Source of the DNA: Chiua virens
Taxonomy: Eukaryota > Basidiomycota > Agaricomycetes > Boletales > Boletaceae
Direction of reading: 5' to 3'
Length of the DNA stretch: 64,000 bases
NCBI GenBank assembly: GCA_019787685.1
Contig: JAHNUO010000019.1
Span: 124,001 to 188,000 of the forward strand
The position numbers and the translations under genes are program-made. Under the pieces are notes generated by a model. That model worked only from the letters and a program-made list of their open reading frames with translations, was not told the origin of the DNA and did not search any database. Positions 1-64,000 of this stretch are shown here, piece by piece (position 1 is the stretch's first letter; each line of letters begins with the position of its first letter).

Positions 1-140
1 GACAGACTCTCTAGGCTGTATCCAGACGTTTAGGTGCTGTCATCTGACGAACGAGATATGTAACGACTACCGCACAGATACATACTTCTAAACAAGACCC
101 CAATATGTGCAGTAAACGTGCACACTTCGAAAAACTGGGA

Positions 141-1315
141 TTAAGAAAGAACCATTCCTCCATCAAGAGCAAACTGCAAATTCATTCAGTATGCGTCTCC
201 GAGTCATGAGTCAAACCGATTGAAAAGGTCAAATACTTACGCATTGTCCTGATTTGACCCTGTGACTGAGAGAACGTCAAGAGATTGAAGAATATTGATA
301 CTCACCGGTGATCAAGTATGCCTCCTTTGAGGCAAGGTAGCTAACAAGGCCTGCCACATCCTCTGGCTGAGCCTGATGCTTTATTACTCCCTTGGGTGCG
401 CTCTATGGATGACGTCAGTTGTGGGAAGACAAGACAAAATGAGCAGCTCACGCCCATGAGCGTCTCCATGATTACCGGGTCAGATAGTACAACATCTCTG
501 AGTGCATTGCCTGCAGCCCTCATTTAGTCTCATTTCCAGATCAATTACCTCGAGAACATCTACTCATGGGTGTATCGACTGGACCAGGAGCATAACTGTT
601 GACGGTGATATTGTATCGGCCAAGTTCCATTGCTAATTTCGTCGTCAAGCTCGACTGAGAATCAAAGAATAAACGTGTTCCTCACCGGCACTCTGTGTTA
701 AACCTCTGACGGCAAATTTACTGGTGCTATATGCGGCAAGCGAAGCTAGTCCTCTTCTTCCGTCTACGGAGCTCGCGCCAATGATGCGCCCCCCACGCCC
801 TTGTTCGATCATCTGTTGCGCTGCATACTTGTAACACAAGAATGGACCACGAGCGTTAACGGCCATGATCCAGTCCCAGTCATCTAATTCGGCTGCAGGG
901 CCATACCATTATTATCCGACGCCCCAAGGCATTTAGAAAGAAGTTAACCTGTGACTAAAGAAGTTAACCGGGGACAAATCCCCGCGTTTGCTACCATCTA
1001 CGGAACGCCCAAGCATCAGCGACCAAAAGGCCGAGTCGATGATTGGTTACTCACCACATCGAGACTTCCAAGTTCCCTGGCGACATCTTGCACCATCTCT
1101 TTGACCTCCTGTTCAATAGTCACATCTCCGGGAACCACTGACGCTCTTCGACCGAGCTTCTCGATGTCCTCAGCGACAGCACGCAATTGATCACATTTGG
1201 ACCCGAAGTCGTTGAGAGCGATATCGAAACCATCCTTTGCAAGACGAAGTGCGATAGCACGTCCAATACCCTGGGCAGATCCCGTGATGAGGGCAACCCC
1301 TTTGATGATAGACAT
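141..1315 (-). CDS. Short-chain dehydrogenase/reductase, diacetyl/acetoin-reductase-like (SDR copy A)
   Basis: Classical NAD(P)-dependent SDR, probably reducing a small carbonyl substrate in the cytosol; the closest family feel is the fungal diacetyl/acetoin reductases, but substrate is inferred only. Eight exons splice in frame: 1055-1315, 949-997, 686-892, 564-632, 452-510, 306-402, 241-248 and 141-173, giving 260 aa. Visible motifs are TGSAQGIG (cofactor loop, residues 11-18), NAG in exon 2, YSTSK (catalytic Tyr and Lys) in exon 3, and the PEDVAGLVSYLASKEA helix and LDGG near the C-terminus. The seventh exon is only 8 nt and is preserved in the other copies. The ATG at 1315 was chosen because the usual family N-terminus MSxxKGVALITG begins there. 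It belongs to the tandem SDR cluster. No disabling change seen. Confidence 0.85.
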
Positions 1316-1414
1316 GTTCTTGTCAAGTATGTGGGAAAAAGGAATCCTACAATCAATTGGCCAGTTTGCAGCTATTTTATCTCCCAGTTCTCCTTCAGAA
1401 ACCCGGCCTCGACC

Positions 1415-1437
1415 TTTTTTTTTTTTAAAAAAAAAAA
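1415..1437. repeat. T12A11 palindromic homopolymer tract
   Basis: A run of 12 T followed directly by 11 A, lying about 100 nt upstream of the start of SDR copy A and flanked on both sides by a CGGCCTCGACC-like sequence. It can fold into a hairpin or act as a nucleosome-depleting promoter tract. The rest of 1316-1622 holds nothing I can assign. Confidence 0.8.
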
Positions 1438-1622
1438 CCGTATCCATCGGCCTCGACCGAGGTCAATGCATCAATGTGACACGTGGATATTCCAAGGAAC
1501 CCGTTTCAGTTGATGAGGCTGGTGCGGCGATCAAAGTATTGACTGAAGTTTCGCTTAGAACCGATGTTGTTACAGGAGCGGTTGATGGTCTTCCGAGAAC
1601 CCCAGGAAGACAAACTCTGACG

Positions 1623-1880
1623 TCAAGATAGAACAACACCACCATCAACAGCAAACTAGCAGGTTTATAAACACGCCATCTATCAGCAAAAAGTATGAAA
1701 ACTCACTCATACATTGCCAGTGTGTCCTAGGTAAAAATGATCATTGGTGAGAAAACAAACGGGGACAGCGGAATAGATGTTCTCGCCTGTTGTTAGTGTG
1801 GCTCCTTCAAGTCAAGTTAGCTCACCAGGCTTGCGATACCCTGCGGTTGACCTTGGTGTTTGATTGACCTTGTAGCTTGG
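1623..1880 (-). pseudogene. 3' relic of an SDR gene
   Basis: Two C-terminal exons of an SDR gene survive on the minus strand. Positions 1801-1875 translate to QPQGIASLVS, the counterpart of the QPEDIASLVS helix, and then hit a stop. Positions 1623-1660 translate to FAVDGGVVLS followed by a stop, preceded by a splice acceptor, which is exactly the final exon of the family. The 5' two thirds of the gene are missing, so this is a truncated copy. Confidence 0.7.
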
Positions 1881-1899
1881 GTCTACGGGCAAGTATTGG

Positions 1900-2640
1900 C
1901 ATGTAGTATAAGCATATAGCCAGATATTGAGATCACCGCCGTGGTAGTCGCGTTGTCTAGTGAAAACAGGTCATTAGGAAGCTCCCAACAGAGAAGCTAG
2001 TCACCGTCCGGGGTTGGCTTCGCCTGCGACTCGTCTCGCACTGTAGATTTGGTCTCGGGTGGCAAGCGTAACCAAGAGCTATGGAATCACAACTGGTAGA
2101 ACTGCTGCGGTGTTATGTATACCATTCTGGAACTACATTGCACCACAGCATTTCACCTGAAGCATCGCACTTGGACATCTCAAGCATATGGTGTCAGTGG
2201 TGCGAGGCAGCGTGGGAAAGATATTGTTGCCAGCTTATTACATAAACCCTGCGCTGAGCGGTAAAGGCATGTACCATTCTCCCACGAAAGTATTGGACAT
2301 CGGCGGTCGACTTTGAATCCGCTTCAATGGCAGAGCGGAATCCCCGAAAACTTGTGTCGTGGCTGGAAAGTTCCTTCATGGCTGCTTGCCAAGCACTTGT
2401 CTCAAATTCGTCCAAGTCGGCTGGGGCCATTGACTCTCCATAGACCTGGGACAGCCAGTAGGCAGTGACTTGAAAATTCATGCGGAAACTAATCTGCATT
2501 CCCTTTGGACTGCATCAGGACAGACCTTAAACGATCGACCGAAATTCAAGGGTAGATCTTGAATTGACCTCAAAGGTGTTGCTTGTTGGCTCTAGCGTCT
2601 GTCCCCTACCCTGCTCAGTGCCCATAAGTACTGAAAAGCT
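1900..2640. other. Spacer with one unexplained minus-strand ORF
   Basis: No family recognised. A 101-codon open frame on the minus strand (2194-2499) has no motif I can name; it could be an exon of a lost gene or chance. It is not part of the adjacent SDR relics. Confidence 0.3.
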
Positions 2641-2643
2641 CAC

Positions 2644-3420
2644 ATGTCTGTCGTCAAATCAGGGTATTCGGCATGTATTGCGTATCGTCTTGAAAACGAT
2701 GGATGTGATATGATCGCTTCCAACGGTGTCTCGTCCAACCGTGACAAACTTCGTGTCGTAGCAGACATCGAAAAAATCGGCCCAAGAACACCGCTGGTCT
2801 CGCAGACGTATCCGTCGAGGAAGAAACTCTTAAAATGTAATGGTACAAGAGATTGTTGAGGACCTCGCGGTCTGGACGTCGTGAACTGACGATTATCATA
2901 TCGCAATTTTTTCCCATGTATAACTAAACTGCCTTTGCCATAGATGGTCGTGAAGGCAGGAATTTCTCCGATAACAACCTTGGTTCTCAGTGCCACCGTG
3001 ACTGACAGTGGGCTATGATGCAAACGTCATTGAGTCCCTCACGATAGCTGCCAGTGACCAGGACAGGTCATTGCCGTTAACGCGCGTGGCCCGTTCTCGT
3101 ACTACATATATGTATGCTGCTGCACAACAAATGTCCAAACGGGGTCGCGGTTGGCACATTGTCGGGGCGAACTCCCACATTGCTGGAAAGGATGTTCTTC
3201 GACCATTCTCAGCTGAGCTTTATGATCAAATTAGCGCAAGGAACTTGGTCGGTATAACGTCACGATGACTTCCTGTGCCCCTGGAGCTAAGACGATTAAC
3301 GAAACGTGTAAGCACCAGCGCTAGCTAGCCATCCAATCGCGAAACGAGGTGTAGTCAGCACAAAAAAGTGCAGTGTCCGATGGAGGAAGGCTCAGTGCAC
3401 TCAACCTGAGCGGTGGTAGA
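2644..3420 (+). pseudogene. Decayed SDR copy
   Basis: Starts like the family (MSVVK) but the TGSAQGIG cofactor loop is deleted, so the first exon runs MSVVKSGYSACIAYRL. Downstream, pieces of every later exon can still be aligned: the exon-2 start near 2943, the VNARGPF..YAAQQM exon near 3075-3190 with indels, a damaged YxxxK region, and a remnant of the variable exon 5 near 3350-3420. Multiple frame breaks make a working enzyme impossible. The sequence just before the ATG resembles the leaders of the copies at 5707 and 8338, so it once belonged to the plus-strand subgroup. Confidence 0.85.
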
Positions 3421-3664
3421 CGTTCGATCTGCTGGTTCATCCTCGCAAGCATCGTTGGCGTCTTGAATGGCTCACATTGCTACTTATGCAAACTCAGAAA
3501 CTTCGGCGGTATTGTGCCGGGGGCCGCAAATCGTTGTCTATCAGTCTTACCTATGATTACTGTTACATGTATATATAATAAACGAAATCGACGGTCTGAG
3601 ACAAGATGGAAATCCTTGTCTAATAACATCATGTACCCACTTATTGACACCCCCTACTGGTATG

Positions 3665-4875
3665 TTACACTTTGCTGTCCTCGAGATAGACGTTCGACAA
3701 CGTTTGCAAATGCACGTTAGCCTCAATAGTGCCAAACGTCTGAGTTATCGTCCCCGTGTCGGCCCCGGAACTAAACTTGATCGAGCTGGGCTGCCTGATC
3801 ATCTGATCGTCCATTGCCCTCCCCATGATTACACGGAGGATCAACATCTGGGGCGATACGCACTAGGCCGGTCCATTGAGCCAACTCTCCCTCGGTCCGG
3901 GATCAAACGCAGCTACGTACCATCATCAGGAAATACACACTGATGAACGCGACCGAGGTCGAGCTCCCCATCCCCAACGAGACCAAGAACGCGATGCCGG
4001 AAACCGTGTACGGGAACACGGACTCGACGAAGAGCGTGACAACGGAGAAATATAGGGAGGCGTATTCATGGCCGAGTTGTTTTTGAACTATCTTACCCTG
4101 TCGCAGGATGCGGTAACATATCAAGCACGTCAGGGTGGTGTTGAGAACGACCGCGACGGTGTAGTATGCAAAGCCGAGTTGGGCGCCGAAACCGCTGAAG
4201 AAGTCGCCCCCTCGAGAACTGGTGGTCCAGTCGACGAGGATTCCCAACCCTGGTGGATGTAGCATCAGGACATTGGGATGGAGCACGGAGAGAATACCTA
4301 CCGAGGCAACCCAGCCATAAAATGCTAGGAATGACGATGATGCGATAGCTGTCCCAAATGATCAGACATCGGTGGATCTGGTATCAATTGATCAAAGCAG
4401 TGAGCATATATCCAGACGATCCCATGCGTGTCTCACCATGAGGCCGTCCGTCATAAGCTGCAGCAAGATGACTGCAGTCGTCCCGCAGTCCATATACCAA
4501 GCAGAAATGTACTTCTTGTAGTATTTCTCAGGCCCTCCTGGATAGGACACATCCAATATCCACATTTTTTCGCCAAACAACGCTTGGCTGGCCACCCAGA
4601 TGGTGACCAAGAACAACATCACGCTGCTGAACATGGCGTAAAACGCATTGGATGTGTCGCGCGCGCTTCTAGAGGTCAACAAGATCCACATCGTCTTGAA
4701 GTAGAGAAACAGCTCAATGCCTGCATGAGACATGTAGTGCGTTATCTCCCAAACTTTGGATGCGATTGGGAAACTCACCATACAGGATATTCTCTAAGCT
4801 GATCCCGATGTAGAATGAGTTTTGGAAGAGGTCGACGGCAGAGGAATAACCCGAGGATAATTCCAATGCAGTCAT
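3665..4875 (-). CDS. Multi-spanning membrane protein of the DUF6533-like Agaricomycete family
   Basis: Five exons splice in frame: 4779-4875, 4437-4720, 4377-4302, 4249-3921 and 3847-3665 (given high to low on the minus strand). The product begins MTALELSSG and contains hydrophobic stretches consistent with about seven membrane spans, including SVMLFLVTIWVASQALF, a span after IHRCLIIWDSYRIIVIPS, and VVLNTTLTCLICYRIL. The IxRCxIIWDSYRIIV and CYRILR patterns are typical of an abundant basidiomycete integral membrane family with no established function. The ATG at 4875 gives the family's usual N-terminus (short soluble leader, then DLFQNSFYIGISLENILYG). It sits inside the SDR cluster and shares no obvious role with it. 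No disabling change seen. An open frame further upstream (5154-5432) was not added because it does not join in frame. Confidence 0.8.
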
Positions 4876-5651
4876 GGTCGCTCAAGGGGAATGGGGTCCG
4901 AGTCGTGAGGACTGCACCTGCATGAGGTTTACGGTTTATATGACAAAAACCTACTTTGGCTCTCCCAGGGAAGAATTTATATTGGATGACGCCACTCGCA
5001 AACGCGAGGGAATCAGCAAGCAGCATGATGACATGCACCGTGGACCTGAACAGAGTGGTTGAAAGCAACATTTCCTTTCAGAGTGAACAGTCACTAGAAC
5101 ACGAACCAACTCACACTTAATCTCAACACCGACTAATACACTCTCGAATGCCATCATATATGATCAAGTTCCTGCGCAAAGCTTGCTAGAAGAATTCTGA
5201 AGAGATTATGCAAAGAGGTCAGAAACATGATAACGGCCACTGAAAAAAGGATAAATTCACGACGAGAGTCTTGCGTGCCTGATAGGCTGGGAATCTCGCA
5301 TCCCAAATTCCCAATCCAAGCAGAGCTATGATAAAGACTCCAAAAAAACCCGCGCGTTACGAGTCGAACATGTTGACGTTGCCTACCAGGTTTGTCCGAA
5401 CGCCGACGAGTTATAGCTCGCTTGTTATGCATTCGGTGCCTTTATCGGCTATTTTCGAGAGAAGAAACACGATGGACCGACCCTTGAAATCGTCCGTTAG
5501 TAAGCACTACTTACTCCGAACTCTGTCGCTCCGTTTTGAACGCATTCCTAATCATGGTCACACTTCCATTATCACACTTCCGAAAACTGAAGTCCCTTGC
5601 GTCCAGAACCGGAAGCTTCCGACAATCTAGGTCGATAAGACGAAAGTCACG
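4876..5651. other. Intergenic region upstream of the membrane-protein gene
   Basis: A minus-strand open frame at 5154-5432 contains a hydrophobic stretch (ILFSVAVIMFLTSLHNLF) and short spliceable pieces follow at 4965-5160, which could be a leader or a decayed neighbour. I could not join them to the membrane-protein gene in frame, so no gene is called. Confidence 0.3.
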
Positions 5652-5706
5652 GTGTGTCTTATCGGCTCTGACGTTCGTTCCCTGGAGCCCGTACTGAAAC
5701 GCTCAC
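5652..5706 (+). promoter_or_regulatory. Conserved proximal upstream block of SDR copy B
   Basis: The 55 nt before the ATG match the block before the copy at 8338: GTGTCTTATCG-CTCT-ACGTT, then TACTGAAACGCTCAC directly before ATG. Intergenic DNA further upstream differs, so the block may hold the transcription start and leader. It may also simply reflect recent duplication. Confidence 0.5.
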
Positions 5707-6982
5707 ATGTCCGTCGTCAAAGGTGTCGCCCTCATCACTGGATCCGCTCAGGGTATTGGGCGTGGCATTGCACTTCGCCTCGCAAACGATGGTTATGATA
5801 TCGCTTTGAATGATGTCTCGTCCAAACGTGACGAACTGCGTGCTGTAGGAGTTGACATCGAGAAAATCGGCAGAAAAACCCTGTTGGTCCCCGCAGATGT
5901 GTCCGTCGAGGAAGAGGTCAAAGGGATGGTACAAGAAGTCGTTGAGGAGCTCGGGGGTCTGGATGTCGTGAGTCATTGATAAGCATGCCACTCCTTTTCC
6001 CATGTTCACCTAAGATACCATGTTTTCCATAGATGGTAGCGAATGCGGGGATCGCTCGAGTAGCAGCCCTGGTTTCCAGTGAGCCATGATCTAAACATTA
6101 TTCAGTTTCTCACCCTAGTAATACGACGGTGTTCTACAGCTGAATTAGCTGACTGGGAACAGGTTATGACTGTCAATGCTCGTGGCGCATTCTTGTGCTA
6201 CAAATACGCAGCACAACAGATGATCAAACAAGGTCGTGGAGGGCGCATTATCGGAGCGAGTTCCATACAAGGCCTGAGGGGACCACCCTTCCATGCCGCA
6301 TATTGCGCTAGCAAGTTCGCTATCAGAGGTCTTACGCATAGTGCTGGTAAGGATCCCTTTGTTTTTATTCCATCATTTTCAGCTAAGCTTTATTATCGAA
6401 TTAGCACAGGAACTTGGTCGATACAATATCACTGTGAATTGCTATGCCCCAGGAACTATTATTACCGAAATGTGTAAGCATCACCTATTTAATCGAAACG
6501 AGACTAAGATCAAGTTGTCGTCAGCACAAACAAATGACCAGAAAGTGCGACATTTGGTGGAGGATGGTTCGAGTGCACTTGACAACCAATCGAGAGCCGT
6601 AAAGTCTGATTCAGAATTGGCCAAGTCATTGTTGAACGTGAGTACTCTCATTTGTACTTCCATTTTGCGCTTGTAGTTTCCGTAGCTGTATTCCCATCAT
6701 AACATTCTGTTCGTAGGGCTCGGAAACGAGACCGATTAAAGATGACGGTCAGCCAGAGGATATCGCAGCCCTTGTGAGCTACCTCGCCTCTAAGGAAGCA
6801 CGCTTTATAACCGGTGAGTAAAACTATTCCTTGATCTTCTAAATCAATCTGTTCCACTTATACTTCCTGGTCCTACCAGGACAAACCGTAAGTTCTCGCA
6901 TCTTCAATTGAACCACTCCATAATATCAGGCTAAATGAACTCGGCATAGTTTGCTGTTGATGGAGGTGTTGTTCTGACTTGA
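5707..6982 (+). CDS. Short-chain dehydrogenase/reductase, diacetyl/acetoin-reductase-like (SDR copy B)
   Basis: Eight exons splice in frame: 5707-5967, 6033-6078, 6140-6346, 6405-6473, 6525-6637, 6717-6813, 6880-6887 and 6950-6982, giving 277 aa. Motifs: TGSAQGIG cofactor loop, MVANAG, the active-site YCASK, and a C-terminal AVDGGVVLT. Exon 5 is 113 nt here against 59 nt in copies A and E, adding about 18 residues in the substrate-side loop that follows the TEM turn; this is where paralogues differ most and may set specificity (inference). Exon 7 is an 8-nt microexon. The start is fixed by homology with the other copies. No frameshift or stop seen. Cytosolic oxidoreductase by family; substrate unknown. 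Confidence 0.87.
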
Positions 6983-8287
6983 TCTTAATGCACACAACGT
7001 AAACCTCGCTGGCTGTAAGGATATCTGTCGAAGTTGAAAGGACATCCATGTATGTGTGCAAATCGCACGTGCTAACTATTCAGTTGGCTTACTCGGCTGA
7101 ACATGTGGATACGGTATATGATGGTTTCAATCCAAACTTTCGACTGGCAAGTTCGCCGTGACGTCGGTTTACAACTCCAGAGAACAGGTCTCTGAGCTTC
7201 CTGGGACCGTGCCTGGGAAGTCGGCTCGCTGTAGCTCTGCAGATAGGACCACCAGCTTTGAAATTGATCCTCTTGGTTGTCACTGCTTTTGTGACACAGG
7301 GAACCTTCGTGCATCTTTCATTGCTATGTTCTCACTATAAACACCAAGAAAATGTGATAATCCCCGGTGTGTAAGATAGCCTCCAGCTGTTTTCCATTCG
7401 AGGTTATCATTCAAACCCTAGAATGGTTTTTGTGCAACTTGATAATAATTAACTTGAAGCCGATCAAAAACGGTCAGCTTTGTTATTTCATTCACCCACT
7501 GGCACCGGCATATCCTCAAACTCGATCATTTAGAATCGATTCCACCGCCGGCACAAGACTCTTTCCCCCATCTCCAGAAACGCTTTGGCTCCAAGTAGAG
7601 AAAACAGCTGATCGTGGCGCATGTCATCAGCTTCTCTGATGCGCATTATGCATGGATTGACTTGGCAATACATCAAGTTAACAAGTCATTCAATGGATTT
7701 TTTTTGGGTAACCGCGATGATCACATGTGATCCAGAACGAACTTCCCGCATTCTCTCGACGTGGGCAATCATGACAAATTCCCCCCAACACAAAAAGATG
7801 TGATACACGTGAAGGTGAGTATGGTGCACAGTTATCGAAGATCGCAGCTTTTGCTCTGACACGAACCTCTTGTTCGTTATCGCGATGAGCTGCTTGGCCG
7901 GACAATCGTCATGATGAGGGTGCGCAAATCCCGAGGAAATGGATGCGACAGCGAGTTTATCATTCTCACGAGTATGTATTGCATCCTAGTCGTCTTTATC
8001 GTTGACGTTTGTCGTTGACCGAAATAGCTCAGCCAGCAGCCCTAGTGACTACCTAGATTGGGTGTCCTGCGATGCCCCGTGATATGAGTCTTGCACACGA
8101 TGTTCCCGTGAGTTTCTGCAGACCTATTATTGTCAATTGCAATTATAACACAACTGGATCCCAGACTCCTTCGCGATCATTCTGTTCATTCTTCCTCAAT
8201 CTCATTTCTAGATCCGTGAGCTACAGTTGAATGCGACTCGGGGTCCGGCGGTCCGAATGACAATCGACGTTGATATAAGGCCCAAAG
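6983..8287. other. Intergenic spacer between SDR copies B and C
   Basis: No recognisable gene. Open frames on either strand (for example 7089-7283 minus and 7367-7639 plus) lack family motifs and plausible splice partners. Confidence 0.4.
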
Positions 8288-8337
8288 CGTGTCTTATCGA
8301 CTCTAACGTTTGTTCTTCTCCATACTGAAACGCTCAC
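8288..8337 (+). promoter_or_regulatory. Conserved proximal upstream block of SDR copy C
   Basis: Counterpart of the block before copy B, with the same GTGTCTTATCG-CTCT-ACGTT core and the TACTGAAACGCTCAC leader touching the ATG. Confidence 0.5.
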
Positions 8338-9595
8338 ATGTCCGTCGTCAAAGGTGTCGCCCTCATCACCGGATCCGCTCAGGGTATTGGGCGCGGTATT
8401 GCACTTCGTCTCGCAAATGATGGTTATGATATCGCTTTGAACGACGTCTTGTCTAAACGAGACGAATTACGTGCCGTAGCAGGCGACATCGAGCAAATCG
8501 GCCGAAGAACACTGCTGGTCCCCGCAGACGTGTCCGTCGAGGAAGAGGTCAAAGGGATGATACAAGAAGTCGTCAAGGAGCTCGGGAGTCTGGACGTTGT
8601 GAGTTATTGACTATCATTCCGTCCCCTTTCCTCACTTATACCCTCTCCGTAGATGATAGCGAATGCGGGGATTGCTCGAATAGCAACCTTAGTTTCCAGT
8701 GAGCCATGCATGATCCAAACATCATCCACCCCTTCACCATAGTGATACGATGGCGTCCTACAGCCGAATTAGCTGACTGGGAACAAGTCATGGCCATTAA
8801 TGCACGTGGCCCGTTCTTGTGCTATAAATATGCAGCACAACAGATGATCAAACAGGGGAGGGGAGGGCGCATTATCGGAGCGAGTTCCATACAAGGCCTG
8901 AGGGGACAACCCTTCCATGCCGCATATTGTGCTAGCAAGTTCGCTATCAGAGGTCTTACCCACAGTGCTGGCAAGGATCCCTTTGTTTTTATTCATCATT
9001 CTCAGCTGAGCTTCATTATCCAATTAGCACAGGAACTTGGTCGATACAATATCACTGTGAATTGCTATGCCCCCGGAACTATTATTACCGAAATGTGTAA
9101 GCGTCACCTGGATATCCAATCGCAAAGCGAAACTAAGCTGTCGTCAGCACAAACAAATGACCAGAAAGTGCAGCGTCTGATGGAGGATGGCTCGAGTGCC
9201 ATCCAATCAGGATACTGTAAAGCCTGATTCAGATTTGGCCAAGTCATTCCTGAACGTAAGTGCTCCCATTTTACGCTCCTAGTCCCATAATTGTATTCTC
9301 ATAATAATGTTCTTTCTATAATTCTATTCGTAGAGCTTGGACACCCGAGCAATCAAAGATGACGGCCAACCAGAGGATATCGCAAGTCTTGTCAGTTACC
9401 TCGCCTCCAAGGAAGCACGCTTTATAACCGGTGAGGATCACTATTATCGACATTTTTAATTATTCTGTTCCACTCACCCTCCATTATTGTACCAGGACAA
9501 ACCGTAAGTTATATCTTCCAGTTGAATCATTTCGAGATATCGGGCTAATCATCCTTGCTTAGTTCGCTGCCGATGGAGGACTTGTTCTGACTTGA
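8338..9595 (+). pseudogene. SDR copy C, frameshifted in exon 5
   Basis: Very similar to copy B. Exons: 8338-8598, 8653-8698, 8764-8970, 9028-9096, then exon 5 from the TCGTCAG acceptor, exon 6 after TTCGTAG (about 9334 on), the 8-nt exon and a last exon ending AADGGLVLT. TGSAQGIG, IANAG and YCASK are intact. Two defects: the exon 3 donor has become GCAAGG (a GC-AG intron, still usable), and exon 5 has a net 5-nt loss near 9200 relative to copy B, so the reading frame meets TGA before its donor. Unless an unusual splice rescues it, the last third is lost. Could be very recently inactivated. Confidence 0.7.
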
Positions 9596-10103
9596 TTTGG
9601 ATTACTAGGGAGATATAAAACCCATCAGCTGTAAAGCTATTGAACGGAAATCCACGTATTTCGCCCATGGAGGTGTCCATATGATAAGAATACCAGTTGA
9701 CAAGTCCGAACGCATGCGATGTGCAAAGGTCCATATTAATACTACTCGCCTATTGATTCAATTGGCTCACTCGGCTGTGTGACGAAACCTAAACGGAACC
9801 ACTGAGTTGACTATGAGTAAGCGTTGCAACATTCAGTGTCAAATTTGATTGTGTTCGGTTTATTCGATCCGTGCAAGGGGTGATTCTCCACGTCTTTGTC
9901 GAGTGCCAAGATCAGGCTGATCAAGCTACCCAAGGTTCCTTCAACACCCCGGCCACGGACGACTGCAAACCAGTTTTGGTTTGGTGTGGGCCGTTCGTAG
10001 TGTCAGAAAGAAGATTTCTGTGATAAAAAAGAACACGTAACAGCAAGATATGATCGATACATTCTGTTTACAAGTTGATGTTGACGCCAACACGAGCACC
10101 AGG
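9596..10103. other. Intergenic spacer
   Basis: Between the 3' ends of the convergent SDR copies C and D. I see no gene, repeat or RNA here. Confidence 0.4.
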
Positions 10104-11266
10104 ATCAAGAAAGAACAATCCCACCATCGACAGTAAACTATCAAATCTACTCAGTATGCCTCTTTGAACAAGAAAGGCTGAGAGCTTACACTTTGTCCTG
10201 GTACGATCCAAGAGTATGTGATCGTGAAAAGGCAAGATGGAATGCTCATAGTCACCGGTTACGAAGTGAGCCACTTTCGAAGCCAGATAGCTAACCAGGC
10301 TCGCGACATCTTCGGGCTAGCCCGGCCGCTTGAGGGTTCCCGTGAGCTACGAGTAACATAAAAGTGAGTTGCGAGGCCAGAAGTAGGGACCGCTTACGTC
10401 TCGAAGTTCCTCGAACAATTCCAAGTCGGACTCTGGAATGTCGTTGAGTGCAGTAACTGCGACCTATGTTCAGTCGCATTCTTGGTATCAGAATTGTGCC
10501 GGCGCGTACTCATAGGTGTCTCGATCGGACCAGGAGCGTAACAGTTGACTGTAATGTTGTATCGACCAAGTCCCAGTGCTGACTTGATCATAATATCCGG
10601 CAAGAGAAGAAGGAAAATGCTTCTTACCAGTGCTATGCGTAAGACCTCTAACGGCGAACTTACTCGGTGGCACCATACGCGGAAAGCGCCGAAAACCCTT
10701 TCTTTCCGCTGATGGAACTCGCGCCAATGATGCGCCCACCACGCCCTTGTTCTTTCATTTACTGTGCTGCATAGTTGTAGCACAAGAATGGCCTGACGAG
10801 CGTTGACGGCCATGGCTCTGTCCCAGTCATCTGCTGAAGCTTCATGATGTCACATGTCAAAGTGAGTCTCAGCAAATTTGGAGAACAACTCACTGGTGGC
10901 CATGGATTTGATAAAAGGAATGCCCGCATTCGCCACCATCTATATTCAGCAACATAACACTGATCAACTTGATGTAGCAGCCCGAAGGTAATCATTACTC
11001 ACGATGTTCAGACCTCCGAGTTCTTTGGAAGCATCTTGCACCATTCTTTTGACGTCTTCCTCGACGGAGATATCTCCGGGAACTAACAGTGTTTTTCTGC
11101 CAATCCGTTCGATGTCGCTTACTACCACATACAATTGATCGAATTTGGACGCGACATCGTTTAGAGCGATATCAAAACCATCCTTTGCAAGACGGAGTGC
11201 GATAGCACGCCCAATTCCTCGGGCGGAATCAGTGATGAGAGCAATACCCTTCTTGACAACGGACAT
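10104..11266 (-). pseudogene. SDR copy D, multiply disabled
   Basis: All exon landmarks can be followed from the start at 11266 to the final exon FTVDGGIVLS at 10104, but the gene is broken. The cofactor loop reads TDSARGIG instead of TGSAQGIG, losing the first glycine. Exon 3 has an indel after VNAR that shifts frame, then a TAA where AAQQM should continue. The YxxxK region carries an insertion and a stop (GCCACCGAGTAAG). In exon 6 the glutamine of QPEDVASLVSYLASK is TAG. Splice sites are largely kept, so the loss is recent. Confidence 0.88.
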
Positions 11267-11513
11267 ATAGTTTTTCAGTATAAATGCTAGAGATTGAATG
11301 TTAGATCCTCTTTTCTCTCGGTTTACAGGGTGATAAGGCACCTGTCAATGGTCTAAGATGGGTACTCGAGCGGTGACTTGACTTAACTACGGATGACCCA
11401 AAACTATTTAGTCACCGGTCATACGATGCCGGTTTGATTACCCCGGAAGAGCAATTGCATCAAAACAATCCATATGGACGGTACACTGATACGCTCACTG
11501 CCGAGATTTCATA

Positions 11514-12670
11514 TCAAGAAAGAACAATTCCTCCGTCACAAGTGAACTGCCAAATTCATTTAGCATTCTAGAATAGATCAACACAGCTGGAAACTTACAC
11601 TTTGTCCTGGTATGATCCGAAGAGTGTGAACCCTTAGACCTCAAAGACGACAGGATAGTGATACTTACCAGTTATAAAGTGCGCCTCCTTCGATGACAGG
11701 TAGCTAACCAAGCTTGCGACATCCTCGGGTTGGCCCTTGTGCTTGATCACTCCCGAGGCTAGGCCCTACGACTAATATAAGCACATAGCTCGCGTATTAG
11801 CAGCGGAAAACGGGACTGCTTACGTCCATGAGTTCCTTGACCAGCTCTAAATCACACTCCGGAACGTCGTTGAGGTGGTCGTCTACACCCTCTATTCAGT
11901 CTCATTTCAGGATCAGATATTTTGTTAACACTTACATATGGATGTCTCTATAGGACCAGGAGCGCAGCTGTTCACTGTAATTTTGTGACGCCCGAGTTCT
12001 AATGCTACTTAATCATAAGAGCTCAGTTGTGTGGAAGACGACAAATACGACAGACCAGCGGTATGTGTAAGGCCTCTCACAGCAAATTTGCTGGCGCTAT
12101 ACGCGGTAACCAAGGGCAGTCCCCTCTTTCCAAGTATAGAGCTTATGCCAATGATACGCCCTCCACGGCCCTGAGTGATCATCTGTTGTGCCGCATATTT
12201 GTAGCACAGGAAGGGGCCACGCGCATTAACAGCCATGACACGGTTCCAGTCATCTACTGAGGCTACGAAACTGCCATCGTGTCACCCATGTAAAATGCTA
12301 CATCGATTCTGGATCTTCGCTTACTGGACAGCAAGGATGCCACTCGAGATGTGCCCGCATTCGCTATCATCTGTGGGGGAACATGATGCATGAAAATGCA
12401 ACACAGCAATTGAGTGCTCACGACATCCAGACCCCCGAGTTCCTTAGCAACATCTTGCACCATTCCTTTGACGTCCTTCTCGACGGAGACGTCTCCCGGG
12501 ACTAGCAGTGTTCTTCTACCAATCTTCTCGATGTCGCCTGCTACAGCGCGTAATTGGTCACGTTTGGACGCGAGATCGTTCAGAGCGATATCAAAACCAT
12601 CCTTTGCAAGACGGAGGGCGATACCACGACCGATACCTTGGGCAGATCCGGTGATGAGGGCGATGGACAT
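11514..12670 (-). CDS. Short-chain dehydrogenase/reductase, diacetyl/acetoin-reductase-like (SDR copy E)
   Basis: Eight exons, high to low: 12422-12670, 12325-12370, 12056-12256, 11936-12004, 11824-11882, 11669-11765, 11599-11606 and 11514-11546, for 253 aa, all phases consistent. TGSAQGIG, MIANAG, YSASK and the C-terminal CDGGIVLS are present. Two points are less certain: the donor after exon 3 is GTCTGT, and exon 5 must start after GGTGTAG because the nearer AG would create a stop. The frame is open far upstream of the start (to 12892), but the family N-terminus MSIALITG fixes the ATG at 12670. Cytosolic oxidoreductase by family; substrate unknown. Confidence 0.82.
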
Positions 12671-13207
12671 GTATGGTATTAAGTTCGGAGTGGGGTAAAA
12701 ACACTCGAGACGAACGCTCCAACGACGCCCATATATCAGAATTGAAAGGGTTCTGAGTTCCAAAAGAACTGAAACGCAAACTCCTGCGGTAAAAAGACCC
12801 CATTTAGTTGACCTTGTAAGGGCGTGTGCTGGCATAGTAAGTATAATGCCATATCGGTTTATATTTACCTCAGGCATCGCGAGAAAGTCCATGACTACTG
12901 AAGCGCTGATGCTACTTCCTTGATTGACACCCCAGACTTGTTCATTTTGCGACTCGGATTCCTAGAGTGGATGTCTGATTGTAGTGGCTGGTCACGCATG
13001 CGGCGAAGTTGAAAATGTGGAGGTTTAATCATGGCGGTAGGGCCCGGCTTTGCCAGCCGGCAATGCCGCCCACGACCTCCGAGTCCGGATCCAACTTGAA
13101 GCAACCTCCAAGTATACTTATGGCATTCAAAACCACATTCTAACCTCGAGCCTTACAGTTATCATTCACTCATCCAGTCCCACTGGCATGTTGTCCGATA
13201 ATTTAAA
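12671..13207. other. Intergenic spacer
   Basis: Upstream of SDR copy E. The open frame that continues from copy E to 12892 has no SDR similarity and is taken as leader sequence. Nothing else recognised. Confidence 0.4.
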
Positions 13208-14385
13208 TCACGACAGGACGATTCCCCCGTCAACGGTAATCTGCATCACGATCATTGCGAAACGATTCATTTCAGAAAAACAAGTGGAAACTCACGCTTT
13301 GCCCTGATAAGCAGGAAATCCGAGTAAGTCAACATGAGGATGACTCGAACACGAACAAAACACTTGCCAGTGATAAAGTGTGCTTCCTTTGAAGCGAGGT
13401 AGCTGACAATGCTTGCGATATCCTCTGGCTGACCATCATATTTCAGGGCTCTCGTGGCTGCGCGCTACGGGCAGTGAAAAAATAAAATTGCGAGTTGACA
13501 AGTATGGGATGGTAACTCACGTTTTTCCACAAGTTGATCATTTCAGGATCAGCTTTCCCAAACTCCCCAGTGCCATCGAAAATGTCGGCGGCTACCCAAT
13601 TTCCAGATCACTTTCGGGATGACACATTTTGTTGGCACTCACCCATTGGCGTCTTGATGGCACCAGGAGCATAGGAGTTCACCGTAATGTTGTATGGACC
13701 AAGCTCCATCGCTAATTCGGTCAGAAAGCTCGGTGAAAAAACAAAACAAAAAACCGATCCTCGAGTTCATCTCACCGGCTGTTTGTGTAAGACCTCTGAT
13801 AGCAAATTTGCTGGCACTGTACGTGCTCAGTAAGGATTTTCCTAACTTTCCCGAGATAGAGCTGGCGCCGATGATGCGTCCTCCACGCCCTTGCTTGATC
13901 ATCTGCAGTGCCGCATACTTGTAGCATAGAAAAGTTCCGCGCGCATTGACGGCCATTACCCGCTCCCACTCATCCACTTCGGCTGCAAAACGTTATCCAA
14001 CCTGAAGCTACAGGAGGTAAGCGTTACCTACTGAAGATCAGGGGTGTCACTCCAAAAACCCCAGCGTTTGCTACCAGCTACTTTATTCAGGACCTTGCAG
14101 CGGCCAGTGACGGTGTCGCTTACAACGTCCAGACCCCCAAGTTCGGTCACAACGTCTTGCACCATTCGTTTCACTTCTTCGTCCATACTCACGTCTGCCG
14201 GAACGAGCAATGTTCTTCGACCGACCTTCTCGATGTCGTCAGCTACGGCGCGCAGTTCATCATGTTTGGACAGTGACGTCGTTCAGAGCGATATCGAATC
14301 CGTCGTTTGCAAGGCGAAGTGCGATCGCACGTCCGAGACCCTGAGCAGATCCGGTGATGAGGGCAGTCCCTTTGGCGACAGACAT
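13208..14385 (-). pseudogene. SDR copy F, single-base frameshift in exon 1
   Basis: Start ATG at 14385 (MSVAKGTALITG), last exon ITVDGGIVLS ending 13208. Exons 2-8 are open, with VANAG, an intact YSASK region and the QPEDIASIVSYLASK helix. Around 14270 one extra base relative to other copies shifts frame after IALNDV, so the protein would end early; downstream the correct frame resumes (MLVPADVSMDEEV). Exon 2 begins CTG instead of ATG, which is harmless. A sequencing error could mimic this single indel, so the copy may be functional. Confidence 0.65.
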
Positions 14386-17150
14386 CACTGATCTTCCTGA
14401 GGAGTGGGGAAGTGAAGACCGCAGTCGATGGGTCGCAGACGATCGGATTTATACCCGCTCATTGATATGGAGCAGGTCATAGGGCGCCCGAAGAAGCTTT
14501 CATTCGGACATCGCGAAGCATCTCTAAAACAGTAAGCCAACAGGTTATCTGAGCGTGTACTGTGCCAGTGGTGCAAGGCCTGCGGTGATAGGAGCTTGAA
14601 AACATTTCGGTGACCCTGTGAGCGGGAATTTGCGTCGAAAAGAGGTGACTCCACCCCATATAACGTTACGCCTTGGCAGACTGATCTTTGCAGCATTGCG
14701 ACCCTGTTCGTGCTGTGGCTTCAAGCATTTAACGATCTGGAAAGTATTTGGCAAGGGCTACAATGCAGTGTGGGATCATGATCAAACGTACAGTGAGACG
14801 CGTTCGAGAGAGGGAACCAACAGTGACAGTGTTGAAAACTGGACGGCTGTATGATCGAGTTGGAAAGATCCTCCTGTATCATTATCGGTGTTTGATATGA
14901 TTGATCAAGGTGAGTCTTCTTGGGCAGTCACCTGAGTGTTCATCAAGTTCATGATGATCGTCTTGCAGGCTGAACGTTGACGTTGAACGCCGAATGCACC
15001 TCGATCACACCATATGCTCAAATCTGTAAAGCTTTGCTTAGCAAGCGTCGACACATTTAAAAAAGCACCATCGGCCTCCGCGGGATGTTTTAGCGTTGCA
15101 AATACTTACGAGTGCGGTAAATGCATGAGATACCAGGGAGTGGGGAAACTCCGCCACCAGCAGGCAAGTTCGCGTCACTTGATCGTGTCTCCTAAATAAC
15201 CCTCATATCACCCCAGCAGGATGCGAAATGAAGATCTGGAGATTCTGGAGAATGGGGTATCGCGTTCCTGGTCCGCCGCCGCGATCGAATGGGGTGGCGG
15301 CGGCGTCCAACTACGTGCATATACGTGGCATACCGGACAAGCAAGTTTGTTATCCGAGGGCGGACGCAATCAACCCTCGGAGAGTTGGTGTCATGTGTCC
15401 ATTGCGCTTTCTATGATGCCGCATGATGGTTATATCATGATATTTCATCTAGATCATATTTGATGACCTCCATTCCCATTGCTTTCCTTTTTATGCACCA
15501 CGGCCCAACGAAATTGATTCATACGTATGGGCGGTACGGAATCACGGTGAATTAGATACATCCCGGGGGTGATTGAGACGCAGGACCAGTCCCCTTGTTC
15601 CGCGGCTGCCATGGGGACTGATGCGGAGCACTGAAGCAGAAGCTACTCCAACAAGTTTATCAAACATGTGTCATTCAGCAAGTTCAGCGGCAGAAATCTT
15701 ACAAGATACAATACTCCCAAGATGATGAAAGATCAAACAGAATTCTGACGTGAAGTGTGTCAGCGTTGTTCACCAAGCTACATAATTGGTGGCTGAAAAG
15801 GATAAATAAATTTCCCATTGGCTACCAAGTCCGCTCTTGAGGCCTTGAGGGTCAGATAGACGATGATCATCACGTCGGGCTTATGTTATGTATCGGTTGT
15901 GCGTGATAGTACGATTACGGGATTGAAGATGGAAGATGGAACAACGCACCTAACTTGACATTGCCCGAATGAAGCCCGCGACTGGTGCTCTGCGATGTTT
16001 GACTCCGAGACGTTGGCCGCAAGGTGACCCAGGGAAACCGAAACCATCCGTTGCACGATGGCGGCGTGCAATGACACGATAAACAGTGGGTGGATCAGGA
16101 GATCAGGAGACTGTCGGATAAATGAGGATGTATTGCCAGTTCCCACCTAGCAAACAAGAACGTCGTCAGGTACGTCATCGGCGAAGCAAATTAAAATCAA
16201 ACGCGAGTCTGAGAGCTCAAGCTACAGGTGAAACCTGCCTAGTGACAATGCCGCAATGATTCCCAAGACAAAAATGATGATATCCAGCCTATCTGATCGG
16301 TTTTGTGCAAGGAGTCTAAGAGAGTTCGCCACGGTGCTCGACTTGCGTGCCCACCAAGTTTGGAAGGTTCAGTAGTAAACAGTTGCATACGCGATCGGCA
16401 CGTTTGTCTTCTTGAGCTTTCGCTATGAACCGGAATCCCCAGCATGCTTGATGTTAAAGACTTTGTGCCCCCAAATCCGAAAATTGCACAGATGCTTTCC
16501 AGTAGCTGCTAACCGACTTGGGATCGCTACACAGCGTGTCCTAAGCTCTCGTCTGAGTTGGATGACGACACCACATCGCTCTAAACTGCGCAGCATCGCA
16601 GGCCACAGATACAAGAAAACAGAGTCCTACATAGTGTATCAGCTCGTCCGAGATGGATTGGAACATCTTGCCACTCAAACCACATCCTTGACTGCGCAAC
16701 AGCATGTCAGGAACCAAATACATGCCCATAGCTCGCCAATTTGAAGCCAAGTGCGATCGGATCGCACGGCACTGTGGTGATGCCTTCAGGGCGGACCTAA
16801 TCCGAGCCGCAGGAACAAGAATTGTGGCAACTGTTGACTCGGGGCCGCAGGCAGAGGAAGCTGATCGTCGTCCTTGGAGACGTCGGCGGTAGGAAGCAAA
16901 CGTTGGCGAGCGTGTTATGGCGGAGACAGTTGTCAGGTTGGTGGGAGAGTCACATCTCTTTCGCACGGAGTTTTTGGTGACGCTTTCTTTTCATTCCTTC
17001 CGAATCGATCTGAGTTTGGTATGACACTATTTGCCATCATGTCCTGTGTTTCTAACAGTGCTCTACATAGATAGCGGGTTGGATTGTCCCAACTTTTCTT
17101 GGCAGAAGATTTGACATTGGATGCAGCCATATATCATGTGGGGACGATTG
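14386..17150. other. Gene-poor region, nothing assigned
   Basis: About 2.8 kb in which open frames are short on both strands and none shows a motif or a convincing exon chain. The longest minus-strand frame (16541-16966) is unrecognised. No repeat or RNA gene seen. Confidence 0.4.
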
Positions 17151-17159
17151 GAGGATCTT

Positions 17160-17900
17160 TCGATGTTTGACAGACACAGCATCGCATGTCACAGTGATAC
17201 CCAACAAGCTCTCGGACTCTTTTACACCCATGCAGGTGTCTTCGCGCACGAACACGCTCTCAACCTCTGCGAGGCGTTCCTGTACCCCAAGTACACAGTG
17301 CAGCAGGCTCATACCCAGACTAACGTAATGTTTTCGCGAAAAAGAATGGAATATCGCTGTCTCGCCGGCCCGTAGCACGTTTCCAAAGTTTGGATGTACG
17401 AGGTCGACTCGTGGCGCGAACGCGATCGTGTGTTGACAATGACAGACACAGCATCGCATATCAGGGTGATACTCGTGGCCCAGGCTTCCGGAACAATTTT
17501 TACACCAGTAACACGCGTCTGGCAAGCACCCCGAATGTTCTTATGTTACAAGTACGCAGTGGAGCAGGTACGTTCCACAAACAGCGATGTGGGATATATG
17601 GCCATAGGGAAACGAAAGATCATGCATCACTGCTGCCTTGTGGGTCCGTGGTATGCTATCAAGGTGGACATGTACGGGGAAGTGGCACCTCGGTGCTCGA
17701 TCGTGTTGTCCTCGACACACGTCCGGACCTTTTACACCCATGACACCCGCGTCGTCGCGTTTGAGTGCTGCGCATCTCAACCTCCGCGGGACGTTCCCAT
17801 ACGACAAGTACGCAGTGCGTCACGCAAAGATCATCATGATAAGGAACCGGATCGCATCACCGGCGGACAAGTTGTGTTTGATGAACGAATAGGACCAGAT
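17160..17900 (+). pseudogene. Possible triplicated relics of the SDR exon-3 motif
   Basis: Three degenerate stretches resemble the VNARGPFLCYKYAAQQM part of SDR exon 3: about 17250-17310 (LNLCEAFLYPKYTVQQA), 17513-17570 (APRMFLCYKYAVEQV) and 17770-17820 (NLRGTFPYDKYAV). Each is preceded by a similar TTTTACACCCATG- or TTTTACACCAGTA-like stretch, so a fragment seems to have been duplicated in tandem and then eroded. Too diverged to be certain. Confidence 0.35.
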
Positions 17901-20900
17901 CAAGCGTGCCTCGAGCGGGACAGGTCGACATCCCGATGTGGAGAACGGGGTATCGGCGTTCCCGCAGTCGACGTGGCATCGTCGCACACCCATCCGGGGC
18001 TCAAACAAGTCTGGGCTCTCCGACGCGTCGACGCGACTTGCCCACTGGCGTCATGATGATGTGGCGCTTGTTGTGATTCAGTGACGGGGTTCTATCGATG
18101 ATGATATGATGGAATGATAGAATGTTATCTCATCTCGAGATCTATCCATATCATCTCATGTGGTTGATCTGATATTTGATATTCGCGCTGCACTGTCTCC
18201 GCACGGCCCCTGGCGAGTATGGGCGGTGGTAGTTCTGGCAATGTCGCGGACCGCGGTGAATGGGAGGTGTGTCGGGACCGATTGGGATACGGACATGAGA
18301 CGGATGCGCTGTCCGTCCGTGGGTACCGTGCATTCCGTGATAAGTGGAGGGGGTGCGCGGATTGTACGGGATGGTGTGGGTCTGACTCATGCACGCTCAC
18401 AAACGACCATACACGTGCAGTGTGAGCGTTATTCGGCAGGGCGGGTGCGAGGAATGGAAGTGTAGAGACGCGAGGTACCTGGACGGTGTCCGACGATCGG
18501 TGCTAGTGGTGCCAAGGGCTCGCGGTGGGTAGGTGGCGGCGAGCTAGTGCTAGTGCGGAGCGGCTTGTCTTTTCCTGCACATGTTATTACATGTAAGTAA
18601 ACGTTCTTTCTCAACGTCAGGGCGCCACCAATCTGAACCCTGGAGACGAGTCCTATGAACGGCTCAAGGACTCTAACGTCGGACCAGCCGGCGCGTAGTA
18701 CAGTTTTCTTTTTGTTTCAACTTTGGTCATAGTCGTCCCGACTCGTCCGCACCGCGCGGCCCGCTAAACGGTCCTCGCGCTTGGCGCGTCTGGCGCGTGG
18801 TCGCAGGGTCGACAAGGACTGATGTGCCTCATGCGTCATTGTCGTCCGACTGGGGCAAAGGACACAAAAAGGCGGGCAGGTGCGCCTCATTCTTTCCGCT
18901 TACGGCAAGTAAAATTTCTCCTTTTTGTTTAGACTCTTGTCTATTTGGGGTGGGCGTTATGCGCATGCTCTAAAAAGCGACCTTCTTGTTGTATGATGAG
19001 AAAATGTCTAAATCAAACGGCACGTTGCGTGTCAGTGACGTTGAGGGTCAACTCTGAAGGCGCAAGCCTGAGTCATGTGGCATATGACAAAAAGACAAAG
19101 GATAAGGGTTGCTCCATTCCCGAACCACTTGTTCGCTTGACGTGCTACGGCATGATAGACATGTACACGCATCATGATGAGTCGCTGGTTCCATTCCCCT
19201 GTCGGCCCAGAGTTGCTCGAGTGCCAGTGGAGACATGTAAATCCGTCATCTTACTGCACACACCTCAGATGTTGGTAGCACCGTGATTGAGAGGTCCTGT
19301 CGCCGTTGTGACAAACAACCCCTCCGGTGAGATGGCTGGTGAGATTACAGTACCGATATCGTCGTCAAGGATGAGCATACCACACAGCATAGTGCCTAAT
19401 CCGCCTAACGACACCGTCGGCGGACAAGATATCCCATAAGTTCGGGAAATCCATGTCGTCGACCGTAGCGCCCGCACCGACCACCTCGAAGGTTACCATC
19501 CACATCGCACAATCAGTAACGTTACATTGATATGCGCATGAGTCTCACCGACGATGGAATGGGCGCCCAGGGGGATCATCCACACGATCATCACACAGGA
19601 ACTCAACTCGTCGGTCCAAGCGCCTCCTTCACCGCCGGCCACATGATACGATGTCAATGTTGATGCGGCGGACGTTGACCGACCGACATAGATTAAATCG
19701 CGTCCAGGTCGGCCAATGGATTGCGGTGCAAGGAACATGTTTCAATGGGACAGGGACAATCCCATCTCGAGACAGAGTCTCTTTTTCTGTTCATATTGCA
19801 TGCTTCTCCAATGCGGTGTCTTGGTGGGCCTGGAGCAGGAGGTAGCGTAATGAATGTTCGATGTCGAACACGGATCGGATTCTGGTCCGCATTGTTTCCG
19901 CGCATTTTGAGAGCTGTTAAAATCTCGGCGTTGGGGCATCCATCTCATGAAGTGATAGAGAATTCATCTCCGGGAGCTATGGTGACCATGATTTGTAAGT
20001 GGACTGTATATGGACCGTCTCGATCGGAATGAGTCTAGGTCCGGCGAATGGGCAGTGGAGTGCTATCCGTGTGGTGAGCTAGAAGAGGAACGAAGATTAG
20101 CGAGGGCAAAAATATGCGGACGATGTTCAAAAGTTGGTGCTTGAACATTGAAGTGGACGGTGGTGCTCGTCCAGATGGTGGGCAATGTGATGGCGAGTTA
20201 CATTGACAAGCGGGTAGGCTCTAGCATCACGTCTCCAAGGAGGCGCAACGTCACTGGTTGAAGGTAAATGATGATGCATGATACGGCCAAGAGAAGCATG
20301 TGACGATGTGACGGGCCAAGATAAATTTGAGCGTATTAGCGCGCGTTCCCCTTGCACGTGATCTTGGAGTTCTCGGCGATGGAGCTGGTGGTTGTCGTAA
20401 ACGAGTACCGGAGAGATCGTTGTATTGAGGGTAATGGCACTGCCGAATGGCGATGCTGATTGAGGCGGCGACGAGCAGCGTTCGCGATAGATCGCGAGGG
20501 ACGGACAAGTGACATTTGAAGATTTGGATATGGGGAAGGGGAGATCTGTGTGTATCGGGGCTCCTATCTGTCACTCGAAAAGTAGTGAAAGGGACGAAAA
20601 TAGAGGTTGATCGCAGTAGGATTGTCGTGGAGTCAATCGTGGGTACAAGAAGCGGTACTGTAACGCCACTATGTGGTCGGCAGATTTGCAGGAGAGAAAA
20701 GATGTGTGATATGCTGTGGACGAGGAGAGGCGAGTTTTGGTAGAGATCTTGGCGGATATGACAAGGTAGTACGAGTTGTTCGGATCTCGAGGAGAGAAGA
20801 CGGCAAAGTGTTCCCTGGATGGCTAAGATGAATTTTGATGGGGCGGGAATAGACCGACTTAATCCGGGAGAGGCAAGTCGGCAACGTGGAGAGACCAGGT

Positions 20901-21294
20901 GGGAATAAGACGGATGGACCGTTGGCGAGATTGGCGAACATGTGCATCTGGCGCGTCACGGTACGGTACGGAGGGTGCGACAACAGCATGGTTGATCCTG
21001 GGCGGAAATGAGCGAGCACGACGGAGAGAACTAAAAGCGAACAAGACGGATAAAGTATTGTAGAGATATGTGGGGAGGTTTCAGATGGTAGTCTAGTGGT
21101 ATCTACGTTAGTAATGTATACAGATCTTGGTATGATTCGAGGAACGGATAGAATACCGAAAAAGGCAGTTTAATTGAAGATCGCCGGGTGTCGATTATAT
21201 GTGCAGGGACACAAACTCTTCATCACACGCTGCTCAACGCTCAAAAATGTCCTCTTCATTTTAATACCTTCCCTTGTTCGCCCCCTTCAAAGTA
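17901..21294. other. Gene-poor region upstream of the 21.3-kb gene
   Basis: No gene assigned. Minus-strand open frames at 19265-19477, 19493-19738, 20251-20574 and 20669-21019 might be exons of an unrecognised gene, but I could find no family motif and no consistent splice chain. The last 200 nt presumably hold the promoter of the plus-strand gene at 21295. Confidence 0.35.
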
Positions 21295-24200
21295 ATGGCT
21301 GGCTTCCTCCGAAAGAAAACGACCCTCTCAAAAAAATCATCCCTTTCTCCTCCTCCCCGCACCGACGACCCTCCACCGACCCTCCCCCCGCTCCTCCTCT
21401 CTTCCTCCCTCGACCCCGACCCCAGACCTGCGCCTACTCTCCCCCCCGCCGCGTCACCGCCCGTCCTCCCATCCGCCGATGTCCACACCCTCGGCGATGT
21501 CTGGGACCCGTGGACGGCCTTGGTCGACGGTCCTCGTCTAGATACACCTTCGGGTCCGTTCATCACCCACTTCCATCTTCACCCAGCTAGCAACGCTTCC
21601 CGGGATGTATCAAACACTCGTAACACCTCAGTCTCTCATCCGAACCCGGTTGCTACGGCACCCAAAACATCCACAAGACAGGTCCATGCTCTCCCTCCGA
21701 AAACCGACCCCCTTGGCAACCGTCCTCTCTCACCAAAACCATCTCCCCCCAGGCGTCCCTCCAGCCCTCCTGCCGTGGTTCGCGGTCAGGCCATGCCCCC
21801 TTCCACCTTCGACTTCGAAGAATCCTTATCCGCCGCCAACGTGACCTCGGTCGTCAATCAATTTCGTTCATATCCCCCACCCATACGGCATCACACTTCT
21901 CCCGCTCCACCTTCCCAAATGGCCTTCCAACACCCATCTTCGTCCGCTCCACACCGCCATCACACTCTGCCACAGAAACCCGGATCGAGTTCCAGTCTTT
22001 CTTCGAGTAGTCACAACACCGATGCCACCCGGAGGACCAACGGATCGTACAGCACATCTACTTCTGCCAGCTCAATCTCACCGGTCAATGAGGCGAGTCC
22101 CTCCTCCTTTTCTAGATCGATTTAGTAGTTCTTCATGGATGGTCCGGGCGTACCCAGACCGGCGTCGGGTAGTCCCCGGTGATTATCTTGCCGGCGTGCA
22201 ATGTCGCGAGTGGCGTGCTCCCGCTGTTGTTTGTCTCACTTTGTTTGACCCGCATTAACCATGTCCTCTATTAGGTAATTGACGTCAAACACCCAGCAGA
22301 GCGTCTAATAGATCCCGTCGGCTCACAACACTTCAATTCACTTCCTGTCCGTAAATGTTACATATTTTTCACCGCTAACGTCTTATAAATTGTCAGCCTC
22401 TCGCTAATGTCTCTTTACCGGCTCGCCCTCGCGGTTCATCCGTCGATTACAACCCATCCGTCGCTTCTTCCTCTTCACGTACTTTCACGATCTCTAACGC
22501 CGGCTCTCGAGCACATCGTCCTCCCACAGCACCTCCCACCAGCTATTCTGAGCGCGTCCGAACCCTTGCACCACAGTCTTCTCTCTCCAGCTTGGCATCC
22601 TCGTCAGCACACGTTGACACGCACTCGCGACCCCCAATGCTGTACGACATGCTTCGCTCAGGAAACCCAGACGCAGTGGCTCCTTTGCGCAGGGGTCCCC
22701 TCATTTTTGCTGCCACAGCTGCGCCACAACCCGCTGCTAAGGGTCCTCTGGCTTCACCGCCTGTCGAATACGCATCTCTCCAGCCCTCCTCTCCCCCGCG
22801 TCGCAGTGGCCCTGCCCCCTCCGCGCCGCGAGGGTCATTTCCTTCTGACCTGCGTTCCCGGGGCACTGTAACCGTCAGCCCGACGTTCTATTCCTCCGAG
22901 CTTCCGCCTTTGACTCGCAAGACGAGCAAGAACAATTTGCCCGCAGAGCATTCGCCAACCGTTGGACTCAGGGTCGATCCTGGATCTGAACACGCCCGAC
23001 GCGTCTTGACAAAGGCACGCCCTACCACCCCTCAAAAACCGGTCGTGCCATCTTTTCAGAAGGCCATTCCCGAACCGGGTGATCCTTTACTCCTAGATGA
23101 TGACCCGTTCGCGAAAACCGAAGGTGTGAGAATGCTGAGGCCCCAGGCCCGGCCATCTTCTAGAAGCGGTTCAACTTCCTCTGCAAGTCTACGTTTGAGC
23201 AAGGAAGATGGTTTTCGTAGCGAGGATGGACACGCCAAGTCCCCAAGTACTCCGCCGCCGCCGGCTCCTGGAACACCTTTTACTCCGGACGCACACGCCT
23301 CTTCCGCTCCCGAAAAGTCCCTACCCACACCGACGACCCCCGATGATTACAAGGCTGCTCGTCAACAACGTCGGGGTCTGTGGTTAGAAAAGGCTCCGCC
23401 ACCAGTAGTTGCCGAGGTCGCAAAACAATTATCCATGGAGCAGGAGAACGAGCAGGTGGAAGAACCCCCTCGGGAACCGACACCTCCGCCAACATATTTC
23501 CCGATCATGACATTCATGTCCAACACGAATCTTTTCCCACTGTTGCTGTCGTATTTGTCATACTCCGAGTGGCTGGCGCTCTACAGTGCGAACAAACAGA
23601 TTCCGGAATTGTTCCAAAGCAGAATTCTCCGTGAGTTCGTTCTCGAACGATACCTCGGTACAGTCGGGTATATGAAATGGGATTTTGAATGGGCTGAGTC
23701 ACTTGAGTTATCGTTGAAGGCAAGTTTGACATCTAATTCGCGCGCTCACATAATGACATTCATTAGGATCTGCATAACTACCTACGTGGCGTGGCCATGC
23801 CAGCACATCAGTATGCTCGTCTTTCTGCCGCGTACCTGCAACCTAAAGGAGCGAAGCGGGATGCTCCGGTCACGTCCGAAACACCAGATATACTTGCGCT
23901 GGCACTCACAACGCGGGCTTACACCCGAGTGGTTCTCCGTCTCCGTGCTCAAGCCGAGTCCGAGGCCAGGTACATCAAGACGCTGCGTTCGGCCGAATCA
24001 AATCAGGTTCCGAATCCTTCTCGTCCAGGCACCCGTCAACCCAGCGTCTCTAGCCGAGCTCCGTCGCCCACTTCTTCTCATTCCCATTCTGGTAATCATT
24101 CACATCGAAAGAATGAACGGAACCCAAGTTTCTCATCAGCGGTCTCCAAATTCAAATCGCCTCTCTATCGACCCGGGCGCGCTCCGGTATTGAGAGTGTT

Positions 24201-25138
24201 CGTGCCTTCCCCTGAGGGAGATTGGTTATCTGATGCGGGTGTCGTGGAATGTGAAGCCGAATTGAAACGTTCCGGTATTCTGAAACTTCTCCGAGTGGGA
24301 GATGTTGTGTGGGACGTTGCTGTCGGGGATGAAGGGAACCTCGGCCGACTGATGTGGGACGGGAGCTATCTTGTGGTGCGTGTCATCTTGAATTCGTATT
24401 ATCGAACAGCCTCAGACGTATGAATGGCAGGATCTGGATTATAGATACTCCCGTGTGGGTGAAGTGTCGCCATACTTCCACAGCTTGGCGTTCTCTCCAT
24501 CGTACTTCCATCGAGTCATTCGCATCGGTGGTTCTGCGACGCACAATCCCCATTGTAATCCCATCGTCTACCTTGACGTAAGTCCATGGGGACGCGAGAT
24601 TGCGGCCAATTTGCAGTTGTTGCAGGATCGGGCTCGAACGGAAACGTGCGTATTGAGTCAACAGGTGTTCGAAGCATGCTCACACTCCTTCCATAGACCT
24701 CATGGCGCATTGCACGATGTCGTTCGTTGGGTTCACCGGACCACGTTTACTATCCGCCCGCCCGTACCGCCCACACAATCGCAAACACACTCCCGATCGC
24801 GCGCTGTTCGGGTTCCTATTCCCAACGTTGAAGGATTCTACATCGATCCTGGCTGGTATGGCAAGGTTGTCCTCGAGTCGGAAGGAACACACGAAGGTCT
24901 GGCAGATCTTCAGGCGCGCTGCGGACCTGGCGTCTTCCCGCCTAGAGCGGAGTCGCTCGCCACCAAGATTCGGAACGAGAAGGAGAAGGACAACAGACGG
25001 GTGTGGCGGATCTTACGAGAAAAGAGGTACGTATTTCGTGCTGGTGTTACATGTGACGCCGGAGCTGATGCGCGCACAAACAGCCGTCCCGGGGAGATAT
25101 GGCTCCGGGCTGTGCAAGTCAGCGAACGCGTAATGTGA
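21295..25138 (+). CDS. Large conserved fungal protein of unknown function, Ser/Pro-rich N-terminus
   Basis: Six exons: 21295-22083, 22397-23719, 23767-24375, 24416-24645, 24697-25026 and 25084-25138. All lengths join in frame for about 1111 aa. The first 700 residues or so are low-complexity Ser/Pro/Thr-rich and probably disordered; a conserved-looking segment follows (TYFPIMTFMSNTNLFPLLLSYLSYSEWLALYSANKQ begins near 23490), which has a faint F-box-like look, and the C-terminal third is well structured with WGREIAANLQLL and PGEIWLRAVQVSERVM. The second intron starts with GC (23720), and the same GC donor occurs in the duplicate. The first intron donor (GTCAAT, 22084) is the weakest part of the model. 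I do not recognise a catalytic function. Three damaged copies lie at 34.8, 41.1 and 53.3 kb. Confidence 0.78.
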
Positions 25139-25628
25139 TTGTGAACGGTGGATGGCTATCTCTTATCTGGACGGATGTGATCCCCGTGCCGTTTGATGCG
25201 CGGTTGATATTTCGGAACCTGGGGACTTTATCTTTTCATTTTCTTTCTTCATGTCGACGTATGCACGGTGCCTTGACTCGATGTTTTCTGTCCTCATCTC
25301 GCCGTATCCTAGAAAGAGAAAGGGGTGTAGTTTACTTGCACTTGTATTTGCCTTTCATTAGTGTTTTCATTCGTTAGGTAGGTTAGTTGGATCACGACCA
25401 GTTAGCAGTATGCAAATATCATAGTTGACGCAGATTTTCTATGCACGTAATCGGACACGTCGTAAATTTCATCACTGTCGCGCATTGATTGAATGTGTGT
25501 CAAGAAATTCAATGATACACAATTCGCATTTACAACCAGTTTCCATTCTACCGAAATATTGTACACTGTTGAGACATCATTGAAGATACTGAACTTTTCA
25601 CACAGAGATATTCATAGCTAAAGTGTTT
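25139..25628. other. 3' flank between convergent genes
   Basis: AT-rich toward the right end; holds the 3' ends of the plus-strand gene and the GTPase gene. The same sequence, with small indels, recurs at 44144-44620. Confidence 0.5.
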
Positions 25629-28600
25629 TTAATCAACTTGTACAGTTGCACAACAGTGTGACTCACATATGAGATTCTTCGAAATCAGATCCATGATTGC
25701 CACTGTCATCCCCTCTTCATCTTTGGGATCATGTTGATGAGCTAGCAGAGTGACTGCTTGTTGAACTTTGGCACATGTGCCAGATGATTTGTACAATTTG
25801 GCAGCTGTTGCAACTGATTCTGGATGACCTTGCTGGTGGAGATGGAAGGAGTGCACCATAATGATGGCAGAATCTATACAGATATTGAAGGGGTGGGAAT
25901 GGGATACCAAATAAGACTGACCAATGCCCAACAAAAGGGCTTTTTTCCATGGATTCAAGGTCCATGGGAGCTGAATGATACAAAGGAATATGAGAAATGT
26001 TCTAACATGAAAATAGTGCACATACCATTGATTTGGAGGGAGTTGAGTGTTTTGTGGCACCATATGGAACTTGGTCCTGATGTAAAAATAATGTGAGAAT
26101 CAAAATTTAAATATAAGAAAGTTGATAAATAAAAAAACCTGTGGAGAGTGTAGCAACTATATGAAATAACATTAATCATTGATTTGGTCAAAGTGAGATA
26201 GTAGAACAAACCTCCTGCAAAATAAAGATGAGTATGAGGTAAAAAAGAGAATGATTGGGTGTTCACCTGCTAAAAAAGGAGATGGAGCAGAAAGAGTATT
26301 CAATGATATTGCATACAAGGCTTCAAAGATGTCTTACATCCTGAGGGATATTAGAGAGAACAAGATGGATTCAATAAATTGTAATTAAGACTTACAAGCT
26401 ATGAATGAGAGAACATGGTGGGAGCAGACATGGACATGGATCAGAATCATTCTGAGATCTCCAAGAACAGTCAGGCCACTTACATACTATGAATGAGAGA
26501 ACATGGTGGGAGCAGACATGGACATGGATCAGAATCACTCTGAGACCTCCAAGAACAGTCAGACCACTTACATCCTATGAATGAGAGAACATGGTGGGAG
26601 CAGACATTCAGAATCACTCTGAGACCTCCAAGAACAATCAGACCACTTACATCCTATGAATGAGAGAACATGGTGGGAGCAGACATGAACATGGATCAGA
26701 ATCACTCTGAGACCTCCAAGAACAGTCAGACCACTTACAAGCTATGAATGAGAGAACATGGTGGGAGCAGACATGCACATGGATCAGAATCACTCTGAGA
26801 CCTCCAAGAACAGTCAGACCACCTACATCCTATGAATGAGAGAACATGGTGGGAGTAGACATGAACATGGTGGGAGCAGACATGGACATGGATCAGAATC
26901 ACTCTGAGACCTCCAAGAACAGTCAGACCACTTACATGCTATGAATGAGAGAACATGGTGGGAGCAGACATTCAGAATCACTCTGAGACCTCCAAGAACA
27001 GTCAGACCACTTACATGCTATGAATGAGAGAACATGGTGGGAGCAGACATTCAGAATCACTCTGAGACCTCCAAGAACAGTCAGACCACTTACATCCTAT
27101 GAATGAGAGAAGATGGTGGGAGCAGACATGGACATGGATCAGGATCACTCTGAGACCTCCAAGAACAGTCAGACCACTTACAAGCTATGAATGAGAGAAT
27201 ATGGTGAGAGAAGACATGGACATGGATCAGAATCACTCTGAGACCTCCAAGAACAGTCAGACCACTTACAAACTATGAATGAGAGAACATGGTGGGAGCA
27301 GACATGGACATGGATCAGAATCACTCTGAGACCTCCAAGAATGGTCAGACCACCTACATCCTATGAATGAGAGAACATGGTGAGAGCAGACATGGACATG
27401 GATCAGAATCACTCTGAGACCTCCAAGAACAGTCAGACCACTTACATCCTATGAATGAGAGAACATGGTGGGAGCAGACATGGATCAGAATCACTCTGAG
27501 ACCTCCAAGAACAGTCAGACCACTTACATACTATGAATGAGAGAACATGGTGGGAGCAGACATGGACATGGATCAGGATCACTCTGAGACCTCCAAGAAC
27601 AGTCAGACCACTTACATCCTATGAATGAGAGAGCATGGTGGGAGCAGACATGGACATGGATCAGAATCACTCTGAGACCTCCAAGAACAGTCAGACCACT
27701 TACATCCTATGAATGAGAGAACATGGTGGGAGCAGACATGAACATGGATCAGAATCACTCTGAGACCTTCAAGAACAGTCAGACCACTTACAGCCTATGA
27801 ATGAGAGAACATGGTGGGAGCAGACATGGACATGGATCAGAATCACTCTGAGACCTCCAAGAACAGTCAGACTACTTACATCCTATGAATGAGAGAACAT
27901 GGTAGGAGCAGACATGGACATGGATCAGAATCACTCTGAGACCTCCAAGAACAGTCAGACCACTTACAACCTATGAATGAGAGAACACGGTAGGAGCAGA
28001 CATGGACATGGATCAGAATCACTCTCAGACCTCCAAGAACAGTCAGACCACCTACAACCTATGAATGAGAGAACATGGTGGGAGTAGACATGGACATGGA
28101 TCAGAATTACTCTCAGACCTCCAAGAACAGTCAGATCACTTACAGCCTATGAATGAGAGAACATGGTGGGAGCAGACATGGACATGGATCAGGATCACTC
28201 TGAGACCTCCAAGAACAGTCAGACCACTTACATACTATGAATGAGAGAACATGGTGGGAGCAGACATGAACATGGATCAGAATCACTCTGAGACCTCCAA
28301 GAACAGTCAGACCACTTACTTCCTATGAATGAGAGAACATGGTGGGAGCAGACATGGACATGGATCAGAATCACTCTCAGACCTCCAAGAACAGTCAGAC
28401 CACCTACAACCTATGAATGAGAGAACATGGTGGGAGTAGCCATGGACATGGATCAGAATCGCTCTGAGACCTCCAAGAACAGTCAGACCACTTACTTGCT
28501 ATGAATGAGAGACCATGGTGGGAGCAGACATGGACATGGATCAGAATTACTCTCAGACCTCCAAGAACAGTCAGACCACCTACAACCTATGAATGAGAGA

Positions 28601-30569
28601 ACATGGTAGGAGCAGACATGGACATGGATCAGGATCACTCTGAGACCTCCAAGAACAGTCAGACCACTTACATACTATGAATGAGAGAACATGGTGGGAG
28701 CAGACATGGACATGGATCAGAATCACTCTGAGACCTCCAAGAACAGTCAGACCACTTACATCCTATGAATGAGAGAACATGGTAGGAGCAGACATGGACA
28801 TGGATCAGAATTACTCTGAGACCTCCGAGAACAGTCAGACCACTTACATGCTATGAATGAGAGAACATGATGGGAGCCAACATGGACATGGATCAGAATC
28901 ACTCTGAGACCTCCAAGAACAGTCAGACCACTTGCATACTATGAATGAGAGAACATGGTGGGAGCAGACATGGACATGGATCAGAATCACTCTGAGACCT
29001 CCAAGAACAGTCAGACCACTTACAAGCTATGAATGAGAGAACATGGTGGGAGCAGACATGCACATGGATCAGAATCACTCTGAGACCTCCAAGAACAGTC
29101 AGACCACTTACTTCCTATGAATGAGAGAACATGGTGGGAGCAGACATGGACATGGATCAGGATCACTCTGAGACCTCCAAGAACAGTCAGACCACTTACT
29201 TCCTATGAATGAGAGAACATGGTGGGAACACCAATGGACATGTATCAAAATCACTCTATATTTCTCAATTTGATCACATTTCTTACCTGCCAATATTTGT
29301 AAGCACTTCACATCCATATACAAATTCCACACTTTCTTACATTGACATGTGGGAACCATATACCTATTCTTCTCATCAAGGACTCTTGCTCTTTCTGATC
29401 AAATCTCCCTACTGGAGAAAATTTGCCAGCAATGAATGGCACCAAAGTTCTATGACATATGTCATGTGTAATTCACTAAACAATCCTGAACATTAAAAAG
29501 GGGTCACATACTTGTCAACAGCATATTTCACACAAAGCATGATGTTTGCACTTTGTGTGGTCACAAACAGCATTCCCAAACTTTCATCATCCAAAGCAGC
29601 TGCAGTCTTTTCTAGTACAATCCTGCATCCTTCATTGGACTTCTGCATATCTGCAAAAAAAATCACATAATGAGGTATCTCCATGTCACCTACTCCAATT
29701 TCATACCAACCTTTGACTTCAGCATACACTTTGGGGGGATTTTTTCTTTTTTGCAATCTTTCCCAAATTGTACTATTCTTTACCATGCTTTTCTCAAGTT
29801 CCTTCACCTTGGCAAGTCTTTCCTGTTCAGGTAGTTTCTTGTCCTTGGCTGTCAACGCAGCCACTGCCAACACTCGCAATGCATCACATTTTGTGAACAC
29901 AACCACAACAGGCACTGTCCCGAAAATACAATAAAAATAACACAATGAATGGACATATAAGAAAAGCCTACCATTTCCTGTTTCACATTCATCAAAAAAC
30001 CTTTCCTCCGCGGTCAAGATAGCGCGGTGTATCTGATCCATCGGGATACAGTACCTATCCAACAGTTGTGGTTAGCACGCCGTAAGTGACTCTCTGTGTT
30101 TACCATATAGCGTGGACACGCTTCTTGAGGAATGTCGTCTTAGCTCGCTCGGCGACAAAGTCCTTCATCTTGTTAAACTCGTCGACACTACCGGCTTCAA
30201 ACCCACGGGAGTCGTGGAAGACAAATCCGGGGTTGCTTCGAAAGACCATCTCGTTCTCGATGTTGTGTTCTCCCCGCTTGGGACATGTGAGGTGGTGATA
30301 ACGAGGGTTGATGGTAATCCTGGTATTCACCTCTGCAGACTCTTCGATCTGTGCCAGATTGACCTGATCACGGGCCACCAATCCACTTGTGAGATCAGAA
30401 ACCCCAAATTGGCATACAAACATACCTTTTTCCCTTCTCCGTCATAGATCTCTGGATTCTCCTTCGAATTACAGATTTGCTTGAGAAGTGTCGTCTTGCC
30501 AGCGTTGGCCCGGCCGATGACAAGAATTCGGAACTGTCCAAATTTCTGTCTGATATCGTCGATCTGCAT
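25629..30569 (-). CDS. P-loop GTPase with a 33-unit array of single-codon microexons (GTPase 1)
   Basis: GTP-binding protein of a family common in Agaricomycetes. G1 is GRANAGKT (residues 19-26), G3 is DSRG in VFHDSRGFEAG, and G4 is TKCD. Exons, high to low: 30426-30569, 30331-30363, 30104-30276, 29972-30054, 29711-29914, 29512-29650 and 29341-29449 (ending WFPHVN at phase 0); then 33 exons of 3 nt from 29200 to 26396; then 3-nt exons at 26338 (GAT), 26267 (CAG) and 26212 (GAG); then 26139-26156 (LLHSPQ), 26026-26076, 25922-25970 and 25629-25873. Every phase fits; with all microexons the product is 451 aa from 47 exons. The helical C-terminal region follows the array. No stop or frameshift seen. 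The start is the ATG before QIDDIRQKFG; the frame is open further upstream, so an earlier start is possible. Function unknown; a recognition or allorecognition role is speculation. Confidence 0.82.
26396..29202 (-). repeat. 33-unit tandem array: 85-nt intron plus one hypervariable codon
   Basis: Unit length is 88 in most cases (variants 79, 82 and 109). On the minus strand each unit reads GTAAGT, a near-invariant body with CTGAT about 41 nt from its end, then TCATTCATAG, then 3 variable nt. First-base plus-strand coordinates of the codons: GAT at 28760, 27880, 27704, 27616, 27446, 27358, 27094, 26827, 26651, 26572; TAT at 28936, 28672, 28232, 27528, 26484; GTT at 28584, 28408, 28056, 27968; CTT at 29024, 27182, 26739, 26396; GAA at 29200, 29112, 28320; CAT at 28848, 27015, 26936; GCT at 28144, 27792; CAA at 28496; TTT at 27270. 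mRNA order runs from 29200 to 26396. Donor variants are GTAGGT in several units and GCAAGT before 28936; every acceptor ends TAG. Confidence 0.93.
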
Positions 30570-31398
30570 GATAGTAAGAATTGAAGTGGGTGGCTTGATG
30601 GATAGGAATGGCGTTGAGAGCGCAAGAGACAGCCCGCGATTGCTCGTTAGAGCGTGTATCAACAACCCACAACAACCCATCCGAGTTTGTGTTATCGAGT
30701 TTAAATGATTTACACAAAGCTAATCGGTCGAGCTAGATAACTCCTGCGCCTCGCCCTCGTCAAGGTCACCATCTCCTTTCTTATTTCTCCGCCCGGCCTG
30801 CCGAGATTGATTACAGGGACATGGGTTGGTTTTTCCTTCCAGCCTTCTCATCGCCGTCTCACCAGGTGTACACTCTGTTTTCTTTTTTATCCATTGGCAC
30901 TTTTTCTCGTCGTCTCGTCAGTGTATAATACCAGCCGTTTTGCTTACCTGTCCCTCCTACGCCCTTTGTGTTGTTGTAGCTCTCCTCACGGCTGATTTGT
31001 CCCACAAGATTGGTCATGCGATTTGTAGACACAGTATGCAGAGTAGATACATGACTATCAATAAGATGATTGTCTCACGAACCGAAGCATGAACTTCATT
31101 GTTACCCCAGCATACTCGGCGTTTCTGGCGTTAGCTGAGATCTGGGAGAAGGTACTCTGGGTAGCCTCATTCAACTAAATGACCAATGACGATCTTCAGA
31201 TTGGCTCGCGGCCAGCAACGAAATGAGGTTCAAGGAGACAAGTCGACATGATGCTCAGTACGACGATTGCGCCTATATCAGGGTTTCATGCGGTTCCTTG
31301 ATTGCGGAAACAAAGTAACGAGGGAAGCCAAAACGACCAAGATCGACGGAAGAAACTTGATATTTTCGGCAGCGAACCTCCGTGGCGGTAGAACCGAT
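30570..31398. other. Upstream region of GTPase 1
   Basis: Contains the GTPase promoter and, from about 30.78 kb, sequence shared with 49.38-49.8 kb. At 30870-31045 this copy has about 175 nt where the duplicate instead has a 72-nt hairpin. No gene recognised. Confidence 0.45.
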
Positions 31399-33095
31399 TC
31401 AACCAATGTAGCAGAAAGTGTTGGGGAACAACATTGCCGCATGATAATATTCGCTGGAAAATGTGGGATGTTCAGAGCCGACGGAGCTTAGACTCAAGAG
31501 ATTTCCTCTCGTTCTGAAGAGGATCCTGTGATACAAATAGTTTCGTTGGAAGACGCTGCGTTGTTGCGCCCAGCCAAGTTTCAATGTCTCAGCTTCAAAG
31601 GATTTGATTTCCGCCATTATACGGCCACAAAGGTCCACAAGCTCAGGAACTTGCGCAGCTCTCGTACGAAGTTCGTCATTCGTCCGTAGGTCCTATTCTT
31701 GCAGGAGCTCCTGGACCGTCAACCCTTTCTATCGGGCTATGTCAGCCTGCAAAGCCTTGAGACGACCCTTGATATCAGTGAGCATACTGATCTAAATTGC
31801 TGAGTCGAAGAAAAGAGATACCTCGTAGAACACCTTGATTATTGCGACACCTTCATGCGCCCGTCCCTCGGTTATTTCACTCTTCTCCAGCTTTAAGTTC
31901 TCATCCCGCACGGAACTGATGAACGCGAATGCTTGTGCATTTCACGGAAGAAGTCTGTCCTGCCGAGCAGAAGCCGTGGCAGACCTCTGCGACACAACGG
32001 ATACACGGACTTCCTCGAGAACGTAACAAGGATTTTAGTTTTTCCTGCAGCGCTGCACGCTCACTGTCCCCTTCAGCCTTCTCCTCGACCCATGAAGTCT
32101 TCTTGTCCTCCCACTTCACCCGGTCCTCGTCCAGTTCCCCGCAGACTTTGGCTGGCGCAGCCAACTCTTCTGGTCGTTGTGTCATGGCATTCAGCAGAGG
32201 ATAGCGTTCCTTCGTCCAGACGACACGTTCGGCCTCCAATGCCGACAACTGGATACGAACTTCTTCAGCTCATGCAGCTGCGTCCGATAACTCGGTGACA
32301 CGCGCCAGGAGACTCATCCTTTCCTCGGACGTCGCCTTGTGCTGCGTCTGCCACGCCGAGGAATCACACTCCCACTTGCAACCCTCCTCGGCCTGTCGAG
32401 CGCGCTCCGCTTCCCAGGCAGCGAGAACGGGGCCTGTCGGGTCTGAGAACTGTCGGACGGCGAGCTCGGCCTTCAAGCCCTGCAACTTGTTACGCTCCTC
32501 AGACAACTTGGGATCAAGCCCTGCTGAATCACCTCGGACTTGACATTCAGCAAGGAAAGGGCTTCGCTGAGCTATCTCTTCGCCGAGTCGGTCTAAACGA
32601 GGATAGTGGTCTGAGTTTGGATCCAAATATCATAATGGACAACGCACCAAAAATTCCGGGACTGGGCGGCGATGAGAACTGGCCAGTTGATTAGATGGCG
32701 ATGGCTGTTCCTTCGTGGCGTGGCTCTTGGCTGACCTGAATATTAATACTGGCTTGTTGAAGGTCCAGAAGGACATTTGGGATGCTCAACGTCCATGATT
32801 TCTCCGCCGTGGAGGGAGTGCTAAATCACTTGTCAGTTACGCTGAACACTGGTTTCATGAGACGCGGATCACCCCTGGGAACCCGGGAGCGGGCAGTTGC
32901 ACAACATTCCCCTCGTCTATGACTCCAGATACAGGAGTAGACGATCTTCTTGACGAAGCTTTATCTGTAAGCGGTGCTTCCCCGCCTCGCTCATTCGCCT
33001 CGCCTCGCTGTACTCCAGGAAGTCCGAAACCGTACCGTTCATCCCTCCATTCAGATCGATCGATCACTCCATCCCATCGGGTTCGTGATAGGTGT
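31399..33095 (-). pseudogene. Truncated copy of the chromodomain/coiled-coil gene
   Basis: Aligns with the middle and 3' coiled-coil part of the gene at 56592-60855: TGPVLAAWEAERARQAEEGCKW, VTELSDAAA, MTQRPEELAAPAKV and VDLCGRI..ENKSFEAET-like stretches appear in order, but in different frames. The N-terminal chromodomain is absent, the coiled coil is interrupted by indels, and the right end (32.9-33.1 kb) carries VIDEGNVVQLPAPG, matching VVDEGNVVQAPAPG of the parent. Not functional. Confidence 0.8.
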
Positions 33096-33254
33096 CCCTT
33101 GAGTGGCGTTCCGCATGCACGCAAGCTGTATAACATGGAAGGTGACACCATTGGTAACACCGGTGTTCATGACCCGACCACGGGAGGGTGTAGTCCTCTC
33201 GTGCATCGAAAGCGACTTGTGCATTGTTTTAGCGGAAGTGGGCGGGTAAGATTT

Positions 33255-34640
33255 AGGGCTCGAAGGAGAGAGCCCAGGGCTGAAAAAAGAGAATGACCGT
33301 AGAGCAGCCACCCATGCTCCAGAGAGGGCGACGCCTGGCTCAGGGCTCGCGAGTGGACGATTCAGGTAGTCGAATATCAACTTGTCGTCACTGCTCTCCC
33401 CCGTCTTTGTTTCGAGAGTGTCGAGGACATTTTGCTTGCCCGCGTGGGTGGTCATCAAAACCTATTCAAAAATCAGGAAATCGATCAATTCAAGCGCCTG
33501 GACGACACACTCTTCGTTCAGCCCCCGTCCGAACTAAATTTAGTAGCGGTGACGATTCTCTAGTATCTGGTGTCTCCACACGGCAATGACTTTCGGAGGG
33601 GCTATCAAGATCGCTGCACGTCCAAATCTAATAGAGAATCCCTCGGCGCCGATAGCTCCGCTGTCTATCGGGGACAATGGCATCTCTGAACAGGAACAGG
33701 TGAGAGAAACGAAGAGAGGGGAAATGAGGACCTATCGAAAGAGTTGTCGTATTGACAGAAATACCAAGATTCGACTGCCAACGTTGAGGAGCGACAATCG
33801 AACGACATTGAGCTTGAGAGCGATGGGAGGGTACGAGTACGCGGGTCCGTGATGCCGAGAGCGGCGAAGTCAATCGCGTACGACTGCTGGTAGGGGAGGT
33901 TTCGACAAAAGAAGGTTGTTCGTCTTCTTCATTCTATTGCAAGTGGAGAATAACTGATTTCGTGGCGCACTGAGCAAAAAGGGGGACGACAAGACTAGAT
34001 ACAGCTACATACCATCGTTTGCTTCCCTGTCGCTACGAACCACTGAACCACGTTGTTCAATGCTTTACCGACATTGCGAAACCTAGCGTTCAAATGGAAT
34101 CGCAACCTCCCAACTAAGAGAGGTTGTCACTTCTTTGAAATAAAGATCAACCACGTTTCCAGAGGAATGAAAACAAAATGCTCACTAGTCGAGAATACCG
34201 TCGATCGTCACGGTGACCACTCTCGCCTTCGTCCGCGCCACCAGAAAATCCCAGAAAACCAGGACCTATCTACTCCCGCACTGACAAGGATGCGCTCTAA
34301 AAGAGCGACGGCACGGCTACCATTCAAGTGACCGGACAACTGTTGAAGAGCCATGAACGTGACCAAGGAGAACAGGAGTACACGTCTTGTGTGCATTTTG
34401 AGTACCAGCAGATCATACGGACAAGTACGACCTACCCGACGTCATGGGAGCCAGTGACGAATACCTGTAAGATAATAATATATCAGAGAACGATGAAGAA
34501 TTATGAGCGTAAATCATACCCTCTTTTGCCAAGGAAACTACACTATATGGCTTTTACTTGCAGAAATTTCTTCATCTCGTCGGTTTCCATGTCCAAAGGA
34601 TCATGTTGTCATACTTACGACTAGGAGATGAGTCGTTTGC
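33255..34640 (-). pseudogene. Truncated copy of the F-box/WD40 gene
   Basis: Matches about 61.6-63.2 kb of the F-box/WD40 gene, in the same order: the [15 protein letters not shown] segment (33.35 kb), the [16 protein letters not shown] segment (33.6 kb), the [12 protein letters not shown] segment (33.95 kb), the [18 protein letters not shown] repeat (34.3 kb) and the start of the GSYDET repeat. The F-box end is missing and the frame is broken repeatedly. Confidence 0.8.
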
Positions 34641-34779
34641 ATAGAACCTGGAATAAACAAATACAACCACTCTGATGCCTGACAATTACACGCACCTCTC
34701 AATAGCAAAGCATTACTATCAGAAATACTTGATAGAAAGGAATAAAGAATTCGACCTCGTCAACTATCCATACGACTTC

Positions 34780-36561
34780 CAAGTGGCCTTCTAACACTCA
34801 TCTTCGTCCGCTTCACCGCCATCACACTCTGCCACAGAAGCCCGGATCGAGCTCCAGTCTTTCTTCGAGTAACCACGATACTCGGAGGACCAACGGATCG
34901 TACAGCTCATCTACTTCTGCCAGCTCAATCTCACCGCTCAATGAGTCCCTCCTCTTCTAGATTCATTCGGTAGTTCTTCATGAATGGTTCAGGTGTGGAC
35001 CGGCGTCGGTTGGATAGACCTCGGTGATCATCTTTCTGGTACACAATTTCGTGAGTGGCGTGCCCAATATGGTCCGTTCACGTCTAATTCGCTCGCTCTT
35101 GTGTATCGTTTAGACTTGCGTCTGTACCAGGTAATGACGTCAAACACCCAGTCAGGCGCCTATATTCCGTTGACTCACCACATGTCAGTTCACTTCCTGC
35201 TCGTAAGCCGTTTGAAATGTTACATGTTATTTTCCTACTAACATGTTATGCTAACAGGCTCTCACTATTAATGTTGCTTCATCCACTTCACTGCCTCTAT
35301 GCCGGTTCTCGAGCATATCGTCCTCCCACCAGCTACTTTGAATGCATCCAAACCCTTAGCGTGACAGACTTCTCTCCCCAGCTTGCATCTTTATCAAGTC
35401 ATGCCAACACGCACGCACGACCCCCCAGTGCTGGACGACATGCTTCATTCATGAAACCTAGACGTCGAAGCCTTCGCGTCCATGCACCCGTCAACCCAGC
35501 GTCTCTAGCCGAGCTGTGTCGCCCACTTCTTCTCATTCCCACTCTGGTAATCGTTCACATGGAAATAATGAATGGGACTCAAGTTTCTCATCGGCGGTCT
35601 CCAAATTCAAATCACCTTTATCGACCCGGGCGCGCACCGGTATCGAGAGTGTTTGTGCCTTCCCCCGAGGGAGATTGGTTATCTGATGCCGGTGTTGTGG
35701 AATGTGAGGCCGAATCGAAACGTTCCGGTGTTCTGACACTTGTCCGAGTTGGCGATATCGTGTGGGACGTTGCTGTCGAGGATGAAGGGAACCTCGGTCG
35801 ACTGATGTAGGACGGGAGCTATCTTGTGGTGTGTCTCATCTTGAATTCGTATTGTGGAACAGCCTCAGACGCATGAATGGCATGGCAGGATTTAGATTAT
35901 AGATACTCCCCTGTGAATGAACTGTCGCCGTACTTCTATCGAGCCATTCGCATCGGTGGTTCTGCGACGCATAATCCCCATTGCAATCCCATCGTCTACC
36001 TTGACGTAAGTCCATGGGGGCGCGAGATTTCGGCCGATCTACGGTTATTGCAGAATCGGGCTCGAACAGAAACGTGCGTGTTGAATCAACGACGTTCGAA
36101 GTATACTCACAATCCTTCCGTAGACCTCATGGCGCGTTGCACGTGTTGTTCGTTGGGTTCACTGGTCCACGTTTATTATCCGCCCGCTTGTACTGCCCAC
36201 GCAATCGCAAACACACTCTCGATTGCGCGCTGTTCCGGTTCCTATTCTCAATGTTGAAGGATCCCGTATCGATCCCGGCTGGTACGGCAAGGTTGTCCTC
36301 GAGTCGGAAGGAACGCACGAAGGTCTGACAGATCTTCAGGCGCGCTGCGGACCTGGGGTCTTCCCGCCTAGAGCGGAGTCGCTGGCCACCAAGATTCGGA
36401 ACGAGAAGGAGAAGGACAACAGATGGGTGTGGCGGATCTTATGAGAAAAGAGGTACGTATTTTGCGCTGGAGTTACATGTGACGTCAGAGCTGATGCGCG
36501 CACAAACAGCCGTCCCGGGGAGACATGGCTCCGGGCTGTGCAAGTCAGCGAACGCGTGATG
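34780..36561 (+). pseudogene. Decayed, internally deleted copy of the 21.3-kb gene
   Basis: Starts with fragments of the Ser-rich exon 1, then jumps from the start of exon 2 (YAGSRAYRPPTSYFE) directly to exon 3 (APVNPASLAEL / GRAPVSRVFVPSPEGDWLSDAG), having lost most of exon 2. The C-terminal exons follow to 36561. A TAG replaces the tryptophan after GRLM, and several frames are shifted. Confidence 0.82.
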
Positions 36562-36954
36562 TGATTGTGAACGGTGGATGGCTATCTCTTATCTGGATGG
36601 ATGTGATCCCTCGTGCCGTTTGATGCGCGGTTGATATTTCGGAACCTGGGGACTCTCATTTTCTTTCTTCGTGTCGACGCACGCACGGTGCCTTGGCTCT
36701 GGTTGTTTTCTGTTCTCACCTCGTCGTATCCTAGAAAAAGAAAGGGGTGTAGTTTACTTGCTTAGCATGCAAATATCATAGTTGAGGTTGATTTTTCATA
36801 CACGTGGTCGGACGCGTCGTGAATTTCGCTTTATCACTCTTGTGCATCAGTGATCGTCCTGCCGTCCCTCTTTCTGATTGCAAGGGTCTATCTCATCCTT
36901 CCATTCATTCCAGAAAAAAACGTGATATCAAACAGAACGATAATGTTCATCGAC

Positions 36955-38085
36955 ATGTTCCAGACATACGCTATTCTCCTCGTCGGTACTTGCCTCCCCA
37001 TCGCTTCGGGCTCTGTATACCCCACACAGCCGACCCAAGCAACGATGTGGACGGCGGATCTACCCGAGCTGGTGAGCTGGATCGAAAACTGAAAGTACCC
37101 CACGCTGAGCGAGATGGGCGTCTTCGACGCGTCATTGTGGTGTGCGGACGTGAGTCGGTGTCAAGCATCAAGTAATGTGAGCTGATGATTATGTTTGATG
37201 ACGACGCGATAGACGTACCTGGCGCAACTTGCGTCGGGGGTGCATCCCATGGCAAAGACGCATTCGGTGACGGTGACGGTCCCAGCGGGGGTGGTAAGAC
37301 TCGGAGCGGGAGTGAAGTAGTAGGTGTCTCCGTTTCTCGTCTCTGATTTACGTGTAGTGCGTGGATGACGTGGCCTGTTTGGGCGAGGTTGCGGGTGGTG
37401 CCTTGGTCGCTGCCGGATCGCTGTTCTTTGAATTCCATTTAGCCTTGCGGGGTAGGGTGGACAACGCTGAGTCGATGTTCGTCCAAGTGGGCACGACGCG
37501 CGTGATGGATTTGTCGATTGGATCTCGTATCCCGACCGTCGAGATGTGGGATGGTGTTGGGGTGGCACGGGTGAGGGATGTTCGAGTCATTTGCCTTTTC
37601 TTGCTCCGATGCTGCCGCCTGCATACTCTGCCGCCCTCGCTGACTCTGCCCACAGCACGCTTCGGTTTACGACGAGCAAGCCGGTCGATACGGTAATCTA
37701 TTCGGCTGATTTCGTGATCGTGTCCGAGTCTGGGAATGCCACCGTGGGGTCGGTGACGAGTACGAACTCGAGTACTATGAGCGGGGCTGCGGGTACGGGG
37801 AGCAGTATCACGTTGGCGACGCAGAACGGGACCGAATCCGGATTTCGGACGGTAGTGACGACTCGGAGTACTGGGCCCTCATCGTCGTCTTCTTGGACGA
37901 CGAGTGTGACGACACCCTCGGGGACCCCACCGCCGTTGGGCAGCATACCAGTCCAGGGTGGTGCACAGGGAGAAGGTCAACGTGCGTCGAGCGCGGCACA
38001 GAGAGGCATGGACATGGAGAAGGCCAAGTTTCGGTTCGTGTTTGTGTTTTGGCCGGTGTTGATGGGGATTTCGATGGCATTGTGA
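36955..38085 (+). pseudogene. Kre9/Knh1-like GPI-anchored protein gene, copy 1, with premature stop
   Basis: Secreted cell-wall protein family: signal peptide MFQTYAILLVGTCLPIASG, an N-terminal VYPTQPTQATMW..PELVSWIEN domain, a beta-rich YLAQLASGVHPMAKTHSVTVTVPAG segment, the HLRF-like exon STLRFTTSKPVDTVIYSADFVIV, a Ser/Thr-rich linker, and a hydrophobic GPI signal FRFVFVFWPVLMGISMAL. The codon after IEN is TGA where the duplicate at 54353 has TGG, so this copy is truncated unless read through. The middle exon structure (37.3-37.6 kb) is unresolved. Confidence 0.65.
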
Positions 38086-38269
38086 CGGCCCGCAGCGTTT
38101 TTCTTTTTCGAGTTATAGTGTATGCAAGTTTTGTACGATGGCATTGGTTTGTAGTGTATGAATGTGTTTTTCTTTTCACCAACAACAGCTTGGCAGCACT
38201 TTTTCGAGGTTCCCATCGACAAACCACTTTCGTTCTACAATGAAACCATCTATCGGACTCAAAGGTCGA

Positions 38270-38560
38270 TGGTAAACCCGGTACTCACCTCCGCAGACTC
38301 TTGGATCTGTGCCGGATCGACCTGACTGCAGACGATCAATGCACCAGCGAGATCAGAAATCCAAGGATAGCATCCAAACGCACCTTTCTTCCCTTTCCAT
38401 CATAGATCTCTGGATTCTCCCTCGAGTTACAAATTTGCTTGAAAAGGGTCATCTTGCCAGCGTTGGCCCGGCCGATGACAAGGATTCGGAACCGTCCGAA
38501 TCTCTTTCTGATGCTCGTCAACCTGCATGGTAAGAATTGAAGCGGGTGGCTTGATGGATA
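38270..38560 (-). pseudogene. N-terminal fragment of a GTPase gene
   Basis: Carries the first exon of the GTPase family (IRKRFGRFRILVIG, then GRANAGKM) and the short second exon ending AQIQESAE. The Ser/Thr of the Walker A motif is Met, and everything after exon 2, including any microexon array, is missing. The neighbouring DNA switches to a chromodomain-gene fragment. Confidence 0.8.
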
Positions 38561-38929
38561 GGCATTAATCTGTTGAACGTTGAGCACAAGAGAACGATTC
38601 GAGTTGCTTCTGAGTCATCCCACAAATTTAAAATCGATAATGCGATCCGCAGACTCATGAACCGGCGAGGGGAGAGGTAAAGGTAAAGGTTATCCCTCTT
38701 TTTCACTGGAGCTCATTCTCCTGACCAACGGCACTTGCCGCGACGAAATGATACTCAAAGAAATAAATCAATATGATGCTCAGCATGACGATCGCACCTA
38801 CTAGTACATCAGGATCTTTCCAGTATTGAACCCGCTACTAAGTGATCGTTAGTGGCGGTAGAACCGATTCGACAATGGTAAGTGGAAGATGGCGGAAAAT
38901 GTCGGGTATTGAACGGACGCGGAAGGTGA

Positions 38930-39850
38930 GTTCTTTAACATCGCTGCGAAACGTGGGATGTTGAGAGCCGATGGAAACTACGAAAAGCAGACCAAATTAA
39001 CGGGAACACAGGAAAACATGGCTTGTGATCCCCTTGTGAACGGCCCTCAGTGTACCCACTGGTAGTTACCTTCTTCATACGATGCTCACAATTCCAGATA
39101 GAAAGACCAGATAGAAAAGCAGGGCGTGAAATTACACAGGACATCTGAGACACGACCACGGTGTTATTGAGTGACCAAATCACGAAAATGTTCTTGTACA
39201 TGTCTCTCAAGATCCTACTCGACGTCATAAAGAAGACTTTCGTACACGATCGTTGAACAGAACGCACCTCTTTGGCATCGAAGACGAATTGGCACTGGTC
39301 CCTCCACTGCGGACGCCACATGCACGGAAATAATGTTGGTTCGTCAAAGTTAGGGTCCGAGAGGTGAGGCGTCGGATCTGGCATAGTCTCCAAATTGCTT
39401 TGATCGGCACTGTCGATATCCTCGAGAATCAGTGGAACGGGCGCGGGTTGCGAGGTCCCCTGGCTGCCACTGCCGGCCCTCTTCACAAGTTTGAGAGCTC
39501 GGACCTAAAAGATTTCCTCTCCAAGTCGCTCTGGAGCAAGAGGATCTTGTGACACAAATCTTTTCGTTGGACGACGCTGCGTTGTTGCGCCCGGCCGAGT
39601 TTCCATGTCTCAGCTTCGAGGGATTTATTTTCCGCCGTTATATGGCCGCAAAGATCCACAAGCTCAGGAACTTGCGCAGCTCTCGTACGAAGTTCGTCGT
39701 TCGTTCGTCCGTCCCTTTCTTGTAGGACCTCCGTCAGCTCATTCCATCGGGCTACGTCAGCGTGCAAAGCCGCGAGACGACCCTTGATATCAGTGAGCAC
39801 ATATTGATCCAAATCGCTGAGTCGGAGAAAAGAGATACCTCGTAGAATGC
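38930..39850 (-). pseudogene. 3' copy of the chromodomain/coiled-coil/C2H2 gene
   Basis: Preserves the last coiled-coil exon (DLDQYVLTDIKGRLAALHADVARW, ENKSLEAETWKLGRAQQR) and the C-terminal CMWRPQWRDQCQFVFDAKE zinc-finger piece, with a frameshift near 39500 (a deletion before KRAGSGSQG). It is close in sequence to the intact gene at 56592-57235. Confidence 0.82.
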
Positions 39851-39854
39851 CTTG

Positions 39855-41080
39855 ATCGTTGATCGTGTTAGCGGATGTGAACAAGTACGATTCAGAGCAT
39901 GAAGGAGAGAGCGCAGGGCCGGAGAAAGAGGATGACCGTAGAGCAGCCACCTATGCTCCAGAGAGGGGTATGATGTTCGTAGTCTACGCCTGGCTCGGGG
40001 TTCGCGAGAGGACGATTCGGGTAGTCAAGTATCAACTCGTCGTCACTGCTCTCCCCCATCTCTGTTTCCAGAGTGTCGAACACGGCACGAAACATTTTCT
40101 TGCCCACGTGGGTGGTCATCAAAACCTATCCAAAATTCAGAAAATCGATCAATCAATCCGAGCGCATAGACAACACACTCTTCGTTCAGCCCCCATCCTC
40201 GAACTAAATTTAGTAGCGGTGATGCTTCGCCAACATCTACACGGCAATAAATTTCGGAGGGGCCATCAAGATCGCTGGACGTTCAAATATAATAGAGAAT
40301 CCCTCTGCACCGATAGCTTCGCTGTCTACCGGGGACAATGGCATCCCTAAACGAATCGCAACCTCCTGGCAACTAAGAGAGGTTGTCACTTCTTCGAGAT
40401 AAAGATCAGCCACGCTTTCAGAGGAACGAAAACAAAATGCTCACTAGTGGAGAACGCCTGAATAATACCATCGATCGTCACGCTGACCACTCTCCCGCCT
40501 TCGTCCGTGCCAGCAGAATCTCCTCGGACTTGACGTTCAACAAGGAAAGAGCTTCCCCGAGCCTTCTCTTCGGCGAGTCGGTCTAAACAAGGATAGTGAG
40601 AGTGTGTATCCAGATGTCGTGACGGACGACGCACCAAATTTGCCGGGATTGGGCGGGGCGGAGAGCTGGCCAGTTGATTAGATAGCGATAGAGCCATTTC
40701 TGTATCTTCGTGGCGTGGTTCTTGACTAGCCTGAACAATGACGCTGGCATGCTGAAGGTCTGTGGGTGTTCGAGACGGTCAAAGCCCGCCTCGCAACTAG
40801 GAGAGGTTGTCACTTCTTCGAGATAAAGATCAGCCACGCTTCCAAAGGAACGAAAACAACATGCTCACTAGTCGAGAATACCGTCGACCGTCACGCTGAC
40901 CACTCTCCCGCCTTCGTCCGTGCTACCAGCAAATCCCAGAAAACCAAGGCCTAGCTACTCCTGCATTGACGAGGATGCACGAAGAAAGAGCGACAGCACG
41001 AATACTATTGAAGTGACCGGTCAGTTGTTGAGCGCGACCAAGCCTGAGGAGAACATCCTAGAGTTGTCAGTGAGCGCTGT
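39855..41080 (-). pseudogene. Mosaic of F-box/WD40 and chromodomain gene fragments
   Basis: Short blocks alternate: F-box/WD40 gene sequence at 39.9-40.45 kb (GESSDDELILDYPNRPLANPEPGV), chromodomain-gene sequence at about 40.5-40.79 kb (identical over long stretches to 58.0-58.25 kb), then F-box/WD40 WD-repeat sequence again at 40.8-41.05 kb. The junctions suggest repeated unequal exchange. Nothing here is open. Confidence 0.75.
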
Positions 41081-41130
41081 ACTTACGCTTATGTAATCGG
41101 TACCGTACTCCAACAAGGTAGGGCCGCCGG

Positions 41131-44100
41131 CATCTTCGTCCGCTCCACAAAGCCCGGATCGAGTTCCAGTCTTTCTTCGAGTAGTCACCAACGGTTTGTA
41201 CAGCACATCTACATCTGCCAGCTCAATCTCACCGGTCAACCCCTCCTCCTTTTCTAGATCGATTTGGTGGTTCTTCATGGATGGTCCGGGTGTACCCAGA
41301 CCACTTCAATTCACTTTTTGTGCGTAAATGTTACATATTTTCTACCGCTAACATTTTATAAATTGTCAGCCTAGCTCGCTAATGTCTCTTTACTGGCTCG
41401 CCCTCGCGGCTCATCTGTCGATCACAACCCATCCGTCGCTTCTTCCTCTTCGCGTACTTTTACAACCTCTAACGCCGGCTCTCGAGCACATCGTCCTCCC
41501 ACCAGCTATTCTGAGCGCGTCCGAACACTTGCATCACAGTCTTCTCTCTCCAGCTTGGCATCCTCGTCAGCACACGTTGACACGCACCCGCGACCCCCAA
41601 TGCTGTACGACATGCTTTGCTCAGGAAACCCAGACGCAGTGGCTCCTTTGCGCAGGGGTCCCCTCATTTTTGCTGTCACAGCGGCACCACAACCCGCTGC
41701 TAAGGGTCCTCTGGCTTCACCACCCACGAGGCCCACGAACGTGCAGAATGCCTATCCTTCGCCGCCTGTCGAATACGCATCTCTCCAGCCCTCCTCTCCC
41801 CCGCGTCGCAGTGGCTTTGCCTCCTCCGCGCCACAAGGGTCGTTTCCTTCTGACCTGCGTTCGCGGGGTACTGTAACCACAGTCCCACGTTCTATTCCTC
41901 TAAGCTTCCGCCTTTGACTCGCAAGACGAGCAAGAACAATTTGTCCGCAGAGCATTCACCAACCATTGGACTCAGGGTCGATCCTGGATCTGAACATGCC
42001 TGACGCGTCTTGACAAAGGCACGCCCCACCACCCCTCAGAAACCGGTCGTGCCATCTTTTCAGAAGGTCATTCCCGAACCGGGTGATCCTTTACTCCTAG
42101 ATGATGACCCGTTCGCGAAAACCGAAGGTGTGAGGGTGCTGAGGCCCCAAGCGCGGCCATCTTCTAGAAGCGGTTCAACTTCTTCTGCAAGTCTACGTTT
42201 GAGCAAGGAAGATGGTTTTCGTAGCGAGGATGGACACGCCAAGTCCCCAAGTACTCCGCCGCCGCCGGCTCCTGGAACACCTTTTACTCCGGACGCACAC
42301 GCCTCTTCCGCTCCCGAAAAGTCCTACTCACACCGACGACCCCCGATGATTACAAGGCTGCTCGTCAACAACGTCGGGGTCTGTGGTTGGAAAAGGCTCC
42401 GCCACCAGTAGTTGCCGAGGTCGCAAAGCAATTATCCATGGAGCAGGAGAGCGAGCAGGTGGAAGAACCGCCTCGGGAACCGACACCCCCGCCAACATAT
42501 TTCCCGATCATGACATTCATGTCCAACACGAATCTTTTCCCACTGTTGCTGTCGTATGCGTCATACTCCGAGTAGCTGGCGCTCTACAGTACGAACAAAC
42601 AGGTTCCGGAATTGTTCCAAAGCAGAATTCTCCATGAGTTCGTTCTCGAACGATACCTCGGTACAGTCGGGTGTATGAAATGGGATTTTGAATGGGCTGA
42701 GTCACTTGAATTATCGTTGAAGGCAAGTTTGACATGTAATTCGCGCGCTCACATATAATGACATACTCATTAGGATCTGCATAACTACCTACGTGGCGTG
42801 GCCATGCCAGCATATCAAGATCCTCGTCTTGCTGCCGCATACCTGCAACCTAAAGGAGCGAAGCGGGATACTCCGGTGACGTCCGACACACCAGATATAC
42901 ATGCGCTGGCACTCGCAACGCGGGCTTACACGCGAGTGGTTCTCCATCTCCGTGCCCAAGCCCAGTCCGAGGCCAGGTACATCAAGACACTGCGTTCGGC
43001 CGAATCGAATCAGGTTCCGAATCCTTCGCGTCCAGGCACCTGTCAACCCAGCGTCTCCAGCCGAGCTCCGTCGCCCACTTCTTCTCATTCCCATTCTGGT
43101 AATCATTCACATCGAAAGAATGAACGGAACCCAAGTTTTTCATCAGCGGTCTCCGAATTCAAATCATCTCTCTATCGGCCCGGGCGCGCTCCGGTATTGA
43201 GAGTGTTCGTGCCTTCCCCTCAGGGAGATTGGTTATTTGATGCGGGTGTCGTGGAATGTGAGGCCGAATTGAAACGTTCCGGTATTCTGAAACTTCTCCG
43301 AGTGGGAGATGTTGTGTGGGACGTTGCTGTCGGGGATGAAGGGAACCTCGGCCGACTGATGTGGGACGGGAGCTATCTTGTGGTGCGTGTCATCTTGAAT
43401 TCGTATTATCGAACAGCCTCAGACGTATGAATGGCAGGATCTGGATTATAGATACTCCCGTGTGGGTGAAGTGTCGCCATACTTCCACAGCTTGGCGTTC
43501 TCTCCATCGTACTTCCATCGAGTCATTCGCATCGGTGGTTCTGCGACGCACAATCCCCATTGTAATCCCATCGTCTACCTTGACGTAAGTCCATGGGGGC
43601 GCGAGATTGCGGTCAATTTGCAGTTGTTGCAGGATCGGGCTCGAACGGAAACGTGCGTATTGAATCAACAGACGTTCGAAGCATACTCACACTCCTTCCA
43701 TAGACTTCATGGCACGTTGCACGATGTGGTTCGTTGGGTTCACCGGACCACGTTTACTATCCGCCCGCTTGTACCGCCCACACAATCGCAAACACACTCC
43801 TGATCGCGCACTGTTCGGGTTCCTATTCCCAACGTTGAAGGATTCTACATCGATCCCGGCTGGTATCAAAGTTGTCCTCGAGTCGGAAGGAACGCACGAA
43901 GGTCTGGCAGATCTTCAGGCGCGCTGCGGACCTGGGGTCTTCCCGCCCAGAGCGGAGTGGCTCGCCACCAAGATTCGGAATGAGAAGGAGAAGGACAACA
44001 GACGGGTGTGGCGGATCTTACAAGAAAAGAGGTACGTATTTCGTGCTGGGGTTACATGTGACGCCGGGGCTGATGCGCGCACAAACAGCCGTCCCGGGGA

Positions 44101-44143
44101 GATATGGCTCCGGGCTGTGCAAGTCAGCGAACGCGTAATGTGA
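41131..44143 (+). pseudogene. Copy of the 21.3-kb gene, disabled
   Basis: Only about 150 nt of exon 1 survive. Exons 2-6 are nearly identical to the parent but with breaks: a frame change after TVTTVPRSI (41.88 kb), TGA at about 42001 in place of an Arg codon, TAG at about 42573 in place of the Trp of SYSEWLALYS, a TGA near 43801, and loss of a few bases near 43865. It carries an extra 36-39 nt near 41.73-41.77 kb (TRPTNVQNAY) absent from the 22.7-kb copy, so the parent may have lost it. The GC-starting intron is conserved. Confidence 0.85.
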
Positions 44144-44620
44144 TTGTGAACGGTGGAATGGGTATCTCTTATCTGGACGGATGTGATCCCCGTGCCGTTT
44201 GATGCGCGGTTGATATTTCGGAACCTGGGGACTCTTATCTTTCATTTTCTTTCTTCATGTCGACGTATGCACGGTGCCTTGACTCTTGATGTTTTCCGTC
44301 CTCATCTCGCCGTATCCTAGAAAGAGAAAGGGGTGTAGTTTACTTGCACTTGTATTTGCCTTTCATTAGTGTTTTCATTCCTTCAGTAGGTTAGTTGGAT
44401 CACGACCAGTTAGCAGTATGCAAATATCATAGTTGACGCTGATTTTCTATGCACGCGATCAGACGCGTCGTAAATGTCATTGCGCATTGATTGAATGTGT
44501 CAAAAGAAATTCAACGATATACAATTCACATTTACAACCAGTTTCCATTCTACCGAAATATTGTACACTCATTGAAGATACCGAACTTTTCACACAGAGA
44601 TATTCATAGCTAAAATTTGT
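44144..44620. other. 3' flank, duplicate of 25139-25628
   Basis: Shared 3' flank of the disabled gene and of GTPase 2. Nothing else seen. Confidence 0.5.
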
Positions 44621-47600
44621 TTAATCAACATGTACAATTGCACAAAAGTGTGGCTCACATATGAGATTCTTTGAAATCAGATCCATGATTGCCACTGTCA
44701 TCCCCTCTTTATCTTTGGGATCATGTTGACGAGCTAGCAGAGTGACTGCTTGTTGAACTTTGGCACATGTGCCAGATGATTTGTACAATTTGGCAGCAGT
44801 TGCAACTGATTCTCGATGACCTTGCTGGTGGAGATGGAAGGAGTGCACCATAATGATGGCAGAATCTATACAGATATTGAAGGGGTGAGAATAGGATACT
44901 AAACAAGACTGACCAATGCCCAACAAAAGGGCTTTTTTCCATGGTTTCAAGGTCCATGGGAGCTGAATTATACAAAATAGTATGAGAAATGTTCTAGCAT
45001 GAAAATAGTGCACATACCATTGATTTTGAGGGAGTTGAGTGTGTTGTGGCACCATATGGAACTTGTCGCTGATGTAAAAAGATTGTGAGAATCAAAATTT
45101 GAATATAAAACACTTGATAAATAAATAAACCTGTGGAGAGTGTAGCAACTATATGAAATGACATTAATCATTGATTTGGTCAAAGTGAGACAGTACAACA
45201 AACCTCCTGCAAAATAAAAATGAAAATGAAGTAAAAAAAAACATGATTGGATTTCACCTGCTAGAAAATGGAGATGGAGCAGAAAGAGTATTCAATGATA
45301 TTGGATACAAGGCTTTAAAGATGTCTTACATCCTGAGGGATATTAGAGGGAACAAGATGGGTTCAATAAATTGTAACTGAGACTTACAAGCTATGAATGA
45401 GAGAACATGGATCAGAATCACTCTGAGAACCTCCAAGAACAGTCAGACCACTTACATCCTATGAATGAGAGAACATGGATCAGAATCACTCTGAGACCTC
45501 CAAGAACAGTCAGATCACTTACAAGCTATGAGTGAGAGAACATGGTGGGAGCAGACATGGACATGGATCAGAATCACTCTCAGACCTCCAAGAACAATCA
45601 GACCACTTACTTGCTATGAATGAGAGAGCATGATGGGAGCAGACATGGCCATGCATCAGAATCACTGTAAGACCTCCAAGAACAGTCAAACCACTTACTT
45701 CCTATGAATGAGAGAACATGGTGGGAGCAGACATGAACATGGATCAGAATCACTCTGAGACCTCCAAGAACAGTCAGACCACTTACATACTATGAATGAG
45801 AGAACATGGTGGGAGCAGACATGGACATGGATTAGAATCACTCTCAGACCTCCAAGAACAATCAGACCACTTACAGCCTGTGAATGAGACAACATGGTGG
45901 GAGCAGACATGGACATGGATCAGAATCACTCTGAGACCTCCAAGAACAGTCAGACCACTTACAGTCTGTGATTGAGAGAACATGGTGAGAGCAGACATGG
46001 ACATGGATCGGAATCACTCTGAGATCTCCAAGAGCAGTCAGACCACTTACAGCCTATGAATGAGAACATGGTGGGAGCAGACATGGCCATGGATCAGAAT
46101 CACTCTGAGACCTCCAAGAACAGTCAGACCACTTACTTGCTATGAATGAGAGAACATGGTGGGAGCAGACATGGCCATGCATCAGAACCACTCTGAGACC
46201 TCCAAGAACAGTCAGACCACTTACTTGCTATGAATGAGAGAACATGGTGGGAGCAGACATGGCCATGCATCAGAATTACTCTGAGACCTCCAAGAACAGT
46301 CAGACCACTTACAATCTATGAATGAGATGACATGGTGGGAGCAGACAGGACATGGATCAGAATCACTCTGAGACCTCCAAGAACAGTCAGATCACTTACT
46401 TGCTATGAATGAGAGAACATGATGGGAGCAGACATGAACATGGATTAGAATCACTCTGAGACCTCCAAGAACAGTCAGACCACTTACTTGCTATGAATGA
46501 GAGAACATGGTGGGAGCAGACATGAACATGGATCAGAATCACTCTGAGACCTCCAAGAACACTCAGACCACTCACAGCCTATGAATGAGAGAACATGGTA
46601 GGAGCAGACATGGACATGGATCAGAATCACTCTGAGACCTCCAGGAACAGTCAGACCACTTACAGCCTATGAATGAGAACATGGTGGGAGCAGACATGGC
46701 CATGGATCAGAATCACTCTGAGACCTCCAAGAACAGTCAGACCACTTACAAGCTATAAATGAGAGAACATGGTGGGAGCAGACATGGACATGAATCAGAG
46801 TCACTCTGAGACCTCCAAGAACAGTTAGACTACTTACTCGCTATGAATGAGAGAACATGGTGGGAGCAGACATGAACATGGATCAGAATCACTCTGAGAC
46901 CTCCAAGAACAGTCAGACCACTTACAGCCTATGAATGAGAGAACATGGTGGGAGCAGACATGGACATGGATCAGAATCACTCTCAGACCTCCAGGAACAG
47001 TCAGACCACTTACTCGCTATGAATGAGAACATGGTGGGAGCAGACATGGCCATGGATCAGAATCACTCTGAGACCTCCAAGAACAGTCAGACCACTTACA
47101 TCCTATGAATGAGACAACATGGTGGGAGCAGACATGGACATGGATCAGAATCACTCTCAGACCTCCAAGAACAGTCAGACTACTTACATCCTATGAATGA
47201 GAGAACATGGTGGGAGCAGACATGAACATGGATCAGAATCACTCTCAGACCTCCAAGAACAGTCAGATCACTTACTTGCTATGAATGAGAGAACATGATG
47301 GGAGCAGACATGAACATGGATCAGAATCACTCTCAGACCTCCAAGAACAGTCAGACCACTTACAGCCTATGAATGAGAGAACATGGTGGGAGCAGACATG
47401 GACATGGATCAGAATAACTGTGAGACCTCCAGGAACAGTCAGACCACTTACAGCCTATGAATGAGAGAACATGGTGGGAGCAGACATGGACATGGATCAG
47501 AATCACTCTGAGACCTCCAAGAACAGTCAGACCACTTACATCCTATGAATGAGAGAACATGGTGGGAGCAGACATGAACATAGATCAGAATCACTCTGAG

Positions 47601-49173
47601 ACCTCCAAGAACAGTCAGAACACTTACTTCCTATGAATGAGAGAACATGGTGGGAGCAGACATGGACATGGATCAGAATCACTCTGAGACCTCCAAGAAC
47701 AGTCAGACCACTTACAATCTATGAATGAGGGAACATGGTGGGAGCAGACATGGACATGGATCAGAATCACTCTGAGACCTCCAAGGACAGTCAGACCACT
47801 TACATACTATGAATGAGAGAATGTAATAGGAGCAGACATGCACATGGATCAGAATCACTCTATATTTCTCAATTTGATCACATTTCTTACCTGCCAATAT
47901 TTGTAAGTACTTCACATCCATATAGAAATTCCACACTTTCATACATTGATGTGTGGGAACCATATACCCATTCTTCTCATCAAGGACTCTTGCTCTTTCT
48001 GATCAAACCTTCCTACTGGAGACAATTTGCCACCAATGAATGGCACCAAAGTTCTATGACATATATCATGTGTAATTCACTAAACAATCCTAAACATTAA
48101 TAAAGGGTCACATACCTGTCAACAGCATATTTCATACAAAGCATGATGTTTGCACTTTGTGTGGTCACAAACAGCATTTCCAAACTTTCATCATTCAAAG
48201 CAGCTGCAGTTTTTTCTAGCACAATCTTACATCCTTCATTGGACTTCTGCATATCTGCAAAAAAATTCACATAATGAGATACCTCCATCTCACCTACTCC
48301 AATTTCATACCAACCTTTGACTTCAGCATACACTTTGGGGGGGTTTTTTCTTTTTTGCAATCTTTCCCAAATTCTACTATTCTTTACCATGCTTTCCTCG
48401 ACTTCCTTCACCTTGGCAAGTCTTTCCTGTTCAGGTAGTTTCTTCTCCTCGGCTGTCAACGCAGCCACTGCCAACACTTGCAATGCATCACATTTTGTGA
48501 ACACAACCACAACAGGCACTGTCCCGAAAATACAATAAAAATAACACAATGAATGGACATTTAAGAAAAACCTACCATTTCCTGTTTCACATTCATCAAA
48601 AAACCTTTCCTCTGCGGTCAAGATAGCGCGGTGTATCTGATCCATCGGGATACAGTACCTATCCAACAGTTGTGGTTAGCACGCCATAAGTGACTCTGTG
48701 TGTTTACCATATAGCGTGGACACGCTCCTCGAGGAATCTCGTCTTAGCTCGCTCGGCGACAAAGTCCTTCATCTTGTTAAACTCGTCGACACTACCGGCT
48801 TCAAACCCACGGGAGTCATGGAAGACAAAGCCGCGGTTGCTTCGGAAGACCATCTCGTTCTCGATGTTGTGTTCTCCCCGCTTGGGACATGTGAGGTGGT
48901 GATAACGAGGGTTGATGGTAATCCTGGTATTCACCTCTGCAGACTCTTCGATCTGTGCCAGATCGACCTGATCACGGGCCACCAATCCACTTGTGAGATC
49001 AAAAACCTCAAGTTGGCATACAAACATACCATTTTCCCTTCTCCGTCATAGATCTCTGGATTCTCCTTCGAATTACAGATTTGCTTAAGAAGTGTCGTCT
49101 TGCCAGCGTTGGCCCGGCCGATGACAAGGATTCGGAACCGTCCAAATTTCTGTCTGATATCGTCGATCTGCAT
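44621..49173 (-). CDS. P-loop GTPase with a 29-unit array of single-codon microexons (GTPase 2)
   Basis: Paralogue of the gene at 25629-30569 and, unlike most of the duplicated block, still open. First exon 49030-49173 with GRANAGKT; G3 DSRG and G4 TKCD are kept. The WFPHIN exon is 47945-48053. Then come 29 exons of 3 nt from 47804 to 45388, three more 3-nt exons outside the repeat at 45330 (GAT), 45258 (CAG) and 45204 (GAG), and exons 45131-45148 (LLHSPQ), 45018-45068, 44914-44962 and 44621-44865. Phases match GTPase 1 throughout, giving about 447 aa if every microexon is used. Outside the array the two proteins differ by scattered substitutions; within it the codon order is almost entirely different. 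Biological role unknown. Confidence 0.82.
45388..47806 (-). repeat. 29-unit tandem array: intron plus one hypervariable codon
   Basis: Same unit as the array at 26396-29202, spacing mostly 88 with variants 86, 87, 68 and 67. Codons by first plus-strand coordinate: GCT at 47452, 47364, 46926, 46664, 46576, 46051, 45875; CAA at 47276, 46488, 46400, 46225, 46137, 45611; GAT at 47540, 47188, 47100, 45456; CTT at 46750, 45523, 45388; TAT at 47804, 45787; ATT at 47716, 46313; GAA at 47628, 45699; CGA at 47014, 46838; ACT at 45963. Donors are GTAAGT except GTGAGT before 46576. Acceptors end TAG, or CAG in the units at 45875 and 45963. The two shortest introns are the last two in mRNA order. Confidence 0.93.
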
Positions 49174-49483
49174 GATAGTAAAAATTGAAGCGAGTGGCTT
49201 GATGGATAGGAATGGTGTTGAGCGCGCAAGAGACAGCCCGCGATTGCTCGTTAGAGCGTGTATCAACAACCCACAACAACCCATCCGAGTTTGTGTTATC
49301 GAATTTAAATGATTTACACAAAGCTAATCAGTCGAGCTAGATAACTCCTGCACCTCGCCCTCGCCCTCGCCCTCGCCAAGGTCACCATCTCCTCTCTTAT
49401 TTCTCCGCCCGGCCTGCCGAGATTGATTACAGGGACACGGGTTGGTTCTTCCTTCCAGCCTTCTCATCGCCGTCTCACCAGGT
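49174..49483. other. Upstream region of GTPase 2
   Basis: Promoter side of GTPase 2, nearly identical to 30570-30870. At about 49353-49378 a CCCTCG hexamer is expanded to several copies relative to the left duplicate. Confidence 0.5.
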
Positions 49484-49555
49484 CTCGTGACCAGCCGTCT
49501 AAAAGAGGCAACTGTGCAAGCCGTCGATAGACTCTTTTAGACGGCTGGTTACGAG
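49484..49555. repeat. 72-nt perfect-arm hairpin, only in the right duplicate
   Basis: Arms 49484-49507 and 49532-49555 are 24 nt each and pair with a single mismatch; the loop is also 24 nt. The core of the arm is CCAGCCGTCTAAAAGAG. In the left duplicate the same place (about 30870-31045) holds unrelated sequence. Could be a MITE-like insertion, a small-RNA precursor or a repair scar. Confidence 0.85.
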
Positions 49556-49799
49556 TCTAATACATGACTATCAATAAGATGATTGTCTCACGAGCCGAAG
49601 CATGAACTTCATTGTTACCCCAGCATACTCGGCGTTTCTGGCGTTAGCTCAGATCTGGGAGAAGGTACTCTGGGTAGCCTCATTCAACTAAATGACCAAT
49701 GACGATCTTCAGATTGGCCCGTGGCGCAGCAACGAAATGAGGTTCAAGGAGACAAGGAGACATGATGCTCAACACGACGATCGCGCCTATATCAGGGCT

Positions 49800-51650
49800 T
49801 CATGCAGTTCTTTGATTGCGGAAACAAAGTAACAAGGGAAGCCAAAACAACCAAGATCGACGGAAGAAACTTGATATTTTCGGCAGCGAACCTCTGTGGC
49901 GGTAGAACCGATTCAACCGATGTAGCAGAAAGTGTTGGGGAACAACATCACAGCATAATATTCGCTGGAGGATGTGGGACTCAAGAGATTTCCTCTCGCT
50001 CTGGAGCAAGAGGATCCTGTGATACAATAGTTTCGTTGGTCGCCGTTGCGGTTCTGTGCCCAGCCGAGTTTCCATGTCTCAGCGTCGAGGGATTTTTTTT
50101 TCCGCCGCTACATGGCCACAAAGATTTACGAGCTCAGGAACTTGCGTAGCTCTCGTACGAAGTTCGTCATTCGCCCGTGTGTTCTTTTCTTGAGGAGGTC
50201 CGCCAACCCTTTCCATCAGGCCATGTCAGCGTGCAAAGCCTTGAGACGACCCTTGATATCAGTGAGCACACGTGGATCCAAATCGCTGAGCCAAAGAAAA
50301 GAGATACCTCGTAGAACGCCTTGATCGTTGCGACACCTTCATGCGCTTGTCCCTCAGCTATTTTCACCCTCTTCTCCAGCTCTAGGTTCTCATCCTGCAC
50401 GGAACTGACGAAAGCGGGTGCTTGTGCATATTGTTCGTGGAAGAAGTCTGTCCTTCTGAGCAGAAGCCGTGGTAGACCTCAGCGACTCCACGGACTTCCT
50501 CGAGAGAACGTAACAAGGATTCTTGTTTTTTCCTGCAGTGCCGCACACTCGCTGTCCCATCTGGCCTTTTCCTCAACCCACGAAGTCTTCTTGGCCTCCG
50601 ACCACTTCACCCGGTCCTCGTCCAGTTCCCCGCAGACTTTGGCTGGCGCAGCCAACTCTTCTGGTCGTTGTGTCATGGCACTCAGCAGAGGATCGCGTTC
50701 CTTCGTCCAGGCGACACGTTTGGCCTCCAATGCCGATAACTGAATGTGAACCTCTTCAGCTCGTGCAGCTGCATCCGATAACTCGGTGCCACACGCCAGG
50801 AGACTCGTCCTTTCCTCGGACGTCGCCTTGTGCTGGGTCTGCCACACCGAGGAATCACTCTCCCAATTGCAACCCTCCTTGGCCTGTCGAGCGTGCTCCG
50901 CTTCCCAGTCAGCGAGAACGGGACCTGTCAGGTCTGAGGACTGTCGGACGGTGAGTTCGGCCTTCATGCCCTGGAACTTGTTACGCTCCTCAGACAACTT
51001 GGGCTCAAGCCCTGCTGAATCACCTCGGACTTGACACTCAGCAAGGAAAGGGCTTCGCTGAGCCATCTTTTCGGCAAGTCGGTCTAAACGAGGCTAGTGG
51101 TATGAGTTTGGATCCAAATATTGTAATGGACAACGCACCAAAAATTCCGGGACTGGGCGGCGATGAGAACTGGCGAGTTGATCAGATGGCGATGGCTGTT
51201 CCTTCGTGGCGTGGCCATTGGCTGACCTGAACATTAATCCTGGCTTGTTGAAGGTCCAGAAGGACATTTGGGATGCTCAACGTCCGTGATTTCTCCGCTG
51301 TGGAGGGAGCGCTAAATCACTTGTCAGTTACGCTGAACACTGGTTTCATGAGACGCGGATCACCCCTGGGAACCCGGGAGCGGGCAGTTGCACAACATTC
51401 CCCTCGTCCATGACTCCAGATACAGGAGTAGACGATCTTCTTGACGAAGCTTTATCTGTAAGCGGTGCCTCCCTGCCTCGCTCATTGGCCTCGCCTCGTT
51501 GTACTCCAGGGAGTCCGAAACCGTACCGTTCATCCCTCCATTCAGATCGATCGATCACTCCATCCCATCGGGTTTGTGATAGGTGTCCCTTGAGTGGCGT
51601 TCCGCGCGCACCCAACCTGTATAACATGGAAGGGAACACCATTGGTAATG
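49800..51650 (-). pseudogene. Truncated copy of the chromodomain/coiled-coil gene (right duplicate)
   Basis: Counterpart of 31399-33095. Holds the coiled-coil stretch VRQSSDLTGPVLADWEAEHARQ (50.9 kb) through MTQRPEELAAPAKV and part of the following exon, then VDLCG-like remnants near 50100. No chromodomain; several frameshifts. Confidence 0.8.
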
Positions 51651-51699
51651 CCGGTGTTCATGACCCGACCACGGGAGGGTGTAGTCCTCTCATGCATCG

Positions 51700-53165
51700 A
51701 AAGCGACTTGTGCATCGTTTTAGCAGAAGTGAAGGAGTAAGATTTAGGGCTTGAAGGAGAGAGCGCAGAGCCTGAAAAGAGAATGACCGTAGAGCAGCCG
51801 CCCATGCTCCAGAGAGGGGTATGTGGCTCAGGACTCGCGAGGGGACGATTCAGGTAGTCATCAACTTGTTGTTACTGCTCTCCCCCATTCTGTTTCCAGA
51901 GTGTCGAACACGGCATGAGACATTTTGCTTGCCCGTGTGGGTGGTCATCAAAACCTATTCAAAAATCAGGAAATCGATCAATTCAAGCGCCTGGACGACA
52001 CACTCTTCGTTTAGCCCCCGTCCGAACTAAATTTAGTAGCGGTGACGGCTCTCTAACATCTGATGTCTCCACACAGCAATAAGTTTTGGAGGGGCCATCA
52101 GGATCGCTGCGCGCCCAAATCTAATAGAGAATCCCTCGGTGCCGATGGTTCTGCTGCCTAGTGGGGACAATGGCATCTCTGAACAGGGAACAGGTAAGAG
52201 AAACGAAGAGAGGGGAAATGAGGACCTATCGCAAGAGTTGTCGTATTGACAGAAATACCAAGATTCGACTGCCAACGTTGAGGAGTGACAATCCAACGAC
52301 ATTGAGCTTGAGAACGATGGGGTACAAGTACACGGGTCCGTGATGCTGCGAGCGGGTTTGGAAGGCAGAGTTGGGGAAGTCAATCGCGTGCAGCTGCTGG
52401 TAGGGGCAACAAGAGAAGGTTGGTCCTTGTCTTCATTCCACTGCAAGTGGAGAATAACAGACTTCATGGCGCACTGAACAAAAAGAGGGACGACAAGACG
52501 AGATACAGCTACATACCATCGTTTGCTTCCCTGTCGCTGCGAACCACTGAACCACGTTGTTCAATGCTTTACCGACATTGCGAAACCTAGCGTTCAAATG
52601 GAATCGCAACCTCCCAACTAAGAGAGGTTGTCACTTCTTCGAAATAAAGATCAACCACGCTTCCAGAGGAATGAAAACAAAATGCTCACTAGTCGAAAAT
52701 ACCGTCAATCGTCACGGTGACCACTCTCGCCTTCGTCCGCGCCACCAGAAAATCCCAGAAAACCAGGGCCTATCTACTCCCGCACTGACAAGGATGCGCT
52801 CTAAAAGAGCGACAGCACGGATACCATTCAAGTGACCGGACAACTGTTGAAGAGCCATGAACGTGACCAAGGAGAACAGGAGTACACGTCCTGTGTGGAT
52901 TTTGAGTACCAGCAGATCATACGGACAAGTACGACCTACCCGACGTCATGGGAGTCAGTGACGAATACCTGTAAGATAATAATATACCAGAGAACGATTA
53001 AGAATTATGAGCGTAAATCATACCCTCTTTTGCAAAGGAAACTACACGACTATGTGGCTTTTACTTGCAGAAATTTCTTCATCTCGTCGGTTTCCATGTC
53101 CAAGACACGGATCGTGTTGTCATACAACCCGGTGATGAGTCGTTTGCATAGAACCTGGAATAAAC
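51700..53165 (-). pseudogene. Truncated copy of the F-box/WD40 gene (right duplicate)
   Basis: Counterpart of 33255-34640 with the same order of fragments, including [11 protein letters not shown] near 52.1 kb, [12 protein letters not shown] near 52.45 kb and the WD-repeat pieces at 52.6-53.15 kb. F-box absent; frames broken. Confidence 0.8.
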
Positions 53166-53259
53166 AAATACAACCACTCTGATGACAATTTCAAGAGCAA
53201 AGCATTACGTATACTTGGTAGCAAGGGATAAAGAATTCGACCTCGTCAACTACCCATAC

Positions 53260-54002
53260 GACATCCAAGTCGCTCCACCTTTCCAAGTGGCTTTCCAACA
53301 CACATCTTCGTCCGCTTCACGCCATCACACTCTGCCACAGAAGCCCGGGTCGCACATCTACTTCTGCCAGCTCAATCTCACCGCTCAATGAGTCCCTCCT
53401 CTTCTGGATCCATTTGGTAGTTCTTCATGAATGGTCCGTTCACGTCTAACTCGCTCGCTCTTGTGTGTATCGTTTAGACTAGCGTTTGTACCAGGTAATG
53501 ACGCCAAACCCCCAGCCAGGCGCCTATATTCCATCGACTCATCACATGTCAGCTCACTTCCTGCTCGTAAGCCGTTTGGAATGTTACATATTATTTTCTT
53601 GCTAACATGTTATGCCAACAGGCTCTCGCTATTAATATCGCTTCATCCACTTCACTGCCTCTATGCCGGTCTCGAGCATAATGGCGCGTTGTACGATGTT
53701 GTTCGTTGGGTTCACTGGTCCACGTTTACTATCCGCCCGCTTGTACCGCCCATGCAATCGCAAACACACTCTCGATCGCGTGCTGCGGACCTGGCGTCTT
53801 CCCGCCTAGAATGGAGTCGCTGGCCACCAAGATTCGGAACGAGAACGAGAAGGACAACAGACGGGTGTGGCGGATCTTATGAGAAAAGAGGTAGGTATTT
53901 TGCGCTGGAATTACATGTGACGCCAGAGCTGATGCGCGCATAGACAGCCGTCCCGGGGAGATATGGCTCCGGGCTGTGCAAGTGAAGGAACACATAATGT
54001 GA
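53260..54002 (+). pseudogene. Short decayed copy of the 21.3-kb gene (right duplicate)
   Basis: Counterpart of 34780-36561 with a larger internal deletion: it runs from exon-1/exon-2 fragments directly into the C-terminal exons (HNGALYDVVRWVHWSTFTIRPL near 53.68 kb, then ADLASSRLEW). About 1 kb of the left copy is missing. Confidence 0.8.
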
Positions 54003-54352
54003 TTGTGAACGGTGGATGACTATCTCTTATCTGGATGGATGTGATCCCCCGTGCCGTTTGATGCGCAGTTGATATTTCGAAACCTGGGGACTCTCATTTT
54101 CTTTCTTCATGTCGACGTATGCACGGTGCCTTGGCTCTGGTTGTTTTCTGTTCTCATCTCGCCGTATCCTAGAAAGAGAAAAGACGTAGTTTACTTGCTT
54201 AGCATGCAAATATCATAATTGAGGTTGATTTCTTATACACGTGATCGAACGCGTCGTGAATTTCGCTCTATCATTCTTGCGCACTGTCAGTGATCGTCCC
54301 GCCGTCCCTCTTTCTGATTGCAAGGGCCTATCTCGTCCTTCCATTCATCGAC

Positions 54353-55508
54353 ATGTTCCAGACATACGCCATTCTCCTCGTCGGTACTTGCATCCCCATC
54401 GCCTTGGGCTCTGTATACCCCACACAACCGACCCAAGCAACGGTGTGGACGGCGGATCGACCCGAACTGGTGAGCTGGATCGAAAACTGGAAGTACCCCA
54501 CGCTGAGCAAGATGGGCGCCTTCGACGTGTCATTGTGGTGTGCGGACGTGAGTCGGTGTCAAGCATCCGAGTAATGCGAACTGATGATTGTGTTTGATGA
54601 CGACGCGATAGACGTACCTGGCGCAACTTGCGTCGGGGGTGGATCCCATGGCAAAGACGCGTTCGGTGACGGTGACGGTCCCAGCGGGGGTGGTAAGACT
54701 CGGAGCGGGAGTGAAGTAGTAGGTGTCTCCGTTTCTCGTCTCTGATTTACGTGTAGTGCGTGGGTGACGTGGCTTGTTTGGGCGAGGTTGCGGGTGGTGC
54801 CTTGGTCGCTGCTGGATCGCTGTTCTTTGAATTGCATTTAGCCTTGCGGGGTAGGGTGGACAACGCCGAGTCGATGTTCGCCCAAGTGGGCACGACGCGC
54901 GTGATGGGTTTGTCGATTGGATCTCGTATCTCGACCGTCGAGATGTGGGATGGTGTTGGGGTGGCATGGATGATGTATGTCAGGGTCGTTTGCTTTTTCT
55001 CGCTCCGACGCTACCGCATGCATACTCTACCACCCTCGCTGACTCTGCCCACAGCACACTTCGGTTTACGACGAGCAAGCCGGTCGACACGGTAATCTAT
55101 TCGGCTGATTTCGTGATCGTGTCTGGGAATGCCACCGCGGGGTCGGTAGTAATAGGTACGACCTCGAGTACTATGAGTGGGGCTGCGAGTACGGGGAGCA
55201 GCATCACTTTGGCGATGCAGAACGGGACCGAATCTGGATTTCGGACAGTGGTGACGACTCGGAGCACTGGGCCCTCGTCGCCGTCTTCTTGGACGACCAG
55301 CGCGACGGCACCCTCGAACTCTGGATCGACGACACCCTCGGGGACCCCACCGCCGTTGGGCAACATACCAGTCCAGGGTGGTGCACAGGGAGAGGATCAA
55401 CGTGCGTCGAGCGCGGCACGGACTCGAGGCATGGACATGGAGAAGGCCAAGTTTCGGTTCGTGTTCGTGTTTTGGCCGGTGTTGATGGGGATTTCGATGG
55501 CATTGTGA
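54353..55508 (+). CDS. Kre9/Knh1-like Ser/Thr-rich GPI-anchored cell-surface protein, copy 2
   Basis: Signal peptide MFQTYAILLVGTCIPIALG; then VYPTQPTQATVW..RPELVSWIENWKYPTLSKMG, a pattern typical of fungal Kre9/Knh1-type proteins linked to cell-wall beta-glucan; exon 2 starts after GACGCGATAG (about 54611) with TYLAQLASGVDPMAKTRSVTVTVPAG; a later exon begins after GCCCACAG (about 55054) with the TLRFTTSKPVDTVIYSADFVIV strand; then a Ser/Thr-rich linker and the GPI signal ending FRFVFVFWPVLMGISMAL at 55508. Unlike the left copy, the Trp codon after IEN is intact. The stretch 54.70-55.05 kb does not fit the family cleanly, so the middle exon or exons are uncertain and the gene could still be damaged. 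Confidence 0.6.
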
Positions 55509-55679
55509 CGGCCCGCAGCGTTTTTTTTTTTTCGAGCTATAGTGTATGCAAGTTTTGTACGATGGCATTGGTTTGTAGTGTATGAATGTGTTTTTCTTTT
55601 CACCAACAACTTAACAGCTTGGCAGCACTTTTTCGAGGTCCCCATCGACAAACAGATTTCGTTCTATAATGAAACCATC

Positions 55680-55960
55680 TATCGGACTCAAAGGTCGATG
55701 GTAAACCCGGTACTCACCTCCGCAGACTCTTGGATCTGTGCCGTATCGACCTGATTGCAGACGATCAGTGCACCAGCGAGATCAGAAATCCAAGGATAGC
55801 ATGCAAACGCACCTTTCTTCCCTTTCCGTCATAGATCTCTGGATTCTCCGTCGAGTTACAAATTTGCTTGAGCCGGGCCATCTTGCCAGTGTTGACCCAG
55901 CCGATGACAAGGATTCGGAACCGTCCGAATATCTTTCTGATGCTCGTCAACCTGTATGGT
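55680..55960 (-). pseudogene. N-terminal fragment of a GTPase gene (right duplicate)
   Basis: Counterpart of 38270-38560, more decayed: the Walker A region reads GWVNTGKMAR instead of GRANAGKTTL, losing both the conserved Ala and the Ser/Thr. Only the first two exons are present. Confidence 0.8.
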
Positions 55961-56591
55961 AAGAATTGAAGCGGGTGGCTTGATGGATAGGTATTAATCT
56001 GTTGAACGTTGAGCGCAAGAGAACGATTCGAGTTGCTTCTGAGTCATCCCACAAATTTAAAATCGGTGATGCGATCCCCAGCCTCATGAGCCAGCGAGGG
56101 GAGAGGTGAAGGTGAAGGTTGTCACAGGAGCTCATTCTGCAACTAAATGACCAACGGCACTTGCTGCGACGAAATGATACTCAAAGAAACAAGTCAATAT
56201 GATGCTCAGCACGACGATTGCACCTACTAGTACATCAAGATCTTTCCAATATTGAACCTACCACTAAGTAATCGTTAGCGGCGATAGAACCGATTCGAAA
56301 ACAGTAAGTGGAAGATGGCGGAAAATGTCGGGGTATTGAACGGACGCGGAAGGTGAGTTCTTTAACATCGCTGCGAAACGTGGGATGTTGAGAGCCGACG
56401 GAAAACTACGAAAAGCAGACCAAATTAACGGGAACACAGGAAAAAATGGTTCGTCATCCGCTGGCGAACGGCCCTCAGTGTACCCACTGGCAATTACCTT
56501 CTTCATACGATGCTCACAATTCCAGATATAAAGACCAGATAGAAAAGCAAGGCGTGAAATTACACAGCACATCTGAAACACGACCACGGTG

Positions 56592-59500
56592 TTATTGAGT
56601 GACCAAATCACGAAAATGTTCTTGTACATGTCTCTCAAGATCCTACGCGACGTCATAAAGAAGACTTTCGTACACGATCGTTGAACAGAACGCACCTCTT
56701 TGGCATCAAAGACGAATTGGCACTGGTCCCTCCACTGCGGACGCCACATGCACGGAAATAATGTCGGTTCGTCAAAGCTAGGGTCCGAGAAGTGAGGCGT
56801 CGGATCTGGCATAGTCTCCAAATTGCTTTGATCGGCACTATCGATATCCTCGAGAGTCAGTGGAACGGGCGCGGGTTGCGAGGTCCCCTGGCTGCCACTG
56901 CCAGCCATCTTCACAAGTTTTGAGAGCTTGGACCTAAGAGATTTCCTCTCGCTCTGGAGCAAGAGGATCTTGTGACACAAATCTTTTCGTTGGACGACGT
57001 TGCGTTGTTGCGCCCGGCCGAGTTTCCATGTCTCAGCTTCGAGGGATTTGTTTTCCACCGTTATACGGCTGCAAAGATCCACAAGCTCAGGAACTTGCGC
57101 AGCTCTCGTACGAAGTTCGTCGTTCGTTCGTCGGTCCTTTTCTTGTAGGAGTTCCGCCAACTCTTTCCATCGGGCTACGTCAGCGTGCAAAGCCGCGAGA
57201 CGACCCTTAATATCAGTGAGCACATATTGATCCAAATCGCTAAGTCGAAGAAAAGAGATACCTCGTAGAACGCCTTGATCGTTGCGACACCTTCATGCGC
57301 TTGTCCCTCAGCTATTTTCACCCTCTTCTCCAGCTCTAGGTTCTCATCCCGCACGGAACTGACGAATGCGGATGCTTGTACGTACTGTTCGCGGAAGAAG
57401 TCTCTGTCCTTCTGAGCAGAGGCCGTGGCAGACCTCTGCGACTCAACGGATGCATGGACTTCCTCGAGAGAACGTAACAAGGATTCTTGTTTTTCCTGCA
57501 GCACCGCACGCTCACTGTCCCATCCGGCCTTTTCCTCGACCCATGAAATCTTCTCGGCCTCCCAGTTCACCCGGTCCTCGTCCTGCTCCTCGCGAACTTT
57601 GGCTGGCGCAGCCAACTCTTCTGGTCGTTGTGTCATGGCATTCAGCAGAGGATCGCGTTCCTTCGTCCAGGCAAGACGTTCGGCCTCCAATGCCGATAAC
57701 TGAATCCGAACTTCTTCAGCTCGTGCAGCTGCGTCCGATAACTCGGTGACACGCGCCAGGAGACTCGTCCTTTCCTCGGACATCGCCTTGTGCTGCGTCT
57801 GCCACGCCGAGGAATCATTTTCCCACTTGCAACGCTCCTCGGCCCATCGAGCGCGCTCCGCTTCCCAGGCAGCGAGAACGGGACCTGTCGGTTCCGAGGA
57901 CTGTCGGACGGCAGCGAACTCGGCCTTCAAGTCCTGCAACCTTTTGCGTTCCTCGGACAGCTCGCGTTCAAGGCGTTGAATCTCCTCGGACTTGACGTTC
58001 AACAAGGAAAGAGCTTCCCCGAGCCTTCTCTTCGGCGAGTCGGTCTAAACAAGGATAGTGAGAGTGTGTATCCAGATGTCGTGACGGACGACGCACCAAA
58101 TTTGCCGGGATTGGGCGGGGCGGAGAGCTGGCCAGTTGATTGGATAGCGATAGAGCCATTTCTGTATCTTCGTGGCGTGGTTCTTGACTAGCCTGAACAA
58201 TGACGCTGGCATGCTGAAGGTCTGTGGAAGGGTGTTCGAGACGGTCAAAGCCCGCGATTTCTTCGCTAGGGAGGGAGTGCTAAATCACTCGTCAGTTACC
58301 CCGAACACTGGCTTCATGAGACGGGAATTACCTTTGAGGACCCTGGAGCGGGCGCTTGTACAACATTTCCCTCATCCACGACTTTACGCACGGGAGGTAG
58401 TGGGTAGGCGAGCATGGCCTCCTGTGTACTTTCTTCCTCTTCTTCGCGAAGCTCTATCCGTAAGCGGTTCCTCTCCTCCTCGCTCATTGGCCTCGCCTCG
58501 CTGTGCTCCGGGGAGTCCAAAGTCGTACTGTTCATCCCTCCACTCAGATCAACCACTTCATCCCATCGGATTTCCACAACGTCGTCGGCCTCACTGGTGA
58601 ATGGGAAAGATGATCCCTTTGGAGGCGAAGAAACCGCACCGTTGACGATATTATTGACATTTTTCAGTCGTTTCATCTTTTTCTTCAGTCGTTCTGCCTC
58701 TCGCCCAAGCTGTGCTTGGTCGAAAAGTTCCTTCCCCCTCTGCTTCAATTCCGAATCGGTAATCTTGTTCTTTTTCGAACGATTCCCATCTCCCTCCACT
58801 TCGGATAAGCTACTCTGAACTTGATCTTCTTCAACCGCTCTTTGTTTCCCCTTGTCTACACGCTTTGGGGACGTGAAACTTTCGATCGAGCTCGGAGGGG
58901 CTTCAGGATCAGCAGTACGCACGGGTAGGGTGATCTTGGAACGGAACAGATTTGGGGATATCTGTGGTACGGGTTTGAGTCGTCGTTTAAATTGACGGTT
59001 CGCAAGCGTTGGAAATTTCTGAGGTGGTGGCACAAGGTCCTCAGGCGAGGCGGATGACGATGGGGCGGAGACATCGATAATGGCGATCGTAGGTAGATCC
59101 ACTGGTTGATGCGTAGATTGGTCACCCGCGCAGGGTGGTTGAACCGAAGGAGGCTTGGGCGGCGACTGAGATTGACTTTGAGAGTTTCCTGACGATTCGG
59201 TCTCTGGGACAACAAGTCCATTGAGCGTGCCCATTTTCGTGTGTTTCGACTGATACTTTAACGGGGGCGGACTAAAGGGATGTGATGGTTCAGAAATATC
59301 GACACCATCGTGGGCGTCGTGGGGTCCATCGTTGAGCTGGCACAAACTGAGACCTGGCTGCGCTCTCCCTCCTTCGGGAGGTTCGACTGGGAGAACCATG
59401 TCCGGTTGCGATGGATCTGCTATCATTTGATCAAATAACTTGAGTCTCTGTATAGTTCCCGGAGACAAATCAGGACTGCGATGTTGCGGGTTGGGGAGAG

Positions 59501-60855
59501 CGTTGGGAATGGGTATACGCGGGGGAGAGGGGGCTGAAGTGATGTCGACTGCGTCCTGCATCAACGGAGGAGGACTGGGAGCATCGAAGGACGCGAGTTC
59601 CATCACTTGTTGATCTGTGGATTCCCTTGCGGCAACGAGTTCACCAGAGAATTTGACCTCCTTTGATTTGGAAGGTGAAGGCCGGGGTTTTCTGACCGAC
59701 TGAGATTGTGTAGACCCCTCCTGCCGCCTCGCACCTCGAGGAGGTCCAACCTTGATAGAGGGCCGAGTACCTGCAGCTCCTGCACCATTCTCGGGAACCT
59801 CGTCATCCTTTTCCTGGAGTGGATTTACTCTTGGGTAATGATTGACCGTTGTGACTAGGAGGCCGGAGATGCTCGATATCAGAATCGTCCGAGAGAACGA
59901 TGGTGTCGGCGACGCGCTCCTTGTGGTTAAGGTCGGCCTTGGGCTTCATCTTGGAATTAACTCGTTTCGGTTCTTCTCGTGCGGCAGCCGTTTTGGAGGT
60001 ACCCGCAGTGTCATTTGAGCGCGCAACTGAACGGGACATCGACTTGTCCTTGCCCTTCCCCTTGGGTTTCGGCGGCGGACTATCTTCGTCCGAGTCGTCC
60101 AATGTAGCATTCTTGCTTTCAGACGGTATGTTACTCTGTGGCGCGATTTTGGTACTGGCTTTAGTCGCGGGCGCAGCAAGACCCTCCTCGTCCGAAGACA
60201 TAGGCGGTACCAACACCTCCAGCGCCGTCTTCCGCTTCTTCCTTGGCCTCGACGCCTCGCCTTCGCCATCCACCATCCCCGCACTACCCGTCATCGTCGT
60301 TTCAGGGGCGTCAGACTGTCGCCCCCGTTTTGTACTCGTCTTCTTCGGCGGTGGTGGGGTTGCATCTCGCCCCACCGAGTCTACGCGCGACGACGTCGCC
60401 TCCGACATCGGCGTACGCGTCTTCCGCCTCGAACTCGATGAACGCGTCCGTTTGGATGACCCGGACGCTCGCGACGTCGCACTCGTCGTGCGTCCACCTA
60501 CCATCGTACCACCGCAACACACGACGCGTCCAGCTGCCCCGTCAGAACATCCTAATCTGGTGCGTAGCAATCCGAGTTACTCACCGCGTCTCTTCCCCGC
60601 CCCGAGCCGACTCTTCTTCGCCTTCCACTGCGCCACCAAGAGATCGGTGCAGTCGTGCTTCGGGACCCAGTCTTGCGGCCACCGCTTTCCGGTGGCAGGA
60701 TTGCATCCAACCCATTTTACCTTGTATTTCTTGCCACGTTCCGCGGTGATTTCCTCGACCTCCCAGAGTGTTTCGTCATCATCAGATCGCTCGACAAATT
60801 GAGTGTCGCGTTCTGACACGATGTCGCCTGCACCAGATTCTTCACCGGAGGACAT
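56592..60855 (-). CDS. Chromodomain protein with long coiled coil and C-terminal C2H2-like zinc finger
   Basis: Probable nuclear chromatin-binding protein. Exon 1 (60585-60855) encodes an N-terminal chromodomain at about residues 30-79: LWEVEEITAERGKKYKVKWVG, with W and Y aromatic-cage candidates and a WVPKHDC end. Exon 2 from 60497 and the 58314-59806 region encode a Lys/Ser/Pro-rich linker with basic stretches (SRPRKKRKTALEVL) that look like nuclear localisation signals. A coiled coil follows (58005-57280 and 57235-56890; ALSLLNVKSEEIQRLERELSEE). The last exons give PCMWRPQWRDQC and, after splicing at the GCGTAG acceptor near 56648, DLERHVQEH, forming one C2H2-like finger, then a stop at 56592. 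The exon 2-3 junction near 59.80-59.86 kb is not resolved. Intact otherwise. At least three truncated copies of its 3' half lie upstream in the window. Confidence 0.75.
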
Positions 60856-61279
60856 TCTTTGAGAGTAACGTCGTGAACAACCTTCAGCTCGAATAGTCAA
60901 GTAAGATGGGTAAAGTAAAGTAGAAGGACAGTAAAATGAATTCCGTGTCGTACTACGGTGAACTGTAGTGCTTACATAAGCCACGCGATTGTTTAACAAG
61001 TCAACTTATTGCATAGCTACTTGTAACATCTGGGAATATAGGTAGTCGAGTAGGAATCTGAACGAACGTAGGGTAGTAAACGAGTGGATCTGAGTTGTGA
61101 TATTACCTGTACTTGGCGGCGAGGAGAATGCGAATGTAACAATAATGTGAATGGGATCGAATAGTCCAAATCCTTCTGCTGGTTTCCAGATACACTCCAA
61201 CGTCGGCAGGAATCATAGATACAGTATGTTCTCCAGTGTTTTGAGCAATCCAAGGAAGGGAGCTCATGAGGACCGCAGT
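60856..61279. other. Spacer between the chromodomain and F-box/WD40 genes
   Basis: Promoter region of the chromodomain gene and 3' end of the F-box/WD40 gene. Nothing else recognised. Confidence 0.5.
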
Positions 61280-63762
61280 TTATGCGCCGTGGTCATCCGC
61301 AGAGTCAACCGATTCTCCATCCTCTTCAAGTTCGATATCGTCCGACCGACTAGATCTCTCCTTCTGATACCCGTGGCCAACGAAGTTCATGACGCTGCAA
61401 TGCCACAGATAATTAGCCCAGTTCCCGGCGCTATGACGTAGCATACTCACTAGATAGTGCCGTCCGCACATCCCACAACAACTTCTTCATGACTCAATTG
61501 CATAGACATGGGATTCTTCTCTGGTGTCGCAAGACCCGTGAACTTGCTGGGTAGATTACCCAACAAGCCCTTTATCGAGGTAGAGTCCAACGAGTTTCCA
61601 CCAACGTTGGCGAGCGCAGCCCATGCTCCAGAGAGGGGTATGATATTCGTATCTATGTCCACGCCTGGCTCAGGGCTCGCAAGTGGACGATTCAGGTGAT
61701 CGAGTGTCAACCTGTCGTCGCTGGTCTCCCCCAGAGGGTCGAACAGGTCTGGAATGTTTTCCTTGTTCTCGTGGGTGGACATCAAAACCTATCCAAAAAT
61801 TAGATAAACGATCAATCCGAGCGTCTAGAAGACTCACTCTTCGATCAGCCCCCGTCCTCGAACTGAATCTAGTCGCGGTGACAACCCTCCTCTTCCTCGG
61901 GTCCACCGCGCCGACAGCAACATCTGGTGTCTCCACGATGGCAACGACTTTTGGAGGAGCCGTCAAGATCGCCGCGCGTCCAAATCTAATAGAGAATCCC
62001 TCGGCGCCGATAGCTCCACTGCCTAGCGGGGACAATGGCGTTCCCGAGCGAGGAACGGGTGAGAGCAACGAAGAGAGAGGTATGCCGGGTGTCGCAAGAG
62101 AATGACGACCTCTCGGAAGAGTTGTCGTATTGACGGAAATACCAAGACTCGACTGCCGACGTTGAGGAGTGACAATCGAAGACGTCGATCTTGAGAGCGA
62201 TGGAAGCGTACGAGTACGCGGGTTCGTGACACTACGAGCAAGATTGGAAGGCGGAGTTGGGGAAGTCAATCGCGCGCAACTGCTGGTAGGGGAGGCTACC
62301 CCACTTTCGACAGGAGAGGGCTTTTCCTCGTCTTCATTCCATTGCAGGTGGAGAATGACCGATTTCGTGGCGCACTGGACACATCACTTAAAAAAGGGAA
62401 TGACGAGACTAGATACAGCCACGCACCGTCATTTGCGTCCCCTTCGCTGCGAACCACTGCAACATGTTGTTCGGCGCTGCACCGACGTTGTGAAGTCTAG
62501 CGTTCAAAACGGGATCACTACCTCCCAACTCAGAGAGTTTGAACTGAGAGATCATCTCTCTTCGTTCTACGATATAAAGATCAGCCACGCTTCTAGGGGA
62601 ACAAAAATGAATGCTCACTGATGGAGAACACCCGAACAATACCATCGATCGTCACACTGACCACTCTCTCGCCTTCGTCCGCGTTCCCAGCAGATCCAAC
62701 TATCTGCACACCGATGTTGACGGTCGTCTGTTGTCCGAAGCGTACAATCTTTGTTCCCGCTCGCCAATCCCAGCAAACTAGGGCCTTATCTGCTCCAGCA
62801 CTGACGAGGTTGCGCGAAGAAAGAGCGACGGCACGAATACCATTCAAGTGACCGGCCAGCTGTTGAATCGGCGTAAACGTCACCGAGGAAAATAAGTGCA
62901 CGCGTCTATGTGTTTTGAGTACCCGCAGAACATACGGATAAATACAACCTACCCGACGTCATGGAAGCCAACGACGAATACCTCTAGGATAATGTCAGTG
63001 AAGGGTCAAGAATTATGAGCGTAAACCGTACCTTCCTCCGTCAAGAAATCTACACAACTAACCGGTTTCTTCACTTCCAGGCATTTCTTCATCTCGCCCG
63101 TTTCTATATCCCAGAAACGGATCGTTTCGTCATACGATCCGGAGATGAGTCGTTTGCCTAAAAACGTGAGATAAAACGGATACAACCACTTTGAATGGGA
63201 ATCGCGCGTACCTCTCAAAAGCAATGTCGTGCAGAAATTGGTATGTCCGTTTAAGAACCTAATGCTCTGCGGTAGCGAATTTGCGAAATTGGATTCACGA
63301 TGGTGCAATGAGCGATATAGAGGAAACCTAGTGTGATACAGTTATGTGGTTAGGACAGGCCTACGAAAGAATGACAATCAGATACTTGCCATCCTTCAGG
63401 TGTATCAGGTGCTCTAACTGGCACTGGGTCACTCGCCGTCAACCGCAGGCAATGCCAACGCCACAGTGCGGGATGTCTGGTTGCTGCGAACCATTTCTTC
63501 GACACCTGAAAACATCATTCCAGTCAGTTACCCAACGAGTCTCCACCAACGGCCACGGTAGTCCGACCAAACCAACAGCCTGCCATGCCAGAATGTTCAA
63601 AGTCGCCACTCACCAAACCCGCTTTAACGACCTCCTTCACGCTCAACTCCCTGAGGATCCGCAGCGCCAACTCCGGTGCTAGCGTACCCACGATATCAAA
63701 TGTCGACCTGAGGTACTTTTGCAAAAGGAGGATCTGCAGTGGGATATCGCCCGGAAATAGGG
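61280..63762 (-). CDS. F-box/WD40 repeat protein, 5' end incomplete or uncertain
   Basis: Probable substrate-recognition subunit of an SCF ubiquitin ligase. The exon 63614-63762 encodes the F-box ([28 protein letters not shown]), joined to 63390-63505 ([20 protein letters not shown]) and 63212-63327 ([12 protein letters not shown]). WD repeats follow: [22 protein letters not shown] (63.1 kb), [32 protein letters not shown] (62.8 kb) and [15 protein letters not shown] (62.65 kb). A long Ser/Pro-rich insert lies between (61.8-62.3 kb), then [21 protein letters not shown] and an acidic tail ending 61280. The 63389 donor is GC. The F-box exon starts in phase 1, so at least one more exon lies further right, possibly beyond the window. 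Truncated copies occur at 33.3, 40 and 51.7 kb. Confidence 0.8.
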
Positions 63763-64000
63763 CTGCGAAAAACGACAGAAAGAAAAGGAAAGATCGCCAA
63801 TAAGGGAATGTGAAATTCAGATGAGCAGAGACGTGCATTTAGCATGAAAGAAGAACGGAAAGGAAAACCACTCACAATCTAGAATTAAACCGATCCTATA
63901 ACGGGGCCGAGTGCAGTGGTCAGTATGATGGTCAACGATAAAGGACAAGATTGAAGAATACACATATGCTGGGGCCGGAGCCCATCTTCCGGAAGTAAAA
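63763..64000. other. Right edge, upstream of the F-box exon
   Basis: Should hold an intron and perhaps the first exon of the F-box/WD40 gene. A short minus-strand ATG frame exists at the very end but stops quickly; no confident exon. Confidence 0.35.

Follow-up and report, generated by a model that had tools for sequence, protein, structure and literature searches.

An apparent minisatellite within a GTPase gene of Chiua virens is very probably an array of 33 predicted phase-0 single-codon exons, which are likely spliced into a hypervariable segment of the protein with one residue per unit. The gene lies in a window of 64,000 nucleotides, the whole stretch of DNA that was analysed, and shares its design, near-identical short predicted introns with single variable codons between them, with at least 20 sister genes. 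Judging from the sequences, the variable segment is likely to range from ~5 to 67 residues and to differ in almost every gene copy.

The array and its host gene

The exons of the window gene, the array and a second gene of the family are arranged as follows.

30426..30569, minus: exon 1, with the P-loop GRANAGKT (Pfam MMR_HSR1)
30104..30363, minus: exon 2, with the DSRG motif
29972..30054, minus: exon 3
29711..29914, minus: exon 4, with the TKCD motif
29512..29650, minus: exon 5
29341..29449, minus: exon 6, ending in WFPHVN in phase 0
26396..29202, minus: array of 33 predicted single-codon exons with the 32 near-identical introns between them; predicted peptide EELYHDYVQVEYAVVDADDYDDFLDHHDLDDYL
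26338..26340, minus: constant single-codon exon GAT (D), which 11 of the 12 aligned stretches contain (that of L028 missed the tail)
26267..26269, minus: constant single-codon exon CAG (Q), which some paralogs have as AAG or GAG
26212..26214, minus: constant single-codon exon GAG (E)
26139..26156, minus: 18-nt exon LLHSPQ with a weak donor, GTTTTT, taken from paralog comparison; the homolog P0002 has six residues here
26026..26076, minus: 51-nt exon of 17 residues, likewise 17 in P0002
25629..25970, minus: last exon, coding for the C-terminal helical region (helices predicted in a structural model of P0002)
44621..49173 (extent by homology), minus: another GTPase gene of this family, whose own array spans 45382-47861

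The encoded protein matches Pfam MMR_HSR1 with 25.7 bits against a cut-off of 21.9. This G-domain profile, together with GRANAGKT, DSRG and TKCD, which we take to be the G1, G3 and G4 motifs, identifies it as a TRAFAC-type GTPase. The Pfam NACHT profile reaches 14.5 bits on the same protein, below its cut-off of 26.7, and no ankyrin family is among its Pfam matches at E up to 1.

All 33 units of the original prediction were located on the minus strand, each reading CATAG-NNN-G(T/C)(A/G)NGT from 29202 to 26396. The codons are, in order, GAA GAA CTT TAT CAT GAT TAT GTT CAA GTT GAA TAT GCT GTT GTT GAT GCT GAT GAT TAT GAT GAT TTT CTT GAT CAT CAT GAT CTT GAT GAT TAT CTT. A near-invariant intron accompanies exactly 3 nt in every unit; it measures 85 nt in 27 of the 32 cases and 79, 76, 76, 106 and 76 nt in the remaining five, from which the unit spacings of 82, 79 and 109 that had been noted arise. 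The sole GC donor noted in the array, GCAAGT, follows the TAT at 28938-28936. Beyond the array the single-codon exons continue with GAT, CAG and GAG, making 36 in a row. The normal exons on both sides fit phase 0, as had been proposed, and the spliced frame is clean over 485 aa. Continuous coding through the repeat, tried as a candidate, is rejected: the spacings are not multiples of 3, and when the exon frame is extended into the intron, 1101 of 1334 units run into a stop within 60 codons.

Arrays across the genome and the variability of their codons

The array is not the one-off that it had first appeared to be, as sequence of this kind forms at least 57 clusters in the genome, 48 of which were parsed as arrays. 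At the loci fetched with flanks, GTPase exons lie upstream of the array in 20 of 20 and C-terminal exons downstream in 19 of 20, indicating an expanded family of paralogs. The pattern ATTCATAG-NNN-GTAAGTG has 1391 exact matches genome-wide and none in a reversed control, and is therefore not due to chance. By spacing, 1391 matches have 3 nt, one has 0-2 and two have 4-12, with three in the control.

We re-measured exon and intron lengths with donor and acceptor located separately and fuzzily, so that a length of 3 nt was not assumed. Across 39 sources the length was 3 nt for 1053 of 1060 exons, and intron length varied between 53 and 136 nt, with 22 distinct positive values that fell into every class modulo 3 (three negative lengths are parsing artefacts). 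Over the 48 arrays, 3-nt exons made up 1373 of 1382, the other nine being of 7 nt (four), 21 nt (two), 4, 5 and 2 nt. Donors that had no acceptor in range were left out of the parse, at the cost of a few units (32 of the 33 in the window array were found). At the DNA level, these loci carry tens of tandem 3-nt exons.

The contrast between free codons and near-identical introns, noticed at the outset in the window gene, extends to the family: in 35 of 40 arrays the codons are on average more diverse than any one position of the introns. The 17 compared introns of L020 show no difference, yet the array has six different codons (an 18th intron adds about two differences), and the 25 compared introns of L030 are likewise identical while its codons are of eight kinds. 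Between genes, a codon string is clearly common to two of the 1128 pairs among the 48 arrays.

How this pattern is maintained may be explained in two ways. We lean slightly towards selection alone, with unequal exchange and gene conversion homogenising units and introns and diversifying selection retaining the codons, as in the Podospora WD-repeat genes. This is consistent with an intron similarity between genes at about the level of the gene bodies, with unrelated codon strings in sister genes 98-99% identical, and with the small codon sets on which each array draws. However, the exchange would have to be very fine to leave six and eight codons between the identical introns of L020 and L030, and the codons are only weakly linked to the intron variants beside them (mean z of 0.12-0.77 across distance bins), except perhaps within 21 nt downstream, where z was above 2 in 4 of 16 variants. 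Codon change is also not steady, since it is slight in the pairs L023/L024 (5/69 against 56/2030) and L042/L044 (0/57 against 20/1617). The second explanation, a dedicated codon-diversifying system by which the 3-nt exons are rewritten or exchanged, or introns are copied exactly between their splice sites, with the introns left identical, appears distinctly unlikely. In a test for conversion at exact intron boundaries over 22 arrays, linkage between variants within 15 nt was 0.054 inside introns against 0.039 when shuffled, and linkage across a codon showed no clear excess over the shuffled level, an outcome that speaks neither for nor against such conversion.

Reading frame, splicing signals and relatives

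Stop codons are strongly depleted among the 3-nt units. They occur in 6 of 1373 units, where 2000 within-array shuffles gave a mean of 122.7 and a minimum of 99; with each codon counted once per array, there are 5 against 30.3 expected (minimum 17). The exact genome-wide units (n=1391) contain no TAA or TAG and five TGA. Considering the six stop units and the nine off-length exons, it is possible that some copies are defective or leave units out. Among synonyms, the codon table of the 48 arrays favours NGA over NGT and NTT over NTA, suggesting that synonym choice mostly avoids creating splice sites, with NCA as a counter-example.

The introns start with GT or GC in 1298 of 1302. The branch-point motif CTRAY stands centrally in 1156 of the 1302, nearly always 44-46 nt upstream of the intron 3' end, against 199 in shuffled introns. 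The constant exons GAT, CAG/AAG/GAG and GAG occur both in nine stretches of the 85-nt family and in L020 and L026 of the 82-nt family, while the introns flanking them differ between the two. Splicing of the array units is, on such signals, very likely.

Relatives in protein databases were sampled: 120 of the 664 matches of the first protein search were listed and 7998 candidates scored, and a search with the C-terminal part of P0002 added one relative. Among the matches listed, 15 JGI proteins have a WFPH-type motif. Eight of them (P0014, P0017, P0018, P0019, P0040, P0057, P0069 and P0109) stop within or soon after it, at the array, as would be expected of genomic DNA or unspliced RNA; the annotated Chiua proteins P0001 and P0011 also end there. 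The other seven (P0002, P0015, P0022, P0065, P0121, P0122 and P0127) continue into the C-terminal part, and these intronless relatives carry a variable segment of 15-39 extra residues at the array site. The source contigs of P0002, P0015, P0022, P0065, P0121 and P0122 are 1.1-2.3 kb long, P0121 and P0122 being partial sequences. P0002, P0015, P0022 and P0065 have no stop across the sites of the five ordinary introns of the Chiua gene, and the intronless relatives are probably cDNA because of such uninterrupted frames. P0065 and P0122 agree in 49 of 60 residues before the segment, 11 of 32 inside it and 72 of 80 after it, with the ends set by eye. In P0002, LDRA followed by 6 and 17 residues matches in length the genomic exons CTT, GAT, CAG, GAG, 18 nt and 51 nt.

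That a hypervariable segment separates the GTPase domain from the C-terminal helical region, as first proposed, thus draws support from fixed exon length, free intron length, stop depletion, the branch-point motif, the constant exons and the relatives; every codon would presumably be included. The short introns would be removed in order by intron definition during transcription, since a 3-nt exon could hardly serve two spliceosomes at once, and most codons would enter the mRNA. Since every exon in the window array is 3 nt long and in phase 0, skipping any subset stays in frame and isoforms are possible. We regard it as doubtful, however, that the codons are used chiefly by alternative splicing, each transcript taking a different subset so that one gene yields a combinatorial repertoire. 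A precedent is stated for truffle NACHT-ANK genes in the available parts of three papers (PMC4986451, PMC3689799, PMC10197012), and occasional TGA units would be tolerable if skipped, but much of the diversity is already in the DNA, given how rarely two arrays share a codon string. It is very improbable that the array is a tandem repeat in one long intron removed whole, so that exon 6 is spliced to the exons downstream and the 3-nt sites stay unexpressed: skipping would keep the frame, the Suillus NCBI gene predictions P0041 and P0083 have only a few residues from WFPH to the C-terminal part, and 8 of the 15 JGI proteins fail to cross the array, but the 3 nt should then be free of selection, whereas stops are depleted about twentyfold, the length is kept at 3 nt in 1373 of 1382 exons and the seven intronless relatives have extra residues at this very site.

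With single-codon splicing as the preferred reading, the main source of diversity between copies would be codon content and not splicing alone. The segment, between the TRAFAC-type GTPase domain and the helical region, probably evolves under diversifying selection as a surface for recognition or binding and possibly serves nonself recognition, which is the weakest of the proposed steps.

Comparison with known systems and significance

Iotti et al. are said to have described codon-sized microexon arrays in the nank genes of Tuber melanosporum in 2012 (doi 10.1016/j.funbio.2011.11.009). Schistosoma micro-exon genes contain symmetrical exons of 6-36 nt and encode secreted products, and their exons are not known to be hypervariable within near-identical introns; they resemble the Chiua genes in having runs of short symmetrical exons and variable proteins, and differ in exon size. 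Immunity-related GTPases (IRG, e.g. Irga6), whose mark is a G domain with an IRG-type helical domain, are among the nearest named systems. Introner-like mobile introns are marked by insertion into many unrelated genes and by target-site signs. The 20 flanked Chiua loci belong to one gene family.

The available parts of the truffle papers report NACHT-ANK (nank) genes with tens of codon-sized microexons (PMC4986451, PMC3689799, PMC10197012). As in Chiua, tens of 3-bp exons occur there in an expanded fungal gene family, but that host is an ascomycete, the genes are of the NLR type and, in those parts, the diversity is attributed to alternative splicing. The Chiua arrays are found in a basidiomycete (Boletales), in a GTPase family that is not NACHT-ANK, and have their diversity in the codons of each copy. 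In the hypervariable repeat domains of the Podospora WD-repeat family of NLR-like genes, as far as the accessible text goes, near-identical repeats with few variable positions are exchanged within and between genes. The repeat there is protein, while in Chiua the introns form the conserved part and expression would be confined to the variable codon. The original prediction that no gene built this way had been described holds only in part, in view of the truffle arrays as those papers present them; what is new is the GTPase family, the lineage and the codon-written diversity. Among the matches listed in the open-licence literature, we found no description of codon-sized exon arrays in Boletales or in GTPases.

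These genes would show a protein region built one residue per exon over dozens of genes, in arrays that gene predictors miss, as the truncated Chiua annotations illustrate. Codon-sized exon arrays would then exist in two distant fungal lineages and in unrelated gene families. It would become possible to test how the spliceosome copes with 36 single-codon exons in succession and by what means codons diversify where the introns around them are identical. If a dedicated diversifier did exist, each GTPase paralog would receive a new peptide from a small alphabet of nearly one codon per residue, which would amount to a germline repertoire whose logic resembles that of adaptive receptor diversity. 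Should the segment serve as a recognition surface, mushrooms would possess a large, overlooked repertoire.

Predicted single-codon exons in the window GTPase gene

The window corresponds to C19:124001-188000 of the 48.3-Mb genome and contains the following features.

30569 to 29341, minus strand: six ordinary exons encoding a GTPase with GRANAGKT, DSRG and TKCD motifs
After the 33-unit array, minus strand: single-codon exons GAT, CAG and GAG, preceded by unrelated introns of 55, 68 and 52 nt
3' part of the gene, minus strand: exons of 18 nt and 51 nt followed by the final exon, completing a 485-aa stop-free frame
44621-49173, minus strand: another GTPase gene belonging to this family, whose array of ~28-31 units has a different codon string

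The GTPase matches Pfam MMR_HSR1 with 25.7 bits (cut-off 21.9), and the residues WFPHVN close exon 6 in phase 0. In the 33 units that follow, each 3-nt exon is flanked by complete predicted introns, and the original reading of 33 such units in phase 0 is supported. The 18-nt exon was revealed by aligning 12 array tails, 11 of which extend into the tail while the stretch chosen for the L028 array falls short of it. The intron after the TAT unit at 28936-28938 (minus strand) has a GC donor (GCAAGT).

The second GTPase gene, together with two adjoining near-identical ORFs (23791-24423 and 42798-43430), suggests that a segment of ~19 kb was duplicated in tandem. Stretches resembling the first GTPase exon, with 57-72% identical residues, also occur at 38265-38524 and 55795-55953 (minus strand); no array was found beside either, and they are possibly remnants or other relatives.

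The genome contains at least 57 separate array clusters (40 + 17 more), of which 48 were parsed. GTPase exons lie upstream in all 20 loci whose flanks were fetched and C-terminal exons downstream in 19, with no match to the latter downstream of L016. A stretch of the final GTPase exons was present in 11 of 26 loci fetched with margins too narrow for a fair test.

Exon length, splicing signals and codon usage

The exact pattern ATTCATAG-NNN-GTAAGTG has 1391 matches genome-wide versus 0 for a reversed control, while the same flanks match once at a spacing of 0-2 bases and twice at 4-12 bases (control, 3). When donors and acceptors were found independently with no length assumed, excluding donors without an acceptor inside 30 nt, 1373 of 1382 exons across 48 arrays were 3 nt long. 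The array introns vary in length, with all classes modulo 3 represented. In the L031 array, two nearby units (G000:C2:2027655 and 2027743) have 5- and 2-nt exons that break the frame, and this copy may be inactive or differently spliced.

Among the 1302 array introns of 60-110 nt, which are repeats of a few ancestors and so give non-independent counts, 1291 start with GT and 7 with GC, and 1156 contain a centrally placed CTRAY, in most cases 44-46 nt upstream of the 3' end (shuffled expectation, 199); the parser accepted introns only if they ended in AG. Nine stretches from the 85-nt intron family and two from the 82-nt family share the constant exons GAT, CAG/AAG/GAG and GAG, each a single codon, despite strong divergence of the surrounding introns.

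Only 6 of 1373 array codons are stops (TAA, TAG or TGA), compared with a mean of 122.7 and a minimum of 99 in 2000 shuffles that permuted first and second codon bases inside each array. When each codon counts once per array, there are 5 stops versus 30.3 expected (shuffles always at least 17), and the exact genome-wide pattern has TAA or TAG in 0 and TGA in 5 of 1391 matches. The six in-frame stops (5 TGA, 1 TAA) lie in L024, L028, L043, L045 and L053, the last having two. The L024 stop position is CGA in its sister array L023, consistent with CpG decay.

Third bases are G or C in 38 of 1391 codons, 25 of them TGG, and one codon only is used for 222 of the 243 residue types occurring at least twice within an array. 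Between synonyms, GGA outnumbers GGT (214 versus 15), CGA CGT (88 versus 0), CTT CTA (174 versus 5), TTT TTA (82 versus 1) and ATT ATA (10 versus 0). The favoured forms mostly create neither a competing donor, as NGT would ahead of GT, nor a TAG acceptor, as NTA would ahead of G, suggesting that synonym choice reflects splice-site avoidance. Exceptions to this simple rule are GCA (24), CCA (30), TCA (11) and ACA (6), which all make CAG, and AGA (31); the near-absence of third-base C and G also falls outside it. CpG is absent from the consensus intron of the 85-nt family, and a C or G at the end of an array codon is very rare; loss of CpG may account for the scarcity of codon-final C, but not of G.

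Codon variation between and within arrays

Mean codon diversity exceeds that of any single intron position in 35 of the 40 arrays with at least 10 full units. The compared introns of L020 (17 introns) and L030 (25 introns) show zero differences alongside six and eight different codons, respectively; an 18th intron adds ~2 differences to L020. The gene bodies of L009, L010, L011 and L013 are 98.2-99.2% identical over ~1.06 kb upstream of the array, but their codon strings show no more similarity than shuffled strings do, the score of the nearest pair (L009/L010) being matched by 29 of 200 shuffles. Clear sharing of a codon string, defined as a local score of at least 8 with z > 5, a score hardly attainable for short arrays, occurs in only 2 of 1128 pairs among 48 arrays, L042/L044 and L023/L024.

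Differences between paired arrays (codon bases; other bases)
L030 vs L033: 33/81; 11/2308
L042 vs L044: 0/57; 20/1617
L023 vs L024: 5/69; 56/2030

Codons are rather stable in the last two pairs, a pattern that looks unlike steady hypermutation. Exchange plus selection is our first-choice account of codon replacement between identical introns; a dedicated replacement process would be the bold reading. L042 (contig C11) and L044 (C82), with the same codon string in surroundings that differ by 1.2%, are perhaps two haplotypes of one gene.

Related proteins and the variable segment

Genome-predicted proteins end or jump at the array position: the annotated Chiua protein P0001 ends WLPHVKVGELYII, and many others end soon after WFPH. 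Of 15 JGI proteins with a WFPH-type motif, 7 continue into the C-terminal part and 8 end within or soon after the motif, the pattern expected of genomic DNA or unspliced transcripts. P0002, P0015, P0022 and P0065 are uninterrupted across the sites of five ordinary Chiua introns and are therefore probably derived from cDNA. From WFPH to the next conserved part, seven proteins (six JGI proteins and P0123) have 15 to 39 residues, with the ends of the stretch placed by eye; it reads ERFEVFREFVFEFAN in P0002 and RYYYDDVRDLDVLDLLRDLDVLLLLKREKLDR in P0065.

Shared residues in pairs of relatives (before; inside; after the segment)
P0065/P0122: 49/60; 11/32; 72/80
P0065/P0123: 34/59; 8/27; 53/77
P0122/P0123: 37/59; 8/28; 58/77
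P0002/P0121: 36/60; 4/15; 44/75
P0015/P0022: 46/60; 6/15; 52/80

Past its segment, P0002 continues with LDRA, 6 residues, 17 residues and then LPFGI, and the lengths of the first three equal those predicted from CTT, GAT, CAG, GAG and the 18- and 51-nt exons. Most likely, the introns would be removed in order, with each unit contributing one residue.

It had been proposed that no described gene is built in this way. This is partly contradicted by the nank or NLR genes of Tuber melanosporum, for which PMC4986451, PMC3689799 and PMC10197012 state multiple or tens of codon-sized (3-bp) microexons, so that the kind is already known. While alternative splicing is stated there for nank/NLR genes, the present case is a GTPase family with codon-written diversity; the papers listed in searches of open-access literature yielded no description of such a gene family, lineage, scale or codon-written diversity. 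Judging from its hypervariability and by analogy to the NLR genes of fungi, the segment probably forms a surface for recognition that is subject to diversifying selection.
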